A stretch of 56,049 nt of DNA, from positions 1 through 56,049 of the forward strand of contig JAFEDF010000175.1 of the NCBI GenBank assembly GCA_018241785.1, in the 5' to 3' direction. The notes below the pieces were generated by a model. The model saw only the letters and a program-made list of their open reading frames with translations. It did not search any database and was not told the DNA's origin. The DNA is from Pseudomonadota bacterium. Its GTDB lineage: Bacteria; Pseudomonadota; Gammaproteobacteria; Burkholderiales; Casimicrobiaceae. Positions 1 through 56,049 of this stretch are shown here, in pieces. Numbering within the stretch: the first letter of the stretch is position 1; each line of letters opens with the position of its first letter. The position numbers were made by a program, and so were the translations under genes.

Positions 1-1938
1 GACGACCCCGACCACGAGGCGCGGCGTGGCTGGGATTCGGACTTCGTCCGCTTCTCGGTCACACCGTCGACCGCCATCGTCGCGAAGCTTCGCCAGTTCC
101 TCGCCGACGCGTCGCGTGAGCAGGTCCGGGCGTGGGACGACTCCATCCCCCGGCTGCAGACCGAGGTCGAGCGCGTGCGCGAGGTTCGCGAGGAGGCGGG
201 GCGCTACACGGCGATCCTCGAATACGAACTCCCGATGGAGGCGCGCCGCGCCGACGCGATCTTCCTCTTGCGCGAGAGCGTCGTCGTGATCGAGCTCAAG
301 GGCAAGTCGCGGCCGTCAGATGCCGACATCGATCAGGCGCATGCGTATGCGCGCGACCTGCGCTGCTATCACGCGGAGTGCGCGGAGCGCCAGGTCAACG
401 CGCTGCTGATCCCGACGCACGCCCGGGGTGACCTGGGAAGCGTGCGCGGCGTTCGCATCTGCGGCCCCGACGTCCTCGATCGGGTGGTCACCGAATACGA
501 CGTAGCGGGGTTCGGTGAGGTCGCCGATGCGCGACGGTTCCTGTCGAGCGACGCCTATCGCCCGTTGCCGACGCTCGTTGCCGCGGCGCGCGAGCTGTTC
601 CTGAAGGGGACGCTGCGGCGGATCAGGCAGGCTGCTGCGGCGACCGATGGCGCTGCCGACGCGATCGCTGCGATCGTGCATGAGGCGGCACGGACCCGCA
701 CGCGGCGGCTGGTGCTGCTTACCGGCGTTCCTGGTGCCGGCAAGACGCTCGTCGGCCTTCGCGTCGTGCACTCGCACTTCATCGACGACCTCGCGGTGCC
801 GAGAGCCCATGGCAAGCCGACTGCGCCGGCGGTATTCCTGTCGGGCAACGGAACCCTGGTCGAGGTGCTGCAATACGAGTTACGCGGTGCAGGAGGAGGG
901 GGTCGCACTTTCGTACGTGGCGTGAAGGACTACGTGCGCACCCACAACAGCCATGCGCGGCGCGTTCCTTCCGAGCACGTGCTGGTCTACGACGAGGCGC
1001 AGCGTGCCTACGATGCGGCGATGGTCGCCGAGAAACATCCGGAGATGGCGGAGACCGCGCGCTCCGAGCCCGAGCTATTTGTCGAGTTCGCCGAACGCAT
1101 TCCGGAGTGGTGCGTCGTCGTCGGCCTGATCGGCAGCGGGCAGGAGATTCACGTCGGTGAGGAAGGCGGGATCATCCAATGGACCGAGGCGATCGCCGAG
1201 TCACCTCGGCGCGCTGAATGGATCGTCCACGGCCCACCCGCTTTCGTCGAGGCGTTTCGCGATGTTCCTTACGATACCAAGGCGTCGCTCAACCTGAACC
1301 AGAGCCTGCGCTCGCATCTATCGTTCAGGGTGCACGAGTTCGTCGCCGGCATCGTTGCGGCGACACCTGCACCCCAGGTCACGCAGGCACAACTCGCAAA
1401 CGAGATCGCGATCGAAGGACACGACCTTCGCATCACGCGCGACCTCGATACCGCCAAGCACTATCTTCGCGAGCGCTACGCCGACGACCCCGACGCCCGC
1501 TTCGGGATCGCCGCATCGAGCCGCGACCGGGATCTCGTCCGGTTTGGCATCCCCAACGACTTCCAGTCGACGAAGCGATTGCACTACGGGCCCTGGTACG
1601 GCGACGACGAGGCGGCCGAAGGCGGCCACTCGTGCAGGCACCTGCGCGACTGCGTCACCGAATTCGGGGCCCAGGGATTGGAGCTCGACGCCGTGCTGCT
1701 GGGGTGGGGAACCGATTTCCGGTTCAAGGACGGCCGGTGGAACATCGACCGCGCGCGTAGTTACAGGCGCGGAGGACCGCCGGTGCACGATCCGTGGCAG
1801 CTCCGTGCCAACGCATACCGAGTGCTCCTTACGCGTGCGCGCGATGCCACGGTAGTGTTCGTGCCGCCGTTGACCGAGCTCGACGCGACCTGGGATTACC
1901 TGGTCCAGTGCGGATTCCGGAAGTTGGCTGGGCACTGA
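1..1938 (+). CDS. PD-(D/E)XK nuclease fused to SF1 helicase-like ATPase (DUF2075), 5' truncated
   Basis: The frame is open from base 1, so the gene starts outside the window and 645 codons are visible (numbered from base 1). Residues about 70-120 look like a PD-(D/E)XK nuclease of the RecB type: Asp85 in RADAI, then VVIELKGK with Glu98 and Lys100, then QAHAY giving the QxxxY motif (Gln112, Tyr116). A P-loop ATPase follows, with Walker A GVPGAGKT (about 242-249) and Walker B VLVYDEAQ (about 327-334). Near the C-terminus FGAQGLELDAVLL and YRVLLTRAR (about 605-613) resemble SF1 helicase motifs V and VI. This matches DUF2075 proteins. Nuclease-helicase fusions of this kind often act in DNA repair or phage defence; a defence role here is inference because the upstream context is missing. 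No partner gene lies downstream. Confidence 0.8.
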   Translation, partial: DDPDHEARRGWDSDFVRFSVTPSTAIVAKLRQFLADASREQVRAWDDSIPRLQTEVERVREVREEAGRYTAILEYELPMEARRADAIFLLRESVVVIELKGKSRPSDADIDQAHAYARDLRCYHAECAERQVNALLIPTHARGDLGSVRGVRICGPDVLDRVVTEYDVAGFGEVADARRFLSSDAYRPLPTLVAAARELFLKGTLRRIRQAAAATDGAADAIAAIVHEAARTRTRRLVLLTGVPGAGKTLVGLRVVHSHFIDDLAVPRAHGKPTAPAVFLSGNGTLVEVLQYELRGAGGGGRTFVRGVKDYVRTHNSHARRVPSEHVLVYDEAQRAYDAAMVAEKHPEMAETARSEPELFVEFAERIPEWCVVVGLIGSGQEIHVGEEGGIIQWTEAIAESPRRAEWIVHGPPAFVEAFRDVPYDTKASLNLNQSLRSHLSFRVHEFVAGIVAATPAPQVTQAQLANEIAIEGHDLRITRDLDTAKHYLRERYADDPDARFGIAASSRDRDLVRFGIPNDFQSTKRLHYGPWYGDDEAAEGGHSCRHLRDCVTEFGAQGLELDAVLLGWGTDFRFKDGRWNIDRARSYRRGGPPVHDPWQLRANAYRVLLTRARDATVVFVPPLTELDATWDYLVQCGFRKLAGH

Positions 1939-2001
1939 GGCCGCATCGCCGCCCAACGGCACTGCCGCGGCGGCTGCTCGAGCTCGCGCGGTCGTTCGGA
2001 G

Positions 2002-2030
2002 TCAACACGCTCTGCCGGCGGTTGTAGGAT
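2002..2030 (+). promoter_or_regulatory. Candidate sigma70 promoter for the PLP enzyme/ABC operon
   Basis: TCAACA at 2002-2007 is 17 bp from TAGGAT at 2025-2030, a fair -35/-10 pair. It lies in the 192-base gap after the helicase gene and about 100 bases before the first gene of the operon. Nothing else recognisable is in the gap except a short GCCGAC-type repetition near 2045-2060. Confidence 0.4.
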
Positions 2031-2130
2031 ATGCAGATACTGACGTCGACGCCGACGCCGACAGAGCTGTCCAGTCCGGTCCGCACGCCCTTCGACCTCG
2101 TGCACCGTAATCCCGTAGCGATGCTCGATC

Positions 2131-3276
2131 TTGCGACCTGACCCCCCCACCCCGCGTAACCTTCCCACCCCGGCGGCGCTGATCGACGTGCCGCGGATGC
2201 GCGACAACATCATGCGCATGCAGGAGCGCATGAACGCGCTCGGCGTGAGGCTTCGCCCGCACGCCAAGACCTCGAAGTGCATCCCGGTGGTTCGTGCGCA
2301 GCTCGAGGCTGGCGGGCAGGGGATCACGGTGTCGACGCTGAAGGAAGCCGAAGTGTTCTTCGCGGCGGGGATCGCTGACATCGTCTACGCGGTGGGCATC
2401 GATGCCGCCAAGCTGCCGCGCGCGCTGGCGCTGCGGCGAAGCGGCTGCGACCTTCGGATCGTCACCGACAGCGTCGCCGGCGTGCGCGCGATCGCGAGCT
2501 TCGGCGCCGCGCAGGCCGAGGCGTTCGAGGTGTGGATCGAGGTCGACGTCGACGGCCACCGCTCGGGCATTCCACCCGACGGCGCCGAATTGCTGACGGT
2601 CGGGCGCGCGCTCCACGATGGCGGCATGCGCGTCGGAGGGGTCCTCGCACACGCCGGGGCGAGCTACGAAGCGCATGAGCCCGAGGCGCTGCGCGCGATC
2701 GCCGAAGCCGAGCGCGCGGGGACGGTCCGCGCCGCCGATCGCCTGCGCGAGGCGGGGCTGCCCTGTCCGGTGGTGAGCGTGGGCTCGACGCCGACCGCGT
2801 TTTCGGCGCGACGCCTCGACGGCGTCACCGAGGTCCGCGCCGGGGTCTACGTGTTCTTCGACCTCGTCATGCACAACGTCGGAGTCTGCCGGATGGACGA
2901 AATCGCGCTGTCGGTGCTCACCACGGTGATCGGCCATCAGGAGGAGAAGGGCTGGGCGATCGTCGATGCCGGCTGGATGGCGATGAGCCGCGATCGCGGC
3001 ACGCGCGAGCAGCAGCGCGATTTCGGTTACGGTCAGGTGTGCGACGAGCACGGCGCACCGATCGACGGCTACCTTCTCGCGAGCGCCAACCAGGAGCACG
3101 GCATCGTCTGCTGCAGCGAACGCGTCGACCGCGGGATCGCTGCCCGCTTTCCGATCGGCACGCGGCTTCGCATCCTTCCGAACCACACCTGCGCGACGGC
3201 GGCGCAGCACCCGGAGTTTCGCGCGATGCTTGCGAACGGTGAGGTCGAGACCTGGCCGCGCTTTTACGGCTGGTGA
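2131..3276 (+). CDS. DSD1/D-threonine aldolase family PLP-dependent lyase
   Basis: The 381-aa protein has the alanine-racemase-like N-terminal barrel of the D-threonine aldolase/D-serine dehydratase family. The PLP lysine is Lys46 in RPHAKTSK. Near the C-terminus NHTC gives His352 and Cys354. From memory, this His-x-Cys pair resembles the Zn site of eukaryotic D-serine dehydratase more than the His-x-Asp of D-threonine aldolase. The likely reaction is cleavage or dehydration of a D-beta-hydroxy amino acid; the exact substrate is unknown. The start is taken as TTG 2131 because the family-conserved LPTPAALID lies just after it; the next ATG (2197) would remove that segment, and a stop lies at 2116. 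The stop overlaps the permease GTG by four bases (GTGA), so the genes are probably translationally coupled. Confidence 0.85.
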   Translation: MRPDPPTPRNLPTPAALIDVPRMRDNIMRMQERMNALGVRLRPHAKTSKCIPVVRAQLEAGGQGITVSTLKEAEVFFAAGIADIVYAVGIDAAKLPRALALRRSGCDLRIVTDSVAGVRAIASFGAAQAEAFEVWIEVDVDGHRSGIPPDGAELLTVGRALHDGGMRVGGVLAHAGASYEAHEPEALRAIAEAERAGTVRAADRLREAGLPCPVVSVGSTPTAFSARRLDGVTEVRAGVYVFFDLVMHNVGVCRMDEIALSVLTTVIGHQEEKGWAIVDAGWMAMSRDRGTREQQRDFGYGQVCDEHGAPIDGYLLASANQEHGIVCCSERVDRGIAARFPIGTRLRILPNHTCATAAQHPEFRAMLANGEVETWPRFYGW

Positions 3277-4970
3277 TCGGGCGGGTCGACCGGATGCAGC
3301 GGCGCCGTTCGCTGAGACCGTACGCCGTCTACGGGGTGATCGCGCTCTTTCTCGCGATCTTCCTCGTCGTCCCGGTGGCCGAGGTGATCCTCGTCGCCTT
3401 TCAGGACGCGCACACCGGGGCGGTGACGGTCGTCAACTTCCAGGACTTCTTCGCCAACGGCCTCTTTCGCGAGTCGTTCTTCAACTCGCTCTACGTCGCC
3501 TGTGTCTCGGTGGTGATTGCGTCCGCCTTTGCGCTGCCGCTCGCCTACTTCACGAGCCGCTTCAATTTCTCGGGCTCGGTGCTCATTCAGACGCTGTCGT
3601 TCATTCCGCTCCTGATGCCGCCCTTCATCGGGGCGATCGCCATGCAGTTGCTGCTCGGAGCCAACGGCAGCGTCAACCTGCTCCTGCGCCAGCACTTCGG
3701 TTTCACGATCCCGTTCATGGAGGGTCTGAACGGGGTGATCCTGGTCGACAGCATCCACTACTTCCCGTTCATCCTGATCAATCTCGCGGCGAGCCTCGCC
3801 AACATCGACCGTTCGATGGAGGAGGCGGCGCAGTCGCTTGGCTCGAGCGGCCTCCGGCTGTTTCGAAGAATCGTCTTTCCGCTGTCGATGCCGGGCTTCG
3901 TCGCCGGCGCGTCGCTCGTGTTCGTCAAGGTGTTCGACGACCTCGGCACGCCGCTCCTCCTCAACGTGACGAAGCTCCTGCCGGTGCAGGCGTATCTGCG
4001 CGTGACGTCGATCGGGATCACGGATCCGATGGGATACGTGATCTCGTGCATCCTGGTGGCCTTTTCCGTCTTCGCGATGTGGGTGGCCTTTCTCGGCATG
4101 CGCGGCAAGGACTACGCGACGGTCCAGCGCGGAGGCGGCGGCCTCGCCAAGCGCAACCTTGGCCCGATGGAATCGGCCGCCTGCTACGCGGTGGTGCTGT
4201 TGATCCTCGTGATCGTGCTCGCTCCGCACGCGTGGCTGCTGCTCCTGTCTTTCGCGACGGTGTGGTCGTTCAGCGTGCTGCCGAGCGCGTACACGTTCGC
4301 GCACTATCACTCGGCCTTCACCACGGCAATCGGCTTCATCCTGAACACCGTCCTCTACGCCGGGCTCGCTGCGCTGATCGACGTCTTGATCGGCACGGCG
4401 ATCGCCTACCTCGGCCAGCGCACCGAGATCCGCTTTCGCAAGTGGCTCGATCACGTCGCAAGCGCCGCGCTCGCGATCCCGGGTGTCGTGATCGGCATCG
4501 GCTATCTGCGCGCGTTCAACAGCGTCGAGATGCCCTTTTCCGACCAGTCGATGGCAACCTGGTGGGGAGTGCTCGTGGTCGCGCTCTCGGTGCGGCGCCT
4601 GCCCTATGCGCTGCGCTCGTGCGTGGCGGGGCTGCAGCAGATTCCAGTCTCGCTCGAAGAGGCTTCGCAGAACCTCGGCGCGACCTCGTTTCGGACGATC
4701 CTGCGCATCGTCGCGCCGCTGATGAGCGGAGCGCTCGCCGCGGCCTTCGTCACCAGCTTCGCAACGGCGGCGGTCGAGCTCTCGGCGACGCTGATGCTGG
4801 TCTCGAGAGACGCCGATGCGCCAATCTCCTACGGCATCTATCTCTTCATGCAGACGGTATCCGGCCGCGGAAGCGGCGCGGCGCTCGGCATCATCGCCGT
4901 GCTGATCGTCGGCATCGCCACGTTCGTGTCGCATCGGCTGCTGGCCGGCGCCAGGAGCCGGGTCGCCTAG
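3273..4970 (+). CDS. ABC importer permease, two fused inner-membrane domains (FbpB-like)
   Basis: The 565-aa polytopic protein carries two copies of the binding-protein-dependent permease domain, the arrangement of Fe(III)/FbpB and 2-aminoethylphosphonate-type permeases. Two EAA loops that dock the ATPase are visible: EEAAQSLGSSGLRLFRRI (about 185-205) and EEASQNLGATSFRTILRI (about 460-480). Membrane segments begin near residue 18. GTG 3273 overlaps the upstream stop; ATG 3294 is an alternative start. The ATPase gene follows 12 bases downstream. Iron is the family default, but linkage to a PLP lyase suggests an organic or amino-acid-like substrate (inference). Confidence 0.88.
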   Translation: MIGRVDRMQRRRSLRPYAVYGVIALFLAIFLVVPVAEVILVAFQDAHTGAVTVVNFQDFFANGLFRESFFNSLYVACVSVVIASAFALPLAYFTSRFNFSGSVLIQTLSFIPLLMPPFIGAIAMQLLLGANGSVNLLLRQHFGFTIPFMEGLNGVILVDSIHYFPFILINLAASLANIDRSMEEAAQSLGSSGLRLFRRIVFPLSMPGFVAGASLVFVKVFDDLGTPLLLNVTKLLPVQAYLRVTSIGITDPMGYVISCILVAFSVFAMWVAFLGMRGKDYATVQRGGGGLAKRNLGPMESAACYAVVLLILVIVLAPHAWLLLLSFATVWSFSVLPSAYTFAHYHSAFTTAIGFILNTVLYAGLAALIDVLIGTAIAYLGQRTEIRFRKWLDHVASAALAIPGVVIGIGYLRAFNSVEMPFSDQSMATWWGVLVVALSVRRLPYALRSCVAGLQQIPVSLEEASQNLGATSFRTILRIVAPLMSGALAAAFVTSFATAAVELSATLMLVSRDADAPISYGIYLFMQTVSGRGSGAALGIIAVLIVGIATFVSHRLLAGARSRVA

Positions 4971-4982
4971 CTTTTCGGGAAC

Positions 4983-6155
<1,173 letters not shown>

Positions 6156-6179
6156 CCAGACCCGTCGCTGGCCGCCTCC

Positions 6180-6209
6180 TGTCAGGACGGTGCGGCTTCG
6201 CAGTATCAT
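6180..6209 (+). promoter_or_regulatory. Possible internal promoter for the binding-protein gene
   Basis: TATCAT at 6204-6209 is preceded after 18 bp by TGTCAG at 6180-6185. It sits in the 82-base gap after the ATPase gene. An extra promoter would let the periplasmic binding protein be made in excess over the membrane parts. The match is weak. Confidence 0.3.
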
Positions 6210-6237
6210 TGAGAAAATTCCACGGGGGGGATTCACG

Positions 6238-7590
6238 ATGACGATCATCCGCGAAAACTGGCGGCGGGTTCTGGCGGCCGCTGCTGCGGCGGCAGGCATG
6301 CTTCTGACCGCAGCAACGGCGTCGGCGGCCGGGAACGATCTCGTGATCGTCACGTCGTTCGCACCCGATCAGACCAAGGTTTTCAAGGATGCCTTCCAGA
6401 AAGAGCATCCCGACGTCAATCTGAACATCATCAACAAGGGCACCGCCGAAGGCGTCAAGTATCTGCAGGAGACCGCGAGCAACAACAAGACCGATCTCTT
6501 CTGGGTCTCGTCGCCGGACGCCTTCGAGGTCCTGAAGGACGCCAAGCTGCTCGAGAAGTACAAGCCGGCCGCGATGGGCGACGCGAAGAGCATCAGCGGC
6601 TTCCCGATCGACGATCCCGACGGCTACTTTCACGGGTTCGCGCTCTCGGGCTACGGGTTCATGTGGAACACGCGCTACCTCGACTCCTACAAGCTGCCCG
6701 TGCCGCAGACCTGGGACGACCTCACCAAGCCGATCTACTTCAAGCACCTCGGCATCTCGTCGCCGTCGCGCTCGGGGACCACGCACCTCGAAGTGGAGAC
6801 GATCCTGCAGGGCGAGGGCTGGAACAAGGGCTGGGCCACCGTCAAGAGGATGGCGGGCAATGCAGCGCAGATCTCGAGCCGCAGCTTCGGTGTGCCCGAA
6901 GGCGTCGACAGCGGCGAGTTCGGCATCGGGATCGTGATCGACTATTTCGGCTTCACCTCCAAGGCGGCGGGGTTCCCGGTGGAGTTTCACTACCCGCCCG
7001 GCACGACGCTGGTGCCGGCGACGATCGGCGTGGTGGCCAACGCTCCCAATCCGAACGCCGCGCACGCGTTCGTCGATTTCGTCCTCTCGCCGGCGGGCCA
7101 GAAGCTCCTCTTCAACCCGAAGGTGATGCGCTTGCCGGTGAACGAATCCGTCTACAAGGACGCTCCCGCAGGCATTCCCAACCCGTTCGCCGGGCAGATC
7201 AAGGCGAGCGTGCACTTCAACTCGGATCTCTCCCAGGGGCGCTACAACGTCGTCAACTCGCTCTACGACGTCATGATCACGTACCGCTTCTCGGAGTTGC
7301 AGGCCGCGGTGAAGGCCATCGACGACGCTCAGGCCGCCCTCGACAAGAAGCCCAACCCCGAAGCGGCGAAACTTCTCGATGAGGCGCGCTCACTCGCCTT
7401 CGGCGTGCCGATCTCGGATCATGAGGCCGGCGATCACGCCTTCAATGCGATCTTCACCGTGAAGCACAAGAAGGCCACCGACAAGGCAACCGGCCGGCAG
7501 GCCGAAGTCGAGAAGGACTGGGACGCCAAGACCGTCGCCAACTACGCGAAGGCGGTCGAGCTCGCCGGCAAGGCCAAGTCGATGCCGTGA
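6238..7590 (+). CDS. Periplasmic ABC substrate-binding protein (Fe(III)/phosphonate-type family)
   Basis: The 450-aa protein starts with a signal peptide (basic MTIIRENWRR, an alanine-rich core, cleavage near ATASAAG), followed by the mature N-terminus DLVIVTSFAPDQT. That fold and the later YPPGTTLVPATIGVV are typical of extracellular solute-binding family 1 proteins used by Fe(III) and 2-aminoethylphosphonate importers. ATG 6238 is preferred over an upstream in-frame GTG (6190) because it begins the signal peptide and has a G-run ribosome site at 6224-6230. The C-terminal ~100 residues are Lys/Ala/Asp-rich and extend beyond the usual domain. It is the fourth gene of the lyase-ABC cluster; the ligand cannot be read from the sequence. 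Confidence 0.87.
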   Translation: MTIIRENWRRVLAAAAAAAGMLLTAATASAAGNDLVIVTSFAPDQTKVFKDAFQKEHPDVNLNIINKGTAEGVKYLQETASNNKTDLFWVSSPDAFEVLKDAKLLEKYKPAAMGDAKSISGFPIDDPDGYFHGFALSGYGFMWNTRYLDSYKLPVPQTWDDLTKPIYFKHLGISSPSRSGTTHLEVETILQGEGWNKGWATVKRMAGNAAQISSRSFGVPEGVDSGEFGIGIVIDYFGFTSKAAGFPVEFHYPPGTTLVPATIGVVANAPNPNAAHAFVDFVLSPAGQKLLFNPKVMRLPVNESVYKDAPAGIPNPFAGQIKASVHFNSDLSQGRYNVVNSLYDVMITYRFSELQAAVKAIDDAQAALDKKPNPEAAKLLDEARSLAFGVPISDHEAGDHAFNAIFTVKHKKATDKATGRQAEVEKDWDAKTVANYAKAVELAGKAKSMP

Positions 7591-7591
7591 C

Positions 7592-7613
7592 GGGCAGCGG
7601 CAAAGCGCCGCCC
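7592..7613. terminator. GC hairpin between convergent genes
   Basis: GGGC and GCCC arms enclose GCG/CGC inner pairs with one mismatch and a six-base loop. It lies in the 30-base gap between the binding-protein gene and the convergent patatin gene, so it could serve both strands. There is no T-tract. Confidence 0.4.
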
Positions 7614-7620
7614 GGTTGCG

Positions 7621-9819
7621 TCACGGACGGCCGAGGTAGAGGTAGGCGCTGCGGTTGCCGTCGGCGGCCCACCCATATCCCAGGTACAGGGGCCCAAGCA
7701 GCGTGTCGGCGGCGAGGAACGCCGAGACCGACTTGAGGAATCCCGTCGGGCTGCCGGGAACCAGTGGCCGTTCCATGCGGCCGGCTTCGAGTGATCCTCC
7801 GGCGTAGAGACCGTCGATGAACGGTGCCTTGAGCAGCTTGTAGGCATAGACCGCGCGTCCGAAGACGAGCTGCTCGCCGACCAGCGCTCCGGTCGGATAG
7901 CCCGATTGCTGGAGGAAGCCTCCCCACTGGAACATGTCGTAGCGCGGCAGGCGATCGTTGCCGAGGGCGGTCCCGACGCGCGCGGTGACGCTCAACGTGT
8001 GCGGGCCGGCCGACGTCGCGGCGGTGACGTCGGCGTCCCACTTCCGGTAGCTCGCGTCGGCGCCGAGCGCCTTGGTTGACGCGAACAGGTGGCTCGACGC
8101 GGCGATCCCGTTGCGCGGGAAATTGAGGCTGTCGAGTTGATCGAACACCACCTGCGCCGTGAGCGCGCCTCGACGAACGCGTCCGGGTGGGGCGAGCGCT
8201 TCGGGTCCGGTGTCGAGATCCGCGTGTAACGTCCCTGTGAGAATGCCGAGCCGCGCTTCGCCGTACTTCGTGAAATCGGAGCCGACGTCGAACCCGATGT
8301 CCGAGGTGCGCAGCTTGTAGCGGGCGATGTGCTCGGAGCCTTCGTACAGGTCCTCCGTGCGCCGTTCGATCTCGAGGCGGGGCGCGACGAACAGGTAATC
8401 GCGCGTCTCGAGGGGCTGGTAGAACTCCGTCGCAAGCCGGCTCGTCCGTCCGACCTGAGCATCGGTCCGCCATTCCGCACCGAGTTCGTTCACCCACGTT
8501 CGTCGATAGCTCGTCGCGAGATTGAAGAACGAGTCTCCCTGCAGATCGGATCCGAGCCCGAGCCCGAAGCGAAGATAGTTCGGTCCCCATGCCTTCTCGA
8601 CGGCGTCGACATCGAGCACGCGCTTGCCGGCCTCCTCGACCACGCGGTAGTTGAGCCGTTCGAAGTCGCCGGTCCCGTACAGGCGACGCATGTCGTCGTC
8701 GAGCGTGGCCTGGTCGAGCGGTGCATGGACTTTGGTTTCGAGCTCGCCGCGAAGGACATCGACATTCACTCGCTGCAGCGGTCGAAAGCGGATCTCGTCG
8801 ATCGGTCGCGTATCGGGTGGTGTGACCGCGATCCGGTGCCTGCTCCAAGCCGCGTAGGCCGCGGCGTTGTCGCTTAGCGCCTCGAGCTTCGACGCCACCT
8901 TCCATGCGGCCGCCTCACCGAACGGTACCGCCTTCGGCAAGTGGTCGAAGTCCGCTGCCGAGAACTCACCGAGCTCGGGCTCGATCAGGATGTCGGTCGG
9001 TTTCAGGGAAGCGATCGATTCCCGCACGTTCTGCTCGGTGAGGATGTTGACCATCTGTGCGGTGACACCGAGGACGGAGCCGACCTGGTCGCGCCTGAGC
9101 AGCGGCGTTCCGAGGTTCACCGCAATGATGACGTCGGCGCCCATCCTGCGCGCGACGTCGACCGGCAGATTGTCGGTGAGCCCGCCGTCGACCAGCAGGC
9201 GGCCATCGATCTCGGCCGGCGCAACGACACCGGGAACCGACATGCTGGCGCGCATTGCCTGCGCGAGCTCGCCGCTGGCGAAAACGACCGGCTTGCCGGT
9301 GACGAGGTCGGTCGCGACGGCGCGGAAGGGGATCGGGAGTTGATCGAAGTTCCGATACCCGCCGGCTAGGGCAAGCCGCCGCAGCACGGTCTCCAGCTGC
9401 ACGCCGCTGACGAGCCCTTTCTGCACGAGCACCTCGCCGCGGTCGCTCAAGCCGAGCTCGAGCCCGAAGAGGATCGAGCGGTCGTCGATCTTTCGATGGA
9501 TCGATTGATCCTTGCGCGGCGGTGACTCGTTGAAAAGGAAATCGGTCGTGATCGTTTCGAGGAGCGAGGTCATCTCGGGGACGGTCATGCCGGACGCATA
9601 GGCGCCGCCGACGAGCGAGCCCATGCTCGTGCCCACGATGCAATCGATCGGCACCCGGAGCGCTTCGAGAACCTTGATCACGCCGACGTGCGCCGCGCCG
9701 CGCGCTCCTCCGCCGGACAGCACCAGGCAGACCTTCGGTCGCGCATTGGCCGCGGCGCTCCAGGCAACGGTCGTGGCCGCAAGCAACGCGCACAGCGCGC
9801 TTCGAAACCAGAGGTTCAT
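7621..9819 (-). CDS. Patatin-like phospholipase with POTRA and beta-barrel (type Vd autotransporter, PlpD-like)
   Basis: The 732-aa protein has a signal peptide (cleavage near ANA-RPK) and a patatin domain with oxyanion loop GGGARG (36-41), nucleophile elbow GTSMG (Ser65) and catalytic Asp in LVDGGLTDN (about 217). After residue ~310 comes a POTRA-like segment (IDEIRFRPLQRVNVDVLRGE) and then a barrel with repeated aromatic/beta patterns to the C-terminus. Domain order and length match Pseudomonas PlpD. The likely role is a secreted or surface lipase acting on phospholipid. ATG 9819 is chosen over GTG 9828 because it starts the signal peptide. It is the last gene of the long minus-strand run, 58 bases after its neighbour. 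Confidence 0.88.
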   Translation of the reverse strand: MNLWFRSALCALLAATTVAWSAAANARPKVCLVLSGGGARGAAHVGVIKVLEALRVPIDCIVGTSMGSLVGGAYASGMTVPEMTSLLETITTDFLFNESPPRKDQSIHRKIDDRSILFGLELGLSDRGEVLVQKGLVSGVQLETVLRRLALAGGYRNFDQLPIPFRAVATDLVTGKPVVFASGELAQAMRASMSVPGVVAPAEIDGRLLVDGGLTDNLPVDVARRMGADVIIAVNLGTPLLRRDQVGSVLGVTAQMVNILTEQNVRESIASLKPTDILIEPELGEFSAADFDHLPKAVPFGEAAAWKVASKLEALSDNAAAYAAWSRHRIAVTPPDTRPIDEIRFRPLQRVNVDVLRGELETKVHAPLDQATLDDDMRRLYGTGDFERLNYRVVEEAGKRVLDVDAVEKAWGPNYLRFGLGLGSDLQGDSFFNLATSYRRTWVNELGAEWRTDAQVGRTSRLATEFYQPLETRDYLFVAPRLEIERRTEDLYEGSEHIARYKLRTSDIGFDVGSDFTKYGEARLGILTGTLHADLDTGPEALAPPGRVRRGALTAQVVFDQLDSLNFPRNGIAASSHLFASTKALGADASYRKWDADVTAATSAGPHTLSVTARVGTALGNDRLPRYDMFQWGGFLQQSGYPTGALVGEQLVFGRAVYAYKLLKAPFIDGLYAGGSLEAGRMERPLVPGSPTGFLKSVSAFLAADTLLGPLYLGYGWAADGNRSAYLYLGRP

Positions 9820-9877
9820 CGCAGGCACGGCGCGCGATGTGCTCGTCGACGCACCGGCGACTGCCCGGCCAGCGACG

Positions 9878-10474
9878 CTACTTCCGTGCGTTGACAGGCT
9901 CGACCGAAATCGCCAGCGCTTCGACGTAGGTTGCTTCGACGCGATCGCCCACCTTCGCGAGCTTGAACTGCTCCGGGTCCGCCACCCTGACTTCGATCGT
10001 CCGCTTCGGGCCGCGAAGCGTCGCGACTTGCGTGCTCGGGTCGAGCGCGATGATCTCGGCTGAGACGCGAACCTCGCGGCCGGCCCCGGCCGCGGGCCGC
10101 TCTCCCGGTTTCGCCTTGATGCCCCCTGCGGACTCGACGCGCGCCACGGGCCCGCCGTCGGCCTTCCTGAGCTCGAGGGTGACGGCCTGGACGTAGCGGG
10201 CGGCGACGCGGTCGCCGACCTTGATCCGGTCGAAATTCCTGACCTCGGGCCCGACTTCGATGGTGTTCATCTGCCCGCCGGGCATCCTGAGCGTGACGCT
10301 GCGGTGAGCCTTGTCGATGGCCGCAACCGACGCGACGATTTCGACGGCGCTCGACACCGACCGCATGCCGGGTGCGCTGGTCTGCGTCGACACCGCGCCC
10401 CCGGTCTGGGCAGCGGCCCACGGCGTGAGCGAAACGAGTGCGGCGAATGCCGCGGCCTGGGCGAACCTTGCCAT
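9878..10474 (-). CDS. Exported protein of unknown function with two similar halves
   Basis: The 198-aa protein has a signal peptide (MARFAQAAAFAALVSLTPWAAAQ) and no family I recognise. Two related segments are visible: one around VTLRMPGGQMNTIEVGPE..FDRIKVGDRVAARYVQAV, the other around ATLRGPKRTIEVRVADPE..LAKVGDRVEATYVEAL. It therefore looks like an internal duplication of a small beta-rich unit of about 70 residues. ATG 10474 is chosen because AGGAG lies just upstream and the signal peptide begins there. It sits 62 bases after the sulfatase gene. A periplasmic location is inferred. Confidence 0.7.
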   Translation of the reverse strand: MARFAQAAAFAALVSLTPWAAAQTGGAVSTQTSAPGMRSVSSAVEIVASVAAIDKAHRSVTLRMPGGQMNTIEVGPEVRNFDRIKVGDRVAARYVQAVTLELRKADGGPVARVESAGGIKAKPGERPAAGAGREVRVSAEIIALDPSTQVATLRGPKRTIEVRVADPEQFKLAKVGDRVEATYVEALAISVEPVNARK

Positions 10475-10536
10475 GACGGGGTCTCCTGGTGGGCGGGTCG
10501 ACGAGTGCGGATGGACGATTCGTGCGGCGAGCGCCA

Positions 10537-12213
10537 TCACACGTCGTGCACGGCGGGGGTCGTCACCCAGCCGCCGTCGACGCCTCCGGGCAGCATCTGC
10601 CCGACGTCGTCGCCGACCTCTTCGTCGATCAGCCGGTTCAGCTTGGCGCTCATCGCTTCGATGACCTCCCCATGCTTCTTCCGCTCGAGCGCGAGGTTGT
10701 CGCGCTCGAGCGGATCGTTCTCGACGTCGAAGAGCTCGACGTCGTTCACGCCGAACAGCGCGTCGAGCGACAGCGGACGGTTGTGCTCCCTCGGCGAGAA
10801 GTAGCGGGCGAAACGGTAGCGACCGTCGAATACGGCTCGGATCGCGCCGCGCTTCGTCATGTCAGGCCGCATTGCACCCGACTTCGCGGCCTCCTTGAGC
10901 TTCGCCCTCCCACCGGGCTGCTGCATCACCTCGACGACCTTGTGCATGAAGTCGCCGTCGATGTAGGCGAACATGTTGTAGCAGAACAGCGCTCCGTCGC
11001 GCACGGCCTTGTGTGCCGCGTTTTCCGGCACCGCCAATACGGGCGAAAGGTCCTTGCCGGGCAGGTCCTTCACGATAGCGGCCTTCCGGCCGGCCGTGGC
11101 GTTGGTCAGGTTGACGAGCGTCGGCGCGATGTCGAGGTGCGACGTGACCGCCTTGCAGCGCCTTCCGCCGGGGTGCGACGGATGAACGATGATCAGCGGG
11201 ACGTTGTTCTGCTCGCGATAGGCGGTTGCCCCCTTCGCGTGCAGGCGGTGCGCGCCGTCGAGATCGCCGTGGTCGGCGGTCATCACGATGATGGTCTTCG
11301 ACGCGAGTCCGAGCGCCTCGAGTTCGTCGAGCACGGTGGTGATGTTGCGATCGGCGTCGCGCACGCAGTTGAGGTAGTAGTTGTGCCTCCTGCGCCAGCG
11401 CCAGTCTTGGTTGGGAATGTTGCCGACCAACGTGTCGTGCGACCGCATGTAGTCGGCGTGCGCGGGCGGCCGTCCGGGTGCGTCGAGACGGTCCGCATAG
11501 GTCGCGGGCAGGTCGAAGGTCCACTCTTTCGCGTAGAGCGGATGGCGCGGCTCGGGGCGGACGTGGCTGAGGATGTTCTTCGCCTGCACCGGCTCGCCCG
11601 GCCGGTCGGTGTCGAGGAACATGACGTCGTGCGGATTCACGAGGTTGACCGCGAGAAACCACGGCTTGCCCGCCGCTTCGAGCTCCATGGCGCGGCCGCG
11701 CAGCCAGTTCACCGTCATCGCCGAGGTGATCTCGTCGTGCAGGTAGCCACCCTGCTCGTGCGCGATGATGTCGCCGATGCCGAAGTAATCCGAGAAGCCG
11801 TAGGCCTCCATCTCCTTGGTGAAGATCCTGGTCGGGGTTCCGAGCTCGTTGACCGTTTCGAACTCCTTGGTCAGGTGCCATTTCCCCTTGTACGCGGTGT
11901 AATAGCCGGCTTCGCGCAGCATGTCGCCAATCGTCGGAAGATCGGTCGACATGCTGCTGATCCACGGAAAGTTGGTGTTGTCGAACATCCGGGTCTGCTG
12001 GATGTGCCGGCCGGTATAGATCACCGAGCGCGACGGCGTGCACACGCAGGAGTTGATCTGGTGGTTCTCGAACACCGTGCCCTGCTTCGCCAGACGCTCG
12101 TGTGCGGGGAGCCGCAGGCCGTCGGGCAGTTCGCCTGGGCGGAAAAAGCGCTCCTGGTCATTCAGGATGAAGAGGATGTTGTAGGGGGCACTCGTTTCGG
12201 CTTGGGCTGTCAT
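10537..12213 (-). CDS. Sulfatase (alkaline phosphatase superfamily), no signal peptide
   Basis: The 558-aa protein contains the sulfatase signature CTPSR; Cys58 would be converted to formylglycine. Metal and phosphate-loop features include NILFILND near the N-terminus and TADHGDLDGAHRLHAKG (about 350). The N-terminal motif has one Asp followed by Gln (NDQE) instead of the usual DD, as in phosphonate monoester hydrolase-like members, so the substrate class (sulfate or phosphonate/phosphodiester) is uncertain. There is no signal peptide, so it is probably cytoplasmic. No formylglycine-generating enzyme is in the window. AGGAG lies about 8 bases before ATG 12213; a GTG immediately precedes that ATG. 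The gene starts 32 bases after the beta-barrel gene. Confidence 0.87.
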   Translation of the reverse strand: MTAQAETSAPYNILFILNDQERFFRPGELPDGLRLPAHERLAKQGTVFENHQINSCVCTPSRSVIYTGRHIQQTRMFDNTNFPWISSMSTDLPTIGDMLREAGYYTAYKGKWHLTKEFETVNELGTPTRIFTKEMEAYGFSDYFGIGDIIAHEQGGYLHDEITSAMTVNWLRGRAMELEAAGKPWFLAVNLVNPHDVMFLDTDRPGEPVQAKNILSHVRPEPRHPLYAKEWTFDLPATYADRLDAPGRPPAHADYMRSHDTLVGNIPNQDWRWRRRHNYYLNCVRDADRNITTVLDELEALGLASKTIIVMTADHGDLDGAHRLHAKGATAYREQNNVPLIIVHPSHPGGRRCKAVTSHLDIAPTLVNLTNATAGRKAAIVKDLPGKDLSPVLAVPENAAHKAVRDGALFCYNMFAYIDGDFMHKVVEVMQQPGGRAKLKEAAKSGAMRPDMTKRGAIRAVFDGRYRFARYFSPREHNRPLSLDALFGVNDVELFDVENDPLERDNLALERKKHGEVIEAMSAKLNRLIDEEVGDDVGQMLPGGVDGGWVTTPAVHDV

Positions 12214-12245
12214 CACGCCTGCTCCTATCGCTTTTCAGCGTACGG

Positions 12246-13034
12246 TCAGAATCGGAATTCGATGCCGGCGTAGAAGCCGCCGGTCGCGACGTCGTAGAGA
12301 AAGTTGTCGCGGTCGTAATCGACTTTCAGGTAGCGATACCCGAACTTCGCCGACATCGTCGGCGAGATTGCGTAGTTCGCGCCGGCGAACCCCTGCCAGG
12401 TGTAGTCAGAGCCGCCGCCTCCGACGTCGACGTATCCGACGGCGTTCCACTGCGGTGCGATCGGATACTGCGCGCGCACCCCGATGAACCCGTCGACCCA
12501 GCTTCGGCTGCGCACGAGCGTGCGGCCTTGCGGCGCAAACACGCTCGACGACAGGTCGAGGTCGAGCTTCACGTCGTTGGTGCGAATGCCGCCCACGATG
12601 TCGACCGGGACCGCGCCGTCGGCCACGCGCCACGTCCCGGCGATCGTGTACGCCTGCTGTGTGGGCGTCGCATGGATGTCACCGAATCCGGGGAGCGGCG
12701 CCTCTTTCGTCTGGCTGAGCTTGAGGTACATCGCGTCGAGAACGAACCCGAATCGATCCTTGCGTCCTTCGAGCGCGCCCATGAAGCCGAAGCGCAGCGA
12801 GTGGAAGATGTCGCTGAAGTTCGCGCTGACTCCGTTTGCCGTCAGCCGGCCGATGCCGACGTCGCCGTTCATGCCTGCGGCCCACAGATACGGCGTGGCT
12901 TCGAACTGCCAGCGGTCAGGCTGCGGTGCGGCCGCCTGCTGCGCGCAGGCAAGCTGGGCCGCGAGCGCCGCAATGCCAAGCGTCATGCCCGTTGCTGCAC
13001 GACGCAGCACCGTCCCCCCGCGAACGCCGTTCAT
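12246..13034 (-). CDS. Outer-membrane beta-barrel protein
   Basis: The 262-aa protein has a signal peptide ending near ACAQQ and alternating aromatic/hydrophobic strands (WQFEATPYLWAAGMNGDVG, FGYRYLKVDYDRDNF). It ends in YAGIEFRF, a terminal Phe typical of barrels assembled by BAM. It resembles generic OmpA/OmpW-size outer-membrane proteins; no specific function is assigned. Its ATG overlaps the stop of the DUF3300 gene by four bases (ATGA), so the two are probably co-translated. Confidence 0.82.
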   Translation of the reverse strand: MNGVRGGTVLRRAATGMTLGIAALAAQLACAQQAAAPQPDRWQFEATPYLWAAGMNGDVGIGRLTANGVSANFSDIFHSLRFGFMGALEGRKDRFGFVLDAMYLKLSQTKEAPLPGFGDIHATPTQQAYTIAGTWRVADGAVPVDIVGGIRTNDVKLDLDLSSSVFAPQGRTLVRSRSWVDGFIGVRAQYPIAPQWNAVGYVDVGGGGSDYTWQGFAGANYAISPTMSAKFGYRYLKVDYDRDNFLYDVATGGFYAGIEFRF

Positions 13035-14239
13035 GACCGGCCTCCGCGGGGACCGCCGCCACCAGGTCCGCCGCCACCGGGTCCGCCGCCACCAGGTCCG
13101 CCACCGCCGGGTCCGCCACCGCCGGGTCCGCCACCGCCGGGTCCGCCACCGCCGGGTCCGCCACCGCCGGGTCCGTCGTCGTCGACACCGCGTCGATCGC
13201 GCCCGGGGCCGCGCTGGCTGACTGCCTGCTGCGCGCGCTTCTGGTTGACTTCACCCGTCGCCGCGTCGACCGCCTGATTGCGGTTGCGCGTCTGGGTTGC
13301 CGAATCGACCGCCTGGTTGCGGTTGCGCTTCTGCGCGGCGGAATCGGCCGCCTGGTTGCGGCTGTATTTCTGCGCGATCGTCGGATCGCGATACGCAACG
13401 CCCTTGCGGTGGGCCGCGCTGTGCTGCCAGTGCGTGCTGTTGATCGTGGTGTGGTTGAACTGGTTGTAATGATTGATGTTGATGTTGACGTCGTGGCTGT
13501 GCCAGTTGACGCCACCCCAGAGTGCAGCTCCGACGATCACACCGGTCGCGAACCCGAGCCCCGGAGCAGCGACGTATCCGGGGGGATACCAGTAGTAGGG
13601 AACGTATGCGGGGTACCACCACGCGCCGTAGACGACAGTCGGGTTGTAGACCGGCACGTAGACGACGGTTGACACCGGCTGGATGACGATCGTCTCCTTC
13701 TCGACCACGACCTTCTGCTGCCCGGTCGTCTTGAGCGTGCCCTGCGCATAGGCCTTGTGGCGCAATGCCTGCACGGTGTTCATGACTTCGGTACGCTGCG
13801 CGAGAAAGGCGTCGCCGAGCTGCTGCGTCCACTCCAGCTTGTCGTTCATCATCGTGATGACCGTCGGGAAGGCCGTCAGCGACTTCACCGAGGGATCCCA
13901 CGTTTGCTTCTGCATCGCGCTTTCCAGCGCGTTGCCGGTTGTGTTCGGATTCGCCTTCACCCACCGCGCGGCGCTCACCACTTCGAGCGGGTAGGTCGAC
14001 GCCATCAGGATCTGCGCGAGCAGCGCGTCCGGATAGAGCGCAATCGGCGCGAGCATCTGGTCGAGCTCGGGCTGCGAGAACGCCCTCTGTGTGCTTCCTG
14101 CCGTTGCGTTCGACTGCGCTTCGGCCGCAGCGACGACCATCGTCGCCTGTCCGAATGCGGTGTCGGAAAGCGTGAATGCGAGGATCACTGCAGCGGCAAC
14201 CGCGCGCCGGGCAAGCGGATGCGTTGGTCTCGGGTTCAT
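13031..14239 (-). CDS. DUF3300 exported protein with PGGGG repeat tail
   Basis: The 402-aa protein has an N-terminal signal (cleavage near AFGQA). The DUF3300 core contains LDQMLAPIALYPDALLAQIL, ASTYPLEVVSAARW and a Tyr/Pro/Trp-rich stretch (YPAYVPYYWYPPGY). Residues about 280-325 carry three copies of a roughly 14-residue unit containing RNQAxDSA. The C-terminus is about eight PGGGG repeats encoded by a 15-bp tandem repeat. The function of DUF3300 is unknown; an envelope location is inferred. It overlaps the next gene by four bases and begins 19 bases after the preceding gene. Confidence 0.85.
   Translation of the reverse strand: MNPRPTHPLARRAVAAAVILAFTLSDTAFGQATMVVAAAEAQSNATAGSTQRAFSQPELDQMLAPIALYPDALLAQILMASTYPLEVVSAARWVKANPNTTGNALESAMQKQTWDPSVKSLTAFPTVITMMNDKLEWTQQLGDAFLAQRTEVMNTVQALRHKAYAQGTLKTTGQQKVVVEKETIVIQPVSTVVYVPVYNPTVVYGAWWYPAYVPYYWYPPGYVAAPGLGFATGVIVGAALWGGVNWHSHDVNININHYNQFNHTTINSTHWQHSAAHRKGVAYRDPTIAQKYSRNQAADSAAQKRNRNQAVDSATQTRNRNQAVDAATGEVNQKRAQQAVSQRGPGRDRRGVDDDGPGGGGPGGGGPGGGGPGGGGPGGGGPGGGGPGGGGPGGGGPRGGRS
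13051..13172 (-). repeat. 15-bp coding minisatellite (PGGGG repeats)
   Basis: About eight near-identical 15-bp units (core GGGTCCGCCACCGCC on the plus strand) encode PGGGG at the C-terminus of the DUF3300 protein. The 3-divisible period keeps the frame, so copy number could vary without breaking the gene. Confidence 0.9.
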
Positions 14240-14258
14240 CGAATCTCCTTGCGCTGAC

Positions 14259-15530
14259 TCATTTCACATTGCGTACGCGCCAGCCGGCACGCGCGAACTC
14301 CGTTGCCGCGAGCGGGCTCACCTGTCCCTGGACGAGCAACGTCCGTTTTGCCGCCGCAAGTTCGGGCGCGTTCGCGAACGCTGCGGCCTCTTCGTTCCAG
14401 TACAGATAGTCGACGGCCGCGGCGGCGACGACCTCGCCGCTCTTCGACTGGCCGATCGGCACGATCCCGCGCACGCGGACCTGCGTGACCGGTGTTGCGC
14501 GATTGAATTGATCGAGCAACGCCACCGCTCGCACGAGGAAGCGTGCCGGGACTTCACCTGAAATCGTCGACGCGGCGCGAACCACCGAATCGCGTCCGGA
14601 GGCGGCGTTCAGCTCGCCAAGCGTCGAAACGAGCGCGGTCTGCAGCGTCGGTGTAAACCAGCGGTTCCTGAGAAAGGCGCGCACGACCGCGGCAGGCACG
14701 CCCATGCGCGTCAGCGCTTCGTCGTTGGACTTGGCGAGATCGCCGGGCGGATGGTTCCAGACCGAGTCCTTGACGGTGCCCTCGAAGCTCGTCGCATAGT
14801 TGAGCGGCGCGGCAACCGCCCCGACGGCGAGGCCGACGGTGAAGTTGCCGGCAAAGGTGGCGCTCGCCGCACGATCGAGCAGCGGGCGCAGGACCGGATT
14901 GGACGTGTACGGATCGACGCCGAGCTGCTTTGCCCACTCGCGACGAGCCCGGTTGTATCCGAGTGGATCGCCGATGAACGAAGGCGGCTCGTCGGCATCG
15001 CCGGAAGGCTTCTGCGTGTTTTGATCCGGCGACGATCCCGCCAGCGTGTCGCCGGCATTCTGGAGACCGGATTTCACCGAATAGCCGATCCGGCCGAGCA
15101 CCGTTCCCGCTCCCGACGCAATGTTCTCGACGGTCGCGCCGGGATCGGTGACGAGCGAGCCGGCGAGCTTGACCGGAGCGGCGGCGGATTTCGCGACCGC
15201 GTCACCGAACGCACTGCTGCTCTCGACTTTCCTCAGCTCGTCGATCGCATGCAGCTCGCGCTCACGAATCGCAAGCATGTCGACACCGACGACGCGGAAC
15301 CTGCCGGACTTCGTGCTGAGCTCGAAGCTCCCGAGGAAGCGATCGACCGGAACCGGGGTGCCGACCTCGAACCCAGCGCCCCGCAGCAGCGCCGGCGGCG
15401 CCAGCTGCGCTGCGGGAATCGCCGGCGCGGCCTCGAAGCCGCGACTCTGTGCGAACGCCTGCGCGACCGCGCAGGCCAGCACGAGCCCGCAAGCACCCGC
15501 ACCCAATCTCGAACTACTCACGCTTTTCAT
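14259..15530 (-). CDS. Exported protein of unknown function
   Basis: The 423-aa protein has a clear signal peptide (MKSVSSSRLGAGACGLVLAC then AQAFAQ). I do not recognise a family. The mature part has a beta-like segment (SFELSTKSGRFRVVGVDML), an Ala/Gly-rich region (SLVTDPGATVENIASGAGTV), an acidic/Pro linker (DQNTQKPSGDADEPP) and an alpha-helical C-terminal half. ATG 15530 is preferred over ATG 15563, which would overlap the upstream gene and bury the signal peptide. It lies 20 bases after the receiver gene and 19 before the DUF3300 gene, consistent with one transcript. Confidence 0.75.
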   Translation of the reverse strand: MKSVSSSRLGAGACGLVLACAVAQAFAQSRGFEAAPAIPAAQLAPPALLRGAGFEVGTPVPVDRFLGSFELSTKSGRFRVVGVDMLAIRERELHAIDELRKVESSSAFGDAVAKSAAAPVKLAGSLVTDPGATVENIASGAGTVLGRIGYSVKSGLQNAGDTLAGSSPDQNTQKPSGDADEPPSFIGDPLGYNRARREWAKQLGVDPYTSNPVLRPLLDRAASATFAGNFTVGLAVGAVAAPLNYATSFEGTVKDSVWNHPPGDLAKSNDEALTRMGVPAAVVRAFLRNRWFTPTLQTALVSTLGELNAASGRDSVVRAASTISGEVPARFLVRAVALLDQFNRATPVTQVRVRGIVPIGQSKSGEVVAAAAVDYLYWNEEAAAFANAPELAAAKRTLLVQGQVSPLAATEFARAGWRVRNVK

Positions 15531-15550
15531 CGTGTGCCCCCGCGGCTCCG

Positions 15551-15934
15551 TCAATCGTGACATTCGGTGACCCAGGCAACCGCATCGAGCAGCGCCTGGC
15601 CGTCGACCGGCTTCTTCAGGAGAAAACGTGCGCCGACGTTGCGCGCGTCGTGTCGGGCAAGCCCTCCCTCGGCCGCACACAGCACGATCACCGGCCAGTC
15701 GACTCCTCGCTGCCGCATCGTGTCCTTCAGCTTCGAACCGGCAGGCAGCTGTGACGCATCGAGGATCACGCAGGCGTTGGCCTTCGGCCACTCCGGTGCG
15801 ATGAAATGCTCGATCGTCTCGAACGGTCTAGCCTCGAACCCGGCGGCGATGGCGAGACGGCACAATGCGTCGCGCACGGATGCATCGCGGTCCACGATGT
15901 AGATCCTGGTTTCGCTGCCACGCTCGACTGGCAT
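15551..15934 (-). CDS. Stand-alone response-regulator receiver domain
   Basis: The 127-aa protein is only a CheY-like receiver: IYIVDRDASVRDAL at the N-terminus (acidic pocket), phosphoacceptor Asp in CVILDASQ (about residue 58), and the conserved Lys in FLLKKPVDGQ (about 107). The segment after the Asp is SQLPAGSKL rather than the usual MxMPxMxG, so it may be atypical. There is no output domain. It may be a phosphate sink or a protein-binding switch for the kinase at 20001-22343 (inference). GGGAG lies about 8 bases before ATG 15934. It is the first gene after the 49-bp promoter-like repeat copy A. Confidence 0.82.
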   Translation of the reverse strand: MPVERGSETRIYIVDRDASVRDALCRLAIAAGFEARPFETIEHFIAPEWPKANACVILDASQLPAGSKLKDTMRQRGVDWPVIVLCAAEGGLARHDARNVGARFLLKKPVDGQALLDAVAWVTECHD

Positions 15935-15959
15935 TGGTCGCCGCTCCCACTGTCGACGG

Positions 15960-16008
15960 CACGATAGCGATGCGCGCGAAATGCAGCTATCCGACCTTGG
16001 TAGGATCG
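15960..16008 (-). promoter_or_regulatory. 49-bp repeat copy A: dyad operator plus promoter
   Basis: This 49-bp element matches 19843-19891 at all but four positions. Read on the minus strand it holds the dyad ATCCTACCAAGGTCGGAT (arms 7/8 complementary, spacer AA), and 22 bp later a -10-like TATCGT (complement of 15961-15966). The predicted start near 15954 leaves a ~20-base leader with GGGAG before the receiver gene. The dyad centre would fall near -43, typical of an activator overlapping the -35 region, and no good -35 hexamer is present. The dyad half of the element lies in the last codons of the mscS gene. Confidence 0.6.
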
Positions 16009-17648
16009 GGCGCGCTTGCATCGGCGTTCGCGTCGCCGGTGTTCGGTGGCGCCGCCGGGGCCGGATACCACGAGTCACGCGGCACGACCTGCGGCGCAGG
16101 CGGATCCGCCTCGTAGTTCGGCGACATGATCTGCACTCCGTACTCGTTGAAGACATCCTGGATGCTGGCGTGCAGGCGATCGAGCACGTCCGGCCGCGGC
16201 GACTCGGTGCCGTCGCGCACGCAGGCAACCAGGCAGTACTCGACGTAGAAGTCGGACAACGCGGTCTGGCGCACGAAAGGTGGAGGACTGGGCGCGATGT
16301 CGGGCACGCGATGCGCAGCCGTCTCGAGCATTGCGACGACCTGCCGCCATGGCGTGGCGTAGCCGATCGTCACCCTGGTGCTGACGGTGTAGCGCGAGCC
16401 GCTCGCGGTGGTCGAAAAGTTGCGCGCACCGCTCTGCAGGATCAGTGCGTTCGACAGCAGCGCTTCCTCCCCGAGCCCCGTCCGTATCCGCGTCGTGAAC
16501 GCGCCGATCCGCGAGACGATGCCGGCGACGTCGCCGACCCTGACGCTCTGGCCCACACGGAGCGTGCGCGAATACATGAGAATCAGGCCGGCAACGCCCT
16601 GGCCTGCGAGACCGGAGGCGCCGATCGACACCATGAGTCCCACGAGCACCGAGAGGCCCTTGAACGCCTCGGTGTCGGCGCCGGGCAATTGTGGAAAGGA
16701 GAGCCCGACCGCGAACAGGTAGACGACGGCGTTGAACAGCGACCGCGTCGCGCCCACCGTGTCGGCGTCGAGGCCCCCCACCGAGTGCCGGCCGCTTTGC
16801 ACCTGCTCGAAGAACAGTCCGGCGAGCCGCACGACCCCCCGCGCGACCACGAAGATGATGAACACGACGACGAGGCCCGGAATTGCGTCCGCAACTCCGC
16901 TTGCGATATTGCCGAGCTTGGCGAGCAGCGTCTCCACCATGCGCTCGCCCCACGGCCGCGTCCGCGCGAAGCGCGTCAGCGAATACGCGAGCCAGATGAA
17001 GGTTGCAGCCAGGACGACGATCCACGAGGCGATGCGGACCGCACGCCCGGTGAGTGCGGCGACCGCCCGGGCGTCGAGCAGCCTCGCGCCGCGAATGCTG
17101 AGGCGTTGCGTTTTCTCGGCGGCGAGCGGGGCGAGGCGGACGGTCGTCCACCGGTCGAAGCGAATGACGCCGAGCAGCGAGATGGCGTAGAGCGCCGTTG
17201 CCAGCAACGTCCAGACCGTGGCGAGCGCCACGTAGCGCGCCGAGTGCTCCTCGGCATAGTCGGAGATCGCCTGCTCGAGCCGAGCGGCGCTTTCCCGCGC
17301 GACGTTCTCAGTGGTTTCGCCGACTTCGGGGTCGACGTCGATCCGGGTGACGACGAACGCGCGCTTGCCGCCGATGAGCACTTCGGTGCCGTCGGGGATC
17401 GCCTGCGTCGACACGGCGGGTGTTGACCCGCTCGCGAGGGCGCTCTCGATGCGCGCCGTCGTCGCGTCGGCGCGCTCGCGTGCGCTGTGGCCCGCGATCG
17501 GACCCTGCAGCGTGATGATGGCGCGGTTCGAGATCCGGACTTCGGCGCGGTCGTGGACCGGCTTCGCGCGATCCTGCGCGTGCGCCGCCGGCGCGAAGCC
17601 GATGCCGACGGCCAGCAGTGCGGCGAGGAAACGATCGTGCACGATCAC
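15987..17648 (-). CDS. Small-conductance mechanosensitive channel (MscS family)
   Basis: The 553-aa protein has an N-terminal signal-like segment (FLAALLAVGIGFAPAAHA), a soluble region, several membrane helices from about residue 120, and a pore helix/MscS core (VGLMVSIGASGLAGQGVAGLILMYSRTLRVGQSVRVGDVAGIV). A cytoplasmic beta and alpha/beta domain follows, with a Pro/Ala/Asp-rich tail. It would open under membrane tension to release solutes during hypo-osmotic shock. GTG 17648 overlaps the upstream stop (GTGA). The 3' codons coincide with the dyad of repeat copy A. Confidence 0.85.
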   Translation of the reverse strand: MIVHDRFLAALLAVGIGFAPAAHAQDRAKPVHDRAEVRISNRAIITLQGPIAGHSARERADATTARIESALASGSTPAVSTQAIPDGTEVLIGGKRAFVVTRIDVDPEVGETTENVARESAARLEQAISDYAEEHSARYVALATVWTLLATALYAISLLGVIRFDRWTTVRLAPLAAEKTQRLSIRGARLLDARAVAALTGRAVRIASWIVVLAATFIWLAYSLTRFARTRPWGERMVETLLAKLGNIASGVADAIPGLVVVFIIFVVARGVVRLAGLFFEQVQSGRHSVGGLDADTVGATRSLFNAVVYLFAVGLSFPQLPGADTEAFKGLSVLVGLMVSIGASGLAGQGVAGLILMYSRTLRVGQSVRVGDVAGIVSRIGAFTTRIRTGLGEEALLSNALILQSGARNFSTTASGSRYTVSTRVTIGYATPWRQVVAMLETAAHRVPDIAPSPPPFVRQTALSDFYVEYCLVACVRDGTESPRPDVLDRLHASIQDVFNEYGVQIMSPNYEADPPAPQVVPRDSWYPAPAAPPNTGDANADASAPDPTKVG

Positions 17649-18523
17649 CCGCGCTCCGGCGCAGGGCGGGACGCGCGCAGTCGAAGCTTTCCATAGACGG
17701 ATGTCACGACGACCCCGACCAGCAGGAAGAGCAGAATCGCGGCCGGCGCGAGCGAATCGTCGGGAAACGTCGCACGAGCGATCACCAGCGCAACGCCGGG
17801 ATGGCGCATCGGCGACGCGATCGCCAGCACCGTGCGCCCTGCCGGGTCGGGTCCGCCGAGCAGGTGTCCTGCGGCCACCGCGACGACTGACACGACGGCG
17901 AACGCAACGACGGCACCGCTGCCGAGAAGCGACACGATCGCAGGCCACGCGTTGATGAGGATCAGCACGCCGGCGACGACGAGAAGCGCCGTCCCGCTCC
18001 GGGTCACCCATGGCGCCATCCGCTCGGCCGCTCCGGGGAAACGCCACCGAACGGTCAGCCCGACCGCGAGTGGCGCGAGAACCGACATCGCGACCGTCCT
18101 CGCGATGGCATCGGTTCCGACCTGCAGGTCGCGTCGGAACAGCCAACCCAGCACGTCGACAGCAAGTGGGGCGACCACGATCGCAACCAGTGCAATCGCG
18201 ACGAGGAGGCCGTAGGCATGACTCGCCCGGCCTCCAAACTTCATCTGCTTGCCGGGAAGAAGCGGCGGCAGCGGCGAGATCGCCATGGCGAGCAGCGCGA
18301 CCTTGACCGGGGGCGGAACATCGAAGACCAGCACCACGACAACCGCGGCGAGCGGTACGACTCCGTAGATCGCCGCGATCGAACGAAGCAGCCGATGGGG
18401 CCGCCTGAAGAGGCCGCGGAACAGCGAAAGCGCGTCGGCGAACGTGGCCCGCAGTCCGAGCCCGATGACGATCAGCAGCAGGCTCGCGGTGACCGCCCAT
18501 TTGACGAGTTGCGCGGCATCCAT
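17645..18523 (-). CDS. Na+-dependent transporter, BASS (bile acid:sodium symporter) family
   Basis: The 292-aa protein has about nine hydrophobic helices. GLGLRATFADALSLFRRP-like N-terminal features, ISPLPPLLPGKQMKFGG and ASPMRHPGVALVIA are characteristic of the BASS-type transporters of bacteria. The substrate is probably an organic anion, but is unknown. ATG 18523 is chosen because it is followed by the first membrane helix; an in-frame start at 18598 would add 25 polar residues overlapping the upstream gene. It is coupled by a four-base overlap to the mscS gene. Confidence 0.78.
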   Translation of the reverse strand: MDAAQLVKWAVTASLLLIVIGLGLRATFADALSLFRGLFRRPHRLLRSIAAIYGVVPLAAVVVVLVFDVPPPVKVALLAMAISPLPPLLPGKQMKFGGRASHAYGLLVAIALVAIVVAPLAVDVLGWLFRRDLQVGTDAIARTVAMSVLAPLAVGLTVRWRFPGAAERMAPWVTRSGTALLVVAGVLILINAWPAIVSLLGSGAVVAFAVVSVVAVAAGHLLGGPDPAGRTVLAIASPMRHPGVALVIARATFPDDSLAPAAILLFLLVGVVVTSVYGKLRLRASRPAPERG

Positions 18524-18560
18524 GTTGCGCTCCCGGTTCGAGAAGGGTGGTGCGTCGACG

Positions 18561-19313
18561 TTACGCGAAGAGAAGGATTGCCGCGAACACCACGGCACCG
18601 AGGCAGAAGGGCCAGAATCGCCCCTCGCGCTCGTCGGGAAGCTCGGCCCGCAAGCTCGTGATCACCACGCCGCCGGCAAGCAGCGCGAACAGCCGCGCGA
18701 AGGCCGCCTCGGGCAGGGTCGTCATGATCCCGAGCAGGGCGCCTGCCAGGACGCTTGCGGCAAGCACCGGCCTCCCGGCTCGTGCGTAGCGCCCACGATG
18801 CTGCTCGAACATCGAGTGATCGACGATCAGGAAATGCACCGCCATGGCGATCGTGTAGACCGCGAGGGCGACCGGACCACGCTCGAGCCGCTCGCTCAGC
18901 AGGTAGCCGATCAGCGCGCTGTATGCCGCGAAGCCGCCCAGGTGGAGCCCATAGGTCGCGACGTTCGCAACGGCTTCGGCGCTGCGTCCGCGCTGCCTGC
19001 GTGAGGCGAGCACCAGGTGCTCGATTCCGTAGAGCACGACAAACGACAGCAACGCGAGCAAGTACACGCGTTGCTCGGCGAAGAGCAGCGGCTCGCCGCC
19101 GGCCGCCGCGACAATCGCCTGGTTCTGGGCGCCAAGCTCGGGGAGAACGTCGACGAAGACATACGCAACCGACACGCCTGCTGCCGTCGAGATCCGGCGC
19201 CGGCGCGACCAGAGGCCGTGCTCGGCGCCCTCCGCCGGCATCAGCCATCGTCCGCCCGCGTAGGCGGACGCCAGCGCGAACGCCGCAACGACCGGTGCAA
19301 TGGTGTGGTCCAT
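18561..19313 (-). CDS. Integral membrane protein, ZIP-like
   Basis: The 250-aa protein has about eight predicted helices. AGVSVAYVFVDVLPELG resembles the metal-binding HxxPE-type helix of ZIP transporters, and VHFLIVDHSMFEQH adds His/Asp residues in a later helix. No His-rich loop is seen. It could move divalent metal, but this is inference from a short motif. ATG 19313 begins the first hydrophobic helix. The gap to the DUF202 gene is 26 bases and to the BASS gene 37 bases, so it is probably co-transcribed. Confidence 0.65.
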   Translation of the reverse strand: MDHTIAPVVAAFALASAYAGGRWLMPAEGAEHGLWSRRRRISTAAGVSVAYVFVDVLPELGAQNQAIVAAAGGEPLLFAEQRVYLLALLSFVVLYGIEHLVLASRRQRGRSAEAVANVATYGLHLGGFAAYSALIGYLLSERLERGPVALAVYTIAMAVHFLIVDHSMFEQHRGRYARAGRPVLAASVLAGALLGIMTTLPEAAFARLFALLAGGVVITSLRAELPDEREGRFWPFCLGAVVFAAILLFA

Positions 19314-19339
19314 GTCGATCCGCGTGCGGCGGCCTGCGC

Positions 19340-19780
19340 TCACACCGCGCGCACCAGCACCGCGACGAACGCGAAGGCGCCGATCAGCGCGAGCGCCACC
19401 GCGATCGCCTGCAGCGGGGTGCGGCTTGCGACACTGCGGATGCCCGCCACGGGCCCGAACTCGTCCGACATGTAGTCGAGCAGCCGCCGGTACTGCCAGA
19501 GAGAGATGACCAGTCCGGCGATGCCCGCGCAGATCAAGGCGAGCCCGAGATAGCGGGGCATCTGCGGGCGCAGCGCGGGCGCGACGCCATCCATGTCCTG
19601 CAGGCGGGCGAAGAACTGCACGATGGTGAAGCCGAATCCGATCAGCGCCGTCGCCGTGCGGACCCATGACATCAGCGTGCGCTCGATCGAAAGCCGCGTC
19701 CGCAGCCACGCGAAGTGGCTTTCCGCAGTCGGCTTGACCACGAATCGGGGAGAACCGGTGTCGCTGGCGTCGTCGGGCAT
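19340..19780 (-). CDS. YidH/DUF202 family membrane protein
   Basis: The 146-aa protein has a polar N-terminus and then the DUF202 hallmark FAWLRTRLSIERTLMSWVRTATALIGFGFTI, with three membrane helices in all. YidH-type proteins are small inner-membrane proteins of unknown role. ATG 19780 fits the family N-terminus; an in-frame start at 19858 would add 26 residues and overlap the promoter-like repeat. It is the first gene after repeat copy B. Confidence 0.85.
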   Translation of the reverse strand: MPDDASDTGSPRFVVKPTAESHFAWLRTRLSIERTLMSWVRTATALIGFGFTIVQFFARLQDMDGVAPALRPQMPRYLGLALICAGIAGLVISLWQYRRLLDYMSDEFGPVAGIRSVASRTPLQAIAVALALIGAFAFVAVLVRAV

Positions 19781-19842
19781 CGGTGGCTGACGGAACTCGT
19801 CGCGAAGGGAGAGCGACGTGAAACCTGCGCTCGATGGCAGCG

Positions 19843-19891
19843 CACGATAGCGATGCACGCGGGATGCGGCTATCCGACCTTGGTAGGATCG
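19843..19891 (-). promoter_or_regulatory. 49-bp repeat copy B: dyad operator plus promoter
   Basis: This is the second copy of the 49-bp element, with the same 18-bp dyad ATCCTACCAAGGTCGGAT and the same TATCGT -10-like box (complement of 19844-19849). The predicted start near 19837 is about 57 bases before the DUF202 ATG. It lies between that gene and the end of the hybrid kinase/LuxR regulator (20001). The rest of the 220-base gap holds no gene. Confidence 0.6.
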
Positions 19892-20000
19892 CGGGCCATC
19901 ACGGCGAGTACGGCGCGCGCTATCGGCCCAATGTGGCCAGCGGGACCGGTGGCAGGCGGCGGTCGGCCGCAGCCCCGGCGGTGACGCTGTGCGGCCCCCG

Positions 20001-22343
20001 CTACCGGCCGGGGCGTTTCGAACGTTCGCCGATCCCTGCCGCTTCGCAGGAGCGAACGAGCTCAGCCACCGAGCGAACCTGCATCTTGTCCATCACCTGT
20101 CCGCGGTGCTGCTTCACCGTGGCCTCGCTGATCTCGAGATCGGAGGCGATCTGCTTGTTCAGGCGGCCTGCGATGACGCAGTGCAGAACATCGCGCTCAC
20201 GAGGGGTGAGTGTGGCGAGCCGCCGCTCGACCGCCTGCCGCTCGCGCGCTGCGCGGGTGAGTTCCTCGCTGCGCGCGACCGCCCGGCGCACCGCGTCGAT
20301 GAGCACGGAATCGTCGACGGGCTTCGCGAGGTACTCGAACGCTCCGTCTTTCATCGCCGTGACGCCCGTGGCAGCGTCGTCGCGCGCCGTGAGGTAGACC
20401 ACCGGAGCGCAGAGGCCCCTGCGCGCAAGCTCCCGCTGCAGCTCGGCACCCGTCATGCCGGGCATCTGCATGTCGAGCACGAAGCATTGCGCGGATTCGA
20501 GCAGCGGGCTCGCCAGGGCATCGGCCGCCGAGCCGAACGGCACCGCACGCCATCCGCCGGCTGCCAGCAGGCGCACGACCCCATCGCGAACGGCGTCGTC
20601 GTCATCGACGACGCAAACCGTTACGATGCTCTCGCCGACCGGTGTTGGGGCATTGGCGATCGGAGGCAATCCGGCGCCTGCGACAGGCGCGACGCTTTCC
20701 AGCCGAAGCGCGAATCGAAGCGTCGTGCCTCCGCCGGGGTTCGCCTCGGCGACGATCGTGCCGCGATGCGCCTCGACGATCGAGCGCGAAATCGCGAGAC
20801 CCATGCCGAGCCCTTCGCCTCGCGTCGTGAAGAACGGGTCGAAGACTCGCTCGAGGCGATCGTCCGCAATGCCGGTGCCCGTGTCCGACACGCGGACCTC
20901 GACCCACTCGCCGGACACGCAGACGAGCCGCAAGGCGAGCCGTCGTTCGGGTACCGGGCGATCCTGCAGCGCATGCAGCGCGTTCGACAGCAGATTGAGC
21001 ATGACCTGCTGAATCTGCGTGCGCACGCCGCAGACGACGAATCCCTTGCGAAGCTCGTTGTCGAGCCGGACGTGCCTTGCGTCGAACTCGCTCCTGAACA
21101 GGATCACGACGTCGTCACACGCCTCGCCGAGGTCGAAGCTCGACGTCGGCGGCTCCTCGCGGCGAAGCAGCTTGCGCAGGTTGTCGACGACCGCCGCCGC
21201 GCGCTTGTCATCACGCACGATCGCTTCGAGAATTTCGCGCATCGGTCCTGCGCCGTCCTCGCCGAGACCCCGCAGTCCAGCCTGCGCATTGGCGAGGATG
21301 CCCGTCAGCGGCTGGTTCAACTCGTGCGAAAGCGACGCGGTCAGCGTCCCCGCATGGGCGGCACGATCCGCGTGGCGCAACTCGGCGCGCAGGTCTCGCG
21401 ACTCCTGCTCGGCCGCACGAAGTTCCGAAACGTCCCACACGGTGGCGAGCGTGCGTCGCGGGGTCCCGTCGATCTCGTATGCAGTCTCGATACGGCTGCG
21501 AACCGTCCGGATCACCCCATCGGGGCGAATGATTCGATACTCGAGCTCGACATTCGGCGTTTGCCGCGCCAGCGCGAGGTCGTTGGCCTCGCGCACGCGT
21601 GCGCGGTCGTCGGGATGAACCAGGTCGAGCACTTCGTTCGCAGTGCCCGTGAGGACGGAGCCGAAGATGCGATTCGCCTCCTCCGAGCCGACGAGCGTGT
21701 CGTCCCACCAATCGCTTACGTAGCTGCCTATGCGGGCGATGCGCTGTGCTTCCGCGAGATTGCGTTCGCTTGCCTGAAGCGCCCGCTCGGTGTTGTGGCG
21801 GGTGAGCACGGCAAGAAAGGTCTGCGCGACCATCTGGAGTCGCGCGAGGATCGTTTCGGGCCATGCGGGCATGGGTTTCGTGCCGGTGAGGCAGAGCGCG
21901 TGCGTCACACTCCCGCCGATGCCGACCGGGATCACGAACAGCGACTGCAGGCCGAGACCGGCCGCCGAAGCTCGATCGATCGTCGCGTCGACGGGGAAGT
22001 CGTCGATGCACGTGAGCACGACGCGCTCGCCGCGAAAGATGGTCTTCGCGTGCGTCCACGGAAACAGGGCCCCGTACTCCAGCGTCGTCGGAGCGCGCGG
22101 AACTCCTTCGAGCGCGACGACATGCCGTAGGCGGGCCTGCCGGATGTCCGGCTGGACCTCCATGATTCCGCCTTGGTCGACCGCGAAAAATGCGATGAGA
22201 TCGCGCAAGCAGGCGTCGACGACTCCGGCCAGTGCGCTTCCGCCGGTCTGGGCGAGGCGAGTCGAGATCGAAAGGACCAGGTGCAGGAACGCCTGCACGT
22301 CATCCGCGGACGTCGTGGCGCCGCGCGCGACGGCCATGTCCAT
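20001..22343 (-). CDS. Hybrid sensor histidine kinase / FixJ-type LuxR response regulator
   Basis: The 780-aa protein combines a whole two-component pathway. Residues ~15-190 look like a GAF domain; ~195-310 a PAS domain with PAC (ELEYRIIRPDGVIRTVRSR); then HisKA with phospho-His340 in SLSHELNQPL; an HATPase_c with LLSNALHAL, DTGTGI and GLGMGLAI; a receiver with Asp624 in VLDMQMPG and Lys in YLAKPVD; and a LuxR/FixJ helix-turn-helix at ~710-765 (LTPRERDVLHCVIAGRLNKQIASDLEIS). It is soluble: no membrane helix is evident, so the signal is probably internal (redox, gas or a small ligand, inferred). ATG 22343 has a G-rich stretch upstream; ATG 22337 is also possible. It is the best candidate to bind the dyads in the 49-bp repeats. 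Confidence 0.9.
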   Translation of the reverse strand: MDMAVARGATTSADDVQAFLHLVLSISTRLAQTGGSALAGVVDACLRDLIAFFAVDQGGIMEVQPDIRQARLRHVVALEGVPRAPTTLEYGALFPWTHAKTIFRGERVVLTCIDDFPVDATIDRASAAGLGLQSLFVIPVGIGGSVTHALCLTGTKPMPAWPETILARLQMVAQTFLAVLTRHNTERALQASERNLAEAQRIARIGSYVSDWWDDTLVGSEEANRIFGSVLTGTANEVLDLVHPDDRARVREANDLALARQTPNVELEYRIIRPDGVIRTVRSRIETAYEIDGTPRRTLATVWDVSELRAAEQESRDLRAELRHADRAAHAGTLTASLSHELNQPLTGILANAQAGLRGLGEDGAGPMREILEAIVRDDKRAAAVVDNLRKLLRREEPPTSSFDLGEACDDVVILFRSEFDARHVRLDNELRKGFVVCGVRTQIQQVMLNLLSNALHALQDRPVPERRLALRLVCVSGEWVEVRVSDTGTGIADDRLERVFDPFFTTRGEGLGMGLAISRSIVEAHRGTIVAEANPGGGTTLRFALRLESVAPVAGAGLPPIANAPTPVGESIVTVCVVDDDDAVRDGVVRLLAAGGWRAVPFGSAADALASPLLESAQCFVLDMQMPGMTGAELQRELARRGLCAPVVYLTARDDAATGVTAMKDGAFEYLAKPVDDSVLIDAVRRAVARSEELTRAARERQAVERRLATLTPRERDVLHCVIAGRLNKQIASDLEISEATVKQHRGQVMDKMQVRSVAELVRSCEAAGIGERSKRPGR

Positions 22344-22377
22344 TGGGCCCCCGGTTGAGAACGGTTCTTGTTCGCCA

Positions 22378-22405
22378 ATTGTACAGCCTCCGCCGCGATC
22401 GCAAG
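22378..22405 (-). promoter_or_regulatory. Promoter of the hybrid kinase gene
   Basis: On the minus strand CTTGCG (22405-22400) is followed after 16 bp by TACAAT (22383-22378). The predicted start is near 22371. The palindrome AGAACGGTTCT (22358-22368) then falls just inside the transcript, a position suited to a repressor. Confidence 0.45.
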
Positions 22406-22517
22406 CCCGCGGCCCCGCCGGTAGAATGAATCGATTGGACGACAGAGACTGCCGCGGCTGCATCGGGATTGCCGCCGCGGCTGCCGCCCGTCGATCGCCC
22501 GGACCTCACAACGGCGC

Positions 22518-22979
22518 GTGGCCCGCCTCGAACTCAGGATCCCTCCACCCGCCGTCGCGCTCGTTGTCGCGGCGGCAATGTGGCTGGTCGCGCGCGCGGG
22601 GCCCGCGCTCGACGCTCCGTTCACGACGAGAGTCGCCGTCTTCATTGCGCTGGCGCTGGTCGGCGTCGCGCTTGCGCTCGCCGGGAAACTGGAGTTCAGG
22701 CGCGCGCGCACGACGGCCAATCCCTTCCGGCCGGAGAACGCATCGACGCTCGTTGCCACCGGCGTCTACCGGTTCACTCGCAATCCGATGTATCTCGGCC
22801 TCGCGCTGGCCGGGCTCGGCTGGGCCGCCTTCCTCTGCTCGGCGTGGGCGCTTGCCGGCCCGGTCATCTTCGTCGTCTATATCAGCCGCTTCCAGATCGC
22901 ACCCGAGGAGCGCGTGCTCGCAGCGAAGTTCGGCACCGCCTACGCGGAGTACGCTTCGCGGGTACGCAGATGGATCTGA
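22518..22979 (+). CDS. Isoprenylcysteine carboxyl methyltransferase-like (PEMT/ICMT) membrane protein
   Basis: The 153-aa protein has four or so membrane helices and the ICMT-family C-terminal block TGVYRFTRNPMYLGLALAGL with a later PEERVLAAKFGTAYAEYASRVRRW. Family members are SAM-dependent methyltransferases of lipids or prenylated substrates; the bacterial substrate here is unknown. The start is GTG 22518, as no ATG fits before the first helix. A possible -10 (TAGAAT, 22422-22427) lies in the divergent gap shared with the kinase gene. The cupin gene follows after 27 bases. Confidence 0.83.
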   Translation: MARLELRIPPPAVALVVAAAMWLVARAGPALDAPFTTRVAVFIALALVGVALALAGKLEFRRARTTANPFRPENASTLVATGVYRFTRNPMYLGLALAGLGWAAFLCSAWALAGPVIFVVYISRFQIAPEERVLAAKFGTAYAEYASRVRRWI

Positions 22980-23006
22980 CTCGACATCCGCCTGGATGAT
23001 CACACC

Positions 23007-23486
23007 ATGTCCCGACCGCCCCCGCCGGTTGCGATCCTCGCCGCCGACGCCCCTGCCAAGAGCCGGCGTTCGAACTATCCGGAGCCCTTCGCTTCGCTGA
23101 TGGCGAAGCGCGAAAAGCATCCGCTCGGCGATCTCTTCGGACTCACCAACTTCGGTGTCAACCTGACGCGCCTCGCTCCCGGGGGTGTGTCCGCCCTTCG
23201 CCACGCGCACGCGAAGCAGGACGAGTTCGTCTATGTCCTACAAGGCAGGCCGACGCTGCACACTGACGATGGGCCCACGGCGTTGTCCCCCGGGATGTGT
23301 GCCGGGTTCAAGGCCGGAACGGGCAACGCGCATTGCCTCGCGAACGATACCGGCGAGGAGGTCGTGTACCTCGAGATCGGCGATCGCACGTCGGGCGACG
23401 AGGTCACCTACCCGGACGACGACGTTCGCGCCGAGTACGTCGACGGGCGCTGGGTCTTCACGCACAAGGACCGCACGCCGTACTGA
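23007..23486 (+). CDS. Cupin-domain protein
   Basis: The 159-aa protein has a single cupin barrel. Motif 1 is RHAHAKQDEFVYVLQG, giving His, His and Glu metal ligands, and motif 2 centres on GNAHCLAN. It ends with a conserved-looking tail (VDGRWVFTHKDRTPY). Small cupins of this type bind a metal and may be isomerases, dioxygenases or sugar-binding proteins; the reaction is not evident. The upstream membrane methyltransferase is close enough for co-transcription. Confidence 0.82.
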   Translation: MSRPPPPVAILAADAPAKSRRSNYPEPFASLMAKREKHPLGDLFGLTNFGVNLTRLAPGGVSALRHAHAKQDEFVYVLQGRPTLHTDDGPTALSPGMCAGFKAGTGNAHCLANDTGEEVVYLEIGDRTSGDEVTYPDDDVRAEYVDGRWVFTHKDRTPY

Positions 23487-23599
23487 CGCGGAAGGTGCGA
23501 AAGCAATTGGTGTGCGACGGACCAGTGCCGGTAGGTCGGCGTACGATAGGCGGGTTCGGGGCCGTCGTCCCGGTTGCGAGTGCGACCATTTGTAATCGA

Positions 23600-23621
23600 C
23601 TGCTGCGGCTGATCGCAGCAG
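23600..23621 (+). other. Perfect hairpin just before a start codon
   Basis: CTGCTGCG (23600-23607) and CGCAGCAG (23614-23621) form a perfect 8-bp stem with a 6-base loop, ending 10 bases before the hydrolase ATG at 23632. No Shine-Dalgarno sequence is visible there. It may influence translation of the hydrolase, or terminate the cupin transcript. The rest of the 145-base gap holds a possible -10 (TACGAT near 23541) and nothing else. Confidence 0.5.
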
Positions 23622-23631
23622 CCAAACGCCG

Positions 23632-24438
23632 ATGCCGACCCTCTCCAAACCATCGTTCACGATCGACTACGCCGACGACGGGCAAGGGGAGCCGGTCGTG
23701 CTTGTCCACAGTTCGGTGAGCGCCAATCGTCAGTGGCGCGCGCTCACCGACGCGCTGAAGGACCGCTATCGTGTCCTCGCGATCAACCTCTTCGGCTACG
23801 GCGATACGACACCCTGGCGTGCGACCGCGCGGCAGACGCTCGAAGCACAGGCACAGCTCGTTGTCGCGCTGTGCGAGGGCCTCGGCGCCCCGCTTCGCCT
23901 CGTCGGGCACTCGCTCGGCGGATCCGTCGCGCTGAAGGCTGCGAGTCTCATGGGCTCGCGCGTCACGAGCCTCGTTCTCCTCGAACCCAATCCATTCCAT
24001 CTGCTGCGCCAGCACCGTCGTACCGAAGCCTACGAGGAATGCTGCAGCCTGCGCGATCACGTGAAGCGCTACGGCGCGCTCGGTGACTGGCCGCGGGTCG
24101 CCGAGCGCTTCGCTGACTACTGGCTCGGCGACGGTTCGTGGAGCGCAATGCCCGAAAGGCGCCGCGCAGCATTTGCCGAATCGCTGCCGCCGAACTTCTA
24201 CGAGTGGGATGCGGTGATGGGCGAAACCACGGCGATCGAGAACTGGGCTAAGCTCGGCGCGCGAACGCTCGTCGTGAGCGATCCCTCGACGCGCCTGCCG
24301 ATCCGCGAGATCGTGGCGATCTTTACGGAAGCCTGCCCGCACTGGATTTTCCGGACGGTTACGGCGGGCGGGCACATGGCGCCGCTCACCCGGCCCGATC
24401 TCGTGAATCCGATTGTCTGCACATTCCTGGATCCATGA
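23632..24438 (+). CDS. Alpha/beta hydrolase
   Basis: The 268-aa protein has the alpha/beta-hydrolase fold: VVLVHSSVSANRQW (oxyanion region), nucleophile elbow GHSLGG (Ser about 105), an acid in LVVSDPSTRLP and the catalytic His in VTAGGHMAPLTRP. It is of the usual length with a modest cap between residues ~135 and 200. The substrate is unknown; esterases and C-C hydrolases share this pattern. It overlaps the next small ORF by four bases. Confidence 0.85.
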   Translation: MPTLSKPSFTIDYADDGQGEPVVLVHSSVSANRQWRALTDALKDRYRVLAINLFGYGDTTPWRATARQTLEAQAQLVVALCEGLGAPLRLVGHSLGGSVALKAASLMGSRVTSLVLLEPNPFHLLRQHRRTEAYEECCSLRDHVKRYGALGDWPRVAERFADYWLGDGSWSAMPERRRAAFAESLPPNFYEWDAVMGETTAIENWAKLGARTLVVSDPSTRLPIREIVAIFTEACPHWIFRTVTAGGHMAPLTRPDLVNPIVCTFLDP

Positions 24439-24650
24439 ACCCTCCCGAAACTGTATTCGAGGCATTTGCCGTCCACGGCAGGCGGCTCGTCGCACCGTTC
24501 CCCGTCGGTCTCCTCAAGATCGGCTTCTCGGGATTGAAACAGAAGCTCCTCGACTTGATCGTCGCGATGCTGCTCCTCGCGATCGCCGATCGCGTGGGCG
24601 AGTCGGATCACGGCGAGTACACTTCGTCGAAGTACGTCGATCACTCATAG
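24435..24650 (+). CDS. Small hypothetical ORF, uncertain
   Basis: The 71-residue frame begins in an ATGA overlap with the hydrolase stop, which supports translational coupling. It has one hydrophobic stretch (LLDLIVAMLLLAIADRV). I recognise no family. Third codon positions are less GC-rich than in the neighbours. The 3' end contains a possible -10 (TACACT, 24619-24624) and the palindrome ACTTCGTCGAAGT, which could instead belong to the promoter of the next gene. The ORF may not be real. Confidence 0.35.
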   Translation: MNPPETVFEAFAVHGRRLVAPFPVGLLKIGFSGLKQKLLDLIVAMLLLAIADRVGESDHGEYTSSKYVDHS

Positions 24651-24664
24651 CATCGGAGCAGCCC

Positions 24665-24973
24665 GTGAGCGACCCCGTCCCCGCGCTGGTCGTCGATCTC
24701 CTCGAGTGGCTTGGCCCCCAGGGTAAGCCTTATCATGAAGTCATGGACGCATGGCGCACGTCGTGCCCGCGCCTGCCGGTCTGGGAAACCGCCAACGAGC
24801 AGGGTCTGATCGACCATCTGCCCACACCCGGCGCCCGGGCGCGAATCGCCGTATCGGACAAGGGCCGCGAGTTCCTCGCCGCGAGGGGCGGCGCTGATCG
24901 GACAAGGGCCGCGAGTTCCTCGCCGCGAGGGGCGGCGCTGATTTGCGTTCATGAGAGAACGCGTTCGTGGTGA
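24665..24973 (+). CDS. Small conserved-type protein with frameshifted C-terminus
   Basis: The 102-aa product starts at GTG 24665 with GGAG at 24655-24658. The first ~75 residues (VVDLLEWLGPQGKPYHEVMD, AWRTSCPRLPVWE, then a basic end) match a short family I have seen in Burkholderiales, possibly winged-helix-like; its function is unknown. A 44-bp tandem duplication (24853-24940) shifts the frame after GREFLAARGGAD. Without the second copy the protein would continue LRS and stop at 24951-24953, giving about 81 residues. The present tail (about 25 residues) is therefore probably new and non-native. Confidence 0.65.
   Translation: MSDPVPALVVDLLEWLGPQGKPYHEVMDAWRTSCPRLPVWETANEQGLIDHLPTPGARARIAVSDKGREFLAARGGADRTRAASSSPRGAALICVHERTRSW
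24853..24940 (+). repeat. Exact 44-bp tandem duplication
   Basis: Bases 24853-24896 and 24897-24940 are identical and adjacent. The 44-bp period is not divisible by three, so the copy shifts the reading frame of the small gene it sits in. The perfect identity suggests a recent event. Confidence 0.95.
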
Positions 24974-25009
24974 ACGCCGGGCAGTCTCTCGATCGCTCCT
25001 GGGGCCACG

Positions 25010-26080
25010 ATGATCTACCGCCAGCTCTTCGATCCACAGTCGTCGACCTACTCATACCTCCTCGCCGACGCGGCGACCCGCGAGGCGGTCCTGATCGACC
25101 CGGTGTTCGAGCAGGCGCGCCGCGACGAAGCGCTGATCCGCGAGCTCGGGCTTGCACTCGTCGCAACGATCGACACGCACGTGCACGCCGATCACGTCAC
25201 CGGCGCATGGCTCCTGAAGCAGCGCCTCGGGAGCGCGATCGCGATCTCTGCGGCGAGCGGCGCCACGGGGGCCGACCGTTCTCTCGCGCACGGTGATCGC
25301 ATCGCGTTCGGCGCTCGCTCGCTCGAAGTGCGCGCGACTCCGGGACACACCAGCGGGTGCATCACGCTCGTGCTCGACGACGAGAGCGCGGCCTTCACCG
25401 GCGATTGCCTGCTGATTCGCGGCAGCGGCCGCACCGACTTCCAGCAGGGTGATCCACGCGCGATGTACCGCTCGGTGCGAAGCCAGATCCTGACACTGCC
25501 TTCGGCGTGCCTGCTCTATCCGGCGCACGACTACCGCGGGTTGACGGTGACGAGCGTTGCCGAGGAACGCACGTTCAACCCGCGGCTCGGCGGCGAAGCG
25601 GCCGAGAGCGACTTCGTCGGCTACATGAAGAACCTCGGGCTGCCGCACCCGAAGCTGATCGACATCGCGCTGCCGGCAAACCTCGCGTGCGGGCGGCCCT
25701 CCGACGAGCACGCGCCGCGCGCCGATCCGGCATGGGCGCCGCTCACCTACACGTTCGCCGGCATCTACGAGATCCAGCCGCAGGCGCTCGAGGAGCACGC
25801 ATCGGCGGTGCAGATCGTCGACGTTCGCGAGAAGGACGAGTTCGAGGGACCGCACGGCCGCATCCACGGCGCGCGCTGGATCGCGATCGGCGATCTCGCG
25901 ACGCACTCGTCCGAACTCGCGCGCGATCGCCCGGTGGTGACGGTGTGCCGCGCAGGCGTGCGCTCGGCGCAGGCGTCGGTGATGCTGCAGAAGCAGGGAT
26001 TCACCGAGGTTGCGAACCTCGCCGGAGGCATGCTGCGCTGGCGCGCAGAAGGTCACCCGGTCGAGGGCGCGCGCGCCTGA
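25010..26080 (+). CDS. Persulfide dioxygenase-like MBL hydrolase fused to rhodanese
   Basis: In this 356-aa protein residues 1-235 form an ETHE1-type metallo-beta-lactamase domain: THVHADHVTG (metal ligands), TPGHTSGC, FTGDCLL and YPAHDYRG. Residues ~250-356 form a rhodanese domain with the active-site loop VCRAGVRSA (Cys about 316). Such fusions oxidise glutathione persulfide to sulfite and pass sulfur to or from thiosulfate. Glutathione would come from GshB, which is encoded in the same window (50121). ATG 25010 matches the family N-terminus (MIYRQLFDPQSSTYSYLL). The stop is six bases from the convergent small gene. Confidence 0.88.
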   Translation: MIYRQLFDPQSSTYSYLLADAATREAVLIDPVFEQARRDEALIRELGLALVATIDTHVHADHVTGAWLLKQRLGSAIAISAASGATGADRSLAHGDRIAFGARSLEVRATPGHTSGCITLVLDDESAAFTGDCLLIRGSGRTDFQQGDPRAMYRSVRSQILTLPSACLLYPAHDYRGLTVTSVAEERTFNPRLGGEAAESDFVGYMKNLGLPHPKLIDIALPANLACGRPSDEHAPRADPAWAPLTYTFAGIYEIQPQALEEHASAVQIVDVREKDEFEGPHGRIHGARWIAIGDLATHSSELARDRPVVTVCRAGVRSAQASVMLQKQGFTEVANLAGGMLRWRAEGHPVEGARA

Positions 26081-26090
26081 GGTGGCTCAG
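26077..26090. terminator. Short hairpin spanning two convergent stop codons
   Basis: CTGAG and CTCAG flank GTGG and contain the two stop codons of the convergent genes. It is short and has no T-tract, so a termination role is doubtful. Confidence 0.25.
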
Positions 26091-26338
26091 TACGTCTTCT
26101 TGCGCACGACGACGTGGTAGAGGACGAGGAGCGCCACGGCGCCGACGAGCGCGCCGATGAAGCCCGCCGATTGCCCTTCCCGGTAGATGCCGAACGCCTG
26201 TCCGACGTAGGTCGCTCCGATCGCGCCGGCGATGCCGAGCGCCGCAGTGAGGAAGAATCCGCCCTGACCGCCAGGCGTTACGAACTTCGCGATGATGCCC
26301 ACCACGAAACCGATGATGATCGTCGCGACGATGGACAT
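26087..26338 (-). CDS. GlsB/YeaQ/YmgE stress-response membrane protein
   Basis: The 83-aa protein has three helices and the family pattern IIIGFVVGIIAKFVTPGGQGGFFLTAALGIAGA, with a Gly-rich second half. These transglycosylase-associated-named proteins are small inner-membrane stress proteins of unknown mechanism. It is the last gene of the RND-channel block but is separated from the channel by 77 bases, so it may have its own promoter. Confidence 0.88.
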   Translation of the reverse strand: MSIVATIIIGFVVGIIAKFVTPGGQGGFFLTAALGIAGAIGATYVGQAFGIYREGQSAGFIGALVGAVALLVLYHVVVRKKTY

Positions 26339-26415
26339 GCGCTCCTCGAGTTGCGGGTCGCCCCGGTACGCCTATCTTGCCGCATCCGCCGCCGCGACGC
26401 GAGCCCGCTCGCGCG

Positions 26416-28776
26416 TCAGCAGGCGCCGTCCTTCGGCTCGAGCCCGCTGCCCTTCGGCGCGGGCTTGCCGTGCCTCGGCGCGATCTCGACCATGAAGGGG
26501 GCATCGACGTGCAGCGTGCGCTGCGGGAACGGAATGCCGATGTTCGCCTCGGCGAGCCTGACGACGATCAGCTCGCGAATTTCCGAGGCGATGACCCCGG
26601 TCTCGAGGTCCTCGTCCATGTGCGTCGGAGGAGTTGCGTCGATCCAGTAGGCGAGGCGGAACTTCTGCGCGTCGGCCGCGAAGTCGTCGAAGATCGCGAG
26701 CGGCTCGGGCTGCTTCAGCACCTTCGGATGCGACAGCGCCGCGTCGAGGAGCGCCTTGCGCACGCGCGCCGGATCGACCCCGTATTCGACGCCGACGTCG
26801 AACTGCAGGCGCATCGCCGGCGACGAATAGGTGAGGTTGGTGACGTTGCTCTCGATGAAGGTGGAATTCGGGATCAGCGTCTCGACGCCGTCCTCGGCGC
26901 GCACGACCGATGCGCGGAAGCCGATGTTGGTGACCCGGCCGCGGATCCTGTCGAACTCGATGTAGTCGCCGACACGCAGCGGCTTCTCGATCAGCAGCAT
27001 GATGCCGGACATCAGGTTCTTCAGCAGGTTCTGCGCGCCGAAGCCGATGCCGATCGCCAGCGCGCCGCCGAGGAACGCGAACACGGTGAGCGGGATGCGC
27101 ACGGCGAGGAGGCTCGCCATCACGAGCAGCGCGACGAGCAGCGCCAGCGTCCAGCGATAGACGATGCTCGCTTCCGCACGTGAGCGGCCGAGCATGCGGG
27201 TCGCGATCCAGCGCGCGACGTGCGCGAGCTTCAGGCACAGCCAGTAGCCGGCGATGATCAGCAGCAGTGCGCCGATCGTCTTGCCGACGGTGATCGAGCG
27301 GTGCGCGATGATCGTCCTGCCGTCGGCGGTCTCGAAGCTGTCCTCGGCGTTGAAGAGCTCGAAGCTCCAGACGCGAGCGACGGCGAGCTGCGCGATCGCC
27401 CAGCCCTCGCCGATGCGCTCGCCCCACGTCTGCGGCACGGCGCCGCTCGTCGCGCCTGCCTGCCAGCGGGCGAGGAGCGCCTGCAGCGGCTTCGTCGCCT
27501 CGGTGGCGCTCTTCTCGACGATCGCGCGCTCGGCGTAGACGTCGCGCAGCGCGCGCAGCGGCGTGGCCTGCGGCGCAGCGGCGCTGCGGATCTGCGCATC
27601 GAGGGTCGCGATCTCGCTGTTGGTGGTGGCGAGCTGCTCGTTCTGGTATTCGCCCCACGCCTGCAACGACGCGAGCGAGCCGACGAGGTTCTCGTAGGCG
27701 TCCGCGGTGTGGGTGCGGGTCGGCGAATGCATCACCGCGTAGCGCGTGGTCCACGCCTTGAGCTCGTATTGGTTCAGCGCGGCGCGCATCCGCGCGACCT
27801 CGAGCTCGATGCTCGCATTCGCGACCTGCTGGCGCCTGAGCTCCGTCTCCGCCGGCGGTGCCGCCGCGGCGACTTCGCGCGCGTTGCGCCACGCCGCCAG
27901 CGCGCGGTCGGCGTCGGCCGACAGCGCCTCCCCGCGCGCGTCGAGCTTCGCCTGCACCTCGGCCAAGTCCTGCGCCGTGAAGCGCACGTGGCCCTGCGTC
28001 GCCCTGAGCTTCGCATCGGCGAGGCGCAGCTCGGCTTCGGCTGCCTTGCGCTCCTCGCCGGTGTTGGCGAGCCCCTGCTGCATCTCGTCGAGCGAAGCCG
28101 TAGCCTCTTCTGCGCGCAGCTTCGCGAGCTCGAGCTCCCAGCGTGCTCGACTGCGATCGGTATCGCCGCTCGCGTGGTCGGCGTGTTCCTGCGCCTGGCG
28201 CACACCCGCTTCGCTCTCGCGCAGCCGTACCTGCAGCCGCGCGGCGAGCCCGTGCAGCAGAACTTCGCGCGCCTTGATCGTCGCGAGCCGCTCGACGACG
28301 GTGTCGCGCGACGCCTCGAGGCCATCGACGAACGGAAGTGGATACGGAGGCTGCGTGTCGAACCCCCGCCATGCGTCGGCACTCCGCTCGGCGCCGGTGC
28401 GTGCGGCGACGAGTCCGGCATTGCGCGCCTTGCCGTCGATCCGCTGCGACAGCGAGCGCTCGATCTGGTGCAGCAGGCGGATGCGGTCTGCGACCTCGAC
28501 TTCCGGCGTGCCGGCGGGCGCGCCGTCCGCGGCGGCGCCGGGGCGCTCGAGCGCGACGAGCCGCTTGTGGACGTCGGCAAGGCGTGCCGCCGCATCGGGA
28601 CCGCCGGGCGCCGCCTGCGACGCAGGAGGTGTCGCAGGCGATTCGTGCTGGAACAGCCTGATCACTTCGTCGGCGACACCTCCGCCATGCCCTTCCGCAG
28701 CGACCACGGCAGTGCCGGTGGTGCCTGCGAGAACGAGCGCGGTGATGACCAGCGCGGTGCGCAGATGCGGAGCCAT
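26416..28776 (-). CDS. Large mechanosensitive channel (MscK/MscM-like)
   Basis: The 786-aa protein has an N-terminal signal (TALVITALVLAGTTGTAVVAAEG), a long periplasmic coiled-coil region (about 60-430, rich in Ala/Glu/Arg heptads), membrane helices from about 480, and an MscS core (FLGGALAIGIGFGAQNLLKNLMSGIMLLIEKPLRVGDYIEF) ending with a cytoplasmic domain. Its N-terminal part is shorter than in E. coli MscK. It opens under tension, and the coiled coil may sense the envelope. ATG 28776 is used; GTG 28794 is an alternative. It begins only 23 bases after the outer-membrane factor gene, suggesting co-transcription with the efflux pump. Confidence 0.85.
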   Translation of the reverse strand: MAPHLRTALVITALVLAGTTGTAVVAAEGHGGGVADEVIRLFQHESPATPPASQAAPGGPDAAARLADVHKRLVALERPGAAADGAPAGTPEVEVADRIRLLHQIERSLSQRIDGKARNAGLVAARTGAERSADAWRGFDTQPPYPLPFVDGLEASRDTVVERLATIKAREVLLHGLAARLQVRLRESEAGVRQAQEHADHASGDTDRSRARWELELAKLRAEEATASLDEMQQGLANTGEERKAAEAELRLADAKLRATQGHVRFTAQDLAEVQAKLDARGEALSADADRALAAWRNAREVAAAAPPAETELRRQQVANASIELEVARMRAALNQYELKAWTTRYAVMHSPTRTHTADAYENLVGSLASLQAWGEYQNEQLATTNSEIATLDAQIRSAAAPQATPLRALRDVYAERAIVEKSATEATKPLQALLARWQAGATSGAVPQTWGERIGEGWAIAQLAVARVWSFELFNAEDSFETADGRTIIAHRSITVGKTIGALLLIIAGYWLCLKLAHVARWIATRMLGRSRAEASIVYRWTLALLVALLVMASLLAVRIPLTVFAFLGGALAIGIGFGAQNLLKNLMSGIMLLIEKPLRVGDYIEFDRIRGRVTNIGFRASVVRAEDGVETLIPNSTFIESNVTNLTYSSPAMRLQFDVGVEYGVDPARVRKALLDAALSHPKVLKQPEPLAIFDDFAADAQKFRLAYWIDATPPTHMDEDLETGVIASEIRELIVVRLAEANIGIPFPQRTLHVDAPFMVEIAPRHGKPAPKGSGLEPKDGAC

Positions 28777-28799
28777 CGGCACGAGGGTCGTCACTCGCG

Positions 28800-30245
28800 T
28801 CAGAAGAGCGGCTGTCCCGCAATGCGCGGCCCTGCCGCCGCGTCGACCCATCCGCCGCCCATCGCCTTGTAGATGTTGGCAGCCGACGCGAGGAGCGACG
28901 CGCGCATCGACGCGAGCGAGAGCTCGGCGGGAAAGAGCGACTGCTCGGCCTGCAGCACGGTCGAGTACGGCGCGTAGCCGCCGTCGTACTGCAGCCTCGC
29001 GAGGCGCTCGTAGTCCGTGAGCGAGGCGACGAGCCTCGTCTGCGCGGCAATCTGCTCGGATAGCTTCTGGTTGGCGACGAGCGCGTTGTCGACATCGCCG
29101 AACGCGTTGCGCACGGCGAGCCGGTAATTGGCGAGGGCCGCGCGCTGTCCCGCCTCGGCCTGTGCGACCTGGCCTGAGACGGCGCCGAAGGTGAAGATCG
29201 GGCCGGTCACCTGGCCCGCGTAGCTCCAGATCCGCGCCGGTCCGGTGAAGAGGCCCGAGAGGTCCGGGCTCGCCGTGCCGAGTGCCGCGGTGAGCGAGAT
29301 CGACGGGAAATAGAGCGCTTTCGCGGCGCCGATCTCGGCGTTGGCGCCGACGAGCGCCTGCTCCGACTGGCGCAGGTCGGGCCTGCGCTCGAGGAGCGAT
29401 GACGGCAGCCCGGCGGGCACCGGAGGGACCTTGAGCTCGTCGAGCGCCTTGCCGCGGGCGATCGGCCCCGGATTGCGGCCGGCGAGGATCGACAGCGCGT
29501 CCTGCGCCTGGGCGATCTGCGATTCGATCTGCGGGATCTGCGCAGCGGCCGACTCGTACTGGGACTGCGCCTGCGCGACGTTCATCTGCGAGACCTGTCC
29601 GTACTTGAACTTGAGCTCGAACAGGCGCACCGATTCGCCGTAGACGCCGAGGGTCTTCTTCGCGATCGCGAGCTGCTCGTCGAAGCCTCGAAGCTGCAGG
29701 TAGTCGGTGACGACGCCCGCCACGATCGACATCACCACCGCGCGGCGAGCGTCGTCGGTTGCGAGCACGTTCGCGCGCGCGGCCTCGCTCTGGTTGCGGA
29801 TGCGGCCCCAGAGGTCGATCTCCCAACTCGCCGAGAGCGCAGCCTGGTAGGCGCTCTGCGGATTCGGAATGAGCGCGGCGAGACGGGAATCGCCCGGCTC
29901 GGTCGAGCGCGTGCGCGCAGCGCTCGCGCCGTATCCGATCTGCGGGAAGAGCCCCGAGCGCGACTGCGTGAACACCGCCGCCGCCTGCTCGAGGTTGGCG
30001 ACCGCGACCTCGATGTTGCCGTTGTGCAGGAGCGCCTCGGCGACGAGCGCGTCGAGCGCGGGGTCGCCGAACGCCTTCCACCATTCGACGTCGGAGCCGG
30101 TGACCGCATCGGCGGGCTCGTACTGGTAGGCCTTCGGCGCGTCGATCGCCGGGCGCACGTACGGCGGCGCGAACGAGCACGCCGAGAGCAACGCAGCGGC
30201 GGCCAGTGCGGTGCCGGCGAGCACGACGAGGCGCCGTGCACGCAT
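28800..30245 (-). CDS. RND efflux outer-membrane factor, NodT/OprM-type lipoprotein
   Basis: The 481-aa protein starts with a lipoprotein signal (LLSACSFAPPYVRPAI; lipobox LSAC) and contains two repeats of the TolC-type domain, with WEIDLWGRIRNQSEAARANV (first) and the matching YRLAVRNAFGDVDNAL (second). ATG 30245 lies one base after the stop of the RND pump gene. It forms the outer-membrane channel of the tripartite pump encoded upstream. Confidence 0.92.
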   Translation of the reverse strand: MRARRLVVLAGTALAAAALLSACSFAPPYVRPAIDAPKAYQYEPADAVTGSDVEWWKAFGDPALDALVAEALLHNGNIEVAVANLEQAAAVFTQSRSGLFPQIGYGASAARTRSTEPGDSRLAALIPNPQSAYQAALSASWEIDLWGRIRNQSEAARANVLATDDARRAVVMSIVAGVVTDYLQLRGFDEQLAIAKKTLGVYGESVRLFELKFKYGQVSQMNVAQAQSQYESAAAQIPQIESQIAQAQDALSILAGRNPGPIARGKALDELKVPPVPAGLPSSLLERRPDLRQSEQALVGANAEIGAAKALYFPSISLTAALGTASPDLSGLFTGPARIWSYAGQVTGPIFTFGAVSGQVAQAEAGQRAALANYRLAVRNAFGDVDNALVANQKLSEQIAAQTRLVASLTDYERLARLQYDGGYAPYSTVLQAEQSLFPAELSLASMRASLLASAANIYKAMGGGWVDAAAGPRIAGQPLF

Positions 30246-30246
30246 C

Positions 30247-33200
30247 TCAATCGGCCTCGGAGGGCTGCGCGGCGCCGCCGCCTGCATCGGCATCGCCGGC
30301 CGATCCGCCATCTGCACGACCGGGCGCGTCACCCGTCCGGCCCGGGCCGGGCCGGCGCTCACCGCGCTCCTTCAGGCGATCGAAGATGTAGAAGAAGAGC
30401 GGCACGTAGAGCATCGCGAGGGTCGTCTCGCCGATCATCCCGCCGATGATGCCGGTGCCGATCGAATGGCGTGCATTGGCGCCGGCGCCGAGCGCGAGTG
30501 CCAAAGGCAGGCAGCCGAGAGCGAAGGCGAGCGAGGTCATGATGATCGGACGCAGCCGCTGCTCGCCGGCGAGCACCGTCGCCTCCATGATCGACTTGCC
30601 TTCCTTGCGGAACTCGACCGCAGCCGAGACGCGCAGCACGGCGTTCTTCGCGCCGAGCCCGATCAAGACGAGGAGCCCGATCTGGAAGTAGACGTCGTTC
30701 TCGAGCCCGCGCGCCCAGTTGGTGGCGAGCGCGCCGAGGATGCCGAAGGGCACCGCGGTCATCACCGCGCCGGGGAGCGTCCACGATTCGTACTGTGCGG
30801 CGAGGACGAGGAACACGATGATAAATCCGAACAGGAAGGCGATCGACGACGTGCCGCCCGACTGCTTTTCCTCGAACGCGAGTCCCGACCACGCGTAGCG
30901 GAAACCGGCGGGGAGCGTCGCGGTCGCAACCTTCTCCATCGCGGCGATCGCGTCGCCCGAGCTGTAGCCCGGTGCGGCGTTGCCGATCACCTTGGCCGCA
31001 GGGAAGCCGTTGAAGTGCGGCAGCGTGTCGGGGCCGGTCGCCCAGTGCGTGGTGACGACGGCGGAGAGCGGCACCATCTCGTTGTGCGCGTTGCGCGTGT
31101 AGAGGCGCGTCAGATCCGCGGGGTTCGTGCGGAACGGCGCGTCGGACTGCATGATCACCCACCAGACGTGGCTGAACTCGTTGAACTGGCTCACCGGCAG
31201 CGAGCCGAACTGCGCCTGGATCGCGCTGTAGACGTCCTGGATCGGAATGCCGAGGAGCGAGGCCTTCTCGCGATCGACGTCGGCGCGCAACTGCTGCGAG
31301 ATGCCGCGGTAGGTCGTCGCAAGTCCGGCGAGCTCGGGCTCGGCGCGCGCCTTGGCGAGGAACGCCTGCGTCACCTGGTCGAGGCGCACCGGGTCGCCGT
31401 CGCCGGTGTCCTCGATCCAGAACTCGAAGCCTCCGGTCGTGCTGATGCCGGGAATCGGCGGCGGCGCGACGGGAATCACCACCGCGCCGTCGATCTTCTG
31501 CGCCTGATGGTAGAAGTCGACGAGGATCGCGCGCGCATTCTCGGCCTTCGCGGCCTTGATCGAACCGTAGCGCTTGTCGAAGTCGTCGAAGGTGACGAAG
31601 AACGTGCCGGCGTTCGCCTTGAGGCCGCCGTCGAGGAGGCTGTATCCGGTCACCATCGTGCGCGTCGCGATGCCCGGGATGCCCTTGAAGATCGCGTCGA
31701 CCTTCTCGGCGACGGCCTCGGTGCGGTCGAGGCTCGCCGCCTGCGGCATGATGATCGCCGCCATCGCGTAGCCCTGGTCCTCGTTGGGCACGAAGCTCGT
31801 CGGCAGCACGCGGAAGAGCTGCCAGATCGCAACGAGGAACACGACGAGCAGGACGAGCGCCACGGCCATCCGCTGGATCACGAAGTTGACCGCGTGCCCG
31901 AACGCGTTGGTGACGTGGTCGACCTGCCGGTTGAACCAGCCGAAGAAGCGCCACGGCGGCGTTTCGCTGTGACGCAGCAGGAGCGCGCACATCGCCGGGG
32001 TCAGCGTCAGTGCAACGAAGCCCGACACCGCGACCGAGATCACGATGGTGACCGCGAACTGCTTGTAGAGCTGGCCGGTGGTGCCGGGCAGGAACGCGGC
32101 CGGGATGAACACCGAGCACATCACCAGGACGACGGCGACGAGCGAGCTGCCGATCTCCTCCATCGAGCGCAGCGTCGCGTCGCGCGGCGCGAGGTGGTGC
32201 TGGACCATGTTGCGCTCGACGTTCTCGACGACGACGATCGCGTCGTCGACGACCATGCCGATCGCGAGCACGAGCCCGAAGAGCGTCAGGAGGTTGATCG
32301 AGAAGCCCATTGCCAGCATGCCGGCGAAGGTCGTCACGAGGGCGACGCCGATCGCCACCGCGCAGATGAAGGTCGTGCGCAAGCTCTGCAGGAAGAGGTA
32401 GACGACCGCGACGACGAGCACCAGCGCCTCGATGAGCGTCTTCAGCACCTCGCGGATCGACAGCCGGACGAAATCGTTGGTGTCGAGCGAGATCGCGTAG
32501 TCGATCCCGGCCGGGAACTGCGCCTTCATCCCCTCGAGCGTGCTGCGCACAGCCTTCGACACCGCGAGGCCGTTCGAGCCCGGCTGCTGGTAGACGGCGA
32601 TCAAGGTTGCCGGAGTGTTGTCGAGGCGGCTGTCGATCACGTACTGCTTCAGCCCCACCTCGACTCGCGCGACGTCGCCGAGGCGCACGATCGCGTTGCC
32701 GTTCTGGCTCGCACGCAGGATGATGTTCTCGTACTGTTTCGGGTCGGTGTACTGCGCCTGCGTGACGACCGGGAACGTGAGTTCGACCGGAGCGCCGGTC
32801 GGCTTCTGGCCGACTTGCCCCGCGCCGAAGAGCTGGTTCTGGGTGTTGATCGCGTTGGCGATGTCGGTCGTCGTGATGCCGAGCGAGGCCATCCGGTCCG
32901 GATTCATCCAGATCCGCATCGCCTGGTCGGGAACGCCGAGCACCTGCGCCTGGCCGGCGCCGGGAACGCGCTTCAGTGCGTCGAGCACGTAGACGTTCGC
33001 GTAGTTGGCGACGTAGTTCGCGCTGTAGCGCTCGCCTTTCGCGTAGACCGCGATCAGCATCATGATCGACGACGACTTCTTCTGCACCGACACGCCCTGC
33101 TGGACGACCGACGACGGCAGCTGCGGCAGCGCGAGGTTGACGCGGTTTTGCACCTGCACCTGCGCCGTGTCGGGGTTGGTGTCGAGGCCGAAGTACACGG

Positions 33201-33474
33201 TCAGCGTGAGCTGGCCCGTCGACGTGCTCGTCGACACCATGTAGAGCATGTTGTCGACGCCGTTGATCTGCTGCTCGAGCGGCGACGCGACGGCGTCGGC
33301 GAGCGTCTTCGCGTCGGCGCCGGGATAGTTCGCCTGAACCGTCACCTGCACCGGAGTGATCGCCGGATACTGTTCGATCGGCAGGTTGACCATCGCGACG
33401 AGTCCCGCGAGCACGAGGATGATCGCGACGACGGCCGCGAAGATCGGCCGCTCGATGAAGAAGCGCGAGAACAT
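30247..33474 (-). CDS. RND efflux pump inner-membrane transporter (HAE1/AcrB family)
   Basis: The 1075-aa protein has full AcrB length. FFIERPIFAAVVAIILVLAG is the first helix; GMVVDDAIVVVENVERNM in TM4 carries the two Asp residues of the proton relay; DGAVVIPVAPPPIPGI lies in the pore domain; the C-terminus is Gly/Asp-rich. Two six-helix repeats and two large periplasmic loops are evident. It probably exports drugs or other hydrophobic compounds. No TetR or other regulator is next to the operon. Confidence 0.95.
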   Translation of the reverse strand: MFSRFFIERPIFAAVVAIILVLAGLVAMVNLPIEQYPAITPVQVTVQANYPGADAKTLADAVASPLEQQINGVDNMLYMVSTSTSTGQLTLTVYFGLDTNPDTAQVQVQNRVNLALPQLPSSVVQQGVSVQKKSSSIMMLIAVYAKGERYSANYVANYANVYVLDALKRVPGAGQAQVLGVPDQAMRIWMNPDRMASLGITTTDIANAINTQNQLFGAGQVGQKPTGAPVELTFPVVTQAQYTDPKQYENIILRASQNGNAIVRLGDVARVEVGLKQYVIDSRLDNTPATLIAVYQQPGSNGLAVSKAVRSTLEGMKAQFPAGIDYAISLDTNDFVRLSIREVLKTLIEALVLVVAVVYLFLQSLRTTFICAVAIGVALVTTFAGMLAMGFSINLLTLFGLVLAIGMVVDDAIVVVENVERNMVQHHLAPRDATLRSMEEIGSSLVAVVLVMCSVFIPAAFLPGTTGQLYKQFAVTIVISVAVSGFVALTLTPAMCALLLRHSETPPWRFFGWFNRQVDHVTNAFGHAVNFVIQRMAVALVLLVVFLVAIWQLFRVLPTSFVPNEDQGYAMAAIIMPQAASLDRTEAVAEKVDAIFKGIPGIATRTMVTGYSLLDGGLKANAGTFFVTFDDFDKRYGSIKAAKAENARAILVDFYHQAQKIDGAVVIPVAPPPIPGISTTGGFEFWIEDTGDGDPVRLDQVTQAFLAKARAEPELAGLATTYRGISQQLRADVDREKASLLGIPIQDVYSAIQAQFGSLPVSQFNEFSHVWWVIMQSDAPFRTNPADLTRLYTRNAHNEMVPLSAVVTTHWATGPDTLPHFNGFPAAKVIGNAAPGYSSGDAIAAMEKVATATLPAGFRYAWSGLAFEEKQSGGTSSIAFLFGFIIVFLVLAAQYESWTLPGAVMTAVPFGILGALATNWARGLENDVYFQIGLLVLIGLGAKNAVLRVSAAVEFRKEGKSIMEATVLAGEQRLRPIIMTSLAFALGCLPLALALGAGANARHSIGTGIIGGMIGETTLAMLYVPLFFYIFDRLKERGERRPGPGRTGDAPGRADGGSAGDADAGGGAAQPSEAD

Positions 33475-33495
33475 GAGCGCGACCGCCGCGCCGGA

Positions 33496-34755
33496 TCAGC
33501 GCGCGGCCCCCGTTGCGGGGCTGGGGCTCACAGGCTTCGCGGCGCCCGCAGGCGCGCGCGCACCGGGCTCGCCGGCGAGCGGTGGTGCCGCCGTCACGGT
33601 CTTCGCGACCGGCGCCGCGGGAGGCGCCCAGGGCGTGGCCTTGGCGACGACGCCCGAAGTGAGCTTCAATCCTCCGTCGACCACGACGACGTCGCCCGCG
33701 GCCAGCCCTTCCGAGACGATCCAGCCCTCGCCGCCGTACCAGTCGCCGACGACGACCGGGCGCTGCTCGGCGTGGTCCTTCCCGTCGACGACCCACACGA
33801 AGTGCCCTTTCGCACCCTGCTGCACGGCGCGCTGCGGAACGACGATCGCATTCGGACTGACTGCGCCGAGCAGCCGCGCGCGCACGTACTGGTTCGGACG
33901 CAGCAGTCCGTCGGGGTTGTCGACGGTCGCGCGAAGCTGAAAGGTTCCGGTCGTCGAGCTGAACGACGGTGCGGCGAACGTGATCTTGCCGGTGTGCGGG
34001 AACACGGTGCCGTCGGCGAGCTCGACCTGGACGGTGAAGCGTCCGCCCTCGGGCACGCGCAGGCGTCCCGCGCGCACGTCGTCGCGCACGCGGTCGATCT
34101 GGTTCTCCGACACGCTGAACGAGATCCACATCGGCGACAGCACCGATACCGTGGTGAGCTGCGCGTTGGCCGGACTGACGTAGGTGCCGTCGGCGACCTG
34201 CGCGAAGCTCGCGACCCCGGTGACCGGCGAGCGGATGGTCGTGTAGGAGAGGTTGAGATTGGCCTGCTCGAGCTGCGCCTTCGACTGCTCGACGGCAGCC
34301 TGCGCCTGCTCGTACTGGCCCTGTGCGTCGTCGAGGTCCTTCTGCGACAGCGCATTCTGCGCAACGAGCGGCTTGGTGCGGGCGAGGTTCGCGCGCGCGA
34401 CCTCGGCGGCCGCCTGGTTACGCTGCAGCGCCGCCTTCGCGCCGTCGACCTGCACCTGGAACGGCTTCGGGTCCATCTGGAACAGGACCTGCCCCGACTT
34501 GACGAGCGAGCCTTCGACGTAGAGCCGCTTGTCGAGAAAACCCGAGACGCGCGCCTGGATGTTGACGGCCTGCGAGCTCTGCGTCTGCGCGACGAACACG
34601 GCGGTCACCGGGATGTCGTGCGGCACGATCGTCACCACCGACACGTCGACCGGGGGTGGAGCGGGGGGCTTCGGCGCCTCGCGGCTGCACCCCGCGAGCG
34701 TGGCGGCGCAGACGACAATACTCGCTGCCGCGCGAATGCGCTTTCCGCTTACCAT
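33496..34755 (-). CDS. RND efflux periplasmic adaptor (membrane fusion protein)
   Basis: The 419-aa protein has a lipoprotein signal (ATLAGCSREAPKPP), biotinyl-lipoyl-like halves around VNIQARVSGFLDKRLYVEGSL and LNLSYTTIRSPVTGVAS flanking a helical hairpin, and a C-terminal Pro/Ala tail beyond the usual length. It links the AcrB-type pump to the outer-membrane factor. ATG 34755 is the start of the operon; the pump gene begins 21 bases after its stop. Confidence 0.93.
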   Translation of the reverse strand: MVSGKRIRAAASIVVCAATLAGCSREAPKPPAPPPVDVSVVTIVPHDIPVTAVFVAQTQSSQAVNIQARVSGFLDKRLYVEGSLVKSGQVLFQMDPKPFQVQVDGAKAALQRNQAAAEVARANLARTKPLVAQNALSQKDLDDAQGQYEQAQAAVEQSKAQLEQANLNLSYTTIRSPVTGVASFAQVADGTYVSPANAQLTTVSVLSPMWISFSVSENQIDRVRDDVRAGRLRVPEGGRFTVQVELADGTVFPHTGKITFAAPSFSSTTGTFQLRATVDNPDGLLRPNQYVRARLLGAVSPNAIVVPQRAVQQGAKGHFVWVVDGKDHAEQRPVVVGDWYGGEGWIVSEGLAAGDVVVVDGGLKLTSGVVAKATPWAPPAAPVAKTVTAAPPLAGEPGARAPAGAAKPVSPSPATGAAR

Positions 34756-34864
34756 GAACGTTCGCCCTCCCTCGACCGTTTCAGGCGGACGTTTTTACAG
34801 GATCTGCGTACGATTGTCGACGCGGGCGGAGCTTTGCGCGAGCGCGGCTTGATTCGCGCGAGCG

Positions 34865-34939
34865 CGGCTTGGGATCCGCCGGCCACGCTCTGCACCGGCC
34901 GCAAGCGGCCGAACTCGCGCGACGGCGAGTCCCAAGCCG
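34865..34939. repeat. Inverted repeat and short direct repeat upstream of the efflux operon
   Basis: CGGCTTGGGA (34865-34874) is exactly inverted at 34930-34939, enclosing 55 bases that contain CGGCCGCAAGCGGCCG. Just before it a 16-bp unit ending GCGGCTTG occurs twice (34836-34851 and 34856-34871), 20 bp apart. The whole 223-base gap (34756-34978) is non-coding. It may hold regulatory sites or terminators. Confidence 0.5.
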
Positions 34940-34941
34940 TG

Positions 34942-34974
34942 CCCGGGGCTGTGGGTCCGAGGCCGCGCCCCGGG
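34942..34974 (-). terminator. GC hairpin after the DUF4340 gene
   Basis: CCCGGGGC (34942-34949) pairs with GCCCCGGG (34967-34974) across 17 bases, immediately downstream of the DUF4340 stop. There is no T-tract, so this is a candidate only. Confidence 0.35.
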
Positions 34975-34978
34975 GTGG

Positions 34979-36079
34979 TCAGTGCTTCGCGCTGCCTGGG
35001 GCGCTGGCCTGCGGGTGCACCGTGGCGGCGGCCGCAGGCTTGATGCCGAGGAGCTTGTCGCGCGACGCGGCGGCGATCAGCGGCTCGGCGGCGTACGAGG
35101 GCACGTCGAAGAATTCGCTTCGTTCCGACGACTTCAGCGTATAGGTCTTGCCATCCTTCGACTTGCCGATCCGGTAGGCGACGCTTGCGCCGCCACGCTT
35201 CGTCACCGTGAGCACCAGCGCAGGCGCAGCGAGCCCGTCGTCGGCCGGGGGGGTGCCGGTGATCACGCGGTCGAACTCGAGGTCGGCGAGCGATCCGGCG
35301 AGCGAAACCGCGGCGCTCTGGTCGAGCGTCTCGCCGCCGGCGAGCCCGGTCGCCTGCCACGCGGGCGCCTTCGCGCCGCCGGCCTTCGCGCCGCCGGCCT
35401 TCGCGTCACCGGCCTTCGCGTCACCGGCCTTCGCGTCACTGGCCTTCGCGTCACTGGCCTTCGCGTCACTGGCCTTCGCGGCGTCTTCGGCGGTATGCAC
35501 GATGTGCAGCCCCGCGGCATCGATCGCCGCGATGTCGTGCACCGGAATCTGCAGCAGCGTCTTGTCCTCCCAGTCGGACGCTTTCACCGGCATCTGCCAG
35601 CTCGCGAACTGCACCGAGTAGACATCGCTCTGGCCGTCGCGGCGCGCGTGAATCTCGCGCATCGAGGGTGCGGTGCCGAAGTAAACGGTGCCGATCGGCT
35701 TGCCGTTCGCCGACAGCGCCACGCGGCGCTCGAAATCGGAGTCGCTCACCTTGAACCGCGCCAGCGCGTCGTGCGTGGTGGCGACCGGCAGCCCTTCGCG
35801 AAGCTTGCCGAGGGCGTCGACGAGCGATTTCACGCGCGCCGGATCGGCGGGGAAATCGCCGAGTTCGGGAAGCTGCCACGCTCCCTTCGCCTGCGCGAGG
35901 ACGACCTTCGCCCTGCCCGGACCTTCGATCGTGATGCGATCGACTGCGTGGTTCGTGAGCGCGACGAGGGGGACCTCCTTCGCGGGCCCGGCGAGGCCGC
36001 TGCGCGCGAAACCGAGTCCTGCCGCCACGATCAGTTGCACCGCGAGCAGTCCCGCGAGCGCGACGATGGTTCTGTTCAT
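34979..36079 (-). CDS. DUF4340 protein of the Gld-type ABC system
   Basis: The 366-aa protein has one N-terminal membrane helix ([21 protein letters not shown]) and a periplasmic DUF4340 domain ([34 protein letters not shown]). Residues about 200-236 are 5-residue repeats ([15 protein letters not shown]), encoded by a 15-bp tandem repeat. ATG 36079 overlaps the GldFG stop (ATGA) and has AGGAGG upstream. DUF4340 genes commonly travel with GldA-GldF-GldG-like ABC genes; the exported substrate is unknown. Confidence 0.85.
35370..35479 (-). repeat. 15-bp coding minisatellite (AKASD-type repeats)
   Basis: About seven 15-bp units with core TTCGCGTCACCGGCC (plus strand) and drifted versions encode [10 protein letters not shown] and AKAGG within the DUF4340 protein. 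The gradient of variants along the array suggests stepwise duplication. Confidence 0.9.
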
Positions 36080-38976
36080 GCCCTGGCCTCCTCGGAAACA
36101 CGCTGGTAGCGGCGTATATCGGACTTCGCGACGCTGCGCCGCCACAGCCAGACGATGAGGAGCCCGATCGCCGCCAGCGCGTAGTTGGCGTATTCCCAGA
36201 TACGCTCGCCTTCCTCAGACAGCGGGTCGAGCGTGCGTGCGAACTGGGTCCGCCCGCGCAGCGCAAGGAGGCTCGGGTCTTCGAGCGACCAGTCGACGGC
36301 GTTCTGCACGAAGTCGAGCGGTTTCGAGTAGAGCGTGCCGAGTCCGGCCGAGGCGAGGTCGATCGTGCCGTCGGAGGCGAACGCATTGCTCGCGATGACG
36401 ACGAGCTTCGCCGAGGGCGGCGACTTGTCGATGACGCCGGCGGGAAGCGCGGCAGCCGCTTCGTTCTTCTTCGCGTCGCTCCCGGCCGTGTCGGCCGCAT
36501 CGTCCTTCTTCTTCGCGCTGCTGTCGGCGCTACCGGCGGCCGCGAGCGGCGACGGCTTGCCGGCATAGTAGGAATCGAAGCTCCCCTCGAGCGCGACGGC
36601 GAGGAGGTGCGGCCCGCGCGGTCCGCTGACTTCGAAACCGGTGTCGGGGTACTTGCGAAAATCGGGAACGACGTCGAGGCTCGTCGAAGTCCAGCTCGCC
36701 GGCGAGCTCGTGAGGAGGTTGGCGACCTTGCGCACGGATCCCTTCGGCGGATCGACCGAGATCGGCGACGCCCAGTTCATCGTCACCTGGCCCAGGTTCT
36801 CGGTGATCGGGCTCGTCGGATCGAGGCTCGCTCCGCGCAGGTCGGGAAACTGCGGGTACGGGAGCATCCGGATCTCGCGCACCGGCATGCCGCCGAGTTC
36901 GGTCTCGACGGGGATCGGAAGGGCCGCATCGCGAGTGTCGAGCACCATCGAGTCGCCGATCGTGAGGCCGAGGTGCTTCAGCCACGCGCCGAGCCCCGAG
37001 TCGACCTTGTGTGCCGTCAGCGATTGGCCGACGTCGACCGCGAACGGTGCGGTCGCGAGCACGACGCTCCCTCCGCGCATCAGGAACTGGTCGATGGCGA
37101 AGCGCGCCTTGTCGGCGAGCTTGTCGGGCGCCATCACGAGCAGGAGGTCGGCGTCGGCGGGCACGACTCCTTTGGAGAGATCGGTCGGCACGACGCGGGC
37201 GTTCTGCGAGAGCGCCGTCGTGAGGCGCGTGTAGCCCATTCCCGGCGAAGGTCCATACGCCGGCGGCGCGACGAGCGCCACCGTCTTGAGGTAGCCCGGT
37301 GCGAGGCGGCGGATCGCCGCATCGAGCGAGCGCTTCAGCGCGCTCTCGTCGAGCGTGTCCGGCAGCGGCACCTGCACGGTTTCGTCGCCGCGAGTCAGCA
37401 CCATGTAGAACCAGAACGGGCGCGGATCGGCGAGACTCGCGATCTGCGCGCCGAAGCCGTAGCGGCGCTTCAAGTCCTGCGCGAGCTTGCCGCCGCCGGC
37501 GTCGGGGTCCTGGAACTCGACTTTCAGCTTGCCTCCCGAGCGCTTCACGTCGCCGTCGAGCAGCGCAGTGAGCTCGCCGTGCAGCTTCGCGAGCGCCGGC
37601 GGCAGGTGGTCGTCGGCCGACAGATAGCCGTGGAAGCTGACCGGCTGGTCGAGATGCGCGAACGGATCGCCGCCGGCGCGATACTGCTCGACCACCTTGT
37701 GGATCGAGCGCGTGATCTCGTACTCGGGATTGCGCAGCGCCACGTCGAGGTCGCGCTCGCCGCGCGCCTTCACTTCGACGAGATCCTGGAAGCCGAGGTG
37801 CTCGAACTGATCGCCGTACGCGACGACGACGTCGAAATACGAGTTCACGACCGCCGACTGGTAGCGGTTGGCGGTGCGAAACGGCACCGGCTTCACGCCG
37901 TACTTCGCGGCGGCTTCGTCGGCTGCGGTGCGGTCGGTCGTCGGATCGATGAACTCGACGCGCGCGCGCCCGTGCGACGCGACCGCGTACTCCTCGAGCA
38001 GGTTCTTCACCTGCGGCACCAGCGGGGCGAGCAGCGGGTGCGTGTGCGCCGAGAAGTAGCCGATGATGACGAGCGGCTCGGAGAGGTGGGCGAGCTCGTG
38101 CCGGCTCACCGCCGACAGCGTGTAGAGGTGTCCGCGCGTGATGTCGGCGCGCGCCCACGTCACCGGGGCGAGCCACAGGTTGGCCGCGACGAAGTTGGCG
38201 GCGGCGAGCGCGAGCACCCAGGCGACGCCGGTGTTGCGCGGCTGCTTCGCCTCGCCCTCCCAGCGCAGGCGCAGCACCGTGTACAGGTTGAGGAGGAGGA
38301 ACACGGCGACGATCGACGCGTAGTAATAGAGGTCACGAAGGTCGAGCACCCCGCGCTCGATCGATTCGAAGCGCGTTCCGGTGCCGACGAGCGCGAGCAG
38401 GTGCCCGACGCGGTAGCCGAAGAGGCCGGTCAGCGTGCCCGATCCGGCGAGATAGAAGATGCCGCAGACGACGACGGTGAGGATCAGCGCGACGATCGGG
38501 TTGTCGGTGCGCGCGCTCATCGCGACGCCGATCGAGACGTAGGCCGCGGCGAGGAACAGCGTCGCGACGTAGCCGCCGATGACCGGGCCCCAGTCGAGCG
38601 GGCCGATCAGGGTGACGGTGACGGGCAGCGGCAGCGTGAGCAGGAGCGCCAGCGCGACCAGCGCCAGCGCCGCAACGAACTTGCCGAGCACGAGGTGAAG
38701 CGCGGGCACGGGCGCGGTCAGCAGCGATTCGAGCGTGCCTGCGCGCCGCTCCTCCGACCAGCTTCGCATCGTCAGCGCGGCGACGAGGAAGATCAGGAGG
38801 ACCGGCATCCAGCGGAACAGCGGGCGGATGTCGGCGATGTTGCGTGCGAAGAACGTCTCGACCCAGAACACGACGAACAGCGTGACGGCGAGGAAGGCGC
38901 CGATGAACAGCCACGCCGCGGGCGAAGCGAAGAAGCCGCGAAACTCCTTCCTTGCGATGCGCAGGATGTCAGCCAT
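36076..38976 (-). CDS. Fused GldF-GldG: ABC-2 permease plus auxiliary subunit
   Basis: In this 966-aa protein residues 1-240 form an ABC-2 type permease (MADILRIARKEFRGFFASPAAW, then SWSEERRAGTLESLLTAPV). Residues ~255-940 form the GldG-like part: a helix, a periplasmic ABC-auxiliary domain (VIIGYFSAHTHPLLAPLVPQ; GSVVLATAPFAVDVG), a Lys/Ala/Asp linker, and a final C-terminal helix (LAAIGLLIVWLWRRS). In Flavobacterium the two proteins are separate, but fusions are seen elsewhere. It overlaps the ATPase gene by eight bases and the DUF4340 gene by four. Confidence 0.88.
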   Translation of the reverse strand: MADILRIARKEFRGFFASPAAWLFIGAFLAVTLFVVFWVETFFARNIADIRPLFRWMPVLLIFLVAALTMRSWSEERRAGTLESLLTAPVPALHLVLGKFVAALALVALALLLTLPLPVTVTLIGPLDWGPVIGGYVATLFLAAAYVSIGVAMSARTDNPIVALILTVVVCGIFYLAGSGTLTGLFGYRVGHLLALVGTGTRFESIERGVLDLRDLYYYASIVAVFLLLNLYTVLRLRWEGEAKQPRNTGVAWVLALAAANFVAANLWLAPVTWARADITRGHLYTLSAVSRHELAHLSEPLVIIGYFSAHTHPLLAPLVPQVKNLLEEYAVASHGRARVEFIDPTTDRTAADEAAAKYGVKPVPFRTANRYQSAVVNSYFDVVVAYGDQFEHLGFQDLVEVKARGERDLDVALRNPEYEITRSIHKVVEQYRAGGDPFAHLDQPVSFHGYLSADDHLPPALAKLHGELTALLDGDVKRSGGKLKVEFQDPDAGGGKLAQDLKRRYGFGAQIASLADPRPFWFYMVLTRGDETVQVPLPDTLDESALKRSLDAAIRRLAPGYLKTVALVAPPAYGPSPGMGYTRLTTALSQNARVVPTDLSKGVVPADADLLLVMAPDKLADKARFAIDQFLMRGGSVVLATAPFAVDVGQSLTAHKVDSGLGAWLKHLGLTIGDSMVLDTRDAALPIPVETELGGMPVREIRMLPYPQFPDLRGASLDPTSPITENLGQVTMNWASPISVDPPKGSVRKVANLLTSSPASWTSTSLDVVPDFRKYPDTGFEVSGPRGPHLLAVALEGSFDSYYAGKPSPLAAAGSADSSAKKKDDAADTAGSDAKKNEAAAALPAGVIDKSPPSAKLVVIASNAFASDGTIDLASAGLGTLYSKPLDFVQNAVDWSLEDPSLLALRGRTQFARTLDPLSEEGERIWEYANYALAAIGLLIVWLWRRSVAKSDIRRYQRVSEEARA

Positions 38977-39883
38977 GCGCCACCTCGTCGTTCACCTCGG
39001 CGAACACCGTTTCGAGGTCGTTGCGCCGCGCGCGCAGCGCGTGGAGCTTCAGGCCCGCGCGCATCACTGCCTCGGCGATCGACGGCGCCGCCGCAGCGGG
39101 CGCGTCGAGCCGGTATTCGCGGATGCCGCCGGCGTCGGCCTGCAGGTCGCAGCGGGAGACCGCGGGAAGGTGGCGCAGCGCATCGGCCGCATCGCCCTCG
39201 ATCGCGACGACGAGCCCCGCCGAGCCGGGGAGCGCGTCGATGCGCGAGTCGACGACGAGCTTGCCCGCGCGCAGGATCAGCACGCGATCGCACACCGCCT
39301 GGACTTCCTGCAGGATGTGCGTCGAGACGATCACCATCGCGTGCTGTGCGAGGTCGCGGATCAGTTCGCGCATGTGGCGGATCTGCGTCGGGTCGAGCCC
39401 GTTGGTCGGCTCGTCGAGGATCACGATGTCGGGATCGTGGAGCAGCGCCTGCGCGACGCCGACGCGCTGGCGGTAACCGCGCGACAGCGTGTGGATCGGG
39501 GCGCTCAGCTTGTCGGCGAGCGCGGTGCGGCGGACGGCGGACGCGACCGCTTTCGCGCGGCGCTCGGGTGCAACGCCGTGGAGCGCCGCCTGGTAGTCGA
39601 GGTAGTCGGCGACCGCCATCTCGGGCCACACCGGGCAGTTTTCGGGGAGGTAGCCGATGCGCGCCTGGATCGCGAGCGTGTCGCGGCCGATTTCGAGGTC
39701 GTCGACGCGGATCGTTCCGTCCCCGGGCTCGAGGTAGCCGGTCAGCATCTTCATGATCGTCGTCTTGCCGGCGCCGTTGTGGCCGAGCAGGCCGACGATC
39801 TCGTTGCGGTCGATGCGAAAGGAGACGTCGTCGACGGCGACGACCTCGCCGTAGCGGCGCGACAGATGGGACACTTCGAGCAT
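38969..39883 (-). CDS. GldA-type ABC transporter ATP-binding protein
   Basis: The 304-aa ATPase has Walker A GHNGAGKT (about 36-43), signature LSRGYRQRVGVAQALLHDP, Walker B IVILDEPTNGLDP and H-loop VSTHIL. It has the ~220-residue core plus a C-terminal domain typical of ABC-2 exporters. It is the first gene of a three-gene operon with the fused permease and DUF4340. Confidence 0.9.
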   Translation of the reverse strand: MLEVSHLSRRYGEVVAVDDVSFRIDRNEIVGLLGHNGAGKTTIMKMLTGYLEPGDGTIRVDDLEIGRDTLAIQARIGYLPENCPVWPEMAVADYLDYQAALHGVAPERRAKAVASAVRRTALADKLSAPIHTLSRGYRQRVGVAQALLHDPDIVILDEPTNGLDPTQIRHMRELIRDLAQHAMVIVSTHILQEVQAVCDRVLILRAGKLVVDSRIDALPGSAGLVVAIEGDAADALRHLPAVSRCDLQADAGGIREYRLDAPAAAAPSIAEAVMRAGLKLHALRARRNDLETVFAEVNDEVAHG

Positions 39884-39911
39884 GGGTGGCCTCGCGTGAA
39901 TGACGGCGCGT

Positions 39912-39952
39912 GCGTGTAAAAACTACACGCAGGACCGGCCGTCACGGTCCTG
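39912..39952. other. Two adjacent hairpins upstream of the Gld-type operon
   Basis: GCGTGTA-AAAAC-TACACGC (39912-39930) is followed directly by CAGGACCG-GCCGTCA-CGGTCCTG (39930-39952); both stems are perfect. They lie 29 or more bases before the ATPase ATG and 70 bases after the upstream terminator. They could be an operator or a leader RNA structure; the remainder of the 170-base gap shows nothing else. Confidence 0.5.
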
Positions 39953-40022
39953 GCGTCGGAGCGCGAGCGTGCCCGCGCCCCCCCGAATCGACGGCAGGAC
40001 TGCGCAAAAGTTCGGTGGAAGC

Positions 40023-40049
40023 TAAAACGGCGCGGGCCGGGAACGCGCC
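40023..40049 (-). terminator. Intrinsic terminator of the APC permease gene
   Basis: On the minus strand GGCGCG pairs with CGCGCC across a nine-base loop, followed by G and TTTT (40027-40024). It begins five bases after the permease stop. Confidence 0.72.
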
Positions 40050-40053
40050 TCGA

Positions 40054-42027
40054 TCAGGCTTTGCCGGCGCGCCGGGGAACCTGCATCGGCAGGATCACCA
40101 TCTGCATGCCTTCGGCCTGGAGCCGGCGCTGCATCGAGCTCACGATCTGGTTGTGGAGGAGGCGCGTGAGCCAGGTGTCGTGCTCGAACACGAGCTTCGA
40201 CGCGAAGAACACGATGTTGGGAAACTCGGCGCGCGCCTCGCGGCAGAGCTTGACCAGCTCGTCGACGCCGTCGACGCCGAAGCCGAGGTAGTACTTCGAC
40301 GCCATGCCGTTCCTCCGCGCGAGGTCCTGGTAGAACTCCATGTCGCGCAGCCGGTCGGCCTTGAGCGTCTCGAGCGCCTGGTCGCCGCCGTAGCTCCTCA
40401 CGTCGACGGGCTGCGCGCTGATGACGAGGAAGTTCTTGTAGAAGCCGGGCCACATCGCCAGCACCGCGCGCGACGCATGGATGAGGCCGCAGCGGTTGCG
40501 GCCGATGATGAAGGCCGCGGTCGGACGGTCGGGGGCGAGCTTCGCGCGGGCCTCGACGTGCCCCGCGGGCGGCGGGTAGCTCGCCTCGGCGCGTTCGACG
40601 CTCGCCGTCACCATGTTGTAGTGGTGGCGGATGCCGAGACCCGCCGCGACGACGAGCCCGGTGATGATGAGCGTGATCCAGCCTCCCTCGGTGAATTTCT
40701 CGACCGTGGTCACGATCAGGATGCCGCCGCAGACGGCGAAGCCGAGCAGCGACAGCGCGAGACGGGTCAGCCAATTTCCCTCTTCGCGGTGGCGCCACCA
40801 GTAGCGGACGAGGCCGGCGAGCGACAGCGTGAAGGTGAGGAACACGTTGATGCTGTAGAGCACGACCAGCACGGCGACGCTGCCGCCGGTGATCAGCAGC
40901 ACGATCACCGCCGCGATCGCCATCAGGACGGTGCCGTTCTGCGTGACGAGGCGGCTCGACAGGTTCCTGAACTGGTGCGGCATCCACGAATCGACCGCCA
41001 TGTTGGCGAGCACGGCCGGGCCGCCGAGGAAGCCGGTGTTCGCCGCGACGAGCAGCAATCCCGCCTCGAAGGCGAGCACGACGACGAGGGCCGCCTGGTT
41101 CATCGCGGCGCCGCCGAAGCCGATGTGCCCGATGATCGCCTCGAAGGTCACCGCATTGAGCGTGCGGCCCTCGACCGGGTGGGCGTTCCAGAGGAGATAG
41201 AGCACGATGATCCCGCCGGCGGTGAAGGCGAGCGAGACTGCCATGTAGAACATCGTCCACTTGCCGGTGCGCACGCGCGGCTCGACGAGCGACTGCACGT
41301 TGTTCGACACCGCCTCGATGCCGGTGTAGGTGCCGCCGCCAAGCGAATAGGCGCGCAGCAGCAGGGCGGCGAGGGCGACCCAGCCGAGGCTGTGCCCGAG
41401 TTGCCGCGTCTCGGCGAAGGTCTCGCCGACGATGACGGGCAGGCGGCTGCCGTGCGCGAGCACGCCGTAGCCGATCAGCAGCACGTGGGTGACGACGAAG
41501 CCGATGAAGATCGGCAGGAGCACGCGGATCGACTCCTTCATCCCGCGCAGGTTGAGGTAGAGGAGCACGAGCGTCAGCAGCACCTCGAGACCGAGCTTGG
41601 CGGCGCCGAGCGACGGGGCGACGAGCGAGAACAGCGCGTCGACGCCGCTCGCCACCGAGATGGCGATCGTCAGCACGTAGTCGACGACGAGCGCACACCC
41701 CGATACGAGGCCGGCGTGGGCGCCGAGAAGGCGCGTCGCCACCTTGTACCCTCCCCCCCCGGACGGGAACAGTTCGATCACCTGGTTGTAGGCGACGGCG
41801 ATGACGAACACGGTGATCGCAGTCATCGCGGCGAGGTAGAGCGACAGCGGCGTGTGCGCGCCGAGCGCCAGGAACGCCTCCTCCGGGCCGTAGCACGCCG
41901 ACGAGAGCCCGTCGGCGCCGAGGCCGATCCAGGCGAGGAACGCGACCAGCGCGACGTGCTTGCGCGTATCGCCGCTGAACGGATCGAGCGGCTTCCCGAG
42001 CAGGGATTCGCGCAGCGCGGCTTTCAC
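40054..42027 (-). CDS. APC-superfamily permease (KimA/amino-acid permease-like)
   Basis: In this 657-aa protein the first ~470 residues hold about 12 helices with the APC pattern (GLGADGLSSACYGPEEAFL, then SGGGGYKVATRLLGAHAGLVSG). A C-terminal cytoplasmic domain follows (TAAFIIGRNRCGLIHASRAV; FYQDLARRNGMASKYYLGFG), resembling KimA-type potassium importers or large amino-acid permeases. The ion or amino-acid substrate is not certain. It is a single-gene unit, with a terminator downstream and 111 bases to the divergent binding-protein gene. Confidence 0.83.
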   Translation of the reverse strand: MKAALRESLLGKPLDPFSGDTRKHVALVAFLAWIGLGADGLSSACYGPEEAFLALGAHTPLSLYLAAMTAITVFVIAVAYNQVIELFPSGGGGYKVATRLLGAHAGLVSGCALVVDYVLTIAISVASGVDALFSLVAPSLGAAKLGLEVLLTLVLLYLNLRGMKESIRVLLPIFIGFVVTHVLLIGYGVLAHGSRLPVIVGETFAETRQLGHSLGWVALAALLLRAYSLGGGTYTGIEAVSNNVQSLVEPRVRTGKWTMFYMAVSLAFTAGGIIVLYLLWNAHPVEGRTLNAVTFEAIIGHIGFGGAAMNQAALVVVLAFEAGLLLVAANTGFLGGPAVLANMAVDSWMPHQFRNLSSRLVTQNGTVLMAIAAVIVLLITGGSVAVLVVLYSINVFLTFTLSLAGLVRYWWRHREEGNWLTRLALSLLGFAVCGGILIVTTVEKFTEGGWITLIITGLVVAAGLGIRHHYNMVTASVERAEASYPPPAGHVEARAKLAPDRPTAAFIIGRNRCGLIHASRAVLAMWPGFYKNFLVISAQPVDVRSYGGDQALETLKADRLRDMEFYQDLARRNGMASKYYLGFGVDGVDELVKLCREARAEFPNIVFFASKLVFEHDTWLTRLLHNQIVSSMQRRLQAEGMQMVILPMQVPRRAGKA

Positions 42028-42138
42028 GCGGGGGTGTCGAGCGGGGATGCGGAACGCGAAGGATACGCCCGCTGCGACCTGGAACGCCGCAGGTGCGGGG
42101 GATCACCGCGGACGTGCCGGCCGTGGCATCATCGGCGC

Positions 42139-43992
42139 ATGAGCCCTCGATCCACGGCGGGGACGATGCGCTTCGCGCAACTCGCGGCGGGGGCCGGCAT
42201 CGTCGCCGCGCTGGCGATTGCGACCGCGCCGATGACGCGTGCTGCCCCGACGGTCGTCGCACAGGCCGCGACGGCGGCCGAGGAAGCGAAGGGCGCGGAT
42301 CCGGCCAAGGTGCTCCATCTCGCGCTGTCGCGCGCCGAAACCGGCTTCGATCCGGCGCGCGCAAGCGAGGTGTACTCGGGCGAAGTGATCTCGGCGATCA
42401 TGGAGCCGCTGCTCACCTTCGACTACCTCGCGCGGCCGGTGAAGCTCGTGCCGCTCACCGCCGAGGAGGTGCCGAAGCCCGAGGACCAGGGCCGGCGCTA
42501 CACGTTCAGGGTGAAGAAGGGGATCTACTTCGCGCCCGATCCGGCGTTCCGGGGCGCGCCGCGCGAGCTCACCGCCGCCGACTACGCGTATGCGATCGAG
42601 CGCCTCGTCGATCCCGCGAACCGGTCGCCCAACGCGTTCTACGTCGAGGGCAAGATCGTCGGTCTCGACGCGCTCGCCGCGAAGGCGACCGGACATTTCG
42701 ACTACGACGCCAAGGTCCCGGGCCTCGACGTACGCGACCGCTACACCCTCGTGATCACGCTGACGCGCAGCGACTACACGTTTCCGCAGGTGATGGCGCT
42801 CTTCACGCTGTCGGCGGTCGCGCGCGAGGTGGTCGCGCACTACGGCTCCAGCATCGCTGCGCACCCGGTCGGCACCGGACCCTACGTGCTGAAGGAGTGG
42901 GTGCCGGCGTCACGGATCCTGCTCGTCGCGAATCCGCGCTTTCGCGGCCTGACCTGGGAATTCGCGCCCGGCGACGATCCCGACGATCGCACGCTCGCCG
43001 CGCGCATGCGCGGGCGCAGGCTGCCGCAGATCGGCGTCGTCGACATCCGCGTGATCGAGGAGGCGCAGTCGCGCTGGCTCGCCTTCGAGCGCGGCGAGCT
43101 CGACATCCTCGACCTGCCGAGCGACTTCGTGCCGGTGGCACTGCCCGACGGCAGGCTCGCGAAGAGCCTCGCCGACAAGGGCGTCTACCTGTCGCGCATC
43201 CTCCTGCCCGCGATCAACTACACGGCGTTCAACATGCAGGACCCGGTGCTCGGAGGCTTCTCGAACGCGAAGCTCGCGCTGCGCCGGGCGATCGTCATGG
43301 CCTACGACACCAGCGCCGAGATCCGCGTGATCCGGCAAGGCCAGGCGGTGCCGCTGCAGACGCCGATTCCGCCCGGTGTGGCGGGCTTCGACCCCGACTT
43401 CCGGCGCGGCATCCACTATGATCCCGCAGGCGCCAACGAGCTCCTCGACCGCTTCGGCTACGCGCGCGGGGCCGACGGGTTCAGGCGGCTGCCCGACGGC
43501 AAGCCGCTGACCCTCACGCTCGCCAGCCAGACCGACACGACGGCGCGCGAGTTCGAGGCGCTGTGGAAGAAGACGATGGACTCGATCGGCATCCGCTTCG
43601 CCGTCGACAAGGGGCGCTTTGCCGACCAGATCAAGGCGGCGCTCGCGTGCCGCTACCAGATGTGGAGCTACGGGTGGATCGCCGACTATCCGGACGGCGA
43701 CAACTTCATGCAGCTCCTCTATGGCGGCAACATCCACCAGAGCAACGTCGCCTGCTATCGCTCGCCGACCTACGATGCGCTCTACCTGCGCTCGCGCCAG
43801 CTCCCCGACTCACCCGATCGCACGAGGCTCTTCGACCAGATGGCGAAGCAGGAGGAGATCGACTCCCCGTGGCGCCTCGGCGTTGCGACCTGGCGCAACA
43901 TGCTCGTGCAGCGCCGCGTCGTCGGCTACAAGGCGCATCCGGTGCTGCTCGCCCCCTGGCTGTACGTCGACGTCGAATCCGGCGCGCGCTGA
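42139..43992 (+). CDS. Periplasmic oligopeptide-type ABC substrate-binding protein (family 5), orphan
   Basis: The 617-aa protein has a signal peptide (cleavage near TRAAP) and the SBP family-5 fold: KVLHLALSRAETGFDPARAS, RRYTFRVKKGIYFAPDP, HPVGTGPYVLKEW and FSNAKLALRRAIVMAYD. Such proteins bind peptides, opines or nickel complexes. No permease or ATPase for this class is nearby, so it is an orphan. ATG 42139 is chosen; ATG 42166 also leaves a usable signal peptide. Confidence 0.88.
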   Translation: MSPRSTAGTMRFAQLAAGAGIVAALAIATAPMTRAAPTVVAQAATAAEEAKGADPAKVLHLALSRAETGFDPARASEVYSGEVISAIMEPLLTFDYLARPVKLVPLTAEEVPKPEDQGRRYTFRVKKGIYFAPDPAFRGAPRELTAADYAYAIERLVDPANRSPNAFYVEGKIVGLDALAAKATGHFDYDAKVPGLDVRDRYTLVITLTRSDYTFPQVMALFTLSAVAREVVAHYGSSIAAHPVGTGPYVLKEWVPASRILLVANPRFRGLTWEFAPGDDPDDRTLAARMRGRRLPQIGVVDIRVIEEAQSRWLAFERGELDILDLPSDFVPVALPDGRLAKSLADKGVYLSRILLPAINYTAFNMQDPVLGGFSNAKLALRRAIVMAYDTSAEIRVIRQGQAVPLQTPIPPGVAGFDPDFRRGIHYDPAGANELLDRFGYARGADGFRRLPDGKPLTLTLASQTDTTAREFEALWKKTMDSIGIRFAVDKGRFADQIKAALACRYQMWSYGWIADYPDGDNFMQLLYGGNIHQSNVACYRSPTYDALYLRSRQLPDSPDRTRLFDQMAKQEEIDSPWRLGVATWRNMLVQRRVVGYKAHPVLLAPWLYVDVESGAR

Positions 43993-44074
43993 GCGCATGT
44001 GAATATTCGCGCCTGGCTCCAAGGCGCCCTTCCGATAGGTCAGAATGCCGGCTTCGGATCCAGCGGGAGCGCGC

Positions 44075-47000
44075 ATGAGCTGCGCCGGTTATCTGCGGCA
44101 ACCGACGGTCGCGGGCAACACGCTCGCGTTCGTCTGCGACGACGACGTGTGGTGCGTCGGCGCGGGCGGCGGCATCGCGCGAAGGCTTACCGCCGGTCTG
44201 GGCGAGCCATCGACGCCGGTGCTCTCGCGCGACGGGCGCTGGCTCGCCTACGTGAGCCGCGACGAGCAGCATCCCGAGGTCTACCTGATGCCGGCCGAAG
44301 GCGGGCCGGCGAAGCGAATGACCTGGCTCGGGCCCGACGTGATGACGCGCGGGTTCACGCCCGACGGAAAGATTCTCTTCGTCACCACGTGGGGGCAGCC
44401 TTTCTTCCGCAACTACCGCGCATTCACGCTCGACGTGGCGGGCGGCATGCCCGAGATGCTTCCGCTCGGCCAGGTCAACCACCTCGCGTTCGGGCCCGGC
44501 CACGCGATGGTGATCGGGCGCAACACCGCCGATCCCGCGCGCTGGAAGCGTTATCGGGGCGGCACCGCGGGCCACCTGTGGTGCGACGCCGAGGGGAGCG
44601 GCACGTTCACGCGCCTCGCCTCCCTTGCCGGCAACCTCACCTGCCCGATGTGGCTCGGCGAGCGCATCTACTACCTCTCCGACGGCGAGGGGATCGGGAA
44701 CCTCTATTCGTGCCGGCCGGACGGCAGCGACGTCAGGCGCCATACCGATCACGACGAGTATTTCGCCCGTAATGCGCAGACCGACGGCGCGCGCATTGTC
44801 TACCAGTGCGCTGCCGCACTGTGGATCTACGATCCGGCGACCGGGCGCGCGAGCGAGGTCCCCGTCGAGGTGCCGGCGCACCGCACGCAGGCGGCGCGCA
44901 GGTTCGTCGCCGCCGCCGATCATCTGCAGAGCTTCAACGTCCACCCGGCCGGGCACAGCCTCGCAGTCGACACGCGGGGCAAGCTGTACACGTTCGGGTT
45001 GTGGGAAGGCGCGGTGCACCAGCACGGCGTCGCCGACGGCGTGCGCTATCGTCACGGGCAGTGGCTCGCCGACGGCGAGACGCTCGTCGCGGTGAGCGAC
45101 GAGAGCGGCGAGGAGAGGCTCGTCGTGTTCCGCGAAGGCAGACGCCAGGCGCGCGACTGGGACGTCGGCCGCGTCATCGCGATGGCGGCCGCGCCGCACG
45201 GCAGGCGCATCGCGCTCGCCAACCATCGCAACGAGGTGCTGATCGCCGATCTCGAAGCCGACGCGCTCGTCGCGGTCGATCGCAGCGACGCCGGGCGCAG
45301 CGAGGATCTCGCGTGGTCGCCCGACGGCAAGTGGCTTGCCTACACGTCGTGGATCAACCCGCGCCATTGCGCGATCAAGCTCCACGACGTCGCGCATGGC
45401 GGCAGCACGCTCGTCACCCAGCCCGACTTCCGCGACTACTCGCCGGCGTTCGACCCTGCCGGGAAGTACCTCTACTTCCTCTCGGTGCGCACGTTCGACC
45501 CGGTTTACGACGCCGTCCAGTTCGAGCTGTCGTTCCCGCGCGCAGCACGTCCGTATCTCGTCGCCCTCGCCGCCGACGCGGCCCCGCCGTTCGATCCTCC
45601 GCCGCGAGGGCTCGCGCAGGATGACCGCAGCGCGCGCACGCAGGACGCTGACGCGTCAGACGGCGGCGCAGCGCGTTCGGAGGGATCGGCGCCGCGTGCG
45701 GGCGTGCCGGCGACGCCTCCCGACGTGCGCGTCGACCTCGACGGCATCGCGCAGCGCATCGCGGCCTTTCCGGTGCGCGAAGGGCGCTACGGTCGCATCG
45801 GCGGCGTCGCCGGGCAGAAGGTCGTGTGGACGCTCCTGCCGATTGCCGGAGCCCTCGGCCGCGGTGGGCACAAGGAGTCGCCCGGAACCCTCGAAGTGTT
45901 CGACTTCGACACGCGCAAGACCGAAACGCTGCACGATCGCGCCGATGACTTCGTGCTCTCCGCCGATCACAAGACGATCGTCGTCCGCGACGACAAGCGG
46001 CTGCGCGCGATCCGCGCCGACCGCGCCACCGATCCGCGTGAGCGCGGCACAGCCGCAGCGGGCGACGAGCCGTCGCGCCGGACGGGCTGGATCGACCTCG
46101 CGCGCGTTCGCGTCTCGGTCGAACCGCCGCGCGAGTGGGCGCAGATGCTGCGCGAAGTGTGGCGGCTGCAGCGCGACCAGTTCTGGGTCCCCGACATGTC
46201 GGGCATCGACTGGGACGCCGTCTATCGGCGCTATGCACCGCTCCTGCCTCGCGTGGCGACGCGAAGCGAGCTCTCCGATCTCATCTGGGAGCTGCAGGGT
46301 GAGCTCGGCACGTCGCACGCCTACGAGATGGGGGGCGATCACCGCCGCCCGCCGCAGGTCGCCCTCGGTCACCTCGCTGCCGACCTGCGCGCCGTCGACG
46401 GCGGTCGCGCGTGGGAGATCACGCGGATCGTCGACGGCGATTCATGGGATGCTGCCGCCGATTCGCCGTTGAACGCGATCGGCGTGCAGGTTCGCATCGG
46501 CGAGCGCATCGTCGCCGTCAACGGGCAGGCGGTCGGCCCCGACCGGCCGCCGCAGGCGCTCCTCGTCAACCAGGCCGGCGCCCGCGTCGAGCTGACGCTC
46601 GCCGCCGCGCCGGGCCCGGGTGGCGCTGCGGGCGCGGCGAATGCGCCGGTGACGCGCACCGTCGTGGTCACCGCGCTCACCGACGAGGTCCCGGCGCGCT
46701 ACCGCGAGTGGGTCGAGAGCAACCGCCGCTTCGTCCACGAGCGTTCGGGCGGACGCGTGGGCTACCTGCACCTGCCCGACATGATGTCGGCGGGATTCGC
46801 CGAGTTCCATCGCTACTTCGCCGGCGAGTGCGACCGCGACGCGCTGATCGTCGACCTGCGCTACAACCGCGGCGGCCATGTGTCGCAATTGCTGCTCGAG
46901 AAAGTCGCGCGCCGGCGCGTCGGCTACGACCTGTCGCGCTGGGGGCGGCCCGAGCCCTATCCGAGCGAATCGCCGGCGGGTCCGATCGTCGCGCTGACCA

Positions 47001-47383
47001 ACGAGCACGCCGGATCCGACGGCGACATCTTCTCGCACTGCTTCAAGCTGATGAAGCTCGGCACGCTGGTCGGAACACGCACCTGGGGCGGAGTCATCGG
47101 CATCTACCCGCGCCATCCACTCGTCGACGGCAGCGAGACGACGCAGCCCGAATTCTCGTTCTGGTTCGCCGACGTCGGCTTCGGCGTCGAGAACTACGGT
47201 ACCGACCCCGAGGTCGTCGTCGACAACGCGCCGCAGGACGCTCGCGCCGGACGCGACCGCCAGCTCGAAGTCGCGCTCGACACCGTGCTCGCACGCGCCG
47301 GCGCGCCGGGCTCGCGGCGACCCGTCTTCGGTCCACGTCCGAACGTTGCTGCCGCACCGCTGCCGCCGCGCGGTGGCGGATAA
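44075..47383 (+). CDS. Tricorn protease homologue
   Basis: In this 1102-aa protein the N-terminal ~640 residues form beta-propeller repeats (GYLRQPTVAGNTLAFVCDDD; SPDGKWLAYTSW), followed by a helical C1 domain, a PDZ-like domain and a C2 peptidase domain. Catalytic residues seen by analogy with Thermoplasma tricorn: Ser747-His748 in GTSHAYE, Ser981-Asp982 in GSDGD and Glu1039 in VENYG. A Pro/Ala/Asp-rich linker lies near residues 505-550. GGGAG lies before ATG 44075, which matches the family N-terminus better than ATG 44045. It probably degrades oligopeptides made by other proteases. It has no signal peptide. Confidence 0.93.
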   Translation: MSCAGYLRQPTVAGNTLAFVCDDDVWCVGAGGGIARRLTAGLGEPSTPVLSRDGRWLAYVSRDEQHPEVYLMPAEGGPAKRMTWLGPDVMTRGFTPDGKILFVTTWGQPFFRNYRAFTLDVAGGMPEMLPLGQVNHLAFGPGHAMVIGRNTADPARWKRYRGGTAGHLWCDAEGSGTFTRLASLAGNLTCPMWLGERIYYLSDGEGIGNLYSCRPDGSDVRRHTDHDEYFARNAQTDGARIVYQCAAALWIYDPATGRASEVPVEVPAHRTQAARRFVAAADHLQSFNVHPAGHSLAVDTRGKLYTFGLWEGAVHQHGVADGVRYRHGQWLADGETLVAVSDESGEERLVVFREGRRQARDWDVGRVIAMAAAPHGRRIALANHRNEVLIADLEADALVAVDRSDAGRSEDLAWSPDGKWLAYTSWINPRHCAIKLHDVAHGGSTLVTQPDFRDYSPAFDPAGKYLYFLSVRTFDPVYDAVQFELSFPRAARPYLVALAADAAPPFDPPPRGLAQDDRSARTQDADASDGGAARSEGSAPRAGVPATPPDVRVDLDGIAQRIAAFPVREGRYGRIGGVAGQKVVWTLLPIAGALGRGGHKESPGTLEVFDFDTRKTETLHDRADDFVLSADHKTIVVRDDKRLRAIRADRATDPRERGTAAAGDEPSRRTGWIDLARVRVSVEPPREWAQMLREVWRLQRDQFWVPDMSGIDWDAVYRRYAPLLPRVATRSELSDLIWELQGELGTSHAYEMGGDHRRPPQVALGHLAADLRAVDGGRAWEITRIVDGDSWDAAADSPLNAIGVQVRIGERIVAVNGQAVGPDRPPQALLVNQAGARVELTLAAAPGPGGAAGAANAPVTRTVVVTALTDEVPARYREWVESNRRFVHERSGGRVGYLHLPDMMSAGFAEFHRYFAGECDRDALIVDLRYNRGGHVSQLLLEKVARRRVGYDLSRWGRPEPYPSESPAGPIVALTNEHAGSDGDIFSHCFKLMKLGTLVGTRTWGGVIGIYPRHPLVDGSETTQPEFSFWFADVGFGVENYGTDPEVVVDNAPQDARAGRDRQLEVALDTVLARAGAPGSRRPVFGPRPNVAAAPLPPRGGG

Positions 47384-47435
47384 TCGAAGACGTCCGCGGC
47401 GGTAGAGCGCTCGGCGCCGGCCGCGGGCGCTCGCC

Positions 47436-48896
47436 ATGGGGAAGCCTCGAACGAACCGATCGGTGCTGGCCGTGCTCGCGGGGGCCGCGCTCGTCGTGTC
47501 GTCCGCGCTCGTCGCGTCGACCGCACTCGCGGCCGACGCCGGGCATCCGGCCGGCTCCGGGGCGGCGCAGGCGAAGGCCGCGGGTGCCGGCGCCGAGGTG
47601 CTCAGGCTGTCGATCGATGGAGCGATCGGGCCGGCGACCGCCGAGTACGTGAAGCGCGGCCTCGCGCGTGCCGCGGCCGACCACGCGCAGCTCGTCATCC
47701 TCACGCTCGATACTCCCGGCGGGCTCGACCTCTCGATGCGCGAGATCGTCCAGGCGATCCTCGCCTCGCCGGTTCCGGTGGCGGGCTACGTCGCCCCTTC
47801 GGGCGCGCGCGCGGCGAGCGCCGGCACGTTCATCCTCTACGCGTGTCACGTCGCCGCGATGGCCCCGGGCACCAATCTCGGCGCAGCCTCGCCGGTGTCG
47901 ATCGGCATCGGCGGCGGGGCGCCCGCCCCCGCGCCGCCGGCAGCGCCGGCGCCGCCGCTGTCGCCTGCGCCGTCGGCATCGCCGGCACCTCCGGCGGGCA
48001 CCGACGTGCACGAGCGCAAGGCGATGCAGGACGCGGCCGCCTACATCCGCAGCCTCGCGCAGCTTCGCCACCGCAACGCCGACTGGGCCGAGCGCGCGGT
48101 GTTCGACGCGGCGAGCCTCTCCGCCGACGAGGCGCTGAAGATGAACGTCGTCGGCCTCGTCGCCGCGAGCGACGCCGAGCTCTTGCGCGCGCTCGACGGG
48201 AAAACACTCGCGCTGCGCGACGGCTCGCGCACGCTGCGCACGGCAGGCGCGCCGATCGTCGCCTTCGATCCCGACTGGCGCGAGCGCGTCCTCGCGACGA
48301 TCACCGATCCCAGCCTCGCGACGATCCTGATGCTGGTCGGCGTCTGGGGGCTGATCCTCGAATTCGCGCACCCGGGATGGGTGTTCCCGGGCGTCACCGG
48401 CGCGGTGTGCCTGCTCGTCGGTCTCTACGCGCTGCACATGCTGCCAGTCAACTACGCGGGGCTCGCGCTGATGGCGCTCGGCCTCGCCTTCATGGCGGCC
48501 GAGGTGTTCTTTCCGGCGTACGGGTCGCTCGGCGCCGGCGGCGTCGTAGCGTTCATCGTCGGCGCGATGATGCTGTTCAATCCGCGCGTCCCCGGCTTCG
48601 GCGTGCCGCTCTCGCTCATCGTCGTGCTGGCGGTCGCGAGTGCGGCGTTCATCATCACCGTCGTGCGCATGGCGGTGCGTGCGCGGCGCGCCCCGATCGT
48701 GAGCGGCGTCGGCTCGCTCGTCGGCGCGCAGGGCGAGATCGTCGACGCGGGCACCGCCGGCGCCGGCACCTGGGCGACGCTGCGCGGCGAGACGTGGCAG
48801 GTGGCGTCGGAGGCCCCGCTCGCGCCGGGCCGCAAGGTGAGAGTCGTCGCGATGGACGGCATGCGCCCGCGCGTTGCGCCGATCGAGGGAGACTGA
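47436..48896 (+). CDS. NfeD-family membrane-bound serine protease
   Basis: The 486-aa protein has an N-terminal signal-like helix, a ClpP-like domain ([26 protein letters not shown] with Ser about 128; catalytic Lys likely in [10 protein letters not shown]), several membrane helices (about 290-420) and a C-terminal OB-fold NfeD domain ([18 protein letters not shown]). A Pro/Ala-rich insertion (about residues 160-190) is unusual. It is paired with the slipin gene, one base away, as is typical; the pair controls membrane-protein quality and turnover. Confidence 0.9.
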
Positions 48897-48897
48897 C

Positions 48898-49680
48898 ATG
48901 GGATTCTTGAGTCCGCTGGTCGTGGTGGTGCTGGTCGTGGCGTTCCTCGCGTCGTCCTTGCGCGTGCTGCGCGAGTACCAGCGCGGCGTCGTGTTCCAGC
49001 TCGGACGCTTCTGGAAGGTCAAGGGGCCGGGACTCGTGATCCTGGTGCCGGTCTTGCAGCAGATGGTGCGCGTCGAGCTCCGCACCGTCGTGCTCGACGT
49101 GCCGAGCCAGGACGTGATTTCGCGCGACAACGTCTCGGTCAAGGTGAACGCCGTCGTCTACTTCCGCGTCGTCGATCCGCAGAAAGCGATCATCGAGGTC
49201 GAGAACTTCCTGATGGCCACCTCGCAGCTCGCGCAGACGACGCTGCGCTCGGTGCTCGGCAAGCACGACTTGGACGAGATGCTGTCGCAGCGCGAGAAGC
49301 TGAACGTCGACATCCAGCAGACGCTCGACGCGCAGACGCTGTCGTGGGGCATCAAGGTCTCGAACGTCGAGATCAAGCACGTCGACCTGAACGAGTCGAT
49401 GATCCGCGCGATCGCGCGTCAGGCCGAGGCCGAGCGCGAACGCCGCGCCAAGGTGATCCACGCCGAGGGCGAGCTGCAGGCGGCGCAGAAGCTCTACGAG
49501 GCGGCGCAGGTGCTCGCGCAGCAGCCGCAGGCGCTGCAGCTTCGCTACCTCGAGACGCTGACGGTGATCGCCGCCGACAAGAACTCGACGATCATCTTCC
49601 CCCTGCCGATCGACGTCCTCACGCCGCTGATGAAGCTCGTCGAGCGCAAGGCGGGCGAGCCGGCGCCTCCGGCCGGGTGA
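48898..49680 (+). CDS. Slipin/stomatin (SPFH) membrane protein
   Basis: The 260-aa protein has an N-terminal helix ([13 protein letters not shown]), an SPFH/Band-7 domain ([34 protein letters not shown]) and a C-terminal coiled coil ending in [10 protein letters not shown]. It oligomerises at the membrane and is the usual target or partner of NfeD. ATG 48898 is one base after the nfeD stop. Its stop overlaps the next gene by four bases. Confidence 0.93.
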
Positions 49681-50057
49681 GCGCGGGCGCCGCGAGCCGG
49701 GCGATGCCAGCCGTTCCCGCGGAGATCCGCCATCGCGTGCGCATCCTGCGCGGCGGCGACATTGCGATCGGTCCGGGCAAGCTCGATCTGCTCGAGGCGA
49801 TCGACGCGGCGGGGTCGATCACCGCGGCGGCGAAGAAGCTCGGCATGTCGTACCGCCGCGCGTGGCTTCTCGTCGACACGATGAACCGCTGCTTCGCGAG
49901 ACCGCTCGTCGTCGCGGGCTCAGGAGGCCGCCGCGGCGGCGGCGCCGGGCTCACGCCGACCGGGCGCGAGGTCGCCCGGCGCTACAGGGCGATGCAGGCG
50001 AAGGCGGCGGCTGCCGCTGCAGCCGATCTCGAGGCCATCACCCGGCTTCTCGCCTGA
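49677..50057 (+). CDS. Single-domain winged-helix protein (ModE N-terminal type)
   Basis: The 126-aa protein contains the ModE/LysR-like DNA-binding domain: [32 protein letters not shown], followed by [15 protein letters not shown]. It lacks the molybdate-binding TOBE domains, so its effector is unknown. GTG 49677 overlaps the slipin stop; ATG 49704 is an alternative. The coupling to a slipin gene suggests it may be co-regulated with NfeD/slipin rather than with molybdate uptake (inference). Confidence 0.8.
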
Positions 50058-50085
50058 ATCCGCCGTGGCGGTGGTGCGAATGCGG

Positions 50086-50091
50086 TAGGAT
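50086..50091 (+). promoter_or_regulatory. Possible -10 box for gshB
   Basis: TAGGAT lies about 30 bases before the gshB ATG, in the 63-base gap after the ModE-like gene. No good -35 hexamer is visible. Confidence 0.3.
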
Positions 50092-50120
50092 GACCGGCCC
50101 GCCGTTTCGTCGATTGCGCG

Positions 50121-51092
50121 ATGGATTTCGCCTTCATTCTCGATCCGCTGCCGCAGATCAAGGCCTACAAGGACAGCACGGTTGCGATGATGCGTGCGCT
50201 CGCCGCACGCGGGCACCGCGTGCACGCGCTCCTGCAGCACGACCTCTACTGGCGCGACGGCGAGACGCGCGCGTCGGTGCGCCCGTTGACGCTCGCCGCC
50301 GACGACCACGACTGGTACGCGGCAGGCGAGCCCGGCGATCGCCCGCTCGCCGGCTTCGACGCCGTGCTGATGCGCAAGGACCCGCCTTTCGACATGGAGT
50401 ACGTCTACTCGACCTACCTCCTCGAAGCGGCCGAGGCCGCCGGCACGCTCGTGTACAACCGGCCGCAGGCGCTGCGCGACTACAACGAAAAGATGTCGAT
50501 CGCGCGCTTTCGCCAGTTCACCGCGCCGTCGCTCGTCGCGCGCGACGCACGGCTCATCAACGCCTTCATCGACGAGCACCGCGACGTCATCGTGAAACCC
50601 CTCGACGGCATGGGCGGCACGTCGGTGTTCCGCGTGCGGCACGACGATCCGAACCGCCACGTGATCGTCGAGACGGTGTCCGAGCTCGGCGCACGCTCGG
50701 TGATGGCGCAGCGCTTCATCCCCGAGATCGCCGACGGCGACAAGCGCATCCTGCTCGTCGCCGGCCAGGTGGTGCCGTACTCGCTCGCCCGCATCCCGCG
50801 GCCGGGCGAAACGCGGGGGAACCTCGCCGCGGGCGGGCGCGGTGTTGCGCGACCGCTGTCGCCGCGCGACCGCGAGATCGGCGAGGCGCTCGCCGGGCCG
50901 CTGTGGGCGGACGGTATGCTCGTCGCCGGCATCGACGTCATCGGCCCCTTCCTCACCGAGATCAACGTCACCAGCCCCACGTGCTTCGTCGAGATCACCG
51001 AGCAGTCGGGCTTCGACGTCGGCGCGCTCTTTGCGGACGCGCTGGTCGGCGCCTGCGGCGCGCGCGGGCGCGAAGCGGGCGCCCGTCGATGA
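50121..51092 (+). CDS. gshB: Glutathione synthetase
   Basis: The 323-aa protein matches prokaryotic GshB: MDFAFILDPLPQIKAYKDST at the N-terminus, MRKDPPFDMEYVYSTYLLE, KPLDGMGGTSVFRV (ATP-grasp) and ITSPTCFVE-like NVTSPTCFVEI near the end. It joins gamma-glutamylcysteine and glycine using ATP, in the cytoplasm. It is followed by EIIA(Man) with a four-base overlap, the common betaproteobacterial order. Confidence 0.95.
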   Translation: MDFAFILDPLPQIKAYKDSTVAMMRALAARGHRVHALLQHDLYWRDGETRASVRPLTLAADDHDWYAAGEPGDRPLAGFDAVLMRKDPPFDMEYVYSTYLLEAAEAAGTLVYNRPQALRDYNEKMSIARFRQFTAPSLVARDARLINAFIDEHRDVIVKPLDGMGGTSVFRVRHDDPNRHVIVETVSELGARSVMAQRFIPEIADGDKRILLVAGQVVPYSLARIPRPGETRGNLAAGGRGVARPLSPRDREIGEALAGPLWADGMLVAGIDVIGPFLTEINVTSPTCFVEITEQSGFDVGALFADALVGACGARGREAGARR

Positions 51093-51502
51093 TCGGCGTT
51101 CTCGTCATCGCGCACGGACCGCTCGGCGCGAGCCTCGCCGATGCGCTCGCGCACGTGCTCGGCGCCCCTCCGGCGCAGTTCGCCGTGATCGAGTTCGCCC
51201 CAGGCGACGATCCGGCCGACGCACTGCCGAAGGCTCGCGCCGCGCTCGCGGGCGTCGACAGCGGCGACGGCGTGCTCGTGCTGTGCGACCTCTACGGCGC
51301 GTCGCCCTGCAATCTCGCGATGAAGCTCGCCGCGCCGGGGCGCGTCGAGGTCGTCGCCGGAGTCAACCTTCCGATGCTCGTGCGCAGCTTCACCTACCGC
51401 AGCGAGAAAATGGACGTCCTCGTGCGCAAGGCGGTGTCGGGAGGCTGCGACGGCGTCATGCACATTCCGAATCCGGCGCATCATGCAGCGGCGCGAGGTT
51501 GA
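51089..51502 (+). CDS. PTS EIIA component, mannose type
   Basis: The 137-aa protein has the EIIA(Man) fold start MIGVLVIAHGPLG with active-site His9, and LVLCDLYGASPCNLAM later. No EIIB or EIIC genes are present, so it is probably a regulatory PTS output. It overlaps gshB by four bases and HPr by 20. Confidence 0.9.
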   Translation: MIGVLVIAHGPLGASLADALAHVLGAPPAQFAVIEFAPGDDPADALPKARAALAGVDSGDGVLVLCDLYGASPCNLAMKLAAPGRVEVVAGVNLPMLVRSFTYRSEKMDVLVRKAVSGGCDGVMHIPNPAHHAAARG

Positions 51503-51752
51503 GATCGTCAACAAGCTGGGACTGCACGCGCGCGCCTCGGCGCGGCTCACCCAGCTCGCGGCGCGCTTCGCGAGCGACGTCAGCATCGCGCGCAACGGCC
51601 GCAGCGTGAATGCCAAGAGCATCATGGGCGTGATGATGCTGGCGGCGGGCAAGGGCTCCAGGGTGACGCTCGAGATCGACGGCCCGGACGAGGCCGAGGC
51701 GATGGACGCGGTGTGCGCGCTGATCGCCGACTGCTTCGGCGAAGGCCAGTGA
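51483..51752 (+). CDS. ptsH: Phosphocarrier protein HPr
   Basis: The 89-aa protein has phospho-His15 in KLGLHARAS and regulatory Ser46 in AKSIMGVMML. Its reading frame begins 20 bases inside the EIIA gene, indicating coupling. It transfers phosphate from PtsI to EIIA. The Ser46 site would allow HPr kinase control if that gene exists elsewhere. Confidence 0.95.
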   Translation: MQRREVEIVNKLGLHARASARLTQLAARFASDVSIARNGRSVNAKSIMGVMMLAAGKGSRVTLEIDGPDEAEAMDAVCALIADCFGEGQ

Positions 51753-51771
51753 CGGAGGGACTGGCACGCGC

Positions 51772-53508
51772 ATGGTGAGCTTCGCACTGCACGGAATCGG
51801 CGTGTCGGGGGGCATCGCCATCGGCCGCGCGCAGCTCGTCTCGCACGCGACGCTCGAGGTCGCGCACTACACGCTCGCCGCACACCAGGTCGCGGCGGAG
51901 ATCGAGCGCTTCGCGGCGGCCGTCGCCGATGTCCACAGCGAGCTCGAGGGACTGCGCGCCTCGCTCACCGGAGGCGAGAACCCGGGCGAGTTCGCCGCCT
52001 TCCTCGACGTGCACTCGATGATCCTCGGCGATCCGACGCTCGCCGAGGTGCCCAAGCAGATCATCGCCGACAAGCGCTGCAATGCGGAGTGGGCGCTTAC
52101 ACTGCAAATTGGCGCGCTGACCAGCCAGTTCGAGCAGATCGACGACGCGTACCTGCGCGAGCGCAAGGCCGACGTCGTGCAGGTCGGCGAGCGCGTGCTG
52201 AAGCGGCTGATGGGCCGGCCGGGCGCGCTGCCCGCGCCGCGCGCCGAAGAGCAGACGATTCTCGTCGCCCACGATCTCTCGCCTGCCGACGTGATCCAGT
52301 TCAAGCAGCATCGCTACGCCGGTTTCATCACCGATCTCGGCGGCATCACGTCGCACACGGCGATCGTCGCGAGGAGCCTCAACGTTCCTGCGGTCGTCGC
52401 GACGCACCACGCGCGCCAGCTGATCCGCGAAGGCGAGATGCTGATCATCGACGGGGGTCATCACGTCGTCATCGTCAACCCCGATCGCGCCGTGCTCGCC
52501 GAGTACCGGCTGCGCCAGGAGGAGTTCGGACTCGCGCGGCAGAAGCTGAGGCGCCTCAAGAGCAAGCCCGCGCAGACGATCGACGGCATCCGCGTGCACC
52601 TCTACGCGAACATCGAGCTGCCCGAGGACATCGAGCCTGCGCTCGCCAACGGCGCCGAAGGTGTCGGGCTCTTTCGCTCCGAGTTCCTGTTCCTCAACCG
52701 TCCCGGACTTCCCGGGGAGGAGGAGCAGTTCGAGGCGTTTCGCAAGGTTGCCCACGGGATGCAGGGGCGTCCGGTGACCATTCGCACGCTCGACCTCGGC
52801 GCCGACAAGGAGCTCGCCGGCCTCGAGGGGCTGACGCGCGTTGCACCCAATCCGGCGCTCGGGCTGCGCGCCGTGCGCTTCTGTCTCGCCGAGCCGAAGC
52901 TCTTCCAGACGCAGCTTCGCGCGATCCTGCGCGCGTCGCACTACGGCAGCGTGCGCATCCTGATTCCGATGCTCGCATCGGCGGCCGAGATCGAGCAGAC
53001 GCTTGCGATGGTCGCGCGCGCGAAGCAGAGCCTTGGCGAGCAGGGCATTCCCTTCGACCCGAACGTCCAGGTCGGCGGCATGATCGAGATCCCCGCCGCG
53101 GTGATCGCGATCGGGGCGTTCCTGCGCAGGCTCGACTTCCTCTCGATCGGCACCAACGACCTCATCCAGTACACGCTCGCCGTCGACCGCTCCGACCAGT
53201 CGGTGTCGCACCTCTACGATCCGCTGCATCCGGCGGTGGTCAAGCTCGTCGCGGCGGCGATCGGCGCCGCGGCGCGGGCGCGGGTTCCGCTCGCAGTGTG
53301 CGGCGAGATGGCGGGTGACGTGCAGCTCACGCGGCTCCTGCTCGGACTCGGCCTGCGCGACTTCTCGATGCATCCGTCACACCTTCTTCAGGTCAAGCAG
53401 TCCGTGCTGAAGACCGACGTCGCCGCAATCGCCCCGCTCGTCGAGCGCATCCGTCGCGCCGACGATCCGGCGCGCATCGCCGAGCTCGTCGCCCAATTGA
53501 ATGCTTAG
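51772..53508 (+). CDS. ptsI: PTS enzyme I (phosphoenolpyruvate-protein phosphotransferase)
   Basis: The 578-aa protein has phospho-His195 in GGITSHTAIVARSLN and the PEP-site Cys510 in AVCGEMAGD, and SIGTNDLIQYTLAVDRSD. It is full length for enzyme I. It starts the PTS phosphorelay with PEP and sits 19 bases after ptsH. There is no PTS sugar permease in the window. Confidence 0.96.
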   Translation: MVSFALHGIGVSGGIAIGRAQLVSHATLEVAHYTLAAHQVAAEIERFAAAVADVHSELEGLRASLTGGENPGEFAAFLDVHSMILGDPTLAEVPKQIIADKRCNAEWALTLQIGALTSQFEQIDDAYLRERKADVVQVGERVLKRLMGRPGALPAPRAEEQTILVAHDLSPADVIQFKQHRYAGFITDLGGITSHTAIVARSLNVPAVVATHHARQLIREGEMLIIDGGHHVVIVNPDRAVLAEYRLRQEEFGLARQKLRRLKSKPAQTIDGIRVHLYANIELPEDIEPALANGAEGVGLFRSEFLFLNRPGLPGEEEQFEAFRKVAHGMQGRPVTIRTLDLGADKELAGLEGLTRVAPNPALGLRAVRFCLAEPKLFQTQLRAILRASHYGSVRILIPMLASAAEIEQTLAMVARAKQSLGEQGIPFDPNVQVGGMIEIPAAVIAIGAFLRRLDFLSIGTNDLIQYTLAVDRSDQSVSHLYDPLHPAVVKLVAAAIGAAARARVPLAVCGEMAGDVQLTRLLLGLGLRDFSMHPSHLLQVKQSVLKTDVAAIAPLVERIRRADDPARIAELVAQLNA

Positions 53509-53521
53509 CCTGGACGCCTCC

Positions 53522-54034
53522 ATGAAACGTCGGCTCCCGATCCTTGCCCTGGCCGTCGCCCTCGCCGCGGGTGCTGCGTACGGCCACGATGCGGCCAACG
53601 GCGCTGCCCAGGATGCTGCACACGGCGCTGGCCACCAAGGCGCTGCCCACGAGGGCTCTGCGCCAGCGATCGGCCACCCCGGCGATCCGGCGAAGGCCGC
53701 GCGGACGATCGACGTCACGATGACCGATGCGATGCGCTTCTCGCCGGCGGTGCTCGTCGTGAAGAGAGGCGAGACGGTGCGCATCGTCGCTCGCAACGAG
53801 GGCCGCCTCGAGCACGAGCTCGTGCTCGGAACCGACGAGGATCTTCGCGAGCACGCCGAGGCCATGCGCAAGTCGTCCGAAATGGCGCACGCGGAACCGA
53901 ACATGCTGCGCGTGAAGCCGGGCGGAAAGGCGGAACTGACGTGGACCTTCGACCAAGCGGGGCGAGTTCCCTTCGCCTGCCTCATCCCCGGGCACTTCGA
54001 AGCCGGCATGAAGGGCGAGGTCGACGTGCGCTGA
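53522..54034 (+). CDS. Cupredoxin-domain exported protein
   Basis: The 170-aa protein has a signal peptide (KRRLPILALAVALAAGAAYG), a His/Ala/Gly-rich N-terminal segment (HDAANGAAQDAAHGAGHQ) that may bind metal, and a plastocyanin-like fold. ENEGRLEHELVLG-type features, here ARNEGRLEHELVLG, and FACLIPGHFEAGMKG supply His, Cys, His and Met ligands for type-1 copper. It is probably a periplasmic copper carrier or sensor. ATG 53522 is preferred because it starts the signal peptide; 53501 overlaps ptsI. Confidence 0.85.
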   Translation: MKRRLPILALAVALAAGAAYGHDAANGAAQDAAHGAGHQGAAHEGSAPAIGHPGDPAKAARTIDVTMTDAMRFSPAVLVVKRGETVRIVARNEGRLEHELVLGTDEDLREHAEAMRKSSEMAHAEPNMLRVKPGGKAELTWTFDQAGRVPFACLIPGHFEAGMKGEVDVR

Positions 54035-54066
54035 GGCGCCGGGGCGAAGCGGCGATTGCCGTCGGT

Positions 54067-54072
54067 TACAAT
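54067..54072 (+). promoter_or_regulatory. -10 box of the metXW gene
   Basis: TACAAT at 54067-54072 predicts a start near 54079, exactly at the 5' end of the predicted riboswitch stem. The -35 region is not convincing. Confidence 0.5.
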
Positions 54073-54142
54073 GGCGCTGCGCCGATTTGAACCAGCTTGC
54101 GGGCGCGCGCCGGATCGCGGCGAACAAATACGGCTAAAGCGG
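54073..54142 (+). ncRNA. SAM-II riboswitch upstream of metX-metW
   Basis: The leader follows the SAM-II (metA/SAM-alpha) pattern. P1 is GCGCC (54079-54083; a longer GGCGC-T-GCGCC arm begins at 54073) pairing with 54102-54111. Its loop reads GATTTGAACCAGCTTGC, containing the conserved GATTTG and GCTTGC. A downstream strand with AAATA (54126-54130) and GCTAAAG (54133-54139) supplies the pseudoknot. When SAM is bound the fold should lower expression of methionine synthesis genes. SAM-II is best known from alphaproteobacteria. The spacer between P1 and AAATA is longer than in the compact examples I recall. Confidence 0.8.
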
Positions 54143-54167
54143 AGCGCCTCCTCCCCGGCGGCACGCC

Positions 54168-54190
54168 GACCAGGCCCGACGAAGCTGGTC
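54168..54190 (+). other. Leader hairpin before metX
   Basis: GACCAG (54168-54173) pairs with CTGGTC (54185-54190) over an 11-base loop. It ends three bases before the GAGGG ribosome site of ATG 54208, so it may mediate riboswitch control of translation. Confidence 0.4.
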
Positions 54191-54207
54191 CAGAGGGCCG
54201 TCACCGC

Positions 54208-56049
54208 ATGCCTTCCTTCGCCGAAACCACCGGCGGCGCCGAAACCGCGAGCCTCGCTGACACCGACCGTTCCGTCGGCGCCGTCGTCGAAGAGCGGATG
54301 GCGTTCGACGTGCCGCTGCCGCTTGCCTGCGGGCGCACGCTCGATCGCTTCGAGCTCGTCTACGAAACCTATGGACGGCTGAACGACGAGCGGACGAACG
54401 CCGTCCTCGTCTGCCACGCGCTGAACGCGTCGCACCACGTCGCCGGCTACTACGCGGGCGATCCCGACAACGTCGGCTGGTGGGACAACATGATCGGGCC
54501 GGGGAAGCCCCTCGACACCGGCCGCTTCTTCGTCGTCGGCGTCAACAACCTCGGGAGCTGCTTCGGTTCGACCGGGCCGCTGTCGATCGACCCGGCGACC
54601 GGGAAGCCCTACGGCGCCGGCTTCCCGCTCGTCACCGTCGAGGACTGGGTCGACGCACAGGCGCAGCTCGCCGATCGCCTCGGCATTGCGCGCTGGGCGG
54701 CGGTGATGGGAGGAAGCCTCGGCGGCATGCAGGCGCTCGACTGGGGCATCCGTTACCCCGACCGCATTGCCAGCGCGCTCGTCATCGCCGCCGCACCGAA
54801 CCTGTCGGCCGAGAACATCGCGTTCAACGAAGTCGCGCGCCAGGCGATCCTCACCGATCCCGAGTTCTTCGAGGGAGACTTCGAGGCGCACGGCGTGAAG
54901 CCGCGGCGCGGCCTGCGCGTCGCGCGGATGATCGGCCACATCACCTATCTCTCCGACGCGCAGATGGAGGTCAAGTTCGGCCGCCACCTCCGCGACGGCC
55001 TCAATTACTCGTTCGCCCCCGAGTTCCAGATCGAGTCGTACCTGCGGCACCAGGGCGAGAAGTTCGCCGAGTATTTCGACGCCAACACCTACCTTCGCAT
55101 CACCAAGGCGCTCGATTACTTCGACCCGGCGGCTCGCCACGGCGGCGATCTCGCTGCTGCGTTCGCGCCGGCGACCTGCCGCTTCCTCGTCGTCTCGTTC
55201 ACCACCGACTGGCGCTTTCCGGTCGCTCGATCGCGCGAGATCGTAAAAGCGCTGGTGAAGAGCCGCCGCGACGTCGCGAGCGTCGAGATCGACGCGCCGC
55301 ATGGGCACGACGCCTTCCTGCTCGACGATCCGCAGTACCACGCGGTCGTGCGCGCGTGGTTCGAGCGCATTGCCGCGACGCTGGAGGGCGGCCCCACGGC
55401 CGGCCCGGTGCGGACGGCTCGAGCGCCTCGCGCTCCAAGCGCTGCGATCGCCGGTACCGTCCCGTCCGCGGTCCGTGCCGACTGGGCGACGATCGGCGGC
55501 TGGGTGCCCCGCGGCGCGCAGGTGCTCGACCTCGGCTGCGGCGACGGCGGCCTCCTCGCCTATCTTGCAGCGACGCGCGGAACGGGCGGCTACGGCGTCG
55601 AGATCGACGACGCCGGTGTCCTCGCCGCCGTGCGCAACGGCACCAGCGTCGTGCAGAGCGACCTCGAGCGCGGGCTCGCCGGCTTCGACGACGGTGCCTT
55701 CGACGTCGTGATCCTGTCGCAGACCCTGCAGGCGATGCGCAGGATCGAGACGATCGTCGCCGAGATGTTTCGCGTCGGACGCGAGGCGGTGGTGACGTTC
55801 CCGAACTTCGGCTACTGGCGCCACCGGCTGCAGGTCATGCGCGGGCGGATGCCGGTGTCGCCGTCGCTTCCCTACCAGTGGTACGACACGCCGAACGTCC
55901 ACCTCTGCACGGTCGCCGATTTCGACGCGTTCCTGCGCGACCACGGCTGTCAGGTGATCGACCGCGTCGTCCTCGCGCACGGCAGGCGCGTCGGCGTAGC
56001 ACCCAACCTCGCCGGCGAGCTCGCGATCTACCGCTTCAGGAGGGCGTGA
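54208..56049 (+). CDS. Fused MetX-MetW: homoserine O-acyltransferase plus MetW
   Basis: In this 613-aa protein residues 1-395 are Met[38 protein letters not shown], nucleophile Ser170 in GGSLGGMQ, Asp334 in TTDWRFP and His367 in HGHDAF. An Ala/Pro/Arg-rich linker (about 396-422) leads to MetW (about 423-613) with the methyltransferase-like motif VLDLGCGDG (439-447), [17 protein letters not shown] and [10 protein letters not shown]. MetX acylates homoserine with acetyl- or succinyl-CoA; MetW is needed with it in several proteobacteria, where they are separate adjacent genes. The single frame has no stop between them. ATG 54208 has GAGGG at 54193-54197. The stop is the last codon of the window. 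Confidence 0.92.

Follow-up and report, generated by a model that had tools for sequence, protein, structure and literature searches.

What acts on a 49-bp element that occurs twice, in front of two different genes, close to a gene that encodes a sensor kinase fused to a DNA-binding regulator? The window analysed here, a 56,049-nt stretch of a Casimicrobiaceae genome (contig JAFEDF010000175.1), holds two such copies, which a sequence-only reading had taken for promoters with an activator dyad near -43. Our analysis makes it probable that the copies are promoters and that the fused protein encoded next to them has their dyad as its operator, from which it would switch on the genes behind both. 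The features concerned are as follows.

15960..16008, minus strand: copy A of the 49-bp element, upstream of the receiver gene and overlapping the mscS 3' end
15989..16006, minus strand: copy A dyad ATCCTACCAAGGTCGGAT, predicted operator
15961..15966, minus strand: copy A predicted -10, TATCGT, 22 nt behind the dyad
19843..19891, minus strand: copy B of the element, downstream of the fused kinase gene and upstream of the DUF202 gene
19872..19889, minus strand: copy B dyad ATCCTACCAAGGTCGGAT, predicted operator
19844..19849, minus strand: copy B predicted -10, TATCGT, 22 nt behind the dyad
20001..22343, minus strand: fused PAS_3-HisKA-HATPase-receiver-GerE(LuxR) protein (Pfam) with helix SEATVKQHRG, predicted binder of both dyads
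19340..19780, minus strand: DUF202 gene (Pfam), first behind copy B
18561..19313, minus strand: unnamed hydrophobic protein, predicted membrane; no Pfam or NCBIfam match
15987..17648, minus strand: mscS-type channel gene (Pfam), start approximate; its last codons form the copy A dyad
15551..15934, minus strand: receiver-only protein of 127 aa, first behind copy A (Pfam 26.6 bits against a curated cut-off of 30.2)
14259..15530, minus strand: unnamed protein, behind the receiver gene, from a large family that has no Pfam entry
13031..14239, minus strand: DUF3300 gene (Pfam), perhaps part of the same operon; 9 of 79 loci have relatives

The two copies and the fused regulator

On the minus strand exactly 4 of the 49 positions distinguish the copies, and all 4 fall inside the 22-nt spacer; the 18-bp dyad and TATCGT are identical. 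A repeat search extended the match to 15959-16013 and 19842-19896 at 89%, and the flanks beyond look dissimilar, in keeping with the earlier claim of unrelated surroundings. Copy A does lie within the coding end of mscS, where its dyad makes up the last six codons (D-P-T-K-V-G) and the first base of the stop. The two copies are direct repeats that flank a 3.9-kb stretch. If TATCGT, which has only 4 of the 6 bases of a consensus -10 box, is placed at -12 to -7, the dyad spans -52 to -35 with its centre at -43.5, as had been proposed. Both copies have the dyad-N22-TATCGT arrangement of a class II operator (start predicted), and a GerE-type response regulator is encoded nearby and coinherited.

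The gene for this regulator has two in-frame ATGs, at 22463 and 22343; a near-identical database protein has 780 aa, the length obtained from 22343, which agrees with the start assumed earlier. At E 0.001, Pfam found in the fused protein PAS_3, HisKA, HATPase_c, Response_reg and GerE domains and a weaker sigma-70 region 4 only.

Allowing 3 mismatches at most, we found two matches to the dyad in the window, against a mean of 0.01 in shuffled sequence, and the same number in the entire 3.49-Mb genome, which excludes a genome-wide regulon. In this genome a wider K/M pattern added two sites with 3 mismatches (L113 and L116), both without the box. The absence of further copies had been named beforehand as an outcome that would speak against the proposal; its own genome does hold these two sites only, but relatives conserve the dyad, which argues against a chance repeat and for a circuit of local reach. 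A search for ACCNAGGTNGGA, a gap and TATCG matched 4 of 399 sampled genomes of the order, a sample drawn without the four same-genus genomes described below; apart from the source genome, these were three single matches in other families.

Conservation of the dyad beside the kinase gene

In all five genus genomes with the full-length fused kinase gene the dyad stands beside it, as would be expected if the adjacent protein is the LuxR-type regulator in question, while the dyad (up to 2 mismatches) was found in none of 17 other genus genomes. In each of the four besides our own (G045, G050, G051 and G052) a single dyad lies just past or in the 3' end of the kinase gene, which it overlaps in G051, and TAnnnT follows 22 nt on; dyad, distance and box are kept in these relatives and the spacers are dissimilar between genomes. 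The kinase and receiver genes of G045 and G051 are parted by this one dyad only, and no lone receiver was found behind the dyad in G050 and G052. Three genomes of the genus in which the kinase match is partial and more distant do not have the dyad. A site in G024 was set aside as chance, with no box and no match to any of six window proteins in 6 kb. Among 24 near-matches in six genomes, TAnnnT lies at 22 nt in all six linked genus sites and the linked verrucomicrobial site (locus L035) has TATAAG at the place of the box, against none of the 17 unlinked sites with TAnnnT at 21-23.

Beyond the genus, a dyad of this form was found in 42 of 78 kinase-relative loci, with 76 matches in all against 1 to 3 in each of five shuffles; by the criteria used, 36 of the 78 loci and 39 of 74 HTH matches had no site. 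Over 62 distinct sites TAnnnT falls at offset 22 in 25; the adjoining offsets, 21 and 23, have 6 sites each, and none of the others between 5 and 44 has more than one; eleven sites outside this first set, from whole-genome searches, were less sharp, with TA spread over 22-24 (4 each). This preference lends weight to the predicted promoter with its activator dyad near -43. A receiver gene starts within 250 nt of 25 of 66 sites, compared with 15 of 316 control windows. The verrucomicrobial locus belongs to another phylum and shares the helix (EATVKQHR), the dyad, the lone receiver and the gene order. Taken together, the comparison strongly supports a LuxR-type activator as the likely reader of the dyad.

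Proposed circuit and the role of the lone receiver

In the circuit that we propose, the fused protein (20001-22343) would sense a signal and phosphorylate itself, and the phosphorylated dimer would bind the dyad, centred near -43, and recruit RNA polymerase by class II activation. Transcription of DUF202 and the genes that follow would start from copy B, and that of the receiver gene and its followers from copy A; the receiver protein is predicted to act as a brake on the kinase, in the manner of FixT on FixL. The components read directly from the sequence are the fused domain order, the fixed 22 nt between dyad and TAnnnT, the place of the dyad beside the regulator in relatives, and the helix-dyad covariation described below. 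The best reading is a self-contained switch, predicted to drive its own receiver gene together with envelope genes. The promoter may have been copied when the DUF202-membrane-mscS group came between kinase and receiver; the copying apparently gave the DUF202-mscS group its own promoter, and it suggests a route by which a regulator gains target genes.

FixT-like feedback of the lone receiver on the kinase appears likely. A rather less likely possibility, with the same operator and activator, is that the receiver serves as a phosphate sink or as a phosphorylated output in competition with the receiver domain of the fused protein. It would suit 16 aligned operator-linked receivers from other loci, all of which keep the acidic pair, the acceptor Asp, Thr/Ser and Lys, and the window receiver, which keeps its acceptor Asp59 and the Lys, with Cys86 at the Thr/Ser place. 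Against it, the receivers of the genus are eroded: those of the window and G045 have Cys for Thr/Ser and have lost the MPG loop, and in G051 Ala replaces the acceptor Asp. Such erosion would suit a modulator without need of a phosphoryl group, as FixT is reported to be (PMC7078487), and as a sign of kinase inhibition it is only suggestive. Our literature search found no paper that links an operator of FixJ to a lone receiver.

Among known systems the circuit is close to FixL-FixJ-FixT of Caulobacter, in which, as described in PMC7078487, a kinase and a FixJ-type output induce a lone receiver; here the lone receiver gene (15551-15934) lies behind the predicted copy A operator, and FixJ is the nearest solved HTH to that of the window. 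FixL and FixJ are separate proteins, however, whereas kinase and regulator are fused in the window, and FixT binds Fe-S in an oxygen-linked system (PMC7078487), whereas the feedback in the window is a prediction.

Recognition helix, operator arms and known operators

The helix E[AS]TVKQHR occurs with GGTCGGAT in 6 of 6 cases, against 0 of 29 others (Fisher 6e-7, kinship ignored; five of the six KQHR cases come from one genus). Regulator helix and outer dyad bases covary in the loci compared, which suggests a recognition code for FixJ-type helices that can be put to the test. A literature search on NarL recognition residues found nothing with the terms tried, and the portion available of a DegU structure paper held general statements only.

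The Lux box is an inverted repeat of about 20 bp near -42, bound by an autoinducer-binding LuxR with a GerE-type HTH. The approximate size and predicted position of the repeat and the type of HTH are common to the window, but the AHL-type LuxR has an autoinducer-binding domain, whereas the window protein is a response regulator in which Pfam (E 0.001) found none.

The published operators closest to the dyad are the CrbR motif ACTU and the EL222 site. According to PMC5715377, ACTU lies at -52 to -36 in the acs promoter of Pseudomonas fluorescens and, like our dyad (predicted at -52 to -35, 13 of 17 bases alike), is an imperfect inverted repeat; it serves a LuxR-family response regulator, as is predicted for the dyad. 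CrbS is however a separate kinase with an SLC5 transporter domain, which was not among the Pfam domains of the window's fused protein, and CrbR acts on acetate genes, whereas the predicted targets here are the regulator's own neighbours. EL222, a light-regulated LOV-HTH protein, has the operator consensus RGNCYWWRGNCY (PMC10521638). It shares the GerE-type HTH, and its chain ranks with the solved structures nearest to the HTH of the window protein. The consensus agrees at 12 of 12 positions with the wider (KVHR-type) core GGACCAAGGTCC of other loci, at 10 of 12 in G045 and at 9 of 12 in the window, where the consensus is not matched. The outer arms of the sites differ, and EL222 is a one-component protein, whereas PAS_3, kinase and receiver domains are present in the fused protein of the window. 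Searches with motif strings gave, among the matches listed, only PMC5715377 as a paper whose title concerns such an operator, and no paper was found that combines FixJ, LuxR-type, hybrid kinase, palindrome and MscS. For a fused kinase with a LuxR-type domain two papers came up.

The likeness of the CrbR site indicates that regulators of the LuxR/FixJ class share cores, so that another such regulator, for example a CrbR relative, might bind the dyad, with the kinase beside it incidentally. We consider this improbable, given that kinase and dyad go together in all 5 genomes with the full-length kinase, with no dyad in the 17 others, that helix and dyad covary, that the helix words occur once per genome in the six genomes searched (serine codons AGY lie outside this search), and that the DNA words tried gave no EKT[VI]KVHR-type match in the window's own genome. 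More improbable still is a role of the element as a site for repression or of an anti-terminator-like kind, or an origin as a mobile repeat, as its overlap with 3' ends (mscS here, the kinase in G051) and the direct repeats around the 3.9-kb stretch might suggest, since the genome holds two copies only, dyad and box are constant while spacers differ between genomes, and the box at 22 nt with a receiver gene behind fits an activator at -43.

Control by the fused protein would tie an uncharacterised kinase-regulator family to likely DNA sites and targets by sequence alone, and would bring lone receivers together with DUF3300 and other unnamed envelope proteins in one predicted system of control. 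We suggest more tentatively, and would not count on it, that kinase, FixJ-type regulator, one cognate operator and lone receiver form a portable, self-wired two-component cassette across many phyla, whose operator arms are rewritten as one helix position changes (KVHR, KQHR, KLHR), and which has here been fused into one protein that recruits genes by copying its own 49-bp promoter.

Neighbouring gene families

A relative of the 14259-15530 protein lies behind the dyad in G052 and in locus L060. This family was considered as a fixed target and rejected: the relatives on contig C72 of G052 and in G053, G004 and G025 (3 kb only in G025) have neither an HTH match nor such a dyad nearby, save for a weak palindrome in G004. 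The structure predicted for the 14259-15530 protein (mean pLDDT 78.8) matched nothing in the PDB at an E value of 0.001 or below. A DUF202 group that travels with its own dyad was not seen: DUF202 relatives were found in four further genus genomes, and the nearest of them, in G046, has no such dyad in 15 kb. A literature search on DUF3300 with a response regulator gave one E. coli paper, on CpxR.

Duplication of the predicted promoter element in the window

Results of a direct comparison showed that the two copies of the element agree at 45 of 49 positions, that all four mismatches lie inside the 22-nt spacer, and that the 18-bp dyad (the predicted operator) and the TATCGT box are unchanged, as expected from a sequence-only reading that had described a 49-bp element duplicated with four differences. 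The features are as follows.

16008-15960, minus strand: copy A, before the lone receiver gene at 15551-15934
19891-19843, minus strand: copy B, before the DUF202 gene at 19340-19780
20001-22343, minus strand: gene for the fused PAS_3-HisKA-HATPase-receiver-GerE protein, predicted to bind both dyads

Copy A extends into the final codons of mscS, confirming that one copy sits within the 3' coding end of that gene, and copy B follows the stop of the fused gene and precedes the DUF202 gene, three genes away from copy A. A genome-wide search (3.49 Mb, up to 3 mismatches) found no dyad beyond these two. Elsewhere in the window, positions 24853-24940 hold a perfect tandem duplication of 44 bp.

At up to 2 mismatches, the dyad was detected in 6 of 64 family genomes, i.e., its own, G045, G050, G051, G052 and G024. 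In G045, G050, G051 and G052 it is on the same strand, directly behind the gene for a full-length homologue (43-58% identical to the fused protein) and, in G051, inside the 3' end of that gene. The 22-nt spacer is dissimilar in these four genomes, and the box following it is TATCGT in three and TAACCT in G051. The G024 dyad was without a box and, in the 6 kb examined, without a relative of six window proteins. Matches covering most of the fused protein were obtained in only 5 of 22 genus genomes (own included); G046, G048 and G049 gave partial matches of 38-42%, and a dyad of the window type was not found in these three. G046 has a different dyad, ATACGACCATGATCGTAT, ~100 nt behind the HTH. 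Kinase, single dyad and receiver are consecutive in G045 and G051. In the window, three genes separate the copies, and we infer that their arrival at the locus was accompanied by duplication of the promoter. A tandem repeat of regulator end, dyad and receiver start in a verrucomicrobial locus, L018 (2154-2171 and 2730-2747), is another case of local promoter copying.

Conservation of the dyad and its spacing in other phyla

A five-kinase profile run against the GTDB genome collection gave 520 relatives, of which the best 80, representing 78 distinct loci, were used. Sites were required to match ATNNKACCAAGGTMNNAT at 16 or more of 18 positions with at least 6 of 8 arm positions complementary, and palindromes may count on both strands. 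This gave 76 matches, distributed over 42 of the 78 loci (three of the 42 from the window's genus), versus counts of 1, 3, 2, 1 and 1 when the sequences were shuffled locally five times; the G050 site fell narrowly below the threshold. In the Verrucomicrobia locus L035, the kinase gene is followed, after one unrelated gene, by that of a FixJ-type regulator, then by the dyad and finally by the lone receiver. At up to 2 mismatches, 18 and 12 strand matches to ATTGGACCAAGGTCCAAT were listed in the Rokubacteriota genomes G465 (L076) and G469 (L061), far above the 1-4 in most of 18 genomes searched, and these two sets are perhaps true regulons.

Among 24 separate near-matches to the dyad in six genomes (up to 3 mismatches, leaving out five more places in G451 listed without a locus), TAnnnT stood at offset 22 in all 6 linked genus sites, and none of the 17 unlinked sites had it at 21-23; at the linked L035 site, the sequence at offset 22 is TATAAG. 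In 62 distinct sites, window included and chosen without regard to boxes, TAnnnT occurred at 22 in 25, six times each at 21 and at 23, and no more than once at any other offset between 5 and 44. For 11 further sites, taken from whole-genome searches beyond this set, the spacing was less sharp: TA was spread over 22, 23 and 24 (4 each, and 0-2 at any other offset between 15 and 29), with TAnnnT at 22 in 2, 23 in 3 and 24 in 1.

For 25 of 66 sites, distributed over 24 of 44 loci, a receiver domain starts within 250 nt behind the dyad, counted with receiver queries drawn from the same loci, versus 15 of 316 control windows; the proportion was 21 of 40 for sites with a box and 4 of 26 for those without. 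The gene behind the dyad is a sulfatase in G050 and a relative of the 14259-15530 gene in G052; thus, the targets vary. Of 79 loci, 9 carry a DUF3300 gene, 3 encode a relative of the 14259-15530 protein, 2 have DUF202 and 1 has mscS. The 14259-15530 protein has 359 relatives at E 0.001 or better, with no Pfam entry among the 120 matches listed, and its predicted fold matched nothing in the PDB at E 0.001. The 3' end of the window's DUF3300 gene contains a 15-bp tandem repeat (13025-13204) encoding a glycine-/proline-rich tail.

Covariation of regulator helix and predicted operator arms

Under looser criteria (core at least 7/8, arms at least 5/8, and a position between 40 nt ahead of the HTH end and 700 nt past it), a site accompanied 35 of 74 HTH matches; random windows drawn from these loci, without removal of the real sites, contained one in 65 of 790 cases. 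GGTCGGAT accompanied the helix E[AS]TVKQHR in 6 of 6 cases and in 0 of 29 others; five of the six are from one genus and the sixth from another phylum, and the count ignores kinship. With V at the variable position (n=24), 20 had GGTCC or one-base variants in that half, tallied by the CC pair; the others were three EQN-type helices with GT or GC and one EQT-type with CT. The single EQN-Q helix went with AT (GGTATA), three EQN-L helices with CT (GGTCTA), and the unrelated helix of locus L049 with TG. At the sequence level, regulator helix and predicted operator covary. A pattern search of 62 database entries related to the fused protein detected a helix in 44, each time TVKQHR, and none in the remaining 18; the GerE domain is missing from 18 entries of that list. 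In each of the 6 genomes searched, the helix words occurred a single time.

Relation to known systems and proposed mechanism

The nearest solved HTH chains were FixJ, the response regulator of 1yio (StyR) and EL222. The acs promoter carries a CrbR site, TACTACCATCGTCGAAT at -52 to -36, that is like the window dyad at 13 of 17 positions (PMC5715377), and the EL222 consensus agrees with the wider core GGACCAAGGTCC at 12 of 12 positions, with G045 at 10 and with the window at 9 (PMC10521638). By these likenesses, the predicted operator is of a known kind; it departs from its relatives in being wired within a single protein, in its rewritten arms and in the apparent copying of the promoter. A literature search of partial coverage turned up no paper describing a cassette of this type.

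Architecture, linkage, spacing and covariation are the established part of the putative mechanism, as far as sequence can establish it. The fused kinase would autophosphorylate, transfer the phosphoryl group to the receiver domain within the same protein, dimerise on the dyad at -52 to -35 and activate in class II fashion, and the lone receiver may provide feedback. Caulobacter FixT inhibits FixL autophosphorylation, leaves phosphotransfer unaffected and has an Fe-S motif with 4 Cys (PMC7078487). For 19 of the 25 sites with a receiver behind them, including those of the window, G045 and G051, the receiver gene was aligned (two from L018 were excluded by a filter), and all encode lone receivers of 123-153 aa. 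The genus receivers are eroded: Thr/Ser is replaced by Cys in the window and G045, and the acceptor Asp by Ala in G051; the 16 from other loci retain these residues. This erosion points the same way, toward a possible FixT-like feedback. PAS_3 is the only Pfam domain ahead of the kinase domains in the fused protein. The window receiver (15551-15934) contains four cysteines, one of them at the usual Thr/Ser position.
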